From a virus, in IMG/VR virus record IMGVR_UViG_3300010316_000012, positions 1 through 47,179 of that record: a stretch of 47,179 bases of DNA. The stretch is one strand, 5' to 3'. This document shows, one piece after another, positions 1 through 47,179 of the stretch. Below the pieces are notes generated by a model. It ran no database searches and was not told the DNA's origin. It worked only from the letters and a program-made list of their open reading frames with translations. The position numbers and the translations under genes are program-made. The stretch's first letter is position 1; the number at the start of each line of letters is the position of its first letter.

Positions 1-72
1 AATGGGGTTTGCGCTGGTTCTATTGATATGAACCCAGTAGGTCAAAGACTAGAGACCAGCGCAAACCCCATT
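1..72. repeat. 18-bp perfect inverted repeat at the window edge
   Basis: Positions 1-18 are the exact reverse complement of 55-72, with a 36-nt spacer. The repeat lies inside an open coding frame at the very start of the window, which is where hairpin or chimeric read ends produce artefacts. It could also be a real foldback. Nothing else marks it as a functional site. Confidence 0.85.
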
Positions 73-1344
73 GGCGAATCAAAGCCATCTAAGCAACAAG
101 CTATTATTGCTTCTATGTTGCGCAAAAGCGATATTGGTGAAATCAAGATTGTTCGCACACCAGACGCAGCTTATATGTATGAGTCCGTAGATGGTGGCCA
201 CCGCAAACGCGCCATTCTTGACTTTATTCTTGGTAAGTTTCCTACACACAAGACTTCTCCAGTTGGTGAAAAGTATTTCTCTCAATTCACAGATGAAGAA
301 CGTGAACAGTTTTTTTCTTATGAAATTCGTTTCGTGACCTTTGATAGTTTGACGAATCGTCAGAAGGGAGAACTTTTCCGCGATACTAACAACACGACAC
401 CAGTGAACCAACAAGAGACTCTGAACTCTTATGGTGATATGCCCATCGCCAACTTGATTCGTAACACCGCACGTTCTGTTGATGACAACTTGCCACACGA
501 ACTTTTTGAATGGTCTGTTAGTCAACAGGGTAACATCAACTATAGGAACATTGCGTTCAATAACAACCGCCTTGTGATTGATGAGATCGTTGCTCGTATT
601 GTGTTTCTAATCTACTCTGGTGAGAAGGTGAACACGACCACTTATGATCAGTTGACTGCGGTGTATGATGATCCAAGTCTTGGTGAGAAAGAAGTTGCAA
701 AGATTGATAAGAAGTTGAAAGAGGTTCTCGATTTCTTGTTGAAAGTGTCTATTGCTCGTAAAAAAGTTCATGGTCGCGGTTTGACTAAAGGTATGATGGT
801 CATGCTGTATCGTCTATACTTCCATTTCAAAGAAGAGTACGGCGCTTTCAAAGTGGAAGATTATACCGCTTTCTTTGATGAGTTTTACAAAGCATTTACC
901 GCGTTTGATTTGCGTAATCCTACTCGCACCGAGATTGTTGAGAAAAGTCGTGATGGCTCAGGTGGCCGTTTGATTTATGAAGCGTTCAATCAACACTTGG
1001 GTGAACACAAGACTTTGTATAAAACTCGCAACACCATCACTTGGTTGCTTGAAGAGATGGACTTGAACAAAGCAACTTTTCTTGTTCAAGCTACTAAGCG
1101 CACCTTTTCGCGCGATCAAACCGAAGTGATGCTTGCGCGTCAAGGTTATAAGTGCTGGGTTGATGAACAGCCACTTACGATGGATGAGGCTGAAGGTGCG
1201 CATATCATTGCTTATTCTAAAGGGGGTAAGACCGAGATTGGCAACTTGGTTGTTGTTCGTGCGGAGCATAATCGTCGTATGCAAGACATGAATGCAAATG
1301 ATTATAAGGTAATTTACATGAAATCCTTAAAGGAGGCAGCTTGA
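1..1344 (+). CDS. DUF262/ParB-like protein with C-terminal HNH motif (5' end cut off)
   Basis: The frame is open to the left edge, so the true start is probably outside the window; the first internal ATG is at 28 (438 aa from there). The N-terminal part has a DUF262-like signature: GGHRKRAILDF around residue 57, followed by a TNNTTPVNQQE segment. The last ~60 residues look like an HNH nuclease: a GYKC start, AHIIAYSKGGKTEIGNL, then an EHN. DUF262-HNH fusions occur in GmrSD-type modification-dependent restriction proteins, but they are also found as orphan phage proteins. Role here is unknown: endonuclease, homing-related or anti-competitor. The stop overlaps the next start as TTGA. Confidence 0.6.
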   Translation, partial: NGVCAGSIDMNPVGQRLETSANPIGESKPSKQQAIIASMLRKSDIGEIKIVRTPDAAYMYESVDGGHRKRAILDFILGKFPTHKTSPVGEKYFSQFTDEEREQFFSYEIRFVTFDSLTNRQKGELFRDTNNTTPVNQQETLNSYGDMPIANLIRNTARSVDDNLPHELFEWSVSQQGNINYRNIAFNNNRLVIDEIVARIVFLIYSGEKVNTTTYDQLTAVYDDPSLGEKEVAKIDKKLKEVLDFLLKVSIARKKVHGRGLTKGMMVMLYRLYFHFKEEYGAFKVEDYTAFFDEFYKAFTAFDLRNPTRTEIVEKSRDGSGGRLIYEAFNQHLGEHKTLYKTRNTITWLLEEMDLNKATFLVQATKRTFSRDQTEVMLARQGYKCWVDEQPLTMDEAEGAHIIAYSKGGKTEIGNLVVVRAEHNRRMQDMNANDYKVIYMKSLKEAA

Positions 1345-1976
1345 GAAAAGACTTTATTATAGACTTTGAGTCTATAGGGCAAGATTCAACTAAGTGCCCC
1401 GCAGTTGACGCTGCGTGGGCCACTTTTTACTGGGATAGATTTATAGATGAACCTTATTCGTTTGAAGAACTGACCAAACAGGTAAAGACTGTCAAGTTTT
1501 CTGTGAAAGATCAGATTGACAGATTCGGTAGATCGTTTACAAAAGATGATCTGAAGTGGTGGGATCAACAATCTCCAGAAGCCAAATCAAAGCTAAAACC
1601 TACCAAAGAAGACTTGACATATGAAGAATTTAGTGATACACTATTTGAATACTTGAGAGATCAAGGTAAGATAGAGTATTGGTGGTCTCGTGGTAACTCG
1701 TTTGACCCTGTGATTATTGATCAGATAATGAGATCACTGAAACAGAATGTGTTGTTGAATGAATACCTTAAATGGTGGCGTGTAAGAGATACCAGAACTT
1801 GGATTGATGCTAAGTTCAACTTCTCTCAAAAAAATGGCTTTATTCCTGTAGCAGATACTGATTACTGGACTAAATACTTCGTAGCGCACGATAGCACACA
1901 TGACGTTGCGGCTGACATTTTGAGATTACAGGCCATTCATAGGGCTGAACATGATTTGGAGCAAGTGAATATATAA
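1341..1976 (+). CDS. dexA: DexA-like 3'-5' exonuclease (DEDD family)
   Basis: A 211-aa protein matching T4 exonuclease A in length (227 aa) and motifs. It starts with an FIIDFES motif (the first two acidic metal ligands) and has RGNSFDPVIID mid-protein and HDVAADILR near the end (late acidic residue). T4 DexA degrades single-stranded DNA from the 3' end. The start is TTG at 1341, because AAGGAGG lies just upstream and the codon overlaps the previous TGA as TTGA. That arrangement implies translational coupling. Confidence 0.8.
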   Translation: MRKDFIIDFESIGQDSTKCPAVDAAWATFYWDRFIDEPYSFEELTKQVKTVKFSVKDQIDRFGRSFTKDDLKWWDQQSPEAKSKLKPTKEDLTYEEFSDTLFEYLRDQGKIEYWWSRGNSFDPVIIDQIMRSLKQNVLLNEYLKWWRVRDTRTWIDAKFNFSQKNGFIPVADTDYWTKYFVAHDSTHDVAADILRLQAIHRAEHDLEQVNI

Positions 1977-2413
1977 TGAACAAAAAGAATAAACATCCAG
2001 CATCTAAGACTGGAGCAATGCGTGAAGCATTAGGTGTGCCTTATTTCCGACAAGTTCCTCTTGAAGCCGTAGCCGCTGGTGCTACCTCCTTCGAGTACGG
2101 CGCTTTGAAGTATACACATCGTAACTGGGAGAAGGGTTTACCCTGGCAACAAATGATTGACAGCCTCAAGCGTCACATTGACGACTTTGAGCGTGGTCAC
2201 GATTTTGACGACGGTGAAAATGGCTCTGGTCTACATCAAGTTTGTATGATCATGGCTTCTGCTATGATGCTATCGGCGTCTGTTATTAGAGGCATCGGTG
2301 AAGATGATCGTATGCCTCCAACATCTGATGAAGCATTAAGCGCTAAAGAGTGTGCTAAGTGGATGAAGATGCAACTTGAAAATTCTAGAATAAAGGATGA
2401 ACATGAACATTGA
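1976..2413 (+). CDS. dATP/dGTP pyrophosphohydrolase-like protein (DUF5664 type)
   Basis: A 145-aa protein with the phage DUF5664 pattern: FEYGALKY, RNWEKGLPW, a helix with HIDDFERG, then HQVCMIMASAMML. All-alpha proteins of this kind are annotated as dATP/dGTP diphosphohydrolase N-terminal domains, and the acidic and histidine residues fit a MazG-like metal site. A role in adjusting the dNTP pool fits the neighbours. The start overlaps the DexA stop by one base. Family assignment is from memory of motifs; substrate is not established. Confidence 0.6.
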   Translation: MNKKNKHPASKTGAMREALGVPYFRQVPLEAVAAGATSFEYGALKYTHRNWEKGLPWQQMIDSLKRHIDDFERGHDFDDGENGSGLHQVCMIMASAMMLSASVIRGIGEDDRMPPTSDEALSAKECAKWMKMQLENSRIKDEHEH

Positions 2414-3326
2414 ACTTGACATTGAAAACCTAAAGACAAAGAGTTTGTTTGTCGCCACTCCAATGTATGGCGGAAACTGCTCTGGTATGTACACAAAGGC
2501 AACTAACGATCTATCAATGATCTGTGCTAAATACGGCATTGAACTGAAGTTTTATTACCTATTTAACGAATCTTTGATTACAAGGGCCCGCAACTATTGC
2601 GTTGATGAGTTTCTAAGGTCTGGCTGTACACACCTTATGTTTATTGACTCTGACATTGGATTCAACTACAAAGACGTGTTGCATCTAATGCAGATCACAG
2701 ACTCCGCCACAGGCATGGACATTGTGACAGGTGCTTATCCCAAGAAAACAATCTCTTGGGAGAAAGTCAAAAAAGCATCTGACATGGGATACGGTGCTGA
2801 TAATCCATTTCAACTTGAACACTTCGTGGGCGACTTCGTGTTCAACCCAGATTCTGACATCAAGTCATTCAAGCTAAACGAGCCAGTGAAAATCAAAGAA
2901 GGTGGCACTGGATTCATGATGATTCATCGTGACGTTTTTGATAAGTACGCCGAGGCCTATCCAGAACTGAAGTACAAACCAGATCACGCAAGAACTGAGC
3001 ATTTTGACGGTACTCGTGAAATCACGGCGTTCTTTGACACGGTGATTGACCCAGAAAGTAAGCGTTACCTTTCTGAGGACTACATGTTCAGCTATTATGC
3101 GCGGCGCATTGGTCTAAACGTTTGGCTCTGCCCTTGGATTCAGCTAAAGCATGTCGGCACATACACCTTTGGTGGATCGCTAAGTGCTATGGCAGCTATT
3201 CAGGCATCACCAACAGCATCAAAAGAATCTAACAAAAAAACTTACTTGACAAAGAATCAAGAACCTGCTAAAACTGATGATATGAATCGCAAACAGCGCC
3301 GCGCGCAAGAAAAAATGAGGAAGTAA
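2397..3326 (+). CDS. GT-A fold glycosyltransferase
   Basis: A 309-aa protein with a Rossmann-like start (KSLFVATPMYGG) and a metal-binding DSD motif in LMFIDSDIGF around residue 85. Downstream is an ARTEHFDGTREITAFFDT segment and a late H in LKHVGTYTFGG. This resembles Anp1/GT2-like phage glycosyltransferases. The acceptor is unknown: modified DNA base, virion protein or host surface sugar. The last ~45 residues are basic and low-complexity. The start overlaps the preceding gene by 17 nt, and a second ATG at 2403 is possible. Confidence 0.65.
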   Translation: MNMNIELDIENLKTKSLFVATPMYGGNCSGMYTKATNDLSMICAKYGIELKFYYLFNESLITRARNYCVDEFLRSGCTHLMFIDSDIGFNYKDVLHLMQITDSATGMDIVTGAYPKKTISWEKVKKASDMGYGADNPFQLEHFVGDFVFNPDSDIKSFKLNEPVKIKEGGTGFMMIHRDVFDKYAEAYPELKYKPDHARTEHFDGTREITAFFDTVIDPESKRYLSEDYMFSYYARRIGLNVWLCPWIQLKHVGTYTFGGSLSAMAAIQASPTASKESNKKTYLTKNQEPAKTDDMNRKQRRAQEKMRK

Positions 3327-3329
3327 GCA

Positions 3330-3983
3330 ATGAAGTTTAGTAATGACACGTTGACGATTTTGAAGAACTTTTCGCAGATCAATCAGAGTATCATGTTCAA
3401 GACGGGTAACAAGGTACGCACCATTCATCCACAACGAACAGTCTTGGCTGAAGCGACTATCACAGAAAACATCACACAACAAGCTGGTGTGTACGATCTT
3501 TCTCGTTTCATTGGCGTTTTGTCAATGGCCTCCGATCCTGAGATTGATTTTGGCTCTGATCGCTTTACTATCAGTAGCAGCAATGGTGGAGAGACAAGCT
3601 ATACCTACACCGCTGAGAACATGATTGTAACTCCTCCAGATAAAGAGATCAAGATCCCAAATGTTGAAGCCACAGTGTTTGTGTCGTCTCGTGTACTTGA
3701 CGAAGTGACTAAGGCAGCTAACATTCTGAATCTACCCGAAATCTCTTTCAAGGCTGAAAATGGCGTTATCCGGGTATCTGCTACAGATTCAAAAACACCG
3801 ACTTCCGATTCACATAAAGTGAAGATTCAAGAAGGAGTAGACTGCCAAGATTTTGAATTGATTGTTCAGCGTGACAATCTTCGTCTTTTGCCAGGTGACT
3901 ATGATGTGTCGCTATCCACTAGTGGCATGGCCCATTTCAAATCAGATAAGGTCCAATACTGGATCGCAGTAACATCTAACTAA
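3330..3983 (+). CDS. 45: Sliding clamp (gp45-like DNA polymerase processivity factor)
   Basis: A 217-aa protein, close to T4 gp45 (228 aa). The beginning, FSNDTLTILKNFSQINQSIMF, and the YDLSRFIGVLS and FTISSSNG segments are typical of T4-like clamps. It forms a trimeric ring loaded by gp44/62, tethers the polymerase, and in T4 also activates late transcription. Preceded by a GAGGAAG ribosome site. It starts the canonical 45-44-62-regA-43 order. Confidence 0.9.
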   Translation: MKFSNDTLTILKNFSQINQSIMFKTGNKVRTIHPQRTVLAEATITENITQQAGVYDLSRFIGVLSMASDPEIDFGSDRFTISSSNGGETSYTYTAENMIVTPPDKEIKIPNVEATVFVSSRVLDEVTKAANILNLPEISFKAENGVIRVSATDSKTPTSDSHKVKIQEGVDCQDFELIVQRDNLRLLPGDYDVSLSTSGMAHFKSDKVQYWIAVTSN

Positions 3984-3992
3984 GGAGAAAAA

Positions 3993-4205
3993 ATGACTGA
4001 GACTAACGCACAACCACAAGAAGCGCCTTCCATCAATCTAAATGACGTTGAGGCTGTCATCAAGATTATTGACGTTTCTGTTGAACGTGGCGCGATTCGC
4101 GGAGAAGAAATGCTGGCAGTAGGTACAATCCGACAAAGATTCGCAAACTTCTATCAGTATGTGAAAGCCTCTCAAGAACCTGAAGAAGAGCAAACAGAAG
4201 AATAA
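3993..4205 (+). CDS. Small conserved T4-like phage protein next to the clamp
   Basis: A 70-aa acidic protein with a central amphipathic segment (VIKIIDVSVERGAIRGEEML then GTIRQRF) and a Gln/Glu-rich tail. A similar small ORF occurs between the clamp and clamp-loader genes of marine T4-like phages. Function is unknown. AAGGAG precedes the ATG, and a terminator follows directly. Confidence 0.7.
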   Translation: MTETNAQPQEAPSINLNDVEAVIKIIDVSVERGAIRGEEMLAVGTIRQRFANFYQYVKASQEPEEEQTEE

Positions 4206-4213
4206 AAAAAGAT

Positions 4214-4240
4214 AAGAGGGGTTTACAAGACCCCTCTTTT
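4214..4240 (+). terminator. Rho-independent terminator after the clamp operon
   Basis: AAGAGGGG (4214-4221) pairs with CCCCTCTT (4231-4238) around a 9-nt loop and is followed by T residues. It separates the clamp unit from clamp-loader transcription. Confidence 0.85.
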
Positions 4241-4283
4241 CATCTATACTGAACTTTCAATACATTATGATTATGAGGTCCTC

Positions 4284-5228
4284 ATGCTAGAAGAGTTTAT
4301 TTGGTGTCAGAAGTATCGCCCAAAAACAGTACAAGAAACTATCCTTCCGAAAGAACTGAAAGACACGTTCCAAGAGTTTGTTGATAATAAAAATGTTCCA
4401 AACTTGATTCTGTCTGGTCGCGCAGGTGTAGGTAAAACTACTATCGCTAAGGCCATGCTAGATGAGATTGGTGCAGACTACATCACTATCAACGGCTCTA
4501 ACGAAGGCCGTCTCATTGAAACATTGCGAGTGAAGATTCAGAACTTTGCGTCTACAGTATCGTTTTCTGGTGGGCGAAAGTACATCATCCTTGATGAAGC
4601 TGATTACTTGAACGCAGATTCTGTTCAGCCCGCACTTCGTAACTTTATGGAAGAGTTTTCCAAGAACTGTGGGTTTATTCTCACATGTAACTTCAAGAAC
4701 CGTATCATTGATCCGCTGCAATCTCGTTGTAGTGTCATTGACTTCAACCTCAAAAATAAAGACAAACCTAAGATGGCCGCGCAGTTTTTCAAACGTGTGT
4801 GTTCTATTCTTGAACAAGAGAACGTGCAGTTTGACCAAAAAGCTGTTGCTGAAATGGTACAGACATATTTTCCAGATTGGCGGCGTGTTCTGAATGAACT
4901 TCAGAGGTATTCTGCCACAGGTAAGATTGACGCTGGCGTTCTTGTAAATCATTCAAGTGACAACTTTGATCAACTTATCAGTCTTATGAAAGCTCGCAAC
5001 TTCACAGAAGTTCGTAAATGGGTTGCACAAAACTCTGACGTTGATTCTGCTATTATGTATCACACATTGTATGACATTTTACCAGTCAAACTCAAGACTA
5101 CACAGAACATTGCGGATGCAATCATCATTCTTGCCGAGTATCAATACAAAGAGGCCTTCGTAGCTAACTCTGAAATCAATCGTGTTGCTGCATTAGCCAC
5201 TCTTATGGCCGAGGTAGATTGGAAGTGA
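4284..5228 (+). CDS. 44: Clamp loader large subunit (gp44-like AAA+ ATPase)
   Basis: A 314-aa AAA+ ATPase matching T4 gp44 (319 aa). Walker A GRAGVGKT is at residues 45-52, the Walker B box DEAD at 104-107, and the arginine-finger SRC motif at about 147-149. With gp62 it opens the gp45 ring and loads it onto primer-template DNA. It is the first gene after the terminator at 4214-4240, so its transcription must restart in the short gap at 4241-4283; no strong promoter is visible there. Confidence 0.92.
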   Translation: MLEEFIWCQKYRPKTVQETILPKELKDTFQEFVDNKNVPNLILSGRAGVGKTTIAKAMLDEIGADYITINGSNEGRLIETLRVKIQNFASTVSFSGGRKYIILDEADYLNADSVQPALRNFMEEFSKNCGFILTCNFKNRIIDPLQSRCSVIDFNLKNKDKPKMAAQFFKRVCSILEQENVQFDQKAVAEMVQTYFPDWRRVLNELQRYSATGKIDAGVLVNHSSDNFDQLISLMKARNFTEVRKWVAQNSDVDSAIMYHTLYDILPVKLKTTQNIADAIIILAEYQYKEAFVANSEINRVAALATLMAEVDWK

Positions 5229-5425
5229 ATCTATTCAAGAAAAATAAAGCGTGTGTATTATGTGAAGGCAATATAGTAGCGGGAGAAAACTATGCTGAAA
5301 TCAGATACACTTACACAGATGAAGATGGGGGTGAGGGTATAGGTATAGCATACGCTTGCCCTAAATGTGTTGATGAGATGGAAACTCAACAGAACTTGAT
5401 TGGAGACGCGGATGAAACCATTTGA
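5225..5425 (+). CDS. Small zinc-ribbon protein
   Basis: A short acidic protein (66-68 aa) with two CxxC pairs, CVLC near residue 12 and CPKC near residue 45, which should bind one zinc. GTG at 5225 overlaps the gp44 TGA as GTGA with GAGG ten bases upstream. TTG at 5219 in the same frame is the alternative start. It sits between clamp-loader genes 44 and 62 and ends inside gene 62. The role is unknown; structural or regulatory zinc binding is inferred. Confidence 0.65.
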   Translation: MNLFKKNKACVLCEGNIVAGENYAEIRYTYTDEDGGEGIGIAYACPKCVDEMETQQNLIGDADETI

Positions 5426-5798
5426 CTATGTAAACTCCATTTCAAAGACTAAAAATAACATGATGCAAGGCACAGAAAATGATGCTCTTGCTGAAAAGGC
5501 TTATGTGCCTTACATAGTCAATAAAGCACTATCTTACTTTCCAGATACGATTTTACATGCAAACTTGATGAATCAGAACTATCATCTAAATAACCGTGCG
5601 CAATACACGTTTTTGTTAAATAGCATTAGACCTAAAAAGCGATTTGCGAAATGGGTACAAGATGCTAGTAACGAAGACTTGAATGCTGTATGTGTGTATT
5701 ATGATTGCAATACCACCAGAGGGCAGGAATACCTGTCTTTGTTGTCTAGTGAACAAATTGAAATGATAAAAAAAGAACTAGAAACGGGTGGGAAATAG
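5412..5798 (+). CDS. 62: Clamp loader small subunit (gp62-like)
   Basis: A 128-aa protein from ATG 5412, which follows a GGAG; the frame is also open from a TTG at 5400. The KPFDYVNSISKTKNNMM beginning and the YVPYIVNKALSYFPDT and NNRAQYTFLLNSIRPKKRF segments are typical of gp62, though it is shorter than T4 gp62 (187 aa). It bridges the gp44 tetramer. Overlaps the zinc-ribbon ORF by 14 nt. Confidence 0.85.
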   Translation: MKPFDYVNSISKTKNNMMQGTENDALAEKAYVPYIVNKALSYFPDTILHANLMNQNYHLNNRAQYTFLLNSIRPKKRFAKWVQDASNEDLNAVCVYYDCNTTRGQEYLSLLSSEQIEMIKKELETGGK

Positions 5799-5818
5799 TA
5801 CCTTGAAATGATGATGTG

Positions 5819-5826
5819 CATAAATA
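5819..5826 (+). promoter_or_regulatory. T4-late-type promoter box (CATAAATA)
   Basis: CATAAATA is one mismatch from the T4 late promoter TATAAATA. It lies ~30 nt before the HNH gene and within the gap after gene 62, the same arrangement as upstream of other homing genes here. Confidence 0.45.
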
Positions 5827-5888
5827 CTTCAAAGAACATTTGGGTATTTTATGAAAATAAAAAGAAATCAAACACCACCTAAAAAGAT

Positions 5889-6440
5889 TTGTTTGCTTTA
5901 TACGAAACGATGACATTGCAGGAAATCGCTAACCATTATAAAACCACAAAAACGAGAGTTGGAAAATGGTTTGACGTTCTAGATATACCTAAAAATAAAC
6001 AGGGCGGTGGGAATAACAGAAAGGTTATAGACGCCGTTTCTCACGATACGTTGAAAAAATATGTAGACGATGGTTTTACGAATGCGGAAATATGTGAAAA
6101 GATTGGGTGCAGTAAATCAAATGTAGCTAGATTATTACGCATTTATGATATAAAAAGAGACTATAGAAAATCCGAATATGATAAATACTGTCGTAAAGTG
6201 AGGAATCTAACTGAAAAAAAGTATGTTGAACACATTGATATTATTAACCCTGAAAGATACCCTAGAACACTATGTGGTGTGAGTGGTGGATATCAAGTAG
6301 ATCATATAAAATCTGTTAGAGAATGCTTTGATAAAGGGTTTTCTGTGGAGTTTTGTGCGAGTATTGAAAACCTTCAAATGATAACGTGGGAAGAAAATTT
6401 AAAAAGAAGAAGGTTTATTAAAAATGGAAAGCGAAAATAA
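5889..6440 (+). CDS. HNH-like homing endonuclease with N-terminal HTH repeats, apparent frameshift
   Basis: From TTG 5889 the frame gives 183 aa: two helix-turn-helix units (MTLQEIANHY and FTNAEICEKIGCSKSNVARLL), then a nuclease part with YQVDHIKSV, ENLQMITWEENLKRRR. This is a free-standing homing endonuclease layout. The probable original start is ATG 5851 in another frame. Adding one A to the A5 run at 5881-5885 joins the two frames (…PKKDLFALYETMTL), so one base is missing by mutation or sequencing error. It sits between 62 and regA and overlaps regA by 17 nt. Confidence 0.7.
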   Translation: MFALYETMTLQEIANHYKTTKTRVGKWFDVLDIPKNKQGGGNNRKVIDAVSHDTLKKYVDDGFTNAEICEKIGCSKSNVARLLRIYDIKRDYRKSEYDKYCRKVRNLTEKKYVEHIDIINPERYPRTLCGVSGGYQVDHIKSVRECFDKGFSVEFCASIENLQMITWEENLKRRRFIKNGKRK

Positions 6441-6849
6441 AAGGAATGTGAATGATATTTTCCAAGGGGTTGGTGTTGAAATTGAGCTACCTAACAGCGA
6501 AAGTTTTTTGAAAGTCAAAGAAACGCTAACTAGAATCGGTATTGCGTCTCGCAAAGACAGAAAATTGTACCAATCTTGTCACATTCTGCATAAGCAGGGT
6601 AGATACGCATTGATTCATTTCAAGGAACTGTTTATGCTAGACGGTAAGATTGATAACTTCAGTGATGAAGATAAGGCTAGACGAAACACAATCGCAAATC
6701 TACTTGAAGAATGGGATCTGCTGACAATCGTGGACCCAGAAAAAACTGAAGACCCAGTAGCGCCAATGTCGCAAATCAAAATCTTACCGTTCAAAGAAAA
6801 AGACAACTGGGAACTCGTGACAAAATACAACATTGGAAAAAAACGCTAG
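6424..6849 (+). CDS. regA: RegA-like translational repressor
   Basis: A 141-aa protein. SFLKVKETLTRIGIASRKDRKLYQSCHILHKQGRY is nearly T4 RegA-like, as is the ARRNTIANLLEEWDLL segment. RegA binds initiation regions of early mRNAs and represses them. T4 RegA is 122 aa and begins near VEIEL here, so the real start may be GTG 6448 behind AAAAGG. The longer ATG 6424 start lies inside the homing gene and may be an extension created by that insertion. Confidence 0.88.
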   Translation: MESENKRNVNDIFQGVGVEIELPNSESFLKVKETLTRIGIASRKDRKLYQSCHILHKQGRYALIHFKELFMLDGKIDNFSDEDKARRNTIANLLEEWDLLTIVDPEKTEDPVAPMSQIKILPFKEKDNWELVTKYNIGKKR

Positions 6850-6864
6850 GAGACGATTTACACT

Positions 6865-7437
6865 ATGACTGATTATGATTATGATGAAGTATTTACTATT
6901 TCTGTTGATGATATTGGTGGCTACATTACGAACACGCCGACATTGAATGTGTGGAAGTTGTGGCCCGAAGCACATCTACCTAAGTACGGTAGTGAGTGGG
7001 CCGCATGTTTTGATCTGAGCGCGTCTTTACGTAGTGGAGACGAGGTTAAAGTCTACACAAAAACCAATGTCAAGGAAAATCGTCAAATCATTGATGGTTG
7101 TGCTTATCTTGCTTCTGGTGAGCGCATGTTAGTTCCGACTGGCCTTATCTTTGACTTACGTGAATGTGAGTCCCTTCGTATTCATCCACGATCAGGTCTA
7201 TCTTTGAAAAATGGTGTTGTGATCGCAAACTGTGAAGGTATTGTTGATGCTGACTATGTTCAACAGACTTATGTTATGCTTCACAACATTAGCACTGAGA
7301 CGTTCACCATACGCGACGGTGATCGTATCGCACAAGGTGAAGTCGTACATGCTCAGCAATACGAAATCGTAGAAGCTGAAATGGAACCAGAGGAAAAAAC
7401 TTCACGAAAGGGTGGTTTTGGAAGCACTGGTGTATAA
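6865..7437 (+). CDS. dut: dUTPase
   Basis: A 190-aa trimeric dUTPase with all five motifs: AACFDLSA, PRSGLSLK, GIVDADY, DRIAQGEV and the C-terminal SRKGGFGSTG. It hydrolyses dUTP to dUMP and PPi, keeping uracil out of DNA and feeding thymidylate synthase, which is also encoded here. It is longer than the usual ~150 aa because of a ~30-residue acidic N-terminus and an insert after motif 1. An AGGAGACG ribosome site precedes it. Confidence 0.92.
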   Translation: MTDYDYDEVFTISVDDIGGYITNTPTLNVWKLWPEAHLPKYGSEWAACFDLSASLRSGDEVKVYTKTNVKENRQIIDGCAYLASGERMLVPTGLIFDLRECESLRIHPRSGLSLKNGVVIANCEGIVDADYVQQTYVMLHNISTETFTIRDGDRIAQGEVVHAQQYEIVEAEMEPEEKTSRKGGFGSTGV

Positions 7438-7506
7438 AAAGAGTGTGGACGCCTTTTAGGGTCTACACAATAAACAAACTTTCTTGCTTATAAAAGGAGA
7501 ACTAAA

Positions 7507-7959
7507 ATGAATGCTACAACACGTAGATTTAATGCTGAAATGCTAAACGATCCATTTTTCATTGGATTTGATACCGTACTGAATAAACTTCATCACGGCC
7601 ACAAAAACACATCTAATTATCCACCTTACAATCTAATCAAAGCAGGTGATGACACGTATCTCATTGAACTGGCTGTTGCAGGGTTCGATGAAGAGGACTT
7701 TGACATTGAAGTGCATGATGGTGTTCTTACCATTCGTGCAGATGTAGGAGATACGGATAGGGATGTAAACTACTTACACAAGGGAATTGCAGCTAGAAGT
7801 TTTGAACGCAAGTTTACACTAGCCGATACAGTAAAGGTTCAAAGTGTATCCTTGCATATGGGTATGTTGACAATACGCCTTCAAAATGTAATCCCAGAAG
7901 AAAAGAAACCTAAGAAGATTCCGATTAGCAATAGCAACAAGCAATTGCTATCTGAATAA
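7507..7959 (+). CDS. hsp20: Small heat shock protein (Hsp20/alpha-crystallin)
   Basis: A 150-aa protein with an alpha-crystallin domain: YLIELAVAGFDEEDFDIEVHDGVLTI, then the conserved F-E-R-K-F and a GMLTIRL beta strand. It is an ATP-independent holdase. Hsp20 is a hallmark gene of marine T4-like phages, where it may protect assembling virion proteins. Strong AAGGAG ribosome site and its own transcription unit ending in a UUCG hairpin. Confidence 0.9.
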   Translation: MNATTRRFNAEMLNDPFFIGFDTVLNKLHHGHKNTSNYPPYNLIKAGDDTYLIELAVAGFDEEDFDIEVHDGVLTIRADVGDTDRDVNYLHKGIAARSFERKFTLADTVKVQSVSLHMGMLTIRLQNVIPEEKKPKKIPISNSNKQLLSE

Positions 7960-7965
7960 CTAAAC

Positions 7966-7981
7966 GGGGGCTTCGGCCCCC
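7966..7981. terminator. GC-rich UUCG hairpin after hsp20
   Basis: GGGGGC (7966-7971), loop TTCG, GCCCCC (7976-7981). The stem is very stable but is followed by AACAAAAC instead of a T run, so it may stabilise mRNA ends or terminate weakly. Confidence 0.6.
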
Positions 7982-8014
7982 AACAAAACACATACACAAC
8001 ACAGGAGACAAGTT

Positions 8015-8242
8015 ATGTCTAACAAAAACCCATTTGAACTTCGTGCAGAAATGCTTCAACTCGCAAAAGAATACATGGATCAACAATACGAAATGAACAT
8101 TCGCTTTGCGACTGACATGCATCGCGAAGGTAAAAAAACATTAGAAGAAGTTCAAGAAGCACATAAGATGTATTCTATGGAAGATTTGATGAACAAAGCA
8201 AAAGAAATGTACTCTTTTGTCTCTACAAAGGGTGACAAATAA
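8015..8242 (+). CDS. Conserved small phage protein of unknown function
   Basis: A 75-aa, highly charged, helical protein starting MSNKNPFELRAEMLQLAKEY. Similar short proteins are common in marine T4-like phages, with no known role. A CAGGAGAC ribosome site precedes it. Its TAA overlaps the ATG of the next small ORF by one base, so it may be co-translated with the alternative oxidase. Confidence 0.7.
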   Translation: MSNKNPFELRAEMLQLAKEYMDQQYEMNIRFATDMHREGKKTLEEVQEAHKMYSMEDLMNKAKEMYSFVSTKGDK

Positions 8243-8319
8243 TGTGGCCTTATAATGAATACGAATTAAAATTTATCAATGGAGAAAATGGTTTAAAGAA
8301 TGTCGGAAGTTCATCATAA
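8242..8319 (+). CDS. 25-codon ORF coupled to alternative oxidase
   Basis: An ORF of 25 codons starting [11 protein letters not shown]. Its ATG overlaps the previous stop by one base and its end overlaps the oxidase start (8300) by 20 nt. The tight nesting suggests it is translated, either as a peptide or as a coupling leader for the oxidase. Short MWPY-type peptides recur in phages and bacteria, but I cannot name a function. Confidence 0.5.
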
Positions 8320-8899
8320 ACCTAAAGACCTTTCAGATAAAATTGCATTGGGCTTCACAAAAGCACTTCGCTTCATTGCAGATACGTTTTTCAAAAAAAG
8401 ATACGGACATAGAGCCGTTGTATTGGAAACAGTGGCTGCTGTTCCAGGAATGGTCGCTGGTGCGGGGCTACATTTGAAATCACTTCGTAGAATGGAAGAC
8501 GATAGGGGATGGATCAAAGAACTACTTGATGAGGCTGACAATGAACGTATGCACCTAATGACGTTTGTTGAACTCGCAAAACCAAACATACTTGAACGTC
8601 TAATCATTTTGCTTGCACAAGCTATCTTTGTGACTTTCTATGCAATTGTTTATTTTTTCTTCCCTAAGACAGCCCATCGCATTATTGGATACTTTGAAGA
8701 AGAGGCTGTGCGTTCTTACACTGAATTTCTAGCAGAGATTGATAATGGTAAGATAGAGAACGTTCCAGCACCACAAGTTGCCATTGACTACTGGAAGTTA
8801 GATGAAGACGCTACACTGCGGGATGTGGTGATTGTAGTGAGAGAGGACGAAGCTGACCACCGTGATAGAAATCATGAAATGGCTGACGAACTAACATAG
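8300..8899 (+). CDS. aox: Alternative oxidase (di-iron ubiquinol oxidase)
   Basis: A 199-aa protein with the whole AOX signature: [10 protein letters not shown] (E43), NERMHLM (E82, H85), [10 protein letters not shown] (133-135) and [12 protein letters not shown] (E184, H187). These supply the Glu/His ligands of the di-iron centre. A hydrophobic segment at about 100-123 fits interfacial membrane binding. AOX oxidises ubiquinol and reduces O2 to water without pumping protons, bypassing the cytochrome bc1/oxidase branch. It reads as a bacterial AOX rather than a plastid-type PTOX. It is the last gene before a terminator. Confidence 0.9.
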
Positions 8900-8930
8900 G
8901 ACAAGCGCCGAAGCGCTTGTCTATCATTTT
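8900..8930 (+). terminator. Rho-independent terminator after the alternative oxidase
   Basis: GACAAGCGC (8900-8908) pairs with GCGCTTGTC (8913-8921) around a CGAA loop and is followed by TATCATTTT. It ends the hsp20-AOX segment. Confidence 0.85.
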
Positions 8931-8940
8931 ATAAAAATGC

Positions 8941-8969
8941 TTGACACGTGATCTAAAAGATGATAGATT
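8941..8969 (+). promoter_or_regulatory. Sigma70-like promoter of the DNA polymerase gene
   Basis: TTGACA (8941-8946), a 17-bp spacer and TAGATT (8964-8969, 4/6 to consensus), 30 nt before the polymerase start. It lies directly after a terminator, which supports an early or middle host-type promoter here. Confidence 0.65.
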
Positions 8970-8998
8970 GATCTGTACAATCTAAACCATGAGGTATT

Positions 8999-10279
8999 AT
9001 GAGTTTCTACACATCAGCACACCGCTACGGCAACAAAATCCTTTTCAGAGGCTACGACTCAAAAGGTAACAGAATACACAAACGTGCGGCATTCAAGCCC
9101 ACGTACTATCTTCCTACAAAAAATGACACAGAATGGACAGGTCTAGACGGGACACCTGTATCCCCACTTGAACTTGAGAGTATGTCAGAAGCGACAGACT
9201 TCTTCAAAAAGTATGAAGATGTCTCTAACTTCAAAGTCTATGGCAATAACAACTACGTTGCCCAGTTTTTGGCTACTGCATACCCAGAAGAGATTGAATA
9301 CAATCTCAACATGATTCGCATTGGTAACATTGACATTGAAGTTGCGTCAGACGATGGCTTCCCTCATCCGCAAGATGCTGATCAGCCTATCATTTCAATC
9401 GCATACAAAGACAGTAAGTCAAACGTCTATCATGTTTGGGGGCTTGGTGATTATGATCACGCCAAATGTGAACTTGACCTTGATGGTGCACTGATTCAGT
9501 ATCGCAAATGTGACACTGAAGGAGAACTCTTGCAAAAGTTTGTTGTGTTCTGGGAAAACAACTATCCCGACATAATCACGGGTTGGAACATTCGTCTATT
9601 TGACATTCCGTACATGGTCAATCGTATCACAAAAGTCTGTGGCGAAAAGACAGCTAAAGCATTATCTCCTTGGGGTATCAACAAGTATCGTCAGATTGGT
9701 ATCAAGGGTAAGTCTATGGATGCTTACGAAATCTACGGCATTGCACAAATGGACTACTACGATCTCATTCAGAAATTTGGATATTCTCTTGGTCCACAAG
9801 AGTCGTATTCACTTGATCACATCTCGCACGTTGTGTTAGGTGAAAAGAAGTTGTCATACGAAGAGCATGGTTCACTGCATAGTCTCTACAAAGCTGATCA
9901 TCAGAAGTTTGTTACCTACAACATACGCGATGTTCAACTTGTGGACAAGATTGACAATCAAATGGGCCTGATGGAACTAGCGCTTGTGATTGCTTACAAG
10001 GGTGCAGTAAACTATCCAGACGTGTTTGGTACAACTGCTATCTGGGACAGTATTATTTATCGCTATTTGAACCTCAGAAAAGTGGTTGTTCCACCTAACG
10101 TGAGAAAGGAGAAGGAGTCTTATCCAGGTGGCTATGTGAAAGACCCTCGTGTTGGACGCACTGACTGGGTTACATCTTTCGATCTGAATTCGCTATATCC
10201 AAATTTGATTGTTCAATACGGAATGAGCCCAGAAAATCTGGTTGATGAAAAGTATCTAAGAGATATTGCAAATAGTTAG
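8999..10279 (+). CDS. 43: DNA polymerase gp43, N-terminal half (split gene)
   Basis: A 426-aa N-terminal half of a T4-type family B polymerase. It contains the 3'-5' exonuclease (GNIDIEVASDDG is Exo I; GWNIRLFDIPYMVNRI is Exo II; YNIRDVQLVDKI is Exo III). It then reaches palm motif A, SFDLNSLYPNLI, just before the end. It stops at IANS, ~20 codons after motif A, where a GIY-YIG gene follows. The remaining polymerase resumes at 11137 with no obvious loss of conserved sequence. The two products would have to associate to make an active enzyme. Confidence 0.92.
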   Translation: MSFYTSAHRYGNKILFRGYDSKGNRIHKRAAFKPTYYLPTKNDTEWTGLDGTPVSPLELESMSEATDFFKKYEDVSNFKVYGNNNYVAQFLATAYPEEIEYNLNMIRIGNIDIEVASDDGFPHPQDADQPIISIAYKDSKSNVYHVWGLGDYDHAKCELDLDGALIQYRKCDTEGELLQKFVVFWENNYPDIITGWNIRLFDIPYMVNRITKVCGEKTAKALSPWGINKYRQIGIKGKSMDAYEIYGIAQMDYYDLIQKFGYSLGPQESYSLDHISHVVLGEKKLSYEEHGSLHSLYKADHQKFVTYNIRDVQLVDKIDNQMGLMELALVIAYKGAVNYPDVFGTTAIWDSIIYRYLNLRKVVVPPNVRKEKESYPGGYVKDPRVGRTDWVTSFDLNSLYPNLIVQYGMSPENLVDEKYLRDIANS

Positions 10280-10309
10280 ATGCGCATCACTCTCCGAGAA
10301 TGTTATATG

Positions 10310-10341
10310 TATAAATAAGATTGGGATACAGTGATAATCTT
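10310..10341 (+). promoter_or_regulatory. T4-type late promoter and hairpin before the GIY-YIG gene
   Basis: TATAAATA is at 10310-10317. AAGATT (10317-10322) can pair with AATCTT (10336-10341), immediately upstream of the GGGGGGAG ribosome site of the 10356 gene. In T4 homing genes, read-through transcripts hide the ribosome site in a hairpin while late transcripts avoid it; this layout is compatible with that scheme. Confidence 0.6.
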
Positions 10342-10355
10342 CGGGGGGAGTCAAT

Positions 10356-11144
10356 ATGAGTTTTTATGTGTATGGATACTTTGATCCTGAAACGGACGAT
10401 CTTTTTTATGTAGGTAAGGGTAGTGGTTATAGAGATGTTAGTCACTTAAAGCATAGTAATTGGAGAGATCCTTCGACCAGTGTTAATCCCTTCTTCTACT
10501 ATAAAATAAAAAGTATCATGGATAGAGGTATGAGACCTATAGTAAAGAGACTACATGATAACTTAACTGAATCCGAAGCATATGAAATTGAGCATGAAAT
10601 CATAATGGCAAATGGAAGGCGGTTTGTGGACGGAGGCTCGCTCTTTAATATATCTGACAGTAAAGGTGGATCCGCAAAGGGAACGCCTAAGCCTTGGAAC
10701 GACGCAAGAAGAAAGAAGCATAGAGAGCTTTGTGCGTCAAAACGAAAAGTGAATAATAAAGACGAACTTTATAGAATGTATATTGATAACCTAATGACCA
10801 GAAAAGATATAGCAAATCATTATGGAGTATCTGAGGTCCTTATTAAGAAGAGGTTGTCCGAGTTTGGTATATTTAAAACAAAAGAGATGGTAGACGAAAC
10901 TCGAAAATCTGTATTTGATAAAATGAATGAGGTCAGAAAATGTAAAGCTTGCAAATCTGAATTTGGTGTGGTAAAATCTAGTATTAAAAAATTCTGTAGC
11001 ACTAAGTGCTCACAGAATCATAAACTCATGGCGATAACTTTTAAAGGTAACGAATATGAATCTAAGTATGCTGCCGCTGAAGCCACTGGATACAGCGTAG
11101 GATATATTATGAATGAATTTTATAGGGAAAGACTAGATGAATAG
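10356..11144 (+). CDS. GIY-YIG homing endonuclease inserted in the polymerase gene
   Basis: A 262-aa protein with an N-terminal GIY-YIG nuclease (VYGYFDPETD, FYVGKGSGYR, an H-L pair, then E in SEAYEIEHEII). A helix-turn-helix follows (LMTRKDIANHYGVSEVLIKKRL), then a CxxC…CxxxC zinc finger (CKACKSEFG, FCSTKCSQNH) and a last DNA-binding motif. This is the usual modular homing-enzyme design. Its 3' end overlaps the C-terminal polymerase ORF by 8 nt. Codon use is more AT-rich than the flanking polymerase halves. Confidence 0.88.
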   Translation: MSFYVYGYFDPETDDLFYVGKGSGYRDVSHLKHSNWRDPSTSVNPFFYYKIKSIMDRGMRPIVKRLHDNLTESEAYEIEHEIIMANGRRFVDGGSLFNISDSKGGSAKGTPKPWNDARRKKHRELCASKRKVNNKDELYRMYIDNLMTRKDIANHYGVSEVLIKKRLSEFGIFKTKEMVDETRKSVFDKMNEVRKCKACKSEFGVVKSSIKKFCSTKCSQNHKLMAITFKGNEYESKYAAAEATGYSVGYIMNEFYRERLDE

Positions 11145-12450
11145 AAAAGAAGCAGCGCAATATTTACTAGAAAATACGCATCAAGGTAAAGTTATCGGTG
11201 TAACCGTAGACAAAATATTATCTGATGATGTTGATCCAAAGGTCTTCGAGGCAGCAAAGGTGCTAGGATTGACTATAGCTGCAAACGGCGCAATATTTAA
11301 ACGCAGAATGGGTGTTCTGCCAGAAATCATTGTCGGTCTATACGATGAACGCAGAGCGACTAAAGATAGGATGCTTGAAGTTCAACAGCAGAATGAAAAG
11401 ACGCCTAGCCCAGAACTCAAAAGAGAAGCTAATCGTCTCGCAAATACACAACAGGCTGTAAAAATTCTACTCAACAGTCTTTATGGTGCGTTAGGCAATC
11501 AATACTTTCGTTACTTTGACTTAGCCATTGCTGAAGGTATTACGTTGTCAGGGCAGCTATCTATTCGCTGGGCTGAGAAAGTGATGAACAAAGCAATGAA
11601 CGCATTTCTGAAGACTGACAACAAAGATTATGTGATTGCTATTGACACAGATTCTATCTATGTTGATATGAGTCATTTGGTCAAAGCTGTGAATCCAGAA
11701 AGCCCAGATAAGTTTCTTGATAAGGCTTGTGAAGAGAAGTTTGTTCCTATTCTTGCTAAAGCATACGATGAACTGTTTGAAAAGATGGGTGCTTATGAAA
11801 ATCGCATGGTCATGGCTCGCGAGGTTATCGCAGATCGTGGTGTATGGGTAGCTAAGAAGCGTTACATTCTAAACGTGATCAACAACGAAGGTGTTCAGTA
11901 CGCACAACCAAAAATCAAGATGATGGGCCTAGAAGCGGTCAAGTCGTCTACGCCTCAGATTGTTCGCGACAAGTTCAAGAAAGCGTATGAAATCATTTTG
12001 AGGGATGAAGAGACTGATTTACATAAGTTCGTGGCAGACTTCTATAAAGAGTTCAAGACACTTCCTGCTGAAGATGTTGCGTTCCCGCGCGGCGTATCTG
12101 AAATGGGCAAGTGGAGCGACAAAACAACTCTGTATAAGAAAGGTACACCTATTCACGTCAGAGGTGCTATTCTGTTCAACAATGAAATGAAGAAAGTTGG
12201 GTTAGATAAGCACATGGAAAAGATCAAGAATGGTAGTAAGGTGAAGTTCTGCTATCTGACTACACCTAACACGATACAAGAAAATGTGATCGCATTTTCT
12301 CAGTATTTACCCAAAGAAATGAAGCTTGATGAGTATGTAGACTACGAAACACAGTTCAACAAAGCATTCAAAGAGCCACTGAAACTCGTTACTAATGCTG
12401 TTGGTTGGGAAACAGAAAAGATAAACACGCTAGAAGGATTTTTCGCATGA
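11137..12450 (+). CDS. 43: DNA polymerase gp43, C-terminal half
   Basis: A 437-aa continuation of gp43 with fingers motif B, KILLNSLYGALGNQYFRYFDL, and palm motif C, AIDTDSIYVD, then the thumb. It begins MNRKEAAQYLL at ATG 11137, inside the end of the GIY-YIG gene, with AGGGA a few bases upstream. Motif A lies on the other polypeptide, so catalysis needs both halves. Split gp43 genes with an intervening homing gene are known from some Aeromonas T4-like phages. Confidence 0.92.
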   Translation: MNRKEAAQYLLENTHQGKVIGVTVDKILSDDVDPKVFEAAKVLGLTIAANGAIFKRRMGVLPEIIVGLYDERRATKDRMLEVQQQNEKTPSPELKREANRLANTQQAVKILLNSLYGALGNQYFRYFDLAIAEGITLSGQLSIRWAEKVMNKAMNAFLKTDNKDYVIAIDTDSIYVDMSHLVKAVNPESPDKFLDKACEEKFVPILAKAYDELFEKMGAYENRMVMAREVIADRGVWVAKKRYILNVINNEGVQYAQPKIKMMGLEAVKSSTPQIVRDKFKKAYEIILRDEETDLHKFVADFYKEFKTLPAEDVAFPRGVSEMGKWSDKTTLYKKGTPIHVRGAILFNNEMKKVGLDKHMEKIKNGSKVKFCYLTTPNTIQENVIAFSQYLPKEMKLDEYVDYETQFNKAFKEPLKLVTNAVGWETEKINTLEGFFA

Positions 12451-12719
12451 ACGATGACATCTTTGATTTCGGATTTACCACCGTCACTGAGGAAGAACTT
12501 GCTACAGTTCAAGAGTCTCAGGTAGAAGTAACCTCTCTTGAGGGGAGAGTAAAAGACCTTGACACGAGGCTCACAACGTTATACAATACCGTAATACCTC
12601 TGTTGAATAATCTACGTGCCAACCCTGAGAAAGATTACATCTATTGGCCGAACAGAGAAGCTAAGATCGACGCATTTGAAACAAAACTTTCTGACATAGT
12701 AAATGGAGACACTCAATAA
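12447..12719 (+). CDS. Conserved T4-like phage protein with coiled coil
   Basis: A 90-aa acidic protein starting at ATG 12447, overlapping the polymerase stop as ATGA. The middle is a predicted coiled coil (VTSLEGRVKDLDTRLTTLY) and the end has a conserved DYIYWPNREAKI motif. Small proteins with this motif occur between polymerase and uvsX in marine T4-like phages. Role unknown; its position suggests the replication or recombination complex. Confidence 0.7.
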   Translation: MNDDIFDFGFTTVTEEELATVQESQVEVTSLEGRVKDLDTRLTTLYNTVIPLLNNLRANPEKDYIYWPNREAKIDAFETKLSDIVNGDTQ

Positions 12720-13792
12720 TGTCATTGATGGATAAACTTATCAAAAATAGCACAATCAAAGCAACTGCTCCTATCATGGAGTCTAAGGTCTATGGTAAAA
12801 AGGAGATGTGCCCTACACCTGTCCCAATGGTAAACGTTGCACTATCTGGTCGTCTTGACGGCGGTCTGATCCCAGGTCTTCTTATGCTGGCAGGTCCGTC
12901 CAAACACTTCAAGTCGGCATTTGCGTTGCTTATGGCTGCGTCTTATCAAAAGAAGTATCCCGATGGTGTTATCATTTTCTACGACTCTGAGTTTGGTACA
13001 CCTCAATCTTATTTTGAGAGTTTTGGTATTGACATGGATCGTGTCATACACACTCCAATCACAGATGTTGAACAGCTAAAGCATGACATTGCGTCTCAAC
13101 TAAAAGAGATTGATAAGGGTGATAAAGTATGTATCATCATTGATTCTATTGGTAACCTAGCTTCACAGAAAGAGGCTCAGGATGCGATTGATGGCAAAAG
13201 CGTTGCTGACATGACTCGTGCGAAACAACTAAAATCACTGTTTCGCATTGTCACGCCTCATCTAAATCTAAAAGACTTACCTATGATTGTGGTGAATCAC
13301 ACTTATAAAGAAATCGGCCTGTTTCCGAAAGACATTGTATCTGGTGGTACAGGCTCTTACTACTCTGCTGATGCGATTTGGATTATTGGTAGACAGCAAG
13401 AAAAAGATGGTAAAGAAGTTTCAGGTTATCACTTTGTTATCAACATTGAAAAGTCACGACGTGTGCGTGAAAAGTCTAAGATCCCAATCACGGTGACTTA
13501 CGAAGGCGGTATCTCTAAGTGGTCTGGTCTGCTTGATGTGGCAGAACAAGGTGGGTTTATTCGTAAACCAAAGGTTGGTTGGTATGAAGCTATCAATCCA
13601 GAAACTGGTGAAGTGCTAACCGATTCGTTGAAACGCGCTAAAGAAATCATTAACAACGGTGAGTTCTGGACTATGATGATGGAAAAAACTTCCCTTGCCA
13701 ACTACATCAAATCAAAGTATACTGTAGCTTCAGGTTCTCTTATTGAAGAAGATGCGCCTAAAGAAGAAGTAGAAACAGGAGATGAAGATTGA
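12719..13792 (+). CDS. uvsX: UvsX recombinase (RecA-like)
   Basis: A 357-aa RecA-family recombinase. The Walker A variant GPSKHFKS at residues 59-66 is the UvsX form, Walker B is VCIIIDSIGNL, and VVNHTYKEIG is the L2-adjacent sensor region. The acidic tail fits UvsX. It promotes strand exchange for recombination-dependent replication. Its ATG overlaps the previous TAA by one base, and its own stop overlaps the helicase start as TTGA. Confidence 0.93.
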   Translation: MSLMDKLIKNSTIKATAPIMESKVYGKKEMCPTPVPMVNVALSGRLDGGLIPGLLMLAGPSKHFKSAFALLMAASYQKKYPDGVIIFYDSEFGTPQSYFESFGIDMDRVIHTPITDVEQLKHDIASQLKEIDKGDKVCIIIDSIGNLASQKEAQDAIDGKSVADMTRAKQLKSLFRIVTPHLNLKDLPMIVVNHTYKEIGLFPKDIVSGGTGSYYSADAIWIIGRQQEKDGKEVSGYHFVINIEKSRRVREKSKIPITVTYEGGISKWSGLLDVAEQGGFIRKPKVGWYEAINPETGEVLTDSLKRAKEIINNGEFWTMMMEKTSLANYIKSKYTVASGSLIEEDAPKEEVETGDED

Positions 13793-15624
13793 TTGAAAGT
13801 ACAATCTTATCTGGATTAGTATACAACGAAGAATACGCCAGAAAAGTTACACCATTTCTAAAGGACGAATACTTTGACAACAACTCACAAAAGATATTAT
13901 TCAAAGAAATCCTAAACTACATTGAAAAATACAACGGGCTTCCTACTAAGGAGGCCCTGCGCATTGCTATAGATGAAAAGGACAATCTAAACGAAGAACA
14001 GTATAAAGAAGTATCTAACACAATCTCAAATCTCAACTATGAAGATAAGACAGACCTAGATTGGATCGTTGATAAAACTGAAAAGTTTTGTCAGGACAAA
14101 GCTATTTACAATGCTGTGCGCGAATCTATTCTTGTTCTAGACGGCCAACACAAAAGTCTTGATAAAGGCTCTATTCCTAAAATGCTTTCAGACGCATTGG
14201 GTGTGTCTTTTGATAACAATGTTGGTCACGATTATCTTGATAACTATGAAGAGCGTTACGACTTTTATCATGCCAAAGAAGATAGGATTTCGTTTGATCT
14301 GGACCTGTTCAATCAAATCACCAAAGGTGGTCTGTCCAGAAAGTCTTTGTCTATTGCTCTTGCTGGGTGCGTTCACCCAAGCACTAAAGTAAGGATTCGC
14401 GTAGAGAGGTTGGATGAAAAGGAGGTGCCTATCTCTGACGTAAAGATGCTTCTTGATAATGGTTATGAAGTTGAAGTTGACTCTCCAGATGGCTTTGTTC
14501 CAGTAAACTTTTACGTGGACAAAGGCGAATGGGATGAATACGTCTTGACTACTATGGATGGCACCGAAGTCATTTGTAACGAAAATCATCTATTTCAAAC
14601 TACTAAAGGTTGGGAGTTAGCTAAGGATTTGGATGCCTGTGTAGTTCTTACTGAAAATGGATGGAAGGCTGCTAATGTCAGAAAAACAGGTGATAAAGTA
14701 CCTATTGTAGACATAAATGTTGATCACGAAAATCATAGATACTATACAAACGGGGTAAGCAGTCATAATACTGGTGTCGGCAAAACTCTTTTCATGACAC
14801 ACTGTGCGGCTGCTAATCTGACTTCTGGCTTGAATGTTCTGTACATCACAATGGAGATGGCTGAAGAGAGAATCGCTGAAAGGATTGACGCAAACCTACT
14901 TGACTTGACGATTGATGAACTGAAAGAGGTGCCTAAAGCGACATACGAAACGCGCATTGGTCGTGTAAAATCTAAGACGACTGGTAAGTTGATCGTAAAA
15001 GAGTATCCAACAGCATCCGCTGGGTCAGCGCATTTTCGCCATCTTTTGAATGAACTGAAGTTGAAGAAGAACTTTACACCAGATGTTGTTTACATTGACT
15101 ATCTGAACATTTGTATGAGTTCACGCATGAAGTATGGTGCTAACGTAAACTCTTATACGTTGATCAAGGCGATTGCTGAAGAACTTCGTGGTCTTGCTGT
15201 AGAGTTCAACATTCCAATCATGAGTGCTACACAGACAACACGTTCTGGGTATGGTAGTTCCGATCTCGGTCTAGAAGATACTTCAGAATCTTTCGGTCTA
15301 CCTGCGACTGCTGACTTTATGTTTGGTCTGATCTCAACTGAAGAACTTGAAAGTCTGGGTCAACTCATGGTCAAACAACTGAAAAATCGTTGGGGTGACA
15401 CTAACTTTTTGAAGAGGTTTGTTGTCGGTATTGATCGTTCTAAGATGCGTCTTTATGATGCTGAGGAAGACGCACAAGACCTAATGGACGACACGCCTAT
15501 GATGGATCGTGGTGACGTTGGTGAAAGATTGACTAAAGAACGAAAAGACTTCGGTGACTCGGTAGATGTTCTAAGTTTCAACAAAAAAGAAAAAGGGAAG
15601 CGTAGCTTTGATGGGTTCAAATAA
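13789..15624 (+). CDS. 41: Replicative DNA helicase gp41 (DnaB-like) with in-frame intein
   Basis: A 611-aa precursor: a DnaB-type helicase of ~477 aa (T4 gp41 is 475) with a 134-aa intein. The N-terminal domain covers residues 1-160. The P-loop LALAG/TGVGKT is interrupted after G193, so the precursor should be inactive until splicing. Downstream are VVYIDYLNI (Walker B) and MSATQTTRSGYGSSDL. It unwinds DNA at the fork with the gp61 primase. Start TTG 13789 follows AGGAG by nine bases and overlaps the uvsX TGA. Confidence 0.93.
   Translation: MIESTILSGLVYNEEYARKVTPFLKDEYFDNNSQKILFKEILNYIEKYNGLPTKEALRIAIDEKDNLNEEQYKEVSNTISNLNYEDKTDLDWIVDKTEKFCQDKAIYNAVRESILVLDGQHKSLDKGSIPKMLSDALGVSFDNNVGHDYLDNYEERYDFYHAKEDRISFDLDLFNQITKGGLSRKSLSIALAGCVHPSTKVRIRVERLDEKEVPISDVKMLLDNGYEVEVDSPDGFVPVNFYVDKGEWDEYVLTTMDGTEVICNENHLFQTTKGWELAKDLDACVVLTENGWKAANVRKTGDKVPIVDINVDHENHRYYTNGVSSHNTGVGKTLFMTHCAAANLTSGLNVLYITMEMAEERIAERIDANLLDLTIDELKEVPKATYETRIGRVKSKTTGKLIVKEYPTASAGSAHFRHLLNELKLKKNFTPDVVYIDYLNICMSSRMKYGANVNSYTLIKAIAEELRGLAVEFNIPIMSATQTTRSGYGSSDLGLEDTSESFGLPATADFMFGLISTEELESLGQLMVKQLKNRWGDTNFLKRFVVGIDRSKMRLYDAEEDAQDLMDDTPMMDRGDVGERLTKERKDFGDSVDVLSFNKKEKGKRSFDGFK
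14368..14769 (+). other. Mini-intein in the helicase P-loop
   Basis: 134 codons starting with C194 (block A, CVHPSTKVRIR). Block B is in DGTEVICNENHLFQT (the N-x-x-H type motif). The end is HRYYTNGVSSHN, with the invariant His-Asn and Thr as first C-extein residue. There is no LAGLIDADG or HNH endonuclease domain, so this is a splicing-only intein. The insertion lies between G and TGVGKT of Walker A, a classical site for inteins in RecA/DnaB-fold ATPases. Confidence 0.9.
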
Positions 15625-15827
15625 TGTCGTATAGTGTAAAATCAAATAACGAAGATTTTGACGTTGTAGAAAAAGACACTGGGTTGGTTGTGTACAGAAC
15701 AGAGAGTTCGCAAACTGCTAGAAGTGTGTGTAGATCGCTAAATCTGGGATCTGGGTTCAATGGGTTCACACCAACATTTTTTGCGGAAACAAACAAAAAA
15801 GGCGACTCAAAAGAATCGCCTTTTTAA
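15624..15827 (+). CDS. Small conserved phage protein downstream of the helicase
   Basis: A 67-aa protein; the middle, FDVVEKDTGLVVYRTESSQTARSVCRSLNLG, resembles a short conserved phage family that reads like a miniature alpha/beta module. ATG overlaps the helicase TAA by one base. Its last codons form the downstream arm of a terminator. Function unknown. Confidence 0.6.
   Translation: MSYSVKSNNEDFDVVEKDTGLVVYRTESSQTARSVCRSLNLGSGFNGFTPTFFAETNKKGDSKESPF
15796..15825. terminator. Terminator overlapping the 3' end of the helicase operon
   Basis: AAAAAGGCGA (15796-15805) pairs with TCGCCTTTTT (15816-15825), and the stem extends inwards with one mismatch to an AAAA loop. The T and A tracts on both sides make it potentially bidirectional. 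It lies within the last codons of the 15624 gene. Confidence 0.85.
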
Positions 15828-15833
15828 TAAGTT

Positions 15834-15956
15834 TCAGAGCGTGTAGCAGACCAGAACCCCACTGGCATGTAAAATGCTTCGTCTGCTATTCCTGATGGTG
15901 TGTTTTTTATCAAACCACTTGCCTCTTACGCTGTTATCGTACTTACACGCACCCAT
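15834..15956 (-). pseudogene. Possible small minus-strand gene with a homopolymer frameshift
   Basis: On the minus strand ATG 15956 opens MGACKYDNSVRGKWFDKK. After an A6 run (plus-strand T6 at 15903-15908) the sensible reading continues in another frame as NTPSGIADEAFYMPVGFWSA, ending near 15828. Removing one A gives a continuous 43-aa protein. A minus-strand TATAAATA at 15967-15960 lies so close that its transcript would start at about the ATG. Not recognised; it could be a decayed gene or chance. Confidence 0.3.
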
Positions 15957-15989
15957 GGCTATTTATACAAAAAAAGTTCTATAAATCGC

Positions 15990-16018
15990 TTGACAACCAA
16001 AAAAAGTTGTGATAAACA
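15990..16018 (+). promoter_or_regulatory. Sigma70-like promoter
   Basis: TTGACA at 15990-15995, with an AT-rich -10 region (GATAAACA, 16011-16018) about 15-17 bases further on. The gene at 16043 starts 25 nt downstream, and the helicase terminator lies upstream. Confidence 0.5.
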
Positions 16019-16042
16019 TGTATTGTGCGACAGGAGAGCAAC

Positions 16043-16369
16043 ATGACTATGGGTATGACTAGAAAAATGAACAGAACAGATCAGATTGAAAAGTATTATT
16101 ATGATGTTGTGAATGACAAGATAAACATGACAGTACCATGGTATATCATGGCCTCTTATGCTTATTATGAACAAGACGACCCAATCTTCTCTGATGCTGT
16201 GTTTGACAGATTAGCTAGAAGGATGATTGAAAGGTGGGACGAGATAGAGCATAGACATAAAGATCACATCACTCTTGACATGCTTAGGGCTGGCACTTAT
16301 ATTGGAGAGTACCCAAAACAAGTAGAGGGTGCATTGGATCAAATTCGAGGTACTTGTCGTGGAGAATAA
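16043..16369 (+). CDS. Small protein resembling domain Ia of NAD-dependent DNA ligase
   Basis: A 108-aa protein starting at ATG 16043 after CAGGAGAG. The segment MASYAYYEQDDPIFSDAVFDRL resembles the NMN-binding Ia domain of bacterial LigA (Tyr-Tyr, D-x-P-x-x-S-D, Y/F-D-x-L). No adenylation domain follows, so it cannot be a ligase alone. It may sense NAD or be a short relic. Similar stand-alone proteins occur in large phages. The homology call rests on one motif. Confidence 0.5.
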   Translation: MTMGMTRKMNRTDQIEKYYYDVVNDKINMTVPWYIMASYAYYEQDDPIFSDAVFDRLARRMIERWDEIEHRHKDHITLDMLRAGTYIGEYPKQVEGALDQIRGTCRGE

Positions 16370-16526
16370 AACACTTCAGATGCTTATACAAGAGGCTATT
16401 GAGGAAGCTAAGATTCTTGAGTACGCAATGGAGCATTATGAACAAGACCATATGCTATACGTGGCTCAAAGACTGAGCGGTGCTCCATACTCATTTGTGA
16501 AAGAGGTGTATCAAAAAAGTGCTTAG
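16359..16526 (+). CDS. Small acidic helical protein
   Basis: A 55-aa protein from GTG 16359 (CGAGG eight bases upstream), overlapping the previous gene by 11 nt. Sequence such as QEAIEEAKILEYAMEHYEQDH suggests a single long helix. Not recognised. It is followed by a strong terminator that ends this short early unit. Confidence 0.5.
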   Translation: MENKTLQMLIQEAIEEAKILEYAMEHYEQDHMLYVAQRLSGAPYSFVKEVYQKSA

Positions 16527-16529
16527 ATG

Positions 16530-16555
16530 AAAGAGACGCTTCGGCGTCTCTTTTT
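16530..16555 (+). terminator. Strong rho-independent terminator
   Basis: AAAGAGACGC (16530-16539), loop TTCG, GCGTCTCTTT (16544-16553), then TT. A perfect 10-bp stem with a U-tract. Confidence 0.92.
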
Positions 16556-16557
16556 CG

Positions 16558-16565
16558 TATAAATA
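16558..16565 (+). promoter_or_regulatory. T4-type late promoter (TATAAATA)
   Basis: An exact TATAAATA directly after the terminator and 25 nt before the 16591 gene. It marks the start of the late region. Confidence 0.8.
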
Positions 16566-16590
16566 ACTACAAATGTTATTGGAGTGAAAA

Positions 16591-17883
16591 ATGAACATCT
16601 CAGACATAGAAAAAACTATAAAAAAGTTGGGATTCGCATCAATAAAAAGAGATACGACCAAAAGACTTATCGTCTATATGGATTCTACCGAAAGAGTTGA
16701 AACTTTAAAAATGCTTTCTTCTGTTTTTAAAGGTGGTAAATACACATCAAAAAAGAATGGTGCAGGGTGGAGAAGTAGTGTTGGTGCAACAGAATTACCT
16801 GGTGGATTTGTAATTTTAGCTAAACCGCAAGTGAATAAGTCCACTGGGAACATTTCATCTTTAGACGCTAGAGATTTTTCATCTTTAGGCATTCCTGGTA
16901 AATTCGATTTTAATGGACAAAGAGTGGATGTGGTGACATTTAAAAATCCAAATACTCTAAGAGATTCTATAATTTCAGGTTGTCAAAATAGTAGACTTTT
17001 AGGCGATCCCTACGCAGAAATATTTAAAGACTTTTTTTCCAATCATAAGATGAATTGGTCACCAGATACACCGCTTCCTGTAGTCAACAAGCTAGGTGTT
17101 TACGCTGGAGAACTGCTAGTTGGGTGGACTCTACTATCTGGAAAGACAAACAAATTTTTCGTAAACAATCCTTTCTCAGGTACACCAAAAGCATTTCATA
17201 TGCCAACAGACCCAGCATTTTCTGGTGTAGATAGTTTTGTTGAGATGCGTGACGGTAGCTACTATGCTATAAGTTCTAAATATGGTGCTGGGGCGAAAGC
17301 ATCACTTTTTACAAATTTATTTGAAAAGGGTATTAATAATAGAAACACGCTGACAAACTCATATTTTAAAAGAATGTGCAATCATGCTGTAAAGAATAAT
17401 ATAAGTTATAATAAATCTAGGGACTTCGTTTATAGCTTTGGTATCCAAGAAATTCTAAACATTAAGAATAGTGAAATAAGAAATATCAATAAACTTTTCA
17501 ATGATATCAAGACTGGTAGAATGACAGATGAAGTTGAACTTATTATGACAAGAAAGGTTGAACACTTACAGAGAAATAAATACCCAGATATAAATGAAGA
17601 TTTAATTTTAACTAAATCACCAGAATCTGTAAGCAGTTTTTTTAATAGAGTGATAGCTTCCAAATTAAACTCTGACGTAAAAAGTATAAACCAGATGAAA
17701 GCAATTCTAGCTGGTAAAGATTATTGGCAAACTAATATCAATAGTCGTCTTTGGGTGAAGGGTGATTTGAAGTTTAAGTTTATAAATAGTGGTGAAGCCA
17801 ATCTAAAAATAATAGGAAGTAAAAGTTCAGTAGACGATTTAACTAGTAAACAAGGCTGGTTGAACTACGAATTGAAATACTGA
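16591..17883 (+). CDS. Late gene of unknown function, possible PD-(D/E)xK-like nuclease
   Basis: A 430-aa protein behind a late promoter and GGAGTG. It has an N-terminal part rich in short beta segments, a GVYAGELLVGWTLL stretch, and SGVDSFVEMRDGSYYAISSKYGAGAKASL at roughly 210-240. The D…x-S-x-K spacing in the latter resembles a restriction-endonuclease-like active site. That is only a pattern match. The Lys/Asn-rich C-terminal third and AT-rich codons differ from the next gene, which suggests recent acquisition. It is not recognised otherwise. Confidence 0.5.
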   Translation: MNISDIEKTIKKLGFASIKRDTTKRLIVYMDSTERVETLKMLSSVFKGGKYTSKKNGAGWRSSVGATELPGGFVILAKPQVNKSTGNISSLDARDFSSLGIPGKFDFNGQRVDVVTFKNPNTLRDSIISGCQNSRLLGDPYAEIFKDFFSNHKMNWSPDTPLPVVNKLGVYAGELLVGWTLLSGKTNKFFVNNPFSGTPKAFHMPTDPAFSGVDSFVEMRDGSYYAISSKYGAGAKASLFTNLFEKGINNRNTLTNSYFKRMCNHAVKNNISYNKSRDFVYSFGIQEILNIKNSEIRNINKLFNDIKTGRMTDEVELIMTRKVEHLQRNKYPDINEDLILTKSPESVSSFFNRVIASKLNSDVKSINQMKAILAGKDYWQTNINSRLWVKGDLKFKFINSGEANLKIIGSKSSVDDLTSKQGWLNYELKY

Positions 17884-17897
17884 GAGGGATACCAAAA

Positions 17898-19127
17898 GTG
17901 CTAAGATTTAAGCAATACTTGAAAGAGAGTAAGAATACTCATATGGAGCACTTGGAAGACGCCATTCTAAATAATGGTGTAGAGGGTGCTAGAGAAGCGA
18001 TAAACTTCATCCGTGCGCTTCGCGATACGCTTTCAGGTAAAACTAAGACTCCTATGAATGTGACAGTCAAATTTGACGGTGCGCCTGCTGTGTTTGCTGG
18101 CATTGACCCAGAAGATGGTCAATTCTTTGTCGCCAAGAAAGGCATCTTCAACAAGAATCCAAAAGTGTATAAAACTGATGCTGACATTGACGCTGACACT
18201 CAAGGTGACTTGAACAAAAAGATGAAGCTGGCGCTAAAGTACTTGCCAGCACTTGGTATTGAAGGAGTGATTCAAGGTGATTTTCTATATTCAAAAGATG
18301 ATATTAAGACGGTGGAGATTGATGGTGAACCGCATATTACTTTCCATCCTAATACGATTGTTTACTCTATACCAAAGAAAAGCGATCTTGCTGCACAAAT
18401 CTTACGATCCGAAATCGGTGTGGTGTGGCACACAACATACCGAGGAGAGTCTTTTGAAACAATGCGAGCAAGTTTTGGTAAGGAGATTGCGACAAGACTT
18501 GGTAAGACAAAAGAGGTCTGGTCGGTAGATGCTACATACGAAGATGTGTCTGGCCAAGCAACATTCACAGATAAAGAAACCGCTGAAGTCACACAAATTC
18601 TGAGTAAAGCTGGTAAAATTTTTCAAAGTCTCGACAGAAAAGTTGTAGATGGCATTTCGCAAAACCCAGAAAGACTTATTCGCGTAAAAACATTCGTAAA
18701 CTCGAAAGTTCGCGAAGGTCAAAGAATTGGTGACACAAAGAAATTTGTCGATGATCTTATCGCATATATAAATGACTACTACAGCAAAGAAGAAGAAAAG
18801 CGTAAGTCCGAAAAGGGTAAAATTGCACAAAGACAAAAAAGAGATGATATACTATCATTTTTCAATGAAGTGAAAAAAAGTGAAATTGTAAAGCTGTTCA
18901 ATCTCTACGATCTTTTGGTAGACGCTAAACTCCACATTGTCAATAAATTAGATAAAGCAAAATCAATCAACACACTTCTACTGACTCCAAATGGGTATCA
19001 AGTCACGGGTCAAGAAGGCTTTGTAGCGATTGATCATACAGGTAAAAATGCAGTAAAGTTGGTAGATAGATTGCAATTTAGTTATGCCAACTTTTCGTCA
19101 GATATAGTAAAAGGATGGCAGAGATGA
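17898..19127 (+). CDS. KxDG nucleotidyltransferase (ligase-like) with capsid-targeting-like N-terminus
   Basis: A 409-aa protein. VTVKFDGAPAVFAG at about residue 54 is motif I of the covalent nucleotidyltransferase superfamily (ligases and capping enzymes), with Lys as the expected adenylylation site. IEGVIQGDFLYS may be motif III. It begins MLRFKQYLKES, which matches the F-K-x-Y-[IL]-x-E peptides of the 25.5-28 kb proteins and contains an L-K-E cleavage-type site. The C-terminal third is charged and helical. Similar proteins in marine T4-like phages are uncharacterised. It overlaps the next start as ATGA. Confidence 0.65.
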   Translation: MLRFKQYLKESKNTHMEHLEDAILNNGVEGAREAINFIRALRDTLSGKTKTPMNVTVKFDGAPAVFAGIDPEDGQFFVAKKGIFNKNPKVYKTDADIDADTQGDLNKKMKLALKYLPALGIEGVIQGDFLYSKDDIKTVEIDGEPHITFHPNTIVYSIPKKSDLAAQILRSEIGVVWHTTYRGESFETMRASFGKEIATRLGKTKEVWSVDATYEDVSGQATFTDKETAEVTQILSKAGKIFQSLDRKVVDGISQNPERLIRVKTFVNSKVREGQRIGDTKKFVDDLIAYINDYYSKEEEKRKSEKGKIAQRQKRDDILSFFNEVKKSEIVKLFNLYDLLVDAKLHIVNKLDKAKSINTLLLTPNGYQVTGQEGFVAIDHTGKNAVKLVDRLQFSYANFSSDIVKGWQR

Positions 19128-20506
19128 AAAGGGGCAGTAAGGATTTATTAGGTGAATTTGCGGCTTTAGTTTCGGAACAGTTCAAAGAAGCAAACCCAAC
19201 TCAAAAAGCCATTACAGAAAAAATTGATGTTGAGTCTAACACAACAGATACTGTGCAAAAATATGCAGAAATGTTTTCACGAAAGAAGACTGTAAATGAG
19301 CAACAAGATCCACTCGTTCCGCTAAATCAAGATTTTTTGACTCGTAAAGATTTGGAAGATCATTATAAACTTTTCATCAGTAGAATACAAACACAACTTG
19401 CATCTATTGGTGGCGGTGGCGAAGTCAAATTTCTTCGTCTTGACGATGTTGCCAATCAAACCGCAAATGATAATTGGGTATTAGAGTATGACGCATCCAC
19501 AGGAAAAGTTCAGTTCACGAATGAAATAGGTCCAATTGATAATGTTCAGTTTGATATTACACATGACCCGTCAGAACATGCACACACTCCTGGTACACTG
19601 TGCTGGAGCGTAGATGATCAAACACTAAATCTTTATCATCCGAATGACGTGGTTCAACAAATCGGTCAAGAGATTTATGGATACAGTCGTAACAGAACTG
19701 GTGAGACTATACCTAACGGTACGGTTGTAGGATTCGTCGGAGCAGAAGAAGATGGAACCTCAAGACTTCTTATAGGTCCATATTTGGCTGATGGATCTCA
19801 GCCAAGTCTCTATGTCTTAGGTGTTACAACTGAAAGCATTCCAGATGGAGCTGATGGACTTGCTACAGTATGGGGTAAAGTACGTGGTCTAGACATGTCT
19901 GATTTCAATGTCGGTGACATTCTGTATGCAAGTACAACAGACCCTGGTAAGTTTACCAATGTTAAACCTACAGCCCCAAACAATGTTATTCCAGTTGCGG
20001 CCGTTCTAAACAATTCAGACACTGACGGTGAAATCTTTGTTCGACCTACAATTGAATTGCAACAATCTTATGGAAGATTCGCAAGAACTACGAATCAAAC
20101 GGCTAATACAGTTAATACTGGTTACCCTATTCTATTTGATGACACAGAGATTTCAAATGGTGTTACTATAGGAGATCCGACAAGTCGTCTGGTTGTAAAT
20201 CAGTCTGGGTTCTACCAGTTTGATGTTTCTCTACAAGTGAGTGCAAGTTCAAACAAAGGTATTGTTTATGCGTGGTATCGTAAGAATGGAGTTGATGTGC
20301 CATATTCGTCAAGAAGAAGCACAATCGTAAATAATGACACGCTCACATTTAACACGTCTATACAAATATCATTAGATGTAAATGAATATGTGGAAATAAT
20401 CTGGGCAACCGATGCTTCTAGTATCACACTTGATGCGAATGCAACCCCAACAGTGGGTCCTGCGGTAGCATCTGTTCTTCTTTCGGTTGCTCAAATTCAG
20501 CTATAG
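19124..20506 (+). CDS. Virion structural protein with C1q/jelly-roll-like C-terminus
   Basis: A 460-aa protein from ATG 19124 (AAGG nine bases upstream and ATGA overlap; 19115 is the longer alternative). The first ~110 residues are helical and charged, followed by beta-rich repeats with PGTLCWSVDDQTLNLYHPND and IPNGTVVGFVGAEEDG as in phage tail/fibre proteins. The last ~130 residues read like a C1q/TNF-type domain (VNQSGFYQFDVSLQVSAS, VYAWYRKNGVDV, YVEIIWATD). Probably an adhesin or head/neck decoration. Confidence 0.7.
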   Translation: MKRGSKDLLGEFAALVSEQFKEANPTQKAITEKIDVESNTTDTVQKYAEMFSRKKTVNEQQDPLVPLNQDFLTRKDLEDHYKLFISRIQTQLASIGGGGEVKFLRLDDVANQTANDNWVLEYDASTGKVQFTNEIGPIDNVQFDITHDPSEHAHTPGTLCWSVDDQTLNLYHPNDVVQQIGQEIYGYSRNRTGETIPNGTVVGFVGAEEDGTSRLLIGPYLADGSQPSLYVLGVTTESIPDGADGLATVWGKVRGLDMSDFNVGDILYASTTDPGKFTNVKPTAPNNVIPVAAVLNNSDTDGEIFVRPTIELQQSYGRFARTTNQTANTVNTGYPILFDDTEISNGVTIGDPTSRLVVNQSGFYQFDVSLQVSASSNKGIVYAWYRKNGVDVPYSSRRSTIVNNDTLTFNTSIQISLDVNEYVEIIWATDASSITLDANATPTVGPAVASVLLSVAQIQL

Positions 20507-20560
20507 CATAACCGAATAGCGACATTACCAAAGACGCATAGCATTTTTCTGCACCTGCGA

Positions 20561-20568
20561 GATAAATA
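20561..20568 (+). promoter_or_regulatory. Late promoter-like box (GATAAATA)
   Basis: GATAAATA, one mismatch from TATAAATA, 37 nt before the DUF1127 gene. Confidence 0.4.
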
Positions 20569-20604
20569 GTCCAGACGACAACACTTATCACACAGGAGTA
20601 AAAG

Positions 20605-20808
20605 ATGAGCCAACTAATAGACACGATTTCCAACGCACACTCTTTTGAGTTTTTCAACACAGTGAAGAAATACTTTGAAAGACGCAAAGCATACAAATCT
20701 ACAATTCGTGAACTAAACAGACTAACAGACGCCGAACTAAGAGATATTGGTATCAATCGTGGAATGATCCAATCTATTGCTATGGAAGTGTATTACGATG
20801 CTAGATAA
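20605..20808 (+). CDS. DUF1127 family small protein
   Basis: A 67-aa protein whose second half, RKAYKSTIRELNRLTDAELRDIGINRGMIQ, has the DUF1127 signature (R-E-L-x-x-L-x-D-x-E-L-x-D-I-G-I-x-R). In proteobacteria, especially alphaproteobacteria, these arginine-rich proteins influence stress and phosphate responses and RNA turnover. A phage copy could interfere with host regulation; that is inference. It has an AGGAG ribosome site and overlaps the next ORF by 11 nt. Confidence 0.75.
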   Translation: MSQLIDTISNAHSFEFFNTVKKYFERRKAYKSTIRELNRLTDAELRDIGINRGMIQSIAMEVYYDAR

Positions 20809-20929
20809 GTTTATTCAATGGGTTTTTATGGTTGGCGAAGCTAGAGCTAACAACGAACTGAGAAGAATGGGATACGATCCGAAGAAACTCAGAGAAGAAG
20901 CAAATGAGAATCTAAAAGATTGGGTATAA
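20798..20929 (+). CDS. Small ORF coupled to the DUF1127 gene
   Basis: A 43-codon ORF starting MLDKFIQWVFMVGEARANNE and ending KDWV. It overlaps the DUF1127 gene by 11 nt and is followed by a terminator, so the two form a short unit. The ELRRMGYDPKKLREEA stretch is helical and charged. Not recognised. Confidence 0.5.
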   Translation: MLDKFIQWVFMVGEARANNELRRMGYDPKKLREEANENLKDWV

Positions 20930-20956
20930 TAAATAGACTTGAAGTCTATTACAACA

Positions 20957-20979
20957 GCGGGACTTCGGTCCCGCTTTTT
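20957..20979 (+). terminator. Strong rho-independent terminator
   Basis: GCGGGAC (20957-20963), loop TTCG, GTCCCGC (20968-20974), then TTTTT. Confidence 0.92.
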
Positions 20980-20997
20980 ATTTTTAAGGAGTATAAT

Positions 20998-21555
20998 ATG
21001 GCTATTGGTGATCCTACATTATATAAAGGCTATCTGGGTGGACATAACTGGATCACACACACAGATGAAGGCGCACTTAGATATCTTAAAGATAAGTTCG
21101 CAATTGAAACGATGCTTGATGTTGGATGTGGACCTGGTGGTCAAGTGAGAGTTGCGCTTTCGTTGGGAATTGATGCTGAAGGTGTCGATGGTGATCCAAG
21201 AGTTGTTGCTGAAAATACAGACATTACGATTCACGAATGCGACTACACAGTAAACACCTTTGAAAGAGAAGTAGACTTGATCTGGTCTACAGAATTCTTA
21301 GAACACGTTAAAGAAGAATATCAAGAAAATTATATGAAGACCTTTGCTCAAGGTAAACATGTGTTCGTCACATTTGCTCCTCCTGGCAAAGGTGGTAATC
21401 ATCACGTTAACCTGAAATCTGCCGAGTATTGGATTAAAGTTTTTGCAGACCATGGATTAGTGCATGATGAAACGATAACAAATGAAGTCAAATCTTCCTC
21501 GACAATGAAAAGAGAATTTGTGAGAAAGAACGGACTATATTTTAGGAAGAAATAA
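20998..21555 (+). CDS. SAM-dependent methyltransferase (class I)
   Basis: A 185-aa protein from ATG 20998 behind TAAGGAG. Motif I is MLDVGCGPGGQ at about residue 39, the acidic loop after beta2 is GVDGDPRVV, and WSTEFLEHV corresponds to motif IV. It belongs to the small-molecule/glycan methyltransferase type rather than DNA methylases, because no NPPY/DPPY motif is visible. It leads a three-gene set (with 21557 and 22132) that may modify a sugar or surface polymer. Confidence 0.75.
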   Translation: MAIGDPTLYKGYLGGHNWITHTDEGALRYLKDKFAIETMLDVGCGPGGQVRVALSLGIDAEGVDGDPRVVAENTDITIHECDYTVNTFEREVDLIWSTEFLEHVKEEYQENYMKTFAQGKHVFVTFAPPGKGGNHHVNLKSAEYWIKVFADHGLVHDETITNEVKSSSTMKREFVRKNGLYFRKK

Positions 21556-21556
21556 T

Positions 21557-22135
21557 ATGAATAAAGTATTAATACTTGCAAGTGGCATGAGCGCAAAACA
21601 GTATCATGACTATTCATACAAAGAAAACGGTTGGACGGTTGTTGCAGTCAATAATGGCTGGCAGATCACTAATGATTGGAGTCATTGGGTACACCCACCA
21701 GATTACAAAGGAATGAGACCAAAGGCTTTATCAACACACCAAAAAGTTGTTGAGAGATATTCTAGACAGATATTGAAATATGGTGGTCAGAAAGAATGTG
21801 GTTTCTCTATTACATTGACCGCTGGTTATTGGTCACTATCAGAACTAAACCCTGATGTGATCGGATTTCTTGGGGCGGACATGAACTACACGCCAGATAA
21901 GAATGGTAAAACACACATCTATGGCGTCGGTCATGATATCAAATCTAATGGCATTCCTGATCCAGACAGAATGGTGAAGGTCCATGGTAAAAATGATCCA
22001 GACTATCTAAAAAACATTTACATGAGATTTCACGACATAGCAAAAGATGAAGGTTGCGCAGTCTACAACTTCTCAACAGACGAAAATACACGACTCCCAT
22101 ACACTAAAGTGCACCCAAAGGATTTTGATCAATGA
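21557..22135 (+). CDS. Rossmann-like protein, possibly DUF115/glycan-related
   Basis: A 192-aa protein with a VLILASGMSAKQYHDY start, a WTVVAVNNGW strand, WSHWVHPPDY and VIGFLGADMNY. The G-x-S and strand-D pattern suggests a nucleotide-sugar or nucleotide-binding Rossmann fold of the DUF115/MptE type. The call is tentative. One base after the previous stop and overlapping the FkbM gene as ATGA. Confidence 0.45.
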   Translation: MNKVLILASGMSAKQYHDYSYKENGWTVVAVNNGWQITNDWSHWVHPPDYKGMRPKALSTHQKVVERYSRQILKYGGQKECGFSITLTAGYWSLSELNPDVIGFLGADMNYTPDKNGKTHIYGVGHDIKSNGIPDPDRMVKVHGKNDPDYLKNIYMRFHDIAKDEGCAVYNFSTDENTRLPYTKVHPKDFDQ

Positions 22136-22761
22136 AAGACCTAACCTCTTATAGAAAATGTGGATACGAAGGAGTAGATGAACTACTCTGGGTCACAAGC
22201 GATAGAGGAGCATTCGGCAACGAAAGAGACGGTCCGCTGTTTGATTGGATTCAAGATCACGAAGACTTCATGTCTCACGTAAAGAACTTTGATACAGTGG
22301 TGCAGGCGGGAGGTAATTGTGGGATGTATCCTCGTTTCTATAAGAACTACTTCAAGAACGTCTACACATTTGAACCAGATGAACTGAACTATTACTGCCT
22401 AGACGCTAATTGTCAAGGTGAAGGTTATCACAAGTATAACGGCGGTCTTGGTAACACAAATGACATGCTGAGTTTGAGAAGTGGGCCCAAGAGTAATGTT
22501 GGTATGCACAAAATAGCAAACGAAACTGGGAACGTCAAGATGTATAGACTAGACGATCTCTCCCCTACATCTTGCGATTTACTACACTTAGATGTCGAAG
22601 GCTACGAAGAACAAGCACTTCGTGGTGCAGAAGAGACAATCAAAAAGTTTAGACCTGTTGTGATCACAGAAAGATCGGGTGGCGATGTCTATCTCAAATC
22701 TTTAGGTTACACACAACACAAAAGACTTAGAATGGATACAATCTACGTTTTTTATAAATAG
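22132..22761 (+). CDS. FkbM-family methyltransferase
   Basis: A 209-aa protein with TVVQAGGNCGMYPRFY (SAM-binding loop), VYTFEPDELNYYCL, and LLHLDVEGYEEQALRGAEETI followed by RPVVITE. The latter is the defining FkbM motif. Members O-methylate sugars or lipids; the target is unknown. Overlaps the previous gene by four bases. A late promoter covers its last codons. Confidence 0.85.
   Translation: MKDLTSYRKCGYEGVDELLWVTSDRGAFGNERDGPLFDWIQDHEDFMSHVKNFDTVVQAGGNCGMYPRFYKNYFKNVYTFEPDELNYYCLDANCQGEGYHKYNGGLGNTNDMLSLRSGPKSNVGMHKIANETGNVKMYRLDDLSPTSCDLLHLDVEGYEEQALRGAEETIKKFRPVVITERSGGDVYLKSLGYTQHKRLRMDTIYVFYK
22753..22760 (+). promoter_or_regulatory. T4-type late promoter (TATAAATA)
   Basis: An exact TATAAATA overlapping the stop of the FkbM gene, 61 nt before the large polyprotein gene at 22821. 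Confidence 0.8.
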
Positions 22762-22820
22762 AGTATAATAACTCTTGTAGTAAGTCCAAGGAAAACCTAC
22801 AACGACAAAAGGAAATGATT

Positions 22821-25484
22821 ATGTCTGAAGAATCTAACGAAAAGAAAACTGTCAGCACTCGTAAAAAAGAAAATATGAAAGACAAAGTTTATAACAACCG
22901 TATTGAGATCAACCCAACACTAAATGAACAGACAGGTAAAACTGTAGTATTTGGTTGGGGAAGAATCAACCCAGTTACAATCGGTCATGAGAAACTGGCT
23001 AATAAAATCAAAGATGTTGCTAGAAAAGAAAAAGCTACACCGCTTCTCTATCTATCTCATTCACAAGATCCTAAAAAGAATCCACTATCTTATAATGATA
23101 AGATCATGCTTGCTCAAAAAGCATTTGGTAGCATGGTAAAAAAGTCTAACGCAAAGACTATTATGCAAGTCATGCAAGAACTTGAAAACAAGTTTGATAA
23201 CGTCATTCTTGTTGTTGGTCAAGACAGAGTTCAAGACTTTGAAACGCTACTCAACAAATACAACGGTAAAGACTACACATTCAACTCTATTGTTGTACAA
23301 TCTGCTGGTGATCGTGACCCAGACGCAGAAGGCGTTGAAGGTATGTCGGCCTCTAAGATGAGAGCCGCAGCCGCAGCAGGTGAAAAGGACGCATTCATTT
23401 CTGGTCTACCAAAAAAGATCAAGTCTATGGGTGATGAAGTCTACGACATGGTTCGTTCTGGTATGAAACTTGCTGAAGAGCTAGAGCGACTAGGTCTACT
23501 TGACGAAGCTGTTCTAGACAGACAACAAAGACGCCAAAGAGCAATCACAATGCGCCGTCATAAGAGCAAGATTGCGCGTGGTCGTCGTATCGCGGCAAGT
23601 AAGCCAGCTAACTTGGAAAAGCTGAAGAAGAGAGCGCGTAAAGCTGCTATCAATGTGGTGCGCCAAAAGGTTGCAAAGGGTAGGGGTGAAGATTATGCAA
23701 ATCTTGATGTTATGCAAAAAATGCAGATTGATAAGAAGGTACAGAAGCGCAAGTCTCTAATCAATCGTCTTGCAAAAAGAATGCTACCAAAGATTCGTCA
23801 GAAAGAAGTTGAAAGACGCCGTGCAAAAAATGAAGAATTTCATGTAGTATTCGTTGAAGGCGTAGCACAGGATAAGGACATCAAAGATCGTAAGGGTACT
23901 CAGCCAGCTAAGTATCACGCTGGTCTGTCGGCGTCCACTAAAGAAAAGCGTGACGCACATTTCAAAAAAGGTGCGAAGATGGATGACGATAATCCAGCCG
24001 CTTACAAGCCAGCGCCTGGCGACAAAGAAGCTAAGACGAAAGAATCAAAATACACAAAAAAGTACAAAGAGATGTATGGGGAAGCGTATAATAACCCACC
24101 TACAAAGCGTTTTCACGAAGTACGTAAAAAGGACGGAAGTATCAAGCTAGATCGTCGTTTTCGTGCGTTCAAATCTGCGGCTAAGTCAATGACAGAAGAT
24201 GAGCAATTCAAGACTCGTGAAATGCGTCAAAACATTCGTAAAATCAATACTGAAGAGTATGATGATGTAGAACTACTAGGTTTGATTGATCAAGTTGCTG
24301 AAGAGGTCCTTGAGTCCATTGATTTGGAAGAATCAAAGACGAAGACAGCACTACAGAAGAAAGCTGACAAATCTGGCATTTCTTATGGTAATCTAAAGAA
24401 AGTGTATGATCGTGGTGTTGCTGCTTGGCGCACTGGTCACAGACCAGGTACGACTCCAGCACAGTGGGGAATGGCTCGTGTGAACTCATTCATCACTGGT
24501 GGTAAGACAAGAACGACCGCAGACAAAGACCTGTGGCAGTCTCGCAAAGAAGAAGTTGAACTTGATGAAAGACTTGCACCACACATCGCAAGAGGCGATA
24601 CATTTGTAAACGTGCCTGATAATGTTGTTGGTAAGGCTCACGACAAAGTGAGAATGCTAAAAAAGAAGAACCCAAACATTGACTACAGTAAAGAAATGAC
24701 TAAGGCCCTTGGTGATCTTGGTTGGCAAATGACTGTAGGTGGTGAGTATGTCAGAGAGAGCAACTATCTGACACTTGACGAACAGTTTGAGTTCAACTTT
24801 ATGTTGAATGAAGAATCTATTCTTGACAAAGCGCTTGCGGCCATTGATAGAAACGTCAAGAAAGGTGTTGACTTGATGGACGTGACATTTGATGTTTCAA
24901 GAGCGCGTGGTGTAAACTTTTCCGCACAAGAACTTAGAAAAAAGTACATTGAAAAGTTTGGTGACCCTAACAAGAAAGCACCTAGAGATTCCTCAGCACT
25001 AAAGCGCAAGTACGGCTTTGCTGAAGAAGGTGGCGCTGGTGATCGAGGAACAGACAAGCTAACCAAGCGTTACAAGAAAGACACGCCTGGTGAAGAGCAA
25101 GAACTTGACGAACAGAAAGAGTGTCAACTTATAGGTATGAAGCAAATCAAAGAATTTGAAAAAGTTGTTGACAAACTATTTGAGAAGTTTGGCATTGACT
25201 TCAAGTTCACAAAGCATTTCGCAGATCGTATGGGCGATGAAAGAAATGACCCTTGCATCACACTAAAAGAGTTGGCTGACTTTATCAAAAAGATTTACGC
25301 AAAACAGGGCAAATCTCTGAAGGGTGTAGCAGGTGCGGAAGCTGTTATCAAGGACATTCAAAAAGACTTGAACATTCCAGTGGCTGTCACATACGATAGC
25401 AAAAACAATGAGTTTGACGTTGTTATGAAAACAATCATGCGCAAAAAGAACTTCCGTACACCAAACAAAATAATCACATACTAA
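22821..25484 (+). CDS. Large multidomain head polyprotein candidate with N-terminal nucleotidyltransferase
   Basis: An 887-aa protein; ATG 22821 is seven bases after AAAAGGA (22815 is too close). Residues ~35-200 are an HxGH-type cytidylyl/adenylyltransferase (FGWGRINPVTIGHEKL, late SASKMR). Then a very basic segment, a DUF5824-like module (SGISYGNLKKVYDRG… GHRPGTT), an HF-type domain and a C-terminal FTKHFADRMGDER region resembling small RNase toxins. [LI]-x-E sites at E36, E229, E504, E583, E654, E664 and E764 lie between modules, as expected for a T4-type prohead protease. A late promoter precedes it. Confidence 0.65.
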   Translation: MSEESNEKKTVSTRKKENMKDKVYNNRIEINPTLNEQTGKTVVFGWGRINPVTIGHEKLANKIKDVARKEKATPLLYLSHSQDPKKNPLSYNDKIMLAQKAFGSMVKKSNAKTIMQVMQELENKFDNVILVVGQDRVQDFETLLNKYNGKDYTFNSIVVQSAGDRDPDAEGVEGMSASKMRAAAAAGEKDAFISGLPKKIKSMGDEVYDMVRSGMKLAEELERLGLLDEAVLDRQQRRQRAITMRRHKSKIARGRRIAASKPANLEKLKKRARKAAINVVRQKVAKGRGEDYANLDVMQKMQIDKKVQKRKSLINRLAKRMLPKIRQKEVERRRAKNEEFHVVFVEGVAQDKDIKDRKGTQPAKYHAGLSASTKEKRDAHFKKGAKMDDDNPAAYKPAPGDKEAKTKESKYTKKYKEMYGEAYNNPPTKRFHEVRKKDGSIKLDRRFRAFKSAAKSMTEDEQFKTREMRQNIRKINTEEYDDVELLGLIDQVAEEVLESIDLEESKTKTALQKKADKSGISYGNLKKVYDRGVAAWRTGHRPGTTPAQWGMARVNSFITGGKTRTTADKDLWQSRKEEVELDERLAPHIARGDTFVNVPDNVVGKAHDKVRMLKKKNPNIDYSKEMTKALGDLGWQMTVGGEYVRESNYLTLDEQFEFNFMLNEESILDKALAAIDRNVKKGVDLMDVTFDVSRARGVNFSAQELRKKYIEKFGDPNKKAPRDSSALKRKYGFAEEGGAGDRGTDKLTKRYKKDTPGEEQELDEQKECQLIGMKQIKEFEKVVDKLFEKFGIDFKFTKHFADRMGDERNDPCITLKELADFIKKIYAKQGKSLKGVAGAEAVIKDIQKDLNIPVAVTYDSKNNEFDVVMKTIMRKKNFRTPNKIITY

Positions 25485-25492
25485 GGTGTAAG

Positions 25493-25786
25493 ATGATAAG
25501 TTTTAAGAAATACATTTCAGAAGGTATCGCACTTCAACTTGTTCGTGGCGATGGTCAAGACATTCTAAAGATGTGGGATACAAAAGAAAAGAGTTGGGTT
25601 GAACTTCGTGGGAAACCCAACTTTGAAATCAAGTTTGATTCAAAGGACAAACTGCATGATACTATCACAAAGCTAGGTAAAGCTGCTACTATCTCTGACT
25701 TTGTGAATGGTGACGTTGTACACATCAATCCACATCACCCAGATGGCAAAAAAGCGATTGATACAATCAAAAAACTTATGAGGTAA
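25493..25786 (+). CDS. Small protein with capsid-targeting-like N-terminus
   Basis: A 97-aa protein. It begins MISFKKYISEG: F-K-K-Y-I-S-E, ending in an I-S-E/G prohead-protease-type site. The rest is a compact alpha/beta domain (IEIKFDSKDKLHDTI-like region, VVHINPHHPDGKKA) I do not recognise. It sits in the late run directly after the polyprotein gene. Likely an internal head protein, by analogy with T4 internal proteins. Confidence 0.55.
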   Translation: MISFKKYISEGIALQLVRGDGQDILKMWDTKEKSWVELRGKPNFEIKFDSKDKLHDTITKLGKAATISDFVNGDVVHINPHHPDGKKAIDTIKKLMR

Positions 25787-25789
25787 AAA

Positions 25790-26257
25790 ATGACATTTAG
25801 ATTATCAAAAAGAAGTCTCAACAGACTACATGGCGTTCATCCTGACTTGGTAAAGGTTGTTCATCGTGCGATTGAAATCACGACTGTTGATTTTGGTGTA
25901 TCGCAAGGACTACGCACTATTGAGCAACAGAGAGAGTATGTTCGTACTGGTAAGTCAACGACTATGAACTCTAAGCACTTACCACAGAGCGACGGCTATT
26001 CACATGCTGTTGATGTTGTCGCTTACATCGGTCCAGATGTTTCTTGGGAACTGAATCTATACGATAACATTGCAGACGCATTCAAACAGGCCGCTCACGA
26101 AAATAATGTTGTGATTCGTTGGGGTGCAGCTTGGAACGTTCCTAACATTGTTGATTGGGGCGGCACGATGGAAGAAGCTATGATGCACTACATAGATACC
26201 AGAAGATCAGAGGGTCGTCGCCCTTTCATTGATGGTCCTCATTTTGAACTAAACTAA
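25790..26257 (+). CDS. M15 family peptidoglycan endopeptidase (endolysin)
   Basis: A 155-aa protein with the M15/VanY layout: a VSQGLRTIEQQREY loop, zinc ligands in SKHLPQSDGYSHAVD (H63 and D75 likely) and a final GPHFEL His at 152. Enzymes of this type (L-alanyl-D-glutamate peptidases) cleave stem peptides and are the endolysin of many phages. No signal peptide, so it would need the holin at 30620. Confidence 0.88.
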   Translation: MTFRLSKRSLNRLHGVHPDLVKVVHRAIEITTVDFGVSQGLRTIEQQREYVRTGKSTTMNSKHLPQSDGYSHAVDVVAYIGPDVSWELNLYDNIADAFKQAAHENNVVIRWGAAWNVPNIVDWGGTMEEAMMHYIDTRRSEGRRPFIDGPHFELN

Positions 26258-26268
26258 GGAACAAATCA

Positions 26269-26730
26269 ATGCTAGGTTTTAAATCGTTTATCAAAGAATA
26301 CCAAGTAGAGATGCCAGCAAAGGGATCTGGTTTAGATGTTTCTAGAGAAGACATGCCGCAAGTTGAAGCTAAAGATTATGATGCGTACATTAGATACTTG
26401 AAAAATAGAAAAATTACTTTGACACAAGGTGAAATGAATCCAGACGATTTGAAGCCTATTCAAAAAGACTTTCATAAAGGTGGTGTAGAAAGAGCATTAG
26501 ATAGGATGATCACCGCTATCAAAAATGGCGAAAAATTCAAACCTATCATTGTTTCAAAAGACAACTATGTTATTGATGGTCATCACAGATGGATTGCACA
26601 TAAGAATGCTAGAATGATGATACCTGTTATGAAGTCAAATGTGAACATGAATAAGTTACTAAATGCAACACATGATTTTCCACAAGTCAAGTATAAAGAA
26701 ATAGGCACAAACAAGGTTATCAAAAAATGA
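26269..26730 (+). CDS. ParB/Srx-like protein with capsid-targeting-like N-terminus
   Basis: A 153-aa protein starting MLGFKSFIKEYQ (F-K-S-F-I-K-E). The body has a ParB-type nucleotide-binding signature: KFKPIIVSKDNYVIDGHHRWIAHKNA at residues ~86-112. ParB/sulfiredoxin-fold domains bind CTP/ATP or act as nucleases. Together with the peptide this suggests a packaged enzyme. Overlaps the next gene by four bases. Confidence 0.6.
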   Translation: MLGFKSFIKEYQVEMPAKGSGLDVSREDMPQVEAKDYDAYIRYLKNRKITLTQGEMNPDDLKPIQKDFHKGGVERALDRMITAIKNGEKFKPIIVSKDNYVIDGHHRWIAHKNARMMIPVMKSNVNMNKLLNATHDFPQVKYKEIGTNKVIKK

Positions 26731-27365
26731 AAAGTTTCAAATCGTTTATTCGCGAAGAGACTATCAAATTGGCTGGCGAAACTCTACAGAACATGGAGCA
26801 TTGCCCAGGTGCTGTATCTGCCTTTAAGGAGAATTTAAAAGACGGTGCAAGCGAATCTGATGTTGCTAAAGCTGCTAAGGCTGTGGACGCATACCTTGCA
26901 ATAGAAGATAAGGCCAAAAAGTCTGGTGCTACAGATGATGATGTAGAGAAGATGAAAGCACTTATTTCCAACGCAAAAGAGATTATCTCTGATCTGGGGT
27001 TAAAAGGGCACACGTATCACGATATGCACTTAAAGCGTGTTAAAGAAATGATAAGTGAATCGTGCGCAATCTACGAAGAGTTGGTCGTAGAAGAAGCTGA
27101 GTTTGAAGGTCGTAAAGTAAAGCTAAATGATCCGATTCGCACTTCTGAAAATCCTAATAAGAAGTTCAAGGTGTACGTGAGAAATGAAAAGGGTAACGTT
27201 GTTGTAGTACGTTTTGGTGATCCTAACATGGAAATCAAAAGAGATGATCCTGCTAGAAGAAAGTCATTCAGAGCAAGACATAACTGCGATGATCCTGGTC
27301 CGAAGTGGAAAGCCCGTTACTGGTCATGCTGGCAGTGGAGATCGGGCGCGAAGGTCGATAACTAA
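26727..27365 (+). CDS. Head-associated protein with capsid-targeting-like N-terminus
   Basis: A 212-aa protein starting MKSFKSFIREE (I-R-E/E site). Residues ~10-110 are a charged helical region; an M-I-S-E/S site follows at about residue 112. The C-terminal ~85 residues (FKVYVRNEKGNVVVVRFGDPN, then RRKSFRARHNCDDPGPKWKARYW) form a basic module that recurs in phage virion and head-maturation proteins. Its exact role is unknown. Confidence 0.6.
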   Translation: MKSFKSFIREETIKLAGETLQNMEHCPGAVSAFKENLKDGASESDVAKAAKAVDAYLAIEDKAKKSGATDDDVEKMKALISNAKEIISDLGLKGHTYHDMHLKRVKEMISESCAIYEELVVEEAEFEGRKVKLNDPIRTSENPNKKFKVYVRNEKGNVVVVRFGDPNMEIKRDDPARRKSFRARHNCDDPGPKWKARYWSCWQWRSGAKVDN

Positions 27366-27401
27366 TAAATAAAGATAATAATACATTTTAGGAGTAATCT
27401 A

Positions 27402-28343
27402 ATGTTCAGAAAAGAAATCAAACCATTGTCAGAAAGCATGATTGATGCTATTGGCAATACTATCAATAAGCTAGAGTATGTTGAAGAGAAGGTCAACGAA
27501 AAGGCAATTAAAAAAGCTGTTGATGATGGTAAGTCAATGGACGAAATCATGACTATGTTTGCTAACAAGCGCACAACTAACACAGACGAAATCCGCAAAG
27601 TCGTAAAAGACTACATGTGGAATAAGCGCATGAAGAAAGAAGAAGTTGAACTAGAAGAGAAGATGGACCCAGTCGGTAAAGAGGATGCTGACATTGACAA
27701 CGATGGTGACGTTGATTCTTCTGACAAGTATCTACATGCTCGTCGCAAAGCAATCGGTAAAGCGATGAAAAATCGTAAGATGAATGAGCAAGACACAAAG
27801 ATGGGTACCATCACTGTCAACTCAGACGAAGAGCGCAAAAAGCGTGCCGCAGCTTACCGTGCAAAAAAGATGAAGAATAAAGAAGATGAACTTGATGAAT
27901 CTTTTGCAAGTAGAATGGACAAAGCATCAAAAAAAGCACATGCCGATGCTGCTGAAAAGCGTAAAAAAATGGGACCAGTTACAAGTAAAACACTCAAAGA
28001 TATCAATGATAAACTTGGCAATACCAAAAAGGTTAAAGATCAGTTCGCAAAGGAAGAAGTTGAACTTGATGAAGCAAAGTCTGCTACAGGCTACACAATC
28101 TATCACAAGACGTTTTCTTCCGCTGTTCAACATGCAATCTCACAAGTCGAAAAGCAAGGCTACACAGTAGACGAAGACGAATGGGATCGTAAAGTTGCGA
28201 TGGGTCCAAAGAAGCCATCTGCTGGTAAGACTAACTCTTACACAATCCCTCTTTTGAAGAACGGTAAGCCTACACCTCGTAAACTACAGATGCAAGTTTA
28301 TTACGATGAAGGTCGTTATGAACTCAACATGTACATTTCGTAA
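27402..28343 (+). CDS. Head polyprotein candidate with L-x-E sites and dockerin-like loop
   Basis: A 313-aa charged protein. After MFRKEIKPLSES (L-S-E/S) it has L-x-E motifs at E86 (VELEE), E166 (DELDE) and E224 (VELDE). A calcium-binding-type loop DIDNDGDVDSSDKY occurs at about 95-108. The last ~85 residues form a separate alpha/beta domain beginning SATGYTIYHKTFSSA. The KKEEVELDE linker is shared with the 22821 polyprotein. The layout suggests proteolytic maturation in the prohead. Confidence 0.6.
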   Translation: MFRKEIKPLSESMIDAIGNTINKLEYVEEKVNEKAIKKAVDDGKSMDEIMTMFANKRTTNTDEIRKVVKDYMWNKRMKKEEVELEEKMDPVGKEDADIDNDGDVDSSDKYLHARRKAIGKAMKNRKMNEQDTKMGTITVNSDEERKKRAAAYRAKKMKNKEDELDESFASRMDKASKKAHADAAEKRKKMGPVTSKTLKDINDKLGNTKKVKDQFAKEEVELDEAKSATGYTIYHKTFSSAVQHAISQVEKQGYTVDEDEWDRKVAMGPKKPSAGKTNSYTIPLLKNGKPTPRKLQMQVYYDEGRYELNMYIS

Positions 28344-28352
28344 GGGGTGATA

Positions 28353-28619
28353 ATGTCTAATTGGTTCAAAAGACTGATAAGTAAGTGGACTGCTGAAGAG
28401 AGCGTGGAGGAGATTCCCGCTCCTTCCGCTCCTGTTGTTCCACACTTTCATGTAGATAGAGTGATCAGCCCTAAGGTTGAACTACCAGATCTCGAATCTA
28501 TGACTAAGCTACAGATTGATATTTGGGCCAGAAATGAACTGGAAATAAATCTTGATCGTCGTAGAACAAAAGATCGCATGATAAAAGAAATCCACAACCA
28601 CCTAAATAAGGAGAACTAA
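28353..28619 (+). CDS. Small protein with Rho-N/SAP-like C-terminal motif
   Basis: An 88-aa protein from ATG 28353 (behind GGGGTG). A proline-rich linker follows the first 25 residues, and the end, LESMTKLQIDIWARNELEINLDRRRTKDRMI, matches the helix-extended-loop-helix Rho-N/SAP-like module seen in many large phages. Such modules bind nucleic acid or protein. Probably virion or packaging associated. Confidence 0.55.
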   Translation: MSNWFKRLISKWTAEESVEEIPAPSAPVVPHFHVDRVISPKVELPDLESMTKLQIDIWARNELEINLDRRRTKDRMIKEIHNHLNKEN

Positions 28620-28620
28620 A

Positions 28621-28905
28621 ATGCCACTTTGGGGAGAAGATGACAACGCAGCAAGCGTGCCAAAGTATCTAACAGATGCTGAGAAAGCAAAAACTTTCTT
28701 CGTTGATACTGGCGAAGCTGCTGTTGAAGCAAACAGAGACAAAGGTCTCAAGACTGGCGGATGGAACTACTATGAAGAGTACGGCAGTGGTCGTATTCGC
28801 GTAGAACCACTTGTCGCTATGGCTAAGACAGCCGTAGAAGCGGGCGATGATGGCTTTGCTGCTAACACGACTGTTGAAGACGCAACAGTTGAAGACCCTG
28901 CATAA
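28621..28905 (+). CDS. Conserved T4-like virion-region protein
   Basis: A 94-aa protein, MPLWGEDDNAAS… followed by PKYLTDAEKAKTFFVDTGEAA and GGWNYYEEYGSGR. Marine T4-like phages carry close relatives of this MPLWG-type protein among virion genes; function is unknown. Strong AAGGAG ribosome site; terminator after it. Confidence 0.7.
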   Translation: MPLWGEDDNAASVPKYLTDAEKAKTFFVDTGEAAVEANRDKGLKTGGWNYYEEYGSGRIRVEPLVAMAKTAVEAGDDGFAANTTVEDATVEDPA

Positions 28906-28913
28906 CTAACTAG

Positions 28914-28937
28914 GGTGGGGTGAAAGCCCCACCTTTC
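28914..28937 (+). terminator. Rho-independent terminator
   Basis: GGTGGGG (28914-28920) pairs with CCCCACC (28927-28933) around TGAAAG, followed by TTTCA. Confidence 0.85.
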
Positions 28938-28959
28938 ACTTATAGGATAAAGATTTAAA

Positions 28960-29334
28960 ATGGTTCTGACTGAAAAAAACTTCACATTGATTGCTATCAA
29001 AAACTATGACATGAAAAGAGTCGTTTCTATTGAAGAGTTCAAAGACGACATAAAAAGATTTCAGTATCTGAAAAGACTTCTGAAAAGATACGATGAAAAT
29101 GGTGAACTAAAGACCAGACTTATTCTGAATCACTTAATAGTATTATACAACTGTTTTGGCCCTGTGACAACCCCTATGTTATTCATGAAGCTAAAAGATT
29201 ATCATAAATACTTGAAACCATTTGTGGTATTTTTGAACTTTATGCCCGAAAGAATACTGTATGAAGATGTGGTTATTATAAACTCAGAGATACCATTGGA
29301 CGAAAACATAGTAAGAGAGTTGAGAAAGATATAA
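28960..29334 (+). CDS. Conserved marine T4-like phage protein
   Basis: A 124-aa protein of the type LTEKNF…YLKRLLKRYDENGELKTRLILNHLIVLYN, seen as a conserved uncharacterised family in marine T4-like phages. It is mostly helical. In those phages it tends to lie near late genes. A GIY-YIG gene has inserted between it and the 30120 gene. Confidence 0.7.
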   Translation: MVLTEKNFTLIAIKNYDMKRVVSIEEFKDDIKRFQYLKRLLKRYDENGELKTRLILNHLIVLYNCFGPVTTPMLFMKLKDYHKYLKPFVVFLNFMPERILYEDVVIINSEIPLDENIVRELRKI

Positions 29335-29338
29335 CAAA

Positions 29339-30127
29339 ATGTATAGCACACCATACACATATCTAATTGGGTTGAAAGAAAAAAATACGTATTATTACGG
29401 TGTAAGATTTTCTAAAAACTGTCAACCATCAGATTTATGGGAAAAGTATTTTACCTCTTCAAAATATGTAAAAAAATTTCGCGAAAAATATGGAGAGCCT
29501 GATGTAATACAGGTAAGAAAGACGTTCAAAGATCCTAAATCGGCGCAAATTTGGGAAACTAAAGTTCTTAAAAAAATGAACGTGATTAAAGACAGTAGGT
29601 TTTTAAATAAAGCAATTGGTTTATCTTTACAAGACTACGAAAATCGCAAAAAACTTATGATTGAAAAATATGGTGTAGAAAACACATCTCAACTCCCAGG
29701 TGTTCCCGAAAAGATTTCTAGAGCAATGAAGGGTGTAAAGAAATCAAATATTCATAGAAAGAATATGAGCAAATGTAGATCGGACCATGCTAAAAAGGTT
29801 ATGTCAAGCGCGAGAAATGAAGCGATAAAAAACGATCCTGATAAATTCTCAAATATTTCTGCGAATGGTGGAAAGGCTGGCAAAGGGTTGCTTTGGTGGA
29901 ATAATGGTGAAATAAGCACAAAGAGTTCCGAACAACCTGGAATTGAATGGAAAAGAGGCCGAATTAAAACTTGGTCTAGCAGTGCCCCAATAGCGAAAGG
30001 TCATAAGAAGGAAGTGGTAACTTGTCCCTATTGTGATAAAGCTGGAGGTAAACCTGTAATGAAAAGGTTCCACTTTGATAATTGTAAGCAAAAAAATCAT
30101 AATAATAAAGGAAGTGCAGATGATTGA
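29339..30127 (+). CDS. GIY-YIG-like homing endonuclease
   Basis: A 262-aa protein. The start PYTYLIGLKEKNTYYYGVRF is a GIY-YIG variant, followed by a KYFTSSKYVKKF and E in AQIWETKVL. A DNA-binding tail has NUMOD-like elements and a C-terminal zinc motif (CPYCDKAGGK…H…C). Codons are much more AT-rich than neighbours. It lies between two conserved genes and overlaps the next start by 8 nt, so it is an intercistronic insertion without gene disruption. Confidence 0.75.
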   Translation: MYSTPYTYLIGLKEKNTYYYGVRFSKNCQPSDLWEKYFTSSKYVKKFREKYGEPDVIQVRKTFKDPKSAQIWETKVLKKMNVIKDSRFLNKAIGLSLQDYENRKKLMIEKYGVENTSQLPGVPEKISRAMKGVKKSNIHRKNMSKCRSDHAKKVMSSARNEAIKNDPDKFSNISANGGKAGKGLLWWNNGEISTKSSEQPGIEWKRGRIKTWSSSAPIAKGHKKEVVTCPYCDKAGGKPVMKRFHFDNCKQKNHNNKGSADD

Positions 30128-30623
30128 TTTATGGATAGTTTACGAATTTATCAAAAGGCTGACCACGCCATTCAGTGAGTGGCCTGCTTATGACTATGGT
30201 ATTATTGACGATGAAGGTAACATCCTTCGCAAAAGAAGAAGTCTCAAACTAGTCAAAGAGCGTCAGGCTTGGACTAAGATGGACGTGATGGTTCTAAAGC
30301 TAAAGAGACTGTTAGAAAAAGTTCCTGGTGGCAAAACACGTCTCGGCACTTATGCTGCCGCACTTTGGTTGATCAAAGAGAATGAGCGCATCAATCAACC
30401 TGGCTATTTCATAACAGAAGAAGAGCTTTCTGAAGAGTTGACTGAATACATGTCTATCACAGAAGAGGTTATGAGCGCGGCACCTGTGAACAGCGCGGGA
30501 TCAGGAGCGATTGCTGGCATTGGCGTAGGTCCAGATGGGGAGCCTGGATTGACTCCAGCACAGATGAAACGCTATAAAAAGCGCAATAAGAAGATGTTCC
30601 GAAGAAAGGAAGTTGACAAATGA
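30120..30623 (+). CDS. Conserved phage protein, function unknown
   Basis: A 167-aa protein from ATG 30120 (AAGGAAG five bases upstream). The body LWIVYEFIKRLTTPFSEWPAYDYGIIDDEGN and LEKVPGGKTRLGTYAAALWLIKE is conserved in T4-like marine phages; the tail is Gly/Pro-rich then basic. It precedes the holin. I cannot assign a role; a minor virion protein is plausible. Confidence 0.65.
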   Translation: MIDLWIVYEFIKRLTTPFSEWPAYDYGIIDDEGNILRKRRSLKLVKERQAWTKMDVMVLKLKRLLEKVPGGKTRLGTYAAALWLIKENERINQPGYFITEEELSEELTEYMSITEEVMSAAPVNSAGSGAIAGIGVGPDGEPGLTPAQMKRYKKRNKKMFRRKEVDK

Positions 30624-31108
30624 TTGTAGAGACTTTACTTGGAACACTTGCGGGTGGTCTGACTTCTATACTACCTGGCGTTTTATCTTGGTTACAAAGA
30701 AAAGATGAACTAAAACATGAGCAAAAACTTGCGGAGATACGATACAAGCTATCATCAGAACAGGCAAAGATGGAAGTCGATATCATCAATGCTAGAGCCG
30801 ATGCTTTCGAGGGAGAATCACTTCGCCGTCATGATGCTTCTTTTGACGGCACAGGCTTCATCAACGCACTTAGACGTTCTGTCCGCCCAGTTATCACCTA
30901 TCTATTTTTCTTTCTTTTCGTTTTTGTCAAAGCTGTGGCTATTTTAGCAGCGCTAAGAACAACAGGCGCCCAAGATTGGTTGGGTGACGCATTACTTTGG
31001 AGTGATTTGATGCCACTCATTTGGGATGATCAAACTTCAGCCATCTTCGGAGCTATTATTGGCTTCTGGTTCGGTGGCCGTGCGATTGAAAAACTAATGA
31101 GAAGGTAA
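30620..31108 (+). CDS. Holin of the GTA/3TM type
   Basis: A 162-aa protein with an amphipathic helical middle and three hydrophobic segments: residues ~5-25, VITYLFFFLFVFVKAVAIL, and SAIFGAIIGFWFGGRAI near the end. The W-F-G-G-R motif and R-P-x-x-T-Y entry are typical of the GTA holin 3TM family. It would release the M15 endolysin. Overlaps the preceding gene as ATGA. Confidence 0.75.
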   Translation: MIVETLLGTLAGGLTSILPGVLSWLQRKDELKHEQKLAEIRYKLSSEQAKMEVDIINARADAFEGESLRRHDASFDGTGFINALRRSVRPVITYLFFFLFVFVKAVAILAALRTTGAQDWLGDALLWSDLMPLIWDDQTSAIFGAIIGFWFGGRAIEKLMRR

Positions 31109-31112
31109 AGAG

Positions 31113-31619
31113 ATGTCAGAAGGTACAGAAAAAGATTTAAATATGATGAAAACTGAAGTTGAAATACTCAAAAGAGACGTTTCATCCATTCAGAACTTAT
31201 TATCAAAACTAGATACTGCTATTGATAAAATAGCAAACGTTTCTAATGACATTTCTAAAATGTTGGCCGTGCATCAACAAGCGCTTGAAAGCATCCGCGA
31301 TGATGTTGACGAAAGAAAAAGATTGTCTGAAAAAGAAACTGAGTTACTTCATAAAAGAATTTCTGACATGAAGGACGAAGGTGCGACTGAAAGAAGAGCC
31401 AATCACAAAGCAATCATTGACATGTTGACTGACATGAGAACTGAGATACGTGTTGAGATAAACGAAGTGAGAGACGGTCAAAAGGAACTTGCGAAGCGTG
31501 TTGTGTCACTAGAACGCTGGAAGTGGTGGATTATGGGTGGTAGTTCCGCTGCTGGCTTTATTCTAGCTACGTTCTTTCAAGCAGGCAACTTCATAGCTAA
31601 GTTTTTTGGTGGACAGTAA
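31113..31619 (+). CDS. Coiled-coil protein with C-terminal membrane anchor (XhlA-like)
   Basis: A 168-aa protein: long coiled coil (residues ~5-130) ending SLERWKWWIMGGSSAAGFILATFFQ, a single C-terminal membrane helix. This layout matches XhlA-like holin partners. Being next to the holin supports a lysis role. Alternatives are a membrane-tethered virion factor or an antiholin. Confidence 0.55.
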   Translation: MSEGTEKDLNMMKTEVEILKRDVSSIQNLLSKLDTAIDKIANVSNDISKMLAVHQQALESIRDDVDERKRLSEKETELLHKRISDMKDEGATERRANHKAIIDMLTDMRTEIRVEINEVRDGQKELAKRVVSLERWKWWIMGGSSAAGFILATFFQAGNFIAKFFGGQ

Positions 31620-31628
31620 AGTTTTCTC

Positions 31629-31656
31629 TTGACAGGATCTCTATAACTGGTATAAT
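31629..31656 (+). promoter_or_regulatory. Sigma70-like promoter of the primase/nucleotide operon
   Basis: TTGACA (31629-31634) and TATAAT (31651-31656) with a 16-bp spacer, both perfect consensus hexamers, 39 nt before the primase gene. Confidence 0.85.
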
Positions 31657-31695
31657 AACTCTATAGTCATTGAAATACTATGGAGTTCTTTATTC

Positions 31696-32727
31696 ATGAA
31701 TCATGTTGATCTAAAGTATGCTAGTTTTCTAAGTTCTAGACTTGACAAGTACACTGTGAAGTCTTTGAACCCATACAGAGCTAACGTTAGATGTCCTATC
31801 TGTGGTGACTCACAGAAGAGTAAGCTAAAGGCAAGAGGTTGGATTCTTGAAAAAGACAACAGTGCTATTTATTACTGCCACAACTGTGGTGCGTCACTTT
31901 CTTTACGTAACTTTCTGAAAAACGTTGACACGAGTCTGTACAATGACTATGTTGTTGATCTTGCTATTGAGAAGGGTTATAAGAAGAAGGAAGAAGTAGA
32001 GCCTAAGAAGCCCTTAGACACCCTGAAGATGAAACAGCCTAAGTTTCGTAAATCGGGATCTCCTCTACTGAAGATAAAAAGGATCGGTAGTCTGAAAGCT
32101 GATCACCCAGCACGTCTCTATTTAGACTCACGAAAAATCCCCATAAATCAGCATCATAGACTGTACTATGCGTCTAAGTTCAATGCTTGGACTAATAGTA
32201 TCATTTCTGATAAGCTAAGTAAACAGTACGACCAGCCAAGACTTGTTATTCCTTTCATTGATAAGAATGGCGAATTATTTGGTTACACTGGTAGAGCGTT
32301 TGATCCAAAAGCGTTACGCTATGTTACGATCATGATAGACGAAGACAAGCCTAAGATTTTTGGATTAGACAAGGTTGACTTTAATAAGAGGTATTACGTT
32401 GTTGAGGGTGGACTAGACAGTTTGTTTCTAAATAATGCTGTTGCGATGGCTGGTGCGGATGGTAACTTGAATGGTTTAGAAAATGTGAACAATGCTGTAA
32501 TGGTATTTGACAATGAACCAAGAAATAAAGAGATTGTGTCTCGCATGGAGAAGTGCATGAGCGCAGGTATGAAGGTCTGTGTCTGGCCTTCTCACCTGAC
32601 AAGCAAAGACATAAATGATATGGTGTTATCTGGACTAAACTCCGCAAAGATACAAATGATTATTGATCAGAATACATACTCTGGTCTAGAGGGTAAACTT
32701 GCTTTGACGATTTGGAAAAGGATTTGA
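31696..32727 (+). CDS. 61: DNA primase gp61
   Basis: A 343-aa protein, the same size as T4 gp61 (342). Zinc ligands C33, C36, C61, C64 (CPICG, CHNCG); a Toprim region with VVEGGLDSLFL around 235 and MVFDNEPRN (D-x-x). It makes RNA primers in a complex with gp41. First gene behind a consensus promoter. No overlap with the next gene (4 nt gap). Confidence 0.92.
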   Translation: MNHVDLKYASFLSSRLDKYTVKSLNPYRANVRCPICGDSQKSKLKARGWILEKDNSAIYYCHNCGASLSLRNFLKNVDTSLYNDYVVDLAIEKGYKKKEEVEPKKPLDTLKMKQPKFRKSGSPLLKIKRIGSLKADHPARLYLDSRKIPINQHHRLYYASKFNAWTNSIISDKLSKQYDQPRLVIPFIDKNGELFGYTGRAFDPKALRYVTIMIDEDKPKIFGLDKVDFNKRYYVVEGGLDSLFLNNAVAMAGADGNLNGLENVNNAVMVFDNEPRNKEIVSRMEKCMSAGMKVCVWPSHLTSKDINDMVLSGLNSAKIQMIIDQNTYSGLEGKLALTIWKRI

Positions 32728-32731
32728 ATGA

Positions 32732-33211
32732 ATGAGTGTAAACGCAATACTAGCTATAGACAATAACATGGGAATTGGTTACGAAAACGGTTTACCATGG
32801 CCTACTAATAAGAAAGACATGAAATGGTTCAGTGAAAATACACGCGGGCACGTTGTGTTGATGGGGCGAAAGACATGGGAAAGTCTTGGGTGCGCACCTC
32901 TACCAAATAGAAAGAATGTTGTTATAACTAACAGTGAGATCGTGGGTGAGCCTGATGACGTTTTTGCTGGGACGATTGAAAGCGTACTAAAGCGAACAAA
33001 AGAAAAGTATCCACATCTATACATTTGGGTCATCGGTGGTGCGCGCATCTACAGACAAGCGTTGCCCCTATGCGATAAACTTTACGTGACACGCATAAAA
33101 GGTATTTACAAGTGTGACACTTTCATGTATAATGAAGACTTTGAAGACTTCAAGAACTTAGAGTACATTGACGAAGATGAAAATCTTTCTATACAAATAA
33201 GGTCTAAATAA
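32732..33211 (+). CDS. frd: Dihydrofolate reductase
   Basis: A 159-aa DHFR with AILAIDNNMGIGYENGLPWP, VVLMGRKTWESL, RKNVVITN, and the WVIGGARIYRQAL NADPH-binding motif. It regenerates tetrahydrofolate used up by the thymidylate synthase two genes downstream. One-base overlap with the following small gene. Confidence 0.93.
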   Translation: MSVNAILAIDNNMGIGYENGLPWPTNKKDMKWFSENTRGHVVLMGRKTWESLGCAPLPNRKNVVITNSEIVGEPDDVFAGTIESVLKRTKEKYPHLYIWVIGGARIYRQALPLCDKLYVTRIKGIYKCDTFMYNEDFEDFKNLEYIDEDENLSIQIRSK

Positions 33212-33462
33212 TGGGCTATAACGAGTTTTTTTCACTTGACATAAAAGACATTGAAATAATAGAAAACGCTCTCCAGCACAAACTGTGTAGACTTTGTGAA
33301 AATCGTATCATGCTTATACAGAGTACAGTAAAGCATGAGAGTGAGTTAGATTCTGTAAAAGAGATTGGTAATGACATAAAAGAGATAAACGCAGTGTTAG
33401 GTAAACTACACAATCAAAAGATTTGGTATAGACCAAGAAAAACGACATACATAGGTGGGTAA
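33211..33462 (+). CDS. Small helical protein between frd and thyA
   Basis: An 83-aa protein, mostly one or two helices, with a conserved-looking LGKLHNQKIWYRPRKT end. Related short ORFs occur in T4-like genomes without function. It ends immediately before the thyA ATG (zero spacing), suggesting coupled translation. Confidence 0.55.
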   Translation: MGYNEFFSLDIKDIEIIENALQHKLCRLCENRIMLIQSTVKHESELDSVKEIGNDIKEINAVLGKLHNQKIWYRPRKTTYIGG

Positions 33463-34362
33463 ATGCAACAGTATCATGAGGCCCTAGAGTTTATTCTAGA
33501 GCATGGAAAAGATCGTGTTGATCGCACGGGAGTCGGAACGAAAAGCGTATTTGGTTATCAGATGCGCTTTGATTTATCAGAAGGGTTCCCAGCAATAACA
33601 ACAAAAAAGTTAGCTTGGAAATCTGTTGTTGGTGAACTTCTTTGGTTCTTAGAAGGTAGCACTGATGAGCGAAGATTGGCTGAAATAACCTATGATGCTG
33701 ATAGAACCGAGTTGTGCGATAAGACGACTATCTGGACTGCTAATGCTGACAATCAAGGTAAAAATCTTGGATATTATAACGACGAATTTGTCAAAGAGCT
33801 TGGACCAGTTTACGGTGCTCAATGGCGCAACTTCAACGGTAGTTACAGCACATTCGGCCGCAGCAGAGGAACGGACCAGATTAAATGGTTACTTAATGAA
33901 ATCAAAACGAATCCAGAATCACGTAGATTGATACTTTCAGCATGGAACCCGAATCAGATTGATAAGATGGCACTCCCGCCTTGTCATGTGATGAGTCAAT
34001 ACTATGTAAATGATGGTAAGTTGAGTTGCCAATTGTATCAACGATCAGGTGACGCTGGGTTGGGAATTCCATTCAATATTGCCTCATATGCGTTGCTCAC
34101 ACACATCATCGCGCGTGAGTGTGATCTAGGTGTCAGTGATTTTATTCACACTATTGGTGATTTACACATATATAAAAACCATATAACTGCAATAAAAGAG
34201 CAACTAAAGCGAACACCATCCGCTTTACCTAAACTCGTCATTGACGAATCTTTTGACTTGAATGTGGGGCTACTGGGCACATTCGATTCAGGTGTCGTAA
34301 AAATGTTCACGTTAGAGGGATATGATCCCCAACCAAATATAAAAATGGATATGGCGGTGTAG
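33463..34362 (+). CDS. thyA: Thymidylate synthase ThyA
   Basis: A 299-aa Thy[29 protein letters not shown] at the active-site region, catalytic Cys at 174 in [32 protein letters not shown] and HIYKNH. It converts dUMP to dTMP using methylene-tetrahydrofolate. It ends normally with MDMAV. Directly downstream lies the 3' third of a second, different thyA, so this copy probably replaced an older one. Confidence 0.94.
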
Positions 34363-34372
34363 AAATTTATCT

Positions 34373-34647
34373 TTTAATATCGCATCCTATGCTCTTTTGA
34401 CGCACATTTTAGCACAGATTTGTGATCTAAAAGTCGCAGATTTAGTGTGGTCCGCGGGTGACGTTCATCTATATAGTAATCACATGGACCAAGTAAGACT
34501 ACAGCTAGAGAGATGAGCGTGGTCTTCCAAATCTAAAGTTACCTAATTTCAAATCGCTTGATGAAGTTCTTGATTCAAGTGCGAATGACTATGTTCTATT
34601 GAGTTATGATCCGTGGCCCGCAATCAAGGCGGCCAATGGCAGTATAA
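34373..34647 (+). pseudogene. Remnant of a second thymidylate synthase (C-terminal third)
   Basis: Translation from 34373 gives [40 protein letters not shown] up to a stop at about 34515. A shifted frame continues ERGLPNLKLPNFKSLDEVLD, then VLLSYDPWPAIKAA, and after another shift MAV and stop (34636-34647). This is the end of a thymidylate synthase distinct in sequence from the intact copy and broken by two frameshifts. It starts exactly at the conserved [13 protein letters not shown] stretch. Confidence 0.85.
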
Positions 34648-34666
34648 AAAGAAGAGGAAATAATAA

Positions 34667-36892
34667 ATGCTGAAAGTAGTAAATACACCAAAAGAGATTG
34701 ACACTAAATCACTCTTATCACAGACTAAGTTTTATGAGGCTTATTCTCGTTGGGACGAAAGTCTTGATCGTTATGAAACGTGGGAAGAAGCTGTTACTCG
34801 TGTGATGAACATGCACCGAGATTATTACAAAGATAAAATGACTCCTAAACTATCTCAGATGATTGATGAAGCTGAGTCTCTATACAAACTGCAATACGCA
34901 CTTGGGGCACAAAGGGCTTTACAGTTTGGAGGTGAGCAACTACTGAAACACCAAATGCGAATGTATAACTGTACCTCTTCCTATGCAGATCGCACAGCGT
35001 TTTTTCAGGAGCTTTTCTACATTCTACTTTGTGGTGCTGGCGCAGGCTTCTCTGTTCAGTATCATCATGTAGAAAAACTATCAGACATCGCAGAACGCAA
35101 AAAGCAGGCTAAGGGTTATGTCGTAGAAGATAGTATTGAAGGCTGGGCTGATGCTCTTGGTGTTCTTATGTCATCATACTTTGTTGGTGGTGGAACGTTC
35201 CCAGAGTTTGAAGGTCGTAAAGTTTACTTTGACTTGTCTCAGATTCGCCCAAGGGGTTCAGAGATTTCTGGTGGATTCAAAGCACCAGGCCCAGAACCAC
35301 TTCGTCGCGCACTTGACAAGATTGAATACCTATTACAAGGTCTCGTGCTATCTGGTGTGACACGTCTTCGCCCGATTCATGTCTATGACATTGCAATGCA
35401 CGCCGCAGATGCCGTTTTGGCTGGCGGTGTTCGTAGATCAGCAACAATTTGTCTCTTTTCACCAGACGATGAAGAGATGGCTAAAGCTAAGACAGGTAAC
35501 TGGTTTGTTGACAACCCACAGCGTGGTCGCTCAAATAACTCGGCTGTGATTGTACGTGATGAAGTGACTCGTGAACAGTTTTCTAAACTCATGGAGAGTA
35601 TCAAACAGTTTGGTGAACCTGGTTTCTACTTTGTTGATTCAAGAGATCACACCACAAACCCATGTGTTGAAATCGGTATGTTTCCACAGATTGACGGCAA
35701 GTCTGGTTGGCAGGGATGTAATCTGACTGAAATCAATGGTGGCAAGTGTACGACAAGAGAAGAGTTTTTCAAAGCATGTCGCGCTGGCGCTATCATAGGC
35801 ACCCTACAAGCTGGATACACAGACTTCAAATACCTTTCAAACACAACGAAAGAAATCTTTGATCGTGAAGCACTTCTTGGTGTTTCTATCACAGGTTGGA
35901 TGAACAATTCTGAAGTCCTATTTGATCCAGAGATTCAGCGTGAAGGCGCTGAAGTCGTCAAGGCCATAAATGAAGAAGTCGCAGAACTGATTGGTATCAA
36001 TGCAGCGGCTCGCACAACATGCGTCAAGCCGTCTGGTAACGCATCCGTACTACTTCAAACAGCGTCTGGTATTCACGCAGAACACGCACCTCGTTATCTA
36101 CGTAATGTTCAGATGAATAAAGACAGTGAAGTTGCTCAGTTGATCGCCGAAACTAATCCATACATGATTGAAGAGAGTGTTTGGTCTGCTGGTAAAACAG
36201 ACTACATCATTTCGTTCCCGATCATTTCAAAAGAAGGCTCAATCTATAAAGAAGCTATGCTAGGTAAGAGCCTACTTGAAATGGTCAAGATGGTACAACA
36301 AAACTGGGTAGAAGCTGGTACTCGTGTTGAGCGTTGTGCGGATCCAACCGTTCGTCACAATGTTTCAAATACGGTCACTGTCTTGAATCATCAGTGGAAA
36401 GAAGTTGAAGATTATGTTTTTGATAATCGTCACTCTTATGCTGGTATCTCTTTCTTGTCTGGGTCTGGTGATAAAGACTTCAACCAAGCACCATTCACAC
36501 AAGTCTTGACAGAAGATCAGATTGTTGATAAGTATGGTCGCGGTGCTCTATTTGCGGCTGGTCTTATTGTTGACACTCGTAAGGGCTTCAACGATCTTTG
36601 GGAAGCATGTTCAACAGCACAATTGCCAGAAGAGCATCGCGGAGAACTATCTGATCTACGTGCCGATTGGATTCGTCGCTTCAAAAAGTTTGCCGAATCG
36701 TACTTTGATGGCGACATGAAAGAAGCTGAGTACTGTCTCAAGGATGTGACATTGCTACATCGTTGGACAAAGATTCAGCAGAACGTGAAGCCAATTGACT
36801 TTGTGACACAACTTGAAAGTAAGCGTTACACTGACATTGACACATTAGGTGCTGCGGCCTGCCAAGGTGGACAATGTGAGATCACATTCTGA
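34667..36892 (+). CDS. nrdJ: Adenosylcobalamin-dependent ribonucleotide reductase (class II)
   Basis: A 741-aa monomeric class II RNR of the ribonucleoside-triphosphate reductase type: YNCTSSYADRTAFFQELFYILLCGAGAGFSV, AGGVRRSATICLFS, NPCVEIG (catalytic Cys) at about 330, GCNLTEING, KPSGNASVL and the C-terminal redox pair CQGGQC. It reduces ribonucleoside triphosphates using B12. T4 instead uses a class I NrdAB, so this replaces the oxygen-dependent enzyme with one needing host cobalamin. AGAGGAA ribosome site. Confidence 0.93.
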   Translation: MLKVVNTPKEIDTKSLLSQTKFYEAYSRWDESLDRYETWEEAVTRVMNMHRDYYKDKMTPKLSQMIDEAESLYKLQYALGAQRALQFGGEQLLKHQMRMYNCTSSYADRTAFFQELFYILLCGAGAGFSVQYHHVEKLSDIAERKKQAKGYVVEDSIEGWADALGVLMSSYFVGGGTFPEFEGRKVYFDLSQIRPRGSEISGGFKAPGPEPLRRALDKIEYLLQGLVLSGVTRLRPIHVYDIAMHAADAVLAGGVRRSATICLFSPDDEEMAKAKTGNWFVDNPQRGRSNNSAVIVRDEVTREQFSKLMESIKQFGEPGFYFVDSRDHTTNPCVEIGMFPQIDGKSGWQGCNLTEINGGKCTTREEFFKACRAGAIIGTLQAGYTDFKYLSNTTKEIFDREALLGVSITGWMNNSEVLFDPEIQREGAEVVKAINEEVAELIGINAAARTTCVKPSGNASVLLQTASGIHAEHAPRYLRNVQMNKDSEVAQLIAETNPYMIEESVWSAGKTDYIISFPIISKEGSIYKEAMLGKSLLEMVKMVQQNWVEAGTRVERCADPTVRHNVSNTVTVLNHQWKEVEDYVFDNRHSYAGISFLSGSGDKDFNQAPFTQVLTEDQIVDKYGRGALFAAGLIVDTRKGFNDLWEACSTAQLPEEHRGELSDLRADWIRRFKKFAESYFDGDMKEAEYCLKDVTLLHRWTKIQQNVKPIDFVTQLESKRYTDIDTLGAAACQGGQCEITF

Positions 36893-36981
36893 TGAATAAG
36901 TGGCAACAAGCATACATGGACACGGCGGAGCGCTTCGGCGCTCTGTCTACTTATGAAATAAAATTTCTTCTGTATAAATAA
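36892..36981 (+). pseudogene. Abandoned 5' stub of dCMP deaminase gene
   Basis: ATG 36892 overlaps the nrdJ stop as TGATG and reads MNKWQQAYMDTAERFGALS before diverging to a stop at 36979. KWQxxYMDTAxRxxxLS matches the beginning of the intact deaminase at 37686, but the DNA differs in most third positions. This is the old start of the gene, cut off by the HNH gene inserted downstream. A GAGCGC-TTCG-GCGCTC hairpin lies inside it. Confidence 0.65.
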
Positions 36982-37000
36982 AAAGTGATTCATACAGAAG
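36967..37000 (+). promoter_or_regulatory. Late promoter inside an inverted repeat before HNH gene
   Basis: TATAAATA at 36973-36980 overlaps the left arm of a perfect 9-bp inverted repeat, CTTCTGTAT (36967-36975) and ATACAGAAG (36992-37000). The right arm is a few bases before the AGGAA ribosome site of the 37016 gene. Read-through RNA can fold here; RNA started at the late promoter lacks the left arm. Confidence 0.65.
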
Positions 37001-37015
37001 CAAAATAGGAATAAA

Positions 37016-37693
37016 ATGATACATAGACATCATATAATACCCAAACATATGGGTGGCACAGACGATCCAGATAACATTATTGAGTTGACAGTAGAAGAAC
37101 ATGCACTGGCGCATTTGGAGTTATATGAGAAATATGGAAAAAAGGAAGACCTTTGCGCATATTATATGCTATCTGGAAAAAATAAAGAACCTGAGTTTGT
37201 TCAAGCCCGCGCGTCTTTGGGTGGCAAGGCTTCTTACAAGAAGAGAATTTCTAAAGGTATAGACCACTTACCTTTTTTTGGTTCCGATTTGACAGATGAA
37301 AAAAAGTTTGAGATAAGTTCATCTGGTGGGAAGGTTCAGGGTAAGATAAACGCCGAAAGCGGTCATATGAAAAAAATACAAAAACTTGGTGATAAAGTAA
37401 AAAACGGTAGATTGGGTGGGGAAGCAACAATACGATCCGGAAAGGGCGCGTTTGGAGACCCAGAACAGCGTGTAAAAGTTGCGAAATTAGGTGGGAAGGT
37501 TCAGGGTAAGATAAACGCCGAAAGCGACCATCTAAAAAACATATCTAAGGATTATTGGAATAAAGTAAAGAGCGGAGAAATAGAAAGACCTAAGAGAACT
37601 TGGTACACCGACGGTAGAGAAAGTGTGTTAGTAAAAGAGTGTGATACTCCACCTGATGGATTTTATAAAGGAAGAAAAATAAAGAATGTGTAA
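37016..37693 (+). CDS. HNH homing endonuclease inserted at the dCMP deaminase gene
   Basis: A 225-aa protein. The N-terminal RHHIIPKHMGGTDDPDNIIELTVEEHALAH is an HNH nuclease of the type found in phage homing genes. The rest is a NUMOD-like DNA-binding region including a duplicated GGKVQGKINAES unit, and ends RTWYTDGRESVLV. It overlaps the intact deaminase by 8 nt. Its codons are AT-rich compared with neighbours. Confidence 0.85.
   Translation: MIHRHHIIPKHMGGTDDPDNIIELTVEEHALAHLELYEKYGKKEDLCAYYMLSGKNKEPEFVQARASLGGKASYKKRISKGIDHLPFFGSDLTDEKKFEISSSGGKVQGKINAESGHMKKIQKLGDKVKNGRLGGEATIRSGKGAFGDPEQRVKVAKLGGKVQGKINAESDHLKNISKDYWNKVKSGEIERPKRTWYTDGRESVLVKECDTPPDGFYKGRKIKNV
37325..37526 (+). repeat. 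37-bp direct repeat within the HNH gene
   Basis: Positions 37325-37361 and 37490-37526 are identical (37 bp, 165 bp apart). They encode GGKVQGKINAES, a NUMOD-type DNA-binding unit. Identity at the third codon positions shows recent duplication or conversion. Confidence 0.9.
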
Positions 37694-38096
37694 ATCAAGT
37701 AAGTGGCAAGAATTGTATATGGATACCGCAGTTCGCATTAGTCAATTATCTTCTGCCAAGAGACTTCAAGTCGGTGCTATTGCAGTCAAAAATAATCGTA
37801 TTATATCAATCGGTTATAACGGCACGCCTTCCGGTTGGAATAATGAGTGTGAAGACGAAAACTTCAAAACTAAGTCAGAAGTGATACATGCCGAGCAAAA
37901 TTTGGTGGCGAAAATCGCATCTTCTCACGAAAGCGGTAAAGGGGCTGAGATTTACATCACACATTCACCTTGTATGAACTGCGCTAAGTTGATTTATGCG
38001 TCTGGTATTGCCAAAGTTTACTATAAGCATAAATACCGATCAGAAGACGGAATACACTTTTTAGAGAAGTGTGGATTGGAGGTAAAACAACTATGA
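37686..38096 (+). CDS. cd: dCMP deaminase
   Basis: A 136-aa deaminase with zinc and catalytic residues H68-A-E70 (IHAEQN) and C96, C99 (PCMNC), plus KRLQVGAIAVKNNRI and the GYNGTPSGW loop. It converts dCMP to dUMP for thymidylate synthase. It is shorter than T4 Cd (193 aa) but complete in motifs. Its first codons are a regenerated copy, since a diverged stub of the same beginning lies upstream of the inserted HNH gene. Confidence 0.92.
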   Translation: MCKSSKWQELYMDTAVRISQLSSAKRLQVGAIAVKNNRIISIGYNGTPSGWNNECEDENFKTKSEVIHAEQNLVAKIASSHESGKGAEIYITHSPCMNCAKLIYASGIAKVYYKHKYRSEDGIHFLEKCGLEVKQL

Positions 38097-38266
38097 GCTA
38101 CAAATACGAAGAAACGTGCCCCTATTGCGACACAGAATACTCTGTTGAGTTTGAAAGCGAAGACGACATTCTTGCGAACTGCCCAGCCTGCGGTGAACAA
38201 GTCCCAGAGTTTGATGACGATGATGATGAAATGATGATTGACGAAGACGAGGAATGGGAAGAATAA
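38093..38266 (+). CDS. Small acidic zinc-ribbon protein
   Basis: A 57-aa protein from ATG 38093 (GGAGG upstream, ATGA overlap with the deaminase stop). CPYC and CPAC pairs form one zinc ribbon, followed by an Asp/Glu-only tail. Such proteins often bind polymerase or ribosomal partners. Role unknown. Confidence 0.65.
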   Translation: MSYKYEETCPYCDTEYSVEFESEDDILANCPACGEQVPEFDDDDDEMMIDEDEEWEE

Positions 38267-38289
38267 ATACATGAAACTATGAGGGTTTC

Positions 38290-38712
38290 ATGTGGTATTA
38301 TAATGGTAAAGAGTTTACTTCTGAAATGATCGGTGATTATGTGGGCTTTGTCTATGTGATCACCGATTTGAGTAATGATAAGAAATACGTTGGTAAAAAA
38401 CTTTTCAAGTCAAAAAGAAGACTACCTCCACTAAAAGGTAAGACCCGAAAGAGAACTGTCGTCAAAGAAAGTGACTGGCAGGACTACTTCGGGTCTTCTG
38501 ATTTGGTGAAGACTCTTGTTGAAGAGCATGGCCGCGACAACTTCCACAGAGAAATACTACACCTTTGTATGTCTAAGGGCGAACTGTCCTATATGGAAAC
38601 ATATGAAATCCTAATCAGACATGCTATAATCAAAGACGAATATTATAATGCTTTCGTTGGATGTAAAATTCATAAAAATCATGTTCCTAAAGAAACTATT
38701 GAGCGTTTTTGA
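38290..38712 (+). CDS. GIY-YIG-like endonuclease domain protein
   Basis: A 140-aa protein. GFVYVITDLSNDKKYVGKKLF supplies the GIY and YIG elements, followed by a long basic KSKRRLPPLKGKTRKR insert, DWQDYFGSS, and E in YMETYEILIRHA. Related short nucleases are found in marine T4-like phages. AATAAATA lies 23 nt before the start. It may be a homing enzyme or a repair-like nuclease. Confidence 0.7.
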   Translation: MWYYNGKEFTSEMIGDYVGFVYVITDLSNDKKYVGKKLFKSKRRLPPLKGKTRKRTVVKESDWQDYFGSSDLVKTLVEEHGRDNFHREILHLCMSKGELSYMETYEILIRHAIIKDEYYNAFVGCKIHKNHVPKETIERF

Positions 38713-38846
38713 CCATACCTCTATACCAGTCTAAACCAGGAGAATCCTTACTTCTTTTATTATTTTTACCATCTGTCCACGAAGAAGATTTTGAGAGAAT
38801 GTGGACAGAACGAAATCGCGAGACACTAAAAATGTTGCGGTGTTAG
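38709..38846 (+). CDS. Possible 45-aa ORF after the GIY-YIG gene
   Basis: TTG 38709 overlaps the previous stop as TTGA, the coupling seen at 1341 and 13789. The product has a Leu-rich centre and ends HEEDFERMWTERNRETLKMLRC. CTGTCCAC (38773-38780) and GTGGACAG (38801-38808) form an inverted repeat in it, so this may instead be an untranslated hairpin region. Not recognised. Confidence 0.35.
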   Translation: MTIPLYQSKPGESLLLLLFLPSVHEEDFERMWTERNRETLKMLRC

Positions 38847-38853
38847 GCTACAA

Positions 38854-39606
38854 CTAGAGATACTTAGTAGTAAGCGCTCCACCTCCACGTGGTGCGCTTT
38901 TTTCTATTGCTTTTTTGGCAACAATCTTTATGTTCTTATCTTTAGACTTTAGTGCGGCTGTAAACAGAAACGCAAGAAACAGATTCGCAGGCACTAACAC
39001 GTTCCATGGAAATGATAGACCAAGCGATAGACCAGTCATAAGTTGAATCATTGACTTGAATCCTAGTGGGCTAGCCAAAACGTCTTCAATAGTGTATTGA
39101 CCGCGTAGAGCATCTAAAATCTTAGAAATGTCAAAGTCTTCTTTGAAGTCTCCAGAAAATGACATGTTCATCCATTGATACACAAGAAAGCCAGCGACCA
39201 TAGGTCCAGTCACTCTTTTCAAAGAAGGGTACTTAGAAAGAAGCTGGTCGGCTGCCATAGACCCCTTTTCAAGTTTTTTGAGATCACCAGTCTCAGACAT
39301 TTGGCTCACAATGCTCATTAGAACCTGATTCAGTGATGTGATAGACTTGTAGGTAGCAGAGGCCATTTTCTTGAGCGAGAAGCCGAAAGCCTTGAGAAGA
39401 GCGAACACACTTTTCTCCTGAAAAGCCTTCACAATCTCAGTGTAAGACATCTTGAAGTCGTTGGCTATTGACATGATGTGATTCTTCAGATCCTGAAGTG
39501 TTCTTGTCAGTGTGACCTTTTCTATCAGATGCCCATCCAGAAAATCGCAGTACTCCTCGTAGGTTACCACAGTATTGACTTCATTGTATTCTTTGAAAGA
39601 TATCAT
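38854..39606 (-). CDS. Minus-strand late protein, possible internal head or membrane protein
   Basis: A 250-aa protein and one of two clear minus-strand genes. It starts MISFKEYNEV, similar to the F-K-x-Y peptides of the 25-28 kb proteins although the [IL]-x-E ending is absent. The middle is helical; two hydrophobic stretches (VTGPMVAGFLVYQWM and LGLSFPWNVLVPANLFLAFLFTAAL) could enter membranes. The stop is shared with dense early genes transcribed towards it. Ribosome site CGGAG and a TATAAATA 29 nt upstream on the minus strand imply late expression. Function unknown. Confidence 0.65.
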   Translation of the reverse strand: MISFKEYNEVNTVVTYEEYCDFLDGHLIEKVTLTRTLQDLKNHIMSIANDFKMSYTEIVKAFQEKSVFALLKAFGFSLKKMASATYKSITSLNQVLMSIVSQMSETGDLKKLEKGSMAADQLLSKYPSLKRVTGPMVAGFLVYQWMNMSFSGDFKEDFDISKILDALRGQYTIEDVLASPLGFKSMIQLMTGLSLGLSFPWNVLVPANLFLAFLFTAALKSKDKNIKIVAKKAIEKSAPRGGGALTTKYL

Positions 39607-39634
39607 CTTGTTACTCCGTTGATTTTGTTCTAGG

Positions 39635-39642
39635 TATTTATA
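39635..39642 (-). promoter_or_regulatory. Minus-strand T4-type late promoter
   Basis: TATTTATA on + reads TATAAATA on the minus strand, 29 nt before the start of the 39606 gene. Confidence 0.7.
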
Positions 39643-39652
39643 AAAAATGTCC

Positions 39653-39680
39653 TTGACATGCTTTCCAGGTGTGGTATAAT
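39653..39680 (+). promoter_or_regulatory. Sigma70-like early promoter
   Basis: TTGACA (39653-39658), 16-bp spacer, TATAAT (39675-39680): two consensus hexamers at the start of the early gene block, diverging from the minus-strand late promoter. Confidence 0.82.
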
Positions 39681-39700
39681 GTCTTTATGGCTCATGATAA

Positions 39701-39740
39701 TGTATAATAAGGTTATCCAATGTATAATAAGGTTATCCAA
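39701..39740 (+). repeat. Tandem 20-bp direct repeat
   Basis: Two exact back-to-back copies of a 20-bp unit (39701-39720 and 39721-39740) in the leader between two promoters. Each copy contains TATAATAA and GGTTATCC. It could be a slippage product or an operator pair. Confidence 0.9.
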
Positions 39741-39759
39741 AAAAAGTTCAGTACACCTC

Positions 39760-39788
39760 TTGACAAACACTTGTTCAATGCTTATATA
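39760..39788 (+). promoter_or_regulatory. Early promoter of the 39814 gene (repeated leader type)
   Basis: TTGACA (39760-39765), 17-bp spacer, TATATA (39783-39788). The leader TTGACAAACAC…TATTAGATGTAA…GAGAGAGGT is nearly repeated at 40578. Confidence 0.7.
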
Positions 39789-39813
39789 TTAGATGTAAGA
39801 GAGAGGTACTACT

Positions 39814-40161
39814 ATGAACTATGAAATGACTACTGCGATCTACGAACTGATGAACACCATCAAAGCTGACTACTATCAGACCACTTCTCGTAACGGTCGG
39901 CAAGCGTTGTCTGAATTAAACAAGCAGATGATTGATGAGTTCAATGCTTCTCTGTCTTATCAAGAAGGTCGTAAGTACATCAAGATCATCAAGGGTGGCT
40001 CTGTTTGGGGCTTCGTGATGAAAGAAGCTGATAAGAAGTTCAAAGCTGGTGACATTCTGATGGCTGCTAGTTGGGCTTCTCCCGCTCGGAACCACGCGCG
40101 TGGTAACGTTCTTGAAGGTGGTTACACTATTCAGTGGACTGGCCCTGTTTACATGAAATAA
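39814..40161 (+). CDS. Conserved small early phage protein
   Basis: A 115-aa protein with GRKYIKIIKGGSVWGFVM, FKAGDILMAASW and ARGNVLEGGYTIQWTGPVY, a pattern found in many phage early regions. It looks like a compact beta barrel. Function unknown. AGAGAGG precedes the start. Confidence 0.7.
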   Translation: MNYEMTTAIYELMNTIKADYYQTTSRNGRQALSELNKQMIDEFNASLSYQEGRKYIKIIKGGSVWGFVMKEADKKFKAGDILMAASWASPARNHARGNVLEGGYTIQWTGPVYMK

Positions 40162-40256
40162 TGGGTTGGCAGTCAAAACGAATCACCCTATAAAGACAAT
40201 GTAACGTCAAAGAAGATCGACTCCATCCACTCCCACCAAACACTGAGGAGAACACA

Positions 40257-40391
40257 ATGGACTATGAAACAGTCAAATACAATCACCTGGGTGATACAAA
40301 TGTTTGGTTTATAGATATCAAAGGCAATGAACCCAAATGGGCTGTAAATATTCAGCCATATTACGAAAAGAAAGAGAATGATGAAACTTGA
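40257..40391 (+). CDS. Small early ORF
   Basis: A 44-codon ORF beginning MDYETVKYNHLGDTNVWF behind TGAGGAG, with a WAVNIQPYY centre. Its stop overlaps the next start as TTGA. Not recognised. Confidence 0.5.
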   Translation: MDYETVKYNHLGDTNVWFIDIKGNEPKWAVNIQPYYEKKENDET

Positions 40392-40573
40392 TCCTGAAGA
40401 ACGCTCGGCTTGTAGGTGAGTACAGTGCTTACCTTAGCATGACGATTCGGGACTATGAAGAGTTCATCAAAAATGACAATTCTGCTTATAAGTCTGGCGC
40501 GCAGAAGAGCATGGAAGCTGTCTTGAAGATAGCTAAAGAAAACCTTGAAAAAAATGGACATCTTTGTCGGTGA
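40388..40573 (+). CDS. Small early ORF with TTG start
   Basis: A 61-aa helical protein (SMTIRDYEEFIKNDNSAYKSG, VLKIAKENLEKNG). TTG 40388 overlaps the previous TGA. No clear ribosome site, so expression probably relies on coupling. Not recognised. Confidence 0.45.
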   Translation: MILKNARLVGEYSAYLSMTIRDYEEFIKNDNSAYKSGAQKSMEAVLKIAKENLEKNGHLCR

Positions 40574-40577
40574 GGGA

Positions 40578-40606
40578 TTGACAAACACCAGAAGAATGTT
40601 TATGTA
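40578..40606 (+). promoter_or_regulatory. Early promoter of the 40634 gene (repeated leader type)
   Basis: TTGACA (40578-40583), 17-bp spacer, TATGTA (40601-40606); the sequence through to GAGAGAGGT parallels the leader at 39760. Confidence 0.65.
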
Positions 40607-40633
40607 TTAGATGTAACAGAGAGAGGTGCTCAA

Positions 40634-40942
40634 ATGTCTAAAGCAAAAGAAACAGCCCAGAAAATCTTGAACAAGGCCAAAGAACTTGGTTGGACAGTTC
40701 AGGTACGAGGTTCTGTTCTTACTATTCAAAAAGGTCAAATCAACTCAAAGGAGGATTTTGTTCGTGCTGACATGGAGTATTATAGCATTCTTGGTGCTCT
40801 ACCTACTACCTCTCCCGGGTCAATGTGGGGCACAGATGGCGGTGGCGTGGGCGCACTCTCGGCCATGAGTTCACGGGTGTTCACAATGAACAAGTCTGGT
40901 GGCTCTAAGCGTGCTCTGAACGCTCTGGCAAAGATGGTATAA
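40634..40942 (+). CDS. Conserved phage protein (WGTDGGGVG motif)
   Basis: A 102-aa protein with GSVLTIQKGQI, DMEYYSILGALPTTSPGSMWGTDGGGVGALSA and MNKSGGSKRAL. This motif set occurs in many phage early genes with no assigned function. Confidence 0.7.
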   Translation: MSKAKETAQKILNKAKELGWTVQVRGSVLTIQKGQINSKEDFVRADMEYYSILGALPTTSPGSMWGTDGGGVGALSAMSSRVFTMNKSGGSKRALNALAKMV

Positions 40943-40952
40943 GGAGACTATT

Positions 40953-41150
40953 ATGAAAACCGAAACGAAAACGAAGTACGTTGGTCCTAGTTTTTTGTCG
41001 CTTCTGTGTTTACTGTTTGTCGGTCTAAAACTAGGTGGTGTAATCACTTGGTCTTGGTGGTGGGTTCTAGCACCTCTGTGGGCCCAGCTTGTAATTGTAT
41101 TCATTTTACTCGGGCTTCTGACAATCGCAGCAGCCACAACAAAAAAGTAA
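40953..41150 (+). CDS. Small two-helix membrane protein
   Basis: A 65-aa protein: FLSLLCLLFVGLKLGGVI and WWWVLAPLWAQLVIVFILLGLL are membrane segments, linked by a WSWWWVLAPLW motif common in small phage/prophage membrane proteins. AAGGAG ribosome site. Function unknown. Confidence 0.65.
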   Translation: MKTETKTKYVGPSFLSLLCLLFVGLKLGGVITWSWWWVLAPLWAQLVIVFILLGLLTIAAATTKK

Positions 41151-41159
41151 AAAAACCTG

Positions 41160-41188
41160 TTGACAACGATCTGATAACCTGCTATAAG
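41160..41188 (+). promoter_or_regulatory. Sigma70-like early promoter
   Basis: TTGACA (41160-41165), 17-bp spacer, TATAAG (41183-41188), just before the 41196 ORF; its transcript would start at or near that ATG. Confidence 0.65.
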
Positions 41189-41195
41189 TGAGACT

Positions 41196-41291
41196 ATGGA
41201 AATGAACATGACATACGTAGAATACCTTGAGTTTATCAATCACTTGTATGATCAGATGATTGAAGACGCTATGAAGGAACAAAACCAATGA
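41196..41291 (+). CDS. 31-codon leader ORF before lipoprotein gene
   Basis: ATG 41196, reading MEMNMTYVEYLEFINHLYDQ, ends by overlapping the lipoprotein start as ATGA. Probably coupled translation; the transcript from the 41160 promoter would leave almost no leader, so ATG 41202 may be used. Confidence 0.4.
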   Translation: MEMNMTYVEYLEFINHLYDQMIEDAMKEQNQ

Positions 41292-41611
41292 AACGGCTTA
41301 TGCTACTCGCTCCTCTTGCTTTGATGGCCTGTCAAACGACCACGGCTGATTCAGCAAGAGTACTTTATCCAGTAGAACAATGTGGTTATGAAAATCAACC
41401 GATCTACGGTGTTCTAGATCGCCCAGCGTCTACTGGCGAAGTTGTAGGTGGCGCTGTTATCGGAGGTGTGATTGGTAATCAGATTACGAATGATCCTGCT
41501 GGCGCAATTGTAGGTGCGATCATCGGCGGCGCAGTAACAAATCAACGGCGACAAGAACAAGTTGTCATTGGGAGTAAAAAAGTTTATAGGTGTCGAACTG
41601 TATACCAATAA
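41288..41611 (+). CDS. Glycine-zipper lipoprotein
   Basis: A 107-aa protein with a lipoprotein signal peptide, MKRLMLLAPLALMAC (lipobox LMAC, Cys15). Two glycine-zipper helices follow (GEVVGGAVIGGVIGNQI and AGAIVGAIIGGAVTNQ), as in SlyB/17-kDa antigen proteins. Expected in the outer membrane. In a phage, an early envelope lipoprotein may block superinfection or alter the envelope; that is inference. Confidence 0.75.
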   Translation: MKRLMLLAPLALMACQTTTADSARVLYPVEQCGYENQPIYGVLDRPASTGEVVGGAVIGGVIGNQITNDPAGAIVGAIIGGAVTNQRRQEQVVIGSKKVYRCRTVYQ

Positions 41612-41645
41612 ATAGAGATAACAAGCCCCCCAGGGGGGCTTGCAA

Positions 41646-41731
41646 GCCCCCTGCCCCTCCAACGGTCTTCTAAACCGTTCCATAAAGCGGAGGATGGATG
41701 GCGCGAGGTTCGATTCCTCCAGGGGGCTCCA
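41646..41731 (+). tRNA. tRNA-like element, Arg(UCU)-type anticodon, non-canonical core
   Basis: Acceptor GCCCCCT (41646-41652) pairs with AGGGGGC (41721-41727), followed by T and CCA. A T-arm with TTCGATT and a 5-bp anticodon stem ACGGT/ACCGT around CTTCTAA (anticodon TCT) are present. Only nine bases lie between acceptor and anticodon stem, so no D-arm fits there, and 25 bases separate the anticodon stem from the T-arm. It may be rearranged or non-functional. A GC-rich hairpin precedes it at about 41623-41641. Confidence 0.45.
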
Positions 41732-41740
41732 AAATACAAG

Positions 41741-42211
41741 TCAAACTTTCCAGTTCAACTTTGCTCCTTTTTTTCGGTTTTCTGTGATTGTAAGGTATTG
41801 TAAGTTGTCCTGATGGTGTAAACCACCTTTAGAGATAGGTATTATGTGGTCTACTTCATATCCTTCTGGACAGTTTAGATAAATCTTCTTTATCTTATTT
41901 AGGTCGGCATCTTTCGGGGTTTGATTCTTCTTTTTAGTGTAGTATGACATAAAATAAAACGCTTGAAGTTTTTTTCTCTCTTCTTCTGTTCTCAATACTT
42001 TTACAGACTCGCCAAAGCAAGCTCTAGAGCAAAACTTTCTTTTTGATAATTTTGTTTTTTTGCCACATTGTTGACAATCTGTAGGTTGGTTTCCGTTTCT
42101 GCGAACACCTTTATTGTTGAATGAAGCAGAGCATGATCTTGAACAAAACTTTTTATTTTTTGTCTCTTTACAACAGTTTAGACATGTGTTATAAATAGAT
42201 TTACTGGACAT
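41741..42211 (-). CDS. HNH homing endonuclease with two zinc fingers (minus strand)
   Basis: A 156-aa protein from minus-strand ATG 42211 behind AGGAG; the frame extends to 42253. Two CxxC…CxxxC fingers (CLNCCKETKNKKFCSRSC and CQQCGKKTKLSKRKFCSRAC) precede a classical HNH: YEVDHIIPISKGGLHHQDNLQYLT. It lies between two damaged tRNA-like sequences and on the opposite strand, so it is an insertion in the tRNA array. Confidence 0.85.
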   Translation of the reverse strand: MSSKSIYNTCLNCCKETKNKKFCSRSCSASFNNKGVRRNGNQPTDCQQCGKKTKLSKRKFCSRACFGESVKVLRTEEERKKLQAFYFMSYYTKKKNQTPKDADLNKIKKIYLNCPEGYEVDHIIPISKGGLHHQDNLQYLTITENRKKGAKLNWKV

Positions 42212-42270
42212 TATAGGCTCCTTTGCTTGTCTAGAGTAGTTGGGGACTGCCATCCCGTGAACTACAACTC

Positions 42271-42278
42271 TATTTATA
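42271..42278 (-). promoter_or_regulatory. Minus-strand T4-type late promoter of the HNH gene
   Basis: TATTTATA on + is TATAAATA on the minus strand, 60 nt upstream of the HNH start. Confidence 0.7.
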
Positions 42279-42289
42279 CAAAATAAAAT

Positions 42290-42326
42290 GCTTCGGTCGT
42301 AGGTTCGAATCCTACCGGGAGCACCA
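42290..42326 (+). tRNA. 3' half of a tRNA (T-arm, acceptor, CCA)
   Basis: GTAGG-TTCGAAT-CCTAC (42299-42315) is a perfect T-arm, followed by CGGGAGC, A and CCA. A matching GCTCCCG acceptor strand, D-arm and anticodon arm are not found immediately upstream; only a partial TCCCG (42253-42257) can pair. The gene is probably disrupted by the adjacent HNH insertion, so its identity cannot be read. Confidence 0.55.
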
Positions 42327-42345
42327 AAATAAAAGTGGTAATCGA

Positions 42346-42555
42346 ATGGAAGATGTTATAGCACTAGTAGTTTTGCTAGTTATTTTGATTGTAATTATTA
42401 GAGGTGGAATTCAGACATTTCAACGTAATTGGATTTTAGCAATCATTATGCTAATCTTCTTGACACCACTTTGGTTTATCTGGGCCTTTGTTGAAATTTT
42501 TCTTGACAAACCTAAAAAAGAACCAATCGTAGTTCACATAAAGAATGTTTATTGA
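42346..42555 (+). CDS. Small membrane protein, possible superinfection-immunity type
   Basis: A 69-aa protein with two membrane helices: IALVVLLVILIVIIRGG and WILAIIMLIFLTPLWFIWAFVEIF. The second, ending P-L-W-x-I-W-A-x-x-E-I-F, resembles the Imm_superinfect family that includes T4 Imm, which blocks DNA entry of superinfecting phage. It ends at the start of the tRNA stub. Family assignment is tentative. Confidence 0.5.
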   Translation: MEDVIALVVLLVILIVIIRGGIQTFQRNWILAIIMLIFLTPLWFIWAFVEIFLDKPKKEPIVVHIKNVY

Positions 42556-42581
42556 GCGGGCGTGGCGAAATTGGTAGACAC
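42556..42581 (+). pseudogene. Orphan 5' part of a tRNA-Leu gene
   Basis: GCGGGCG-TG-GCGAAATTGGTAGACAC is the acceptor strand and class II D-arm of a typical tRNA-Leu. It is not followed by an anticodon arm; the HNH gene region begins instead. A complete tRNA with the same acceptor strand lies beyond that gene at 43044. Confidence 0.75.
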
Positions 42582-42606
42582 ATGTAATTTTAGAAAAACG
42601 TGTTTA

Positions 42607-42614
42607 CATAAATA
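42607..42614 (+). promoter_or_regulatory. Late promoter-like box (CATAAATA) before HNH gene
   Basis: CATAAATA 24 nt before the 42638 start. It lies in the right arm region of an ATGTAA/TTACAT inverted repeat (42582-42609). Confidence 0.45.
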
Positions 42615-42637
42615 AACGTAAAACACGGAAGACTAAA

Positions 42638-43075
42638 ATGTTAGTAGAAAACTATTTAGCTATAGAGCAAAAGCAAAGACAATCTCATTTAGATTTGAAC
42701 GATGAGTGTAAAGAAAGAGGTGGAAATAGCACTAATCATCGAGGGGTTCTTGCGCAATATTTAGATACTCAAATTTACGGAAGACCTGCTGATTTATGCC
42801 ATGCTTGCCATAACGATAAATGTTCTAATCCTAAACATCTATATTGGGGAACACGAAAAGAGAATGTTCAAGATGCTAGAGATAACGGGACTTTTAAAAC
42901 ACCATTTGAAAGAAGAGTGGAAAAATATGGTTATGAAGAGGCGTGTCGCATGAACGCCAGAGGCAATAAGTCAGCGGGTGGTAAGGCTAATAAGGGTAAG
43001 ATAAAATCTACTGAACATCGTAATAAGATTAGTGAAAGTTTAAGCGGGCGTAATCCAATTGGTAGAGATAGTTGA
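42638..43075 (+). CDS. HNH homing endonuclease inserted in a tRNA-Leu gene
   Basis: A 145-aa protein with LCHACHNDKCSNPKHLYWGTRKENVQDARDNG, an HNH_3-type homing nuclease core (His, zinc Cys pairs, Asn), and a basic NUMOD-type tail (GNKSAGGKANKGKIKSTEHRNKISESLSGR). Its last codons (NPIGRDS) are read from the acceptor and D-loop sequence of the downstream tRNA, so the gene and the tRNA overlap by 32 nt. Confidence 0.85.
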   Translation: MLVENYLAIEQKQRQSHLDLNDECKERGGNSTNHRGVLAQYLDTQIYGRPADLCHACHNDKCSNPKHLYWGTRKENVQDARDNGTFKTPFERRVEKYGYEEACRMNARGNKSAGGKANKGKIKSTEHRNKISESLSGRNPIGRDS

Positions 43076-43120
43076 CTTAAAATCAATAAAGTGTGGGTTC
43101 GAGTCCCACCGCCCGTACCA
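43044..43120 (+). tRNA. tRNA with UAA anticodon (Leu codon) but class I shape
   Basis: A 77-nt cloverleaf: acceptor GCGGGCG/CGCCCGT, D-arm ATC-loop-GAT with TTGGTA, anticodon stem GTTGA/TCAAT around CTTAAAA (anticodon TAA), a five-base variable region AAAGT, T-arm GTGGG-TTCGAGT-CCCAC, A73 and CCA. Bacterial tRNA-Leu normally has a long variable arm; this one does not. Its 5' half overlaps the end of the HNH gene. Confidence 0.75.
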
Positions 43121-43142
43121 AAATGATAATAATGTAAGTGGT

Positions 43143-43234
43143 GTAAGTGGGTGTCGGTACACAGGGAGGTCTTATAAACCTTTCAGCGCCGGATTAGCGT
43201 TCTCGACCAGGTTCGACTCCTGGCACTTCCACCA
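43143..43234 (+). tRNA. tRNA-like gene, anticodon loop CTTATAA (UAU), long variable region
   Basis: 3' end CACTTCC-A-CCA and T-arm CCAGG-TTCGACT-CCTGG are clear. The anticodon stem GAGGT/ACCTT carries CTTATAA, giving anticodon TAT (Ile AUA). The 5' acceptor GTAAGTG (43143 or the repeated copy at 43134) pairs 6/7. The D-arm GTGT-CGGT-ACAC has only a four-base loop, and about 22 bases separate the anticodon arm and T-arm. Odd but probably a real tRNA. Confidence 0.55.
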
Positions 43235-43242
43235 AAGTTAAT

Positions 43243-43980
43243 ATGGATCAAACTATGATAGATAACATCAAAATCGTCAATCTTTTTCCAAATGATGAGA
43301 GAGTTTCGGTTCGCACTATACAGCCAGATTTGAAAAGAGATTGGATGGAGGCCTCTGATCAAAAGTATGCTTATAGATGTCTTCCTCTTAATGTAGCTAA
43401 TCAACATGGTCTAGCTGTATATCCAAATAGCGACATTAGTGTTGTTTGGAACGGTGGAAAGACTGTTGAATCAATCAATATTGTTGAAGGTGGTGGAATA
43501 ACTACTTCAGTATTTCGCGATGGTATTCTTACATTTCATCTGCCATTTTTAGTTCGTACACCAAAAGGTTATAGTGTTTATATCACAGGGTGTCCTAATC
43601 ATCCTATTAATAACGCATATGCTTTGACTGGTGTGTTTGAGTCTGATTGGGCTCCCTACAGCTTTAGTATGAATTGGAAACTTACATCAGTAAACAATAT
43701 CATAACATTTAAAAAGACTGATCCTATTTGCTTTTTCTTCCCAGTTGAAAGAGACTCTTTAGAGAAGTTTGAGTATATTTCTGAAAATATTGAAGATCAA
43801 GAAGAAGATTATCGTAAACAATACTACAATTTTGTTCTATCAAGAGATAACTTTCTTAAAGGCTCTAGCGAAAATAAGGAAGGTTGGCAGAAAAACTATT
43901 TTCAAGGCAAGAACCCTGACGGAACTAAGTGTCCATTTGATAATCATAAAACAAAGATTAGAATTGATGTTAAAGAATAA
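43243..43980 (+). CDS. DUF6065 family protein
   Basis: A 245-aa protein: FPNDERVSVRTIQPDLKRDWMEAS, YAYRCLPLNVANQHG, and LPFLVRTPKGYSVYITGCPNHP match the DUF6065 family found in bacteria and phages. It looks like a beta-rich enzyme fold; substrate unknown. The C-terminus has a W-Q-K-N-Y-F-Q-G segment. Located directly after a tRNA. The next ORF overlaps its end. Confidence 0.7.
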   Translation: MDQTMIDNIKIVNLFPNDERVSVRTIQPDLKRDWMEASDQKYAYRCLPLNVANQHGLAVYPNSDISVVWNGGKTVESINIVEGGGITTSVFRDGILTFHLPFLVRTPKGYSVYITGCPNHPINNAYALTGVFESDWAPYSFSMNWKLTSVNNIITFKKTDPICFFFPVERDSLEKFEYISENIEDQEEDYRKQYYNFVLSRDNFLKGSSENKEGWQKNYFQGKNPDGTKCPFDNHKTKIRIDVKE

Positions 43981-44098
43981 AAAAGATTACATTGATTATA
44001 TAATGAATGAAGTGTCGGATGAAAAGATTGAAAAACTTTTCGCGGACATGGGCATCAAAATTAACTTAAACAAACTTCGGAGTGAGAACAATGCCTAA
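43967..44098 (+). CDS. Small ORF overlapping DUF6065 and DUF1281 genes
   Basis: 43 codons from ATG 43967, reading MLKNKKDYIDYIMNEVSDEK with IEKLFADMGIKINL later. It overlaps both neighbours (14 and 8 nt), which supports translation. Not recognised. Confidence 0.45.
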   Translation: MLKNKKDYIDYIMNEVSDEKIEKLFADMGIKINLNKLRSENNA

Positions 44099-44615
44099 CT
44101 GGTGTAATAACTATCTGACTATTGAAATAAATGATGTTGAGAAGGCTAATAAGTTTGAAGCATTCTTGAAGTCTTTGGATGAGGCTAGCGAAAAGCAAGA
44201 GAAGATTGAAGAAGGTCTACTGAGTTATTTCTTGCCGTTGCCAAAAGAAGAATCTGAAAACTGGTACATGTGGCACATAGAAAACTGGGGTACAAAGTGG
44301 GACGTATCATACGTTGATTGGGAAAGACTGGAGGAAAACGTTTTTTCTATGTCCTTTGACACTTCATGGGGACCGCCTACAGCACTGTATGAGAAAGTTA
44401 CTGAACGCGATGACGGGTATGAGATCACTGCGTACTATCATGAGTGTGGTATGGGTTTTGTGGGCAAGTTTGAAGACGGATTCAATGAATCTTATGAGTA
44501 TGATTTTGATGATGAGGACTGGGCTGAAGACATTCCTGATGACTTGATTGATTATGCGGGCCTAGATTATGAGTATGAATATTGTAAAGAGTCTTTAGAA
44601 AAAGACGAAGAATAA
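44091..44615 (+). CDS. DUF1281/YubB-like protein
   Basis: A 174-aa acidic protein from ATG 44091 behind CGGAG. The start MPNWCNNYLTIE and the later WGTKWDVSYVDW and FDTSWGPPTALYE motifs are typical of the ferredoxin-fold DUF1281 (plasmid/phage YubB) family. Function is unknown. The tail is almost only Asp/Glu/Tyr. Confidence 0.8.
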   Translation: MPNWCNNYLTIEINDVEKANKFEAFLKSLDEASEKQEKIEEGLLSYFLPLPKEESENWYMWHIENWGTKWDVSYVDWERLEENVFSMSFDTSWGPPTALYEKVTERDDGYEITAYYHECGMGFVGKFEDGFNESYEYDFDDEDWAEDIPDDLIDYAGLDYEYEYCKESLEKDEE

Positions 44616-44635
44616 TAAAAAAACCAAAAAAAATC

Positions 44636-44664
44636 TTGACAACTGACCAAAACTAGTATAAATA
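44636..44664 (+). promoter_or_regulatory. TTGACA element plus TATAAATA box
   Basis: TTGACA (44636-44641) is 15 bp from TATAAATA (44657-44664), so the site could serve as a weak sigma70 promoter early and an exact T4-type late promoter later. Confidence 0.6.
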
Positions 44665-44702
44665 CATACAAGAACAAGTATACATAGGAATCGCCTTCAA
44701 AA

Positions 44703-44819
44703 ATGACTTATCAACCCACACATAAACTCGTACCATTTATGTCGGTCGCACTATGCGATTCGTCAGATAGTCCGCGCGGTTATGAGTGGAATATTATGAA
44801 AATCTGGAGGGGCATGTAG
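44703..44819 (+). CDS. 38-codon ORF
   Basis: ATG 44703, reading MTYQPTHKLVPFMSVALCDS with a RGYEWNIMKIWRGM end, behind a distant AGGA. It is the only ORF in this unit before a strong terminator. Not recognised. Confidence 0.4.
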   Translation: MTYQPTHKLVPFMSVALCDSSDSPRGYEWNIMKIWRGM

Positions 44820-44848
44820 ACTAGTAACTAGTTGAAGTGTAAAAGTAA

Positions 44849-44885
44849 AAACCCTCCCAGACATTGTCTCGGAGGGTTTCTTTTT
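44849..44885 (+). terminator. Strong rho-independent terminator
   Basis: AAACCCTCC (44849-44857) pairs with GGAGGGTTT (44871-44879), followed by CTTTTT. It precedes a tRNA gene. Confidence 0.92.
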
Positions 44886-44890
44886 ATTAT

Positions 44891-44961
44891 AGTGCGATTG
44901 GAGGTCCAAGCGAAGGTCTCATAAGCCTTTAGAAAAAGTTCGAGTCTTTTTCGCACTACCA
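44891..44961 (+). tRNA. tRNA with CAU anticodon (Met or Ile2), short D-arm
   Basis: 71 nt including CCA. Acceptor AGTGCGA/TCGCACT is perfect; anticodon stem AAGGT/GCCTT with loop CTCATAA gives CAT; T-arm AAAAG-TTCGAGT-CTTTT. The D region is only TTGGAGGTCCAA, a stem with a four-base loop, making the molecule 5-6 nt short. CAU could be Met, initiator-like or lysidine-modified Ile. It lies five bases after a terminator T-run, so its promoter is unclear. Confidence 0.65.
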
Positions 44962-44971
44962 AAAAAACATG

Positions 44972-45050
44972 TTGACAAGCATTTGAAACTATGTTAGTCA
45001 ATGTACATGAGAACGAAGCGATAGCATCAATCTTCTCCGCTCTTTGAAAA
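44972..45050 (+). promoter_or_regulatory. Leader module copy 1: promoter-like -35 and boxA-like element
   Basis: TTGACA (44972-44977) without a clear -10; then GAACGAAGC and GCTCTTTGAAAATTTAG (45039-45055). The latter resembles the rRNA operon boxA antitermination signal (TGCTCTTTAACA). The module is repeated at 46879. Confidence 0.55.
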
Positions 45051-45136
45051 TTTAGATGTTGTCTTAGGGGTAACCCGATAATAGACTGAAAACAGAAAGA
45101 CGAGATACGAATGTGTATAAGTCTTTTGTTCTGAAA

Positions 45137-45241
45137 CTCTGTTTTCACATGCGCACTAATCTAATGAGCCACTGCTCACTGGAAAAGTTATGGCTAGCAA
45201 CGACCGAATCGGCAGAGGTTATTGCGCAGTTGAAAACAGAG
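45137..45241 (+). ncRNA. Structured RNA with 11-bp closing stem upstream of tRNA-Tyr
   Basis: CTCTGTTTTCA (45137-45147) is exactly complementary to TGAAAACAGAG (45231-45241). Just inside, TGCGCA occurs at both ends (45150 and 45222), and TGAGC-CACT-GCTCA forms an internal hairpin. It reads no long ORF. It may be a precursor stem for RNase processing, a degenerate tRNA or a novel small RNA. Confidence 0.5.
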
Positions 45242-45244
45242 TTT

Positions 45245-45327
45245 GGGAGTGTATGCAAGTGGTCAAAGCAGGCTGTCTGTAAAACAGTTCGTAAAGTTCG
45301 AAGGTTCGAATCCTTCCGCTCCCACCA
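45245..45327 (+). tRNA. tRNA-Tyr(GUA)
   Basis: 83 nt. Acceptor GGGAGTG/CGCTCCC, class II D-arm, anticodon loop CTGTAAA (GTA), long variable arm, T-arm GAAGG-TTCGAAT-CCTTC, A73, CCA. A normal tRNA-Tyr. Confidence 0.9.
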
Positions 45328-45414
45328 ACTTTTTTCAACTTTTTTTTGGTTTTAGCCCTTGTAATCTCCCTCATCAATGCTTATCTTATAAGTGTAAGAG
45401 AGAGAGGTATAGAG

Positions 45415-45600
45415 ATGAACGAACGGAAAGCCGCCATGATCGCCAATAAGATTTACGCCGCTGCCAATGCGAAACAGATTTCTGCGAAAGATGCTATGAA
45501 GTATCTTGATCAAATCATGCCCTACATGAGCAGTGCGCAACTCGCAAAATACAACGATTTCAGCTACGCTGTTCAGCATAACCCTTCATTTTACGCTTGA
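45415..45600 (+). CDS. Small early phage protein
   Basis: A 61-aa Ala-rich helical protein (AAMIANKIYAAANAKQISAKDAMKYL) from ATG 45415 behind GAGAGAGGT. Leader CTTATCTTATAAGTGTA with a TTATAA -10 is repeated before the 46697 gene. Not recognised. Confidence 0.55.
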   Translation: MNERKAAMIANKIYAAANAKQISAKDAMKYLDQIMPYMSSAQLAKYNDFSYAVQHNPSFYA

Positions 45601-45653
45601 CACTTTCTACGAATCACGTTAGAAAGATAGTGTAACAAGAAAGAGAGAGATAC

Positions 45654-45806
45654 ATGAAAGAAGCCATCCTGTCCTACATCACCGCTTGCGAAAAGAACAT
45701 TGCTCAGTACATGCTTATTGAGGACGCTGATGATCGGCAGCGGGCGCTTGATGCAGCCTACGGGATGAAAGCCGACTTTGAAAAAATGCTGGAGGAACTT
45801 GTATGA
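45654..45806 (+). CDS. Small early helical protein
   Basis: 50 codons starting MKEAILSYITACEKNIAQYM behind AGAGAGAG. Highly helical and acidic. TTGACA at 45597-45602 may be its -35. Ends ATGA-overlapping the next ORF. Confidence 0.5.
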   Translation: MKEAILSYITACEKNIAQYMLIEDADDRQRALDAAYGMKADFEKMLEELV

Positions 45807-45943
45807 ACAAGCTGTTTATCGTATCCATGAAGAATGATTTCGGTGTGAGTGATCGGTGGTTTGAGTGGGCTGCTTCAGTTGAAGAGATTGAGCAGAAGTT
45901 CAACGTGGCCAACGTGACAGAATATGAAATCGAACTAGCATAG
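45803..45943 (+). CDS. Small early ORF
   Basis: 46 codons: MNKLFIVSMKNDFGVSDRWF with a WAASVEEIEQKF helix. GGAGG lies just upstream and the start overlaps the previous TGA. Not recognised. Confidence 0.5.
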   Translation: MNKLFIVSMKNDFGVSDRWFEWAASVEEIEQKFNVANVTEYEIELA

Positions 45944-45953
45944 GAGTGCTATC

Positions 45954-46184
45954 ATGAAAGTAAAACTTGTACAAAAACAATTGAGTGCTTTGCGCGACAA
46001 GATTGTAGATACGACTGTGATCGGTACATTTTTGACAGAGAAGTCAGCCCTTGACTTTTTACAAAAACGAAACTACTCGTATGACGAAAGTTCTGGTGCT
46101 TACATTGCAGGTAATACTGTGCAATTTCCAGTTACGATTGAAAAGATAGAGTACGACATTTTTGATATACGATACTTTGTGTAA
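45954..46184 (+). CDS. Small early protein
   Basis: A 76-aa protein; alternating strand and helix pattern (TTVIGTFLTEKSALDFLQKRN, VQFPVTIEKIEYDIFDI). TAGGAG ribosome site. Not recognised. Confidence 0.55.
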   Translation: MKVKLVQKQLSALRDKIVDTTVIGTFLTEKSALDFLQKRNYSYDESSGAYIAGNTVQFPVTIEKIEYDIFDIRYFV

Positions 46185-46195
46185 CGGAGAAAGAA

Positions 46196-46390
46196 ATGAA
46201 ACGAAAACACAAAACACCTAAGACCAGAAACCCAGTAGTGGCCTTCGCTAAACGAAGTGGTTCTGGTGTACATGGTAAAACAAAAAAGGCTGAACGTAGA
46301 GCGGCCAAAATGACTCTACAAAGAGATGGACCCGTCACCGGGTTCACCATTATTTTGATGATACACTGTCTTGGTTTGGCTTTGGTCTAG
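46196..46390 (+). CDS. Small basic phage protein (DUF7230-like)
   Basis: A 64-aa protein whose first 40 residues, RNPVVAFAKRSGSGVHGKTKKAERRAAK, resemble the short basic DUF7230-like phage proteins. The last 24 residues are hydrophobic and atypical, perhaps an extended reading after a mutated stop. AACGGAG precedes it. Confidence 0.55.
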   Translation: MKRKHKTPKTRNPVVAFAKRSGSGVHGKTKKAERRAAKMTLQRDGPVTGFTIILMIHCLGLALV

Positions 46391-46461
46391 TCCCGATAGC
46401 AAAGCCCCAGATCAAGTCCAACGGGTAAAGACTTGCAGTGTATCTTCTAAGTAATCTATAT

Positions 46462-46538
46462 AGTAACGTAGCTCAGGTGGTCAGAGCGAACGGCTGATAA
46501 CCGTTAGGTCGGGTGTTCGAATCACCCCGTCACTACCA
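46462..46538 (+). tRNA. tRNA-Ile(GAU)
   Basis: A 77-nt canonical cloverleaf: acceptor AGTAACG/CGTCACT (one mismatch), D-arm GCTC…GAGC, anticodon stem ACGG/CCGT with loop CTGATAA (GAT), T-arm GGGTG-TTCGAAT-CACCC, A73, CCA. Confidence 0.9.
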
Positions 46539-46539
46539 T

Positions 46540-46614
46540 TCTGCGTTAGTGTTAGTGGTAGCACGTTTGAATGTGCCACAAAAAGGTCAGGCTCGAATCC
46601 TGAACGCAGGACCA
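46540..46614 (+). tRNA. tRNA, probable anticodon GUG (His)
   Basis: 75 nt, 1 nt after tRNA-Ile. Acceptor TCTGCGT/ACGCAGG, D-arm GTGT-TAGTGGTA-GCAC, T-arm TCAGG-CTCGAAT-CCTGA, A73, CCA. The anticodon stem TTTGA/ACAAA has an A-A mismatch, and loop ATGTGCC gives GTG. C37 and the missing G-1 are unusual for tRNA-His, so the identity is uncertain. Confidence 0.6.
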
Positions 46615-46696
46615 AAAAAAGTTGGCTAAGGCCCTTGAAAAATGAGTGATGAGTGACTATCTTATAAGTGTAGGGACGAGAGAGAAGGGGATCTCA

Positions 46697-46882
46697 ATGA
46701 ACGGTTATGTCGCTTTTTGGAATGACCAACGTGTCGAAGTCTATGCTAATAGTTCATATTTGGCACAAGCTAAAGCAGTTGTCGCGTTTCAAAAAAACAC
46801 TCGTAAAAAAGTAAAGTCTTATGACGTTACTGTTGTTCTAGCAGAAAAAAATAATGAGCAAGTTGCCCATATTTTTGCTTGA
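46697..46882 (+). CDS. Conserved small phage protein
   Basis: A 61-aa protein from ATG 46697 behind GAAGGGG. VAFWNDQRVEVYANSSYLAQAKAVVAFQ followed by VTVVLAEKNNEQVAHI matches a small protein common in diverse phages and prophages. Function unknown. Its leader resembles that of the 45415 gene. Confidence 0.7.
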   Translation: MNGYVAFWNDQRVEVYANSSYLAQAKAVVAFQKNTRKKVKSYDVTVVLAEKNNEQVAHIFA

Positions 46883-46945
46883 CATTCTACTCTTTGTTTG
46901 CTATAAGTAATAGTGATGTGAACGAAGCTGCTCTTTGACAATTTA
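46879..46945 (+). promoter_or_regulatory. Leader module copy 2: promoter and boxA-like element
   Basis: TTGACA (46879-46884), 17-bp spacer, TATAAG (46902-46907). Then GAACGAAGC and TGCTCTTTGACAATTTAG (46929-46946), which matches the bacterial rrn boxA TGCTCTTTAACA at 11 of 12 positions. Further shared blocks (GATAATAGA, AAACAGAAA, TCTGTTTTCACATGC) run up to 47007. Confidence 0.7.
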
Positions 46946-47005
46946 GAATTTCTCTTAGACTTCGGTCGATAATAGAGAGGAAACAGAAAATCTCTGTTTT
47001 CACAT

Positions 47006-47081
47006 GCACTGTCCGCAACAGGTCTTTATGGGGTAGCTTACGAGCAAGCCAAAGTGTAGGTGCGAGTCCTACCGCAGTGCA
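47006..47081 (+). tRNA. tRNA-like gene without encoded CCA, anticodon unclear
   Basis: Acceptor GCACTGT/GCAGTGC and T-arm GTAGG-TGCGAGT-CCTAC are clear, with A73 but then GTTG in place of CCA. The D and anticodon regions fold poorly: GCTT-ACGAGC-AAGC gives a six-base loop. It occupies the same place after the leader module as the structured RNA at 45137. Confidence 0.45.
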
Positions 47082-47096
47082 GTTGTAAATAGAATT

Positions 47097-47178
47097 GGTC
47101 GGTGGCCCGGATGGTAAGGGGCGGGATTGCAAATCCCAGGCACGAAAGTAGTGAGTTCGACTCTCACACCGACCTCCA
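47097..47178 (+). tRNA. tRNA-Cys(GCA)
   Basis: Acceptor GGTCGGT/ACCGACC, D-arm GCCC…GGGGC region, anticodon stem CGGGA/TCCCA with loop TTGCAAA (GCA), a rather long variable region, T-arm GTGAG-TTCGACT-CTCAC, U73, CCA. It ends one base before the window edge. Confidence 0.88.
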
Positions 47179-47179
47179 A

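Follow-up and report, generated by a model that had tools for sequence, protein, structure and literature searches.

In a virus record of 47,179 bases, analysed at its full length (the window), the start of the dCMP deaminase gene (cd) occurs twice: as a truncated stub behind the ribonucleotide reductase gene nrdJ and, beyond an HNH endonuclease gene, at the head of a complete cd. This arrangement raises the question of how an endonuclease gene can settle in a coding gene that nevertheless stays whole. A first-pass annotation had proposed that a homing endonuclease cut off the original start of cd and brought its own allele of the 5′ end, thereby sparing the host gene and regenerating its target. 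Here we argue that the HNH gene likely encodes a free-standing homing endonuclease that is specific for phage cd, carries half of cd with it and probably represses itself through a mimic of its target site.

Architecture of the locus

The features of the locus are listed in Table 1. The nrdJ product of the window is 98–99% identical in amino acids to those of two relatives, L001 and L002, and the gene ends at 36892 in TGATG, the ATG of which opens the stub ORF. The complete cd overlaps the HNH ORF by 8 nt, and its product matches Pfam dCMP_cyt_deam_1 (E 7e-23) and the PHROG ‘dCMP deaminase’ (1e-50). The stub and the complete copy have 11 of 18 residues but only 34 of 54 nt in common, which bears out the claim that the HNH gene is followed by a complete cd encoding a similar protein in different DNA.

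Table 1. Features of the nrdJ–cd region, in positions of the window
Feature	Position	Strand	Basis or remark
nrdJ, class II ribonucleotide reductase, left neighbour	34667–36892	+	family searches
Stub ORF	36892–36981	+	reads MNKWQQAYMDTAERFGALST, then unrelated YEIKFLLYK*; stop 36979–36981
Native 5′ cd stub, codons 1–20, cut off at ...LST	36892–36951	+	identical to L001 cd
Hairpin CTTCTGTAT...ATACAGAAG	36967–37002	+	z −2.2; covers late-promoter box and mimic
TATAAATA, T4-type late-promoter-like box	36973–36980	+	enriched in window; recurs before relatives
Target-site mimic/putative operator GTGATTCATACAGAAGCA	36985–37002	+	reads V-I-H-T-E-A; matrix match
HNH endonuclease gene	37016–37693	+	225 aa; Pfam, PHROG
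Complete cd (dCMP deaminase)	37686–38096	+	136 aa; Pfam, PHROG
Imported, recoded 5′ part of cd, codons 1 to ~87, HAE site included	37686–37945	+	differences from L001
41-nt patch identical to L001, within imported tract	37833–37873	+	comparison with L001
Recoded HAE site of linked cd, GTGATACATGCCGAGCAA, without CAYGCNGARG	37881–37898	+	predicted cleavage-resistant
Native 3′ part of cd with P-C-x-x-C zinc ligands	37946–38096	+	1 difference from L001, 0 from L002

The TATAAATA box occurs 10 times in the window against 2.3 expected, a count reached in 0 of 100 shuffles, and is also found ahead of many relatives. A late transcript would lack the left arm of the hairpin, recalling the translational switch of I-TevI; this function is an inference. 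Downstream of cd lies a segE-like GIY-YIG gene (38290–38712), and in L002 a 488-aa ORF (L002:4623–6089) is inserted between a zinc-ribbon ORF and segE. Elsewhere in the window, a promoter region at 42186–42282 is about 85% identical to that of an HNH gene in L002 and lies beside a minus-strand ORF (41741–42253) with the HNH-like motif VDHIIPISKGG; another HNH-like ORF occupies 42638–43075.

The HNH protein of the window matches the PHROG ‘homing endonuclease’ at 6e-18 and Pfam HNH at E 7e-4, with a score of 20.1 that falls just below the curated cut-off of 21.4; all 17 family members match Pfam HNH at E < 0.01 (best 1.3e-5). Its conserved N-terminal HNH region is followed by GGK-QGK-NAESGH repeats, which we infer to be DNA-binding. 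The gene is an ORF in its own right: it has a separate late-promoter box, start codon and stop codon. A group I intron was considered and rejected, with no match to it or to any other Rfam family in 36500–38700, and splicing is not needed because cd codons 1–20 are duplicated. In its domains, its position outside any self-splicing intron or intein and its presence/absence polymorphism (see below), the gene conforms to a free-standing phage mob-type HNH homing endonuclease. Among annotated phage genomes there was no direct DNA relative of nrdJ, and only the HNH domain and the neighbouring segE were matched; in two annotated cyanophages the HNH domain lies in contexts other than cd. A scan of bacterial genomes with an HNH profile gave a single partial, uninformative match.

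Uninterrupted relatives identify the native start

A protein search of IMG/VR with cd yielded L001, in which nrdJ is 98.3% identical to that of the window and is followed directly by cd, with the same TGATG overlap and no HNH gene between. The stub is identical to the start of L001 cd in 60 of 60 nt, so its resemblance to cd is not due to chance. The match ends at 36952, the left boundary of the insertion, where L001 goes on as GCTAAGAGACTTCAAGTCGG. Three more uninterrupted nrdJ–cd junctions (L191, L195 and L196) likewise have stub-like cd starts, with protein scores of 75, 68 and 68 to the stub versus 46, 39 and 39 to the copy at 37686. Because uninterrupted cd genes start like the stub and not like the 37686 copy, the stub is the native start and the 37686 copy the newcomer; the claim that the original start, in TGATG overlap with nrdJ, had been cut off thus held. 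The insertion is polymorphic among close relatives, the HNH gene being present in the window and absent from L001.

In L002, a different HNH gene lies on the opposite strand (3317–3913, minus) between nrdJ and an intact cd of the stub type. Its stop codon and that of nrdJ overlap (TTCTAG), and nrdJ ends in different codons, which may mean that this HNH gene replaced the 3′ end of nrdJ.

A foreign 5′ half in a native gene

Of 58 differences between the cd genes of the window and L001, 57 fall in the 245 nt that end at 37945 and 1 in the following 148 nt, which puts a breakpoint at 37946 (maximum chi-square 31.9, permutation p 0.0005). Codons 6–55 differ from L001 in 16 synonymous and 10 residue-altering codons; for codons 91–136 the counts are 1 and 0, respectively. 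The many synonymous changes mark the recoded part as a diverged functional allele rather than a product of decay and, with the first ~87 codons recoded and the rest native-like, the insertion brought in a foreign 5′ allele. The proposal that the element carried its own 5′ allele is supported, with an imported tract of about 260 nt that extends beyond the first 20 or so codons. The 41-nt patch of identity within it might reflect patchy conversion or sequence shared with the donor. No donor was found, in that the exact pattern of the recoded start occurred in no other contig.

Recurrence in two mirror-image layouts

Beyond what the first-pass annotation had proposed, the window is one case of a recurrent family that includes a mirror-image 3′ version. 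Every full-length HNH relative found adjoins cd, the sole exception being the distant L147 (37% identical), where the search gave no cd match. In the HNH–cd layout (the window, L067, L068 and L080–L084) the HNH gene brings the 5′ half of cd; in the cd–HNH layout (L066, L069–L079, L085, L086, L088, L105, L146, L168 and L179) it brings the 3′ half. Remnants of a second cd are always partial and occur across the HNH gene from the complete copy, as native 5′ stubs in the first layout (the window and L067) and native 3′ fragments in the second (L070, L073 and L074). L066, L069, L075 and others have no recognizable cd remnant. Flank matches in L089, L102 and L106 were of low complexity and were discarded as chance.

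Among loci of the cd–HNH layout, HNH distances follow those of the 3′ half of cd (r 0.61, p < 0.0005), with no such correlation for the 5′ half (r 0.19, p 0.22). In the HNH–cd layout, the correlation is 0.86 with the 5′ half and 0.63 with the 3′ half, a comparison limited by its 7 loci and by the fact that both halves correlate with HNH. HNH divergence thus correlates best with the adjoining half of cd, indicating that this half travels with the HNH gene.

Two other explanations bear on these data. Ordinary recombination or duplication of cd between phages might have left the HNH gene as a passive hitchhiker between two copies; recombination within cd does occur without an intervening HNH gene, as L001 and L002 differ by an inserted loop. 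However, full-length HNH relatives adjoin cd on either side and have a target-site mimic at their promoter (see below), and the remnants are consistently partial and on the far side, which makes this explanation highly improbable. A one-sided accident is a more serious possibility: an HNH gene upstream of cd in another phage would have entered by homologous recombination through cd on the right, with illegitimate end joining on the left, leaving the stub as mere debris, with no repeatable cassette. In its favour, T4 td homing with a single homologous exon leads to illegitimate repair, with microhomology and resection (PMC2988022), the left junction in the window is abrupt at codon 20 with little homology, and remnant ends differ between loci. 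Against it, recurrence in two layouts and the correlation between HNH and the adjacent half show that the cd half regularly travels along. Such an accident could be one entry route of the cassette rather than an alternative to it.

A comparable gene order was seen elsewhere. In L129–L131 and L151, a complete thermonuclease-like (SNase) gene is followed by an HNH gene and then a 3′ SNase remnant, as in L130:1822–2870, a 3′ version with another target gene and another HNH protein. A mimic search in this thermonuclease-linked HNH family gave nothing convincing.

A mimic of the presumed target site

The cd-linked HNH genes are preceded, within 80 bp, by an 18-bp sequence that copies the cd codons for V-[IL]-H-A-E-A; where a TATAAATA box exists, the copy lies beside it. 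Scored with a weight matrix made solely from HNH-free cd genes, this mimic is present upstream of 23 of 23 cd-linked HNH genes (each p ≤ 0.008 versus dinucleotide shuffles); all 51 unlinked HNH relatives lack a match of comparable strength, the best reaching 8.2 bits. Linked mimics have a median of 16 bits (linked versus unlinked, Mann–Whitney p 4.5e-12), the weakest being that of L085 (6.9 bits). The window mimic scores 18.0 bits (p 0.002) and, as judged by eye, shares 12 of 18 positions with the L001 site. When 2.9 million contigs were scanned for a mimic together with an HNH start, all 12 matches adjoined cd, two of them new; the same number scanned for an inverted mimic with a promoter box gave four matches, all of them already known HNH–cd loci.

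The HAE-like sequence at the promoter may be no operator but the leftover left half of an ancestral insertion site. The case of L070 fits this view, since its mimic (VLHAEA) and its remnant downstream (NSLAEL...) read as halves of one native HAEA-N site. However, although the mimic is forward in the window and in the cd–HNH layout, in L068 and L080–L084 it is inverted relative to HNH and cd and lies before the box, on the other side of TATAAATA. Its occurrence in two orientations argues against a mere relic, as does similarity that is limited to about 18 bp and kept in highly diverged loci.

The core site CAYGCNGARG is absent from the linked cd alleles (0 of 20) and present in 14 of 19 distinct HNH-free alleles, including that of L001, the nearest uninterrupted relative of the window. 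In the linked alleles, the residue after HAE is Q, R, M or I, or the motif itself reads HSE. A Fisher p of 8e-7 overstates the association, because a tree-based control left at most five independent pairs, never in the opposite direction and not significant. The claim that insertion spares the gene held, with one refinement: the gene is restored, but its presumed target site is not.

The 5′ stubs of cd end upstream of the HAE site and the 3′ fragments begin downstream of it. Together with the mimic and the absence of the site from linked alleles, these ends point to the catalytic HAE codons as the likely homing site. In the window, the stub ends at codon 20, which leaves some 45 codons between it and the proposed site downstream, a distance that obliges the model to assume considerable resection. 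Cleavage and the exact position of the cut are inferred from sequence alone.

In another HNH group (L148, L155, L159 and others), the interval from TATAAATA to the HNH start contains a conserved sequence, gtgtatcgcgagagtaccagtctccatacactctaga in L159, which might be the group's own operator or site mimic.

Proposed mechanism

We propose that the HNH protein probably makes a cut or nick in cd, in or close to the codons for the zinc-binding, catalytic H-A-E motif, and that the mobile unit comprises the HNH gene plus whichever half of a foreign, recoded cd allele lies next to it. Having no target site, the donor half is expected to resist cutting. Repair of the break would swap the site-bearing part of the recipient for the donor half and leave a cut-off native end, a 5′ stub in the HNH–cd layout or a 3′ fragment in the cd–HNH layout. 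The left junction could arise either by illegitimate joining or through a stub in the donor that provides homology. As cd stays whole, insertion should cost little. Through the mimic beside its late promoter, the HNH gene is probably repressed by its own product, by analogy with I-TevI and without binding data; resistance and mobility in crosses are likewise inferences. We lean, with reservations, towards a bolder reading: a family of phage homing elements with a cut-resistant target half, mirror forms, HAE-anchored recognition and self-repression, with at least one further target, a thermonuclease-like gene, that a related HNH protein uses in the same way.

The locus shows how a free-standing endonuclease can enter a coding gene and leave it whole while dispensing with both intron and intein. 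For the whole HNH family, a target site and a resistance mechanism can be predicted from sequence alone. One consequence is that phage genes for nucleotide metabolism have their 5′ or 3′ halves reshuffled by elements of this kind.

Relation to known systems

In fungal mitochondria, mobile ORFs form gene hybrids in atp6 of Allomyces and in atp6, atp9, cox2 and nad3 of Glomus (PMC3630166). Like the cd element, they combine an endonuclease ORF with a foreign, functional end of the target, leave a native remnant and keep the gene whole, and the imported part differs strongly in DNA and less in protein. The fungal ORFs bring 3′ ends and encode LAGLIDADG or GIY-YIG enzymes, whereas the cd element is found in phages, encodes an HNH enzyme and brings either end: the window imports the amino-terminal half and so does not meet the Allomyces/Glomus pattern of carboxy-terminal import, which its cd–HNH relatives show. 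The predicted target site and the promoter mimic are also features of the cd element and not of the fungal description. In the literature searched, keeping a split target whole in this manner is known only from fungal mitochondria. We consider that the cd element works like the mitochondrial hybrids, without classing it as one of them.

With the seg and mob genes of T4-like phages, the cd element has in common an intergenic, intronless endonuclease gene that adjoins its target, and co-conversion of the flanks; its HNH catalytic domain is as in mobA–mobE (PMC2988022). T4-type examples leave the target intact or split, as Aeh1 mobE does nrdA (PMC2988022), and none that we found in that review takes half of the target along and leaves a remnant behind. 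A search for papers on free-standing endonucleases of phages, associated with remnants or with duplication of gene parts, returned none that describes the arrangement, as judged by titles and abstracts. One-sided homing of the td intron in T4 yields junctions of the stub kind from homology on a single side (PMC2988022), in a laboratory construct; the cd case is natural and recurrent. At the I-TevI late promoter, a homing-site-like sequence with 15/20 identity overlaps or abuts the promoter, and the enzyme is an autorepressor (PMC2988022). The HNH promoters described here also carry such a sequence, for a homing site that is itself inferred. I-TevI is an intron-encoded GIY-YIG enzyme, whereas the cd-linked genes are free-standing HNH genes with mimics in either orientation, and their repression is inferred. 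The 5′ form is described in neither PMC3630166 nor PMC2988022, and the cd element as a whole combines fungal and T4-type features in phages.
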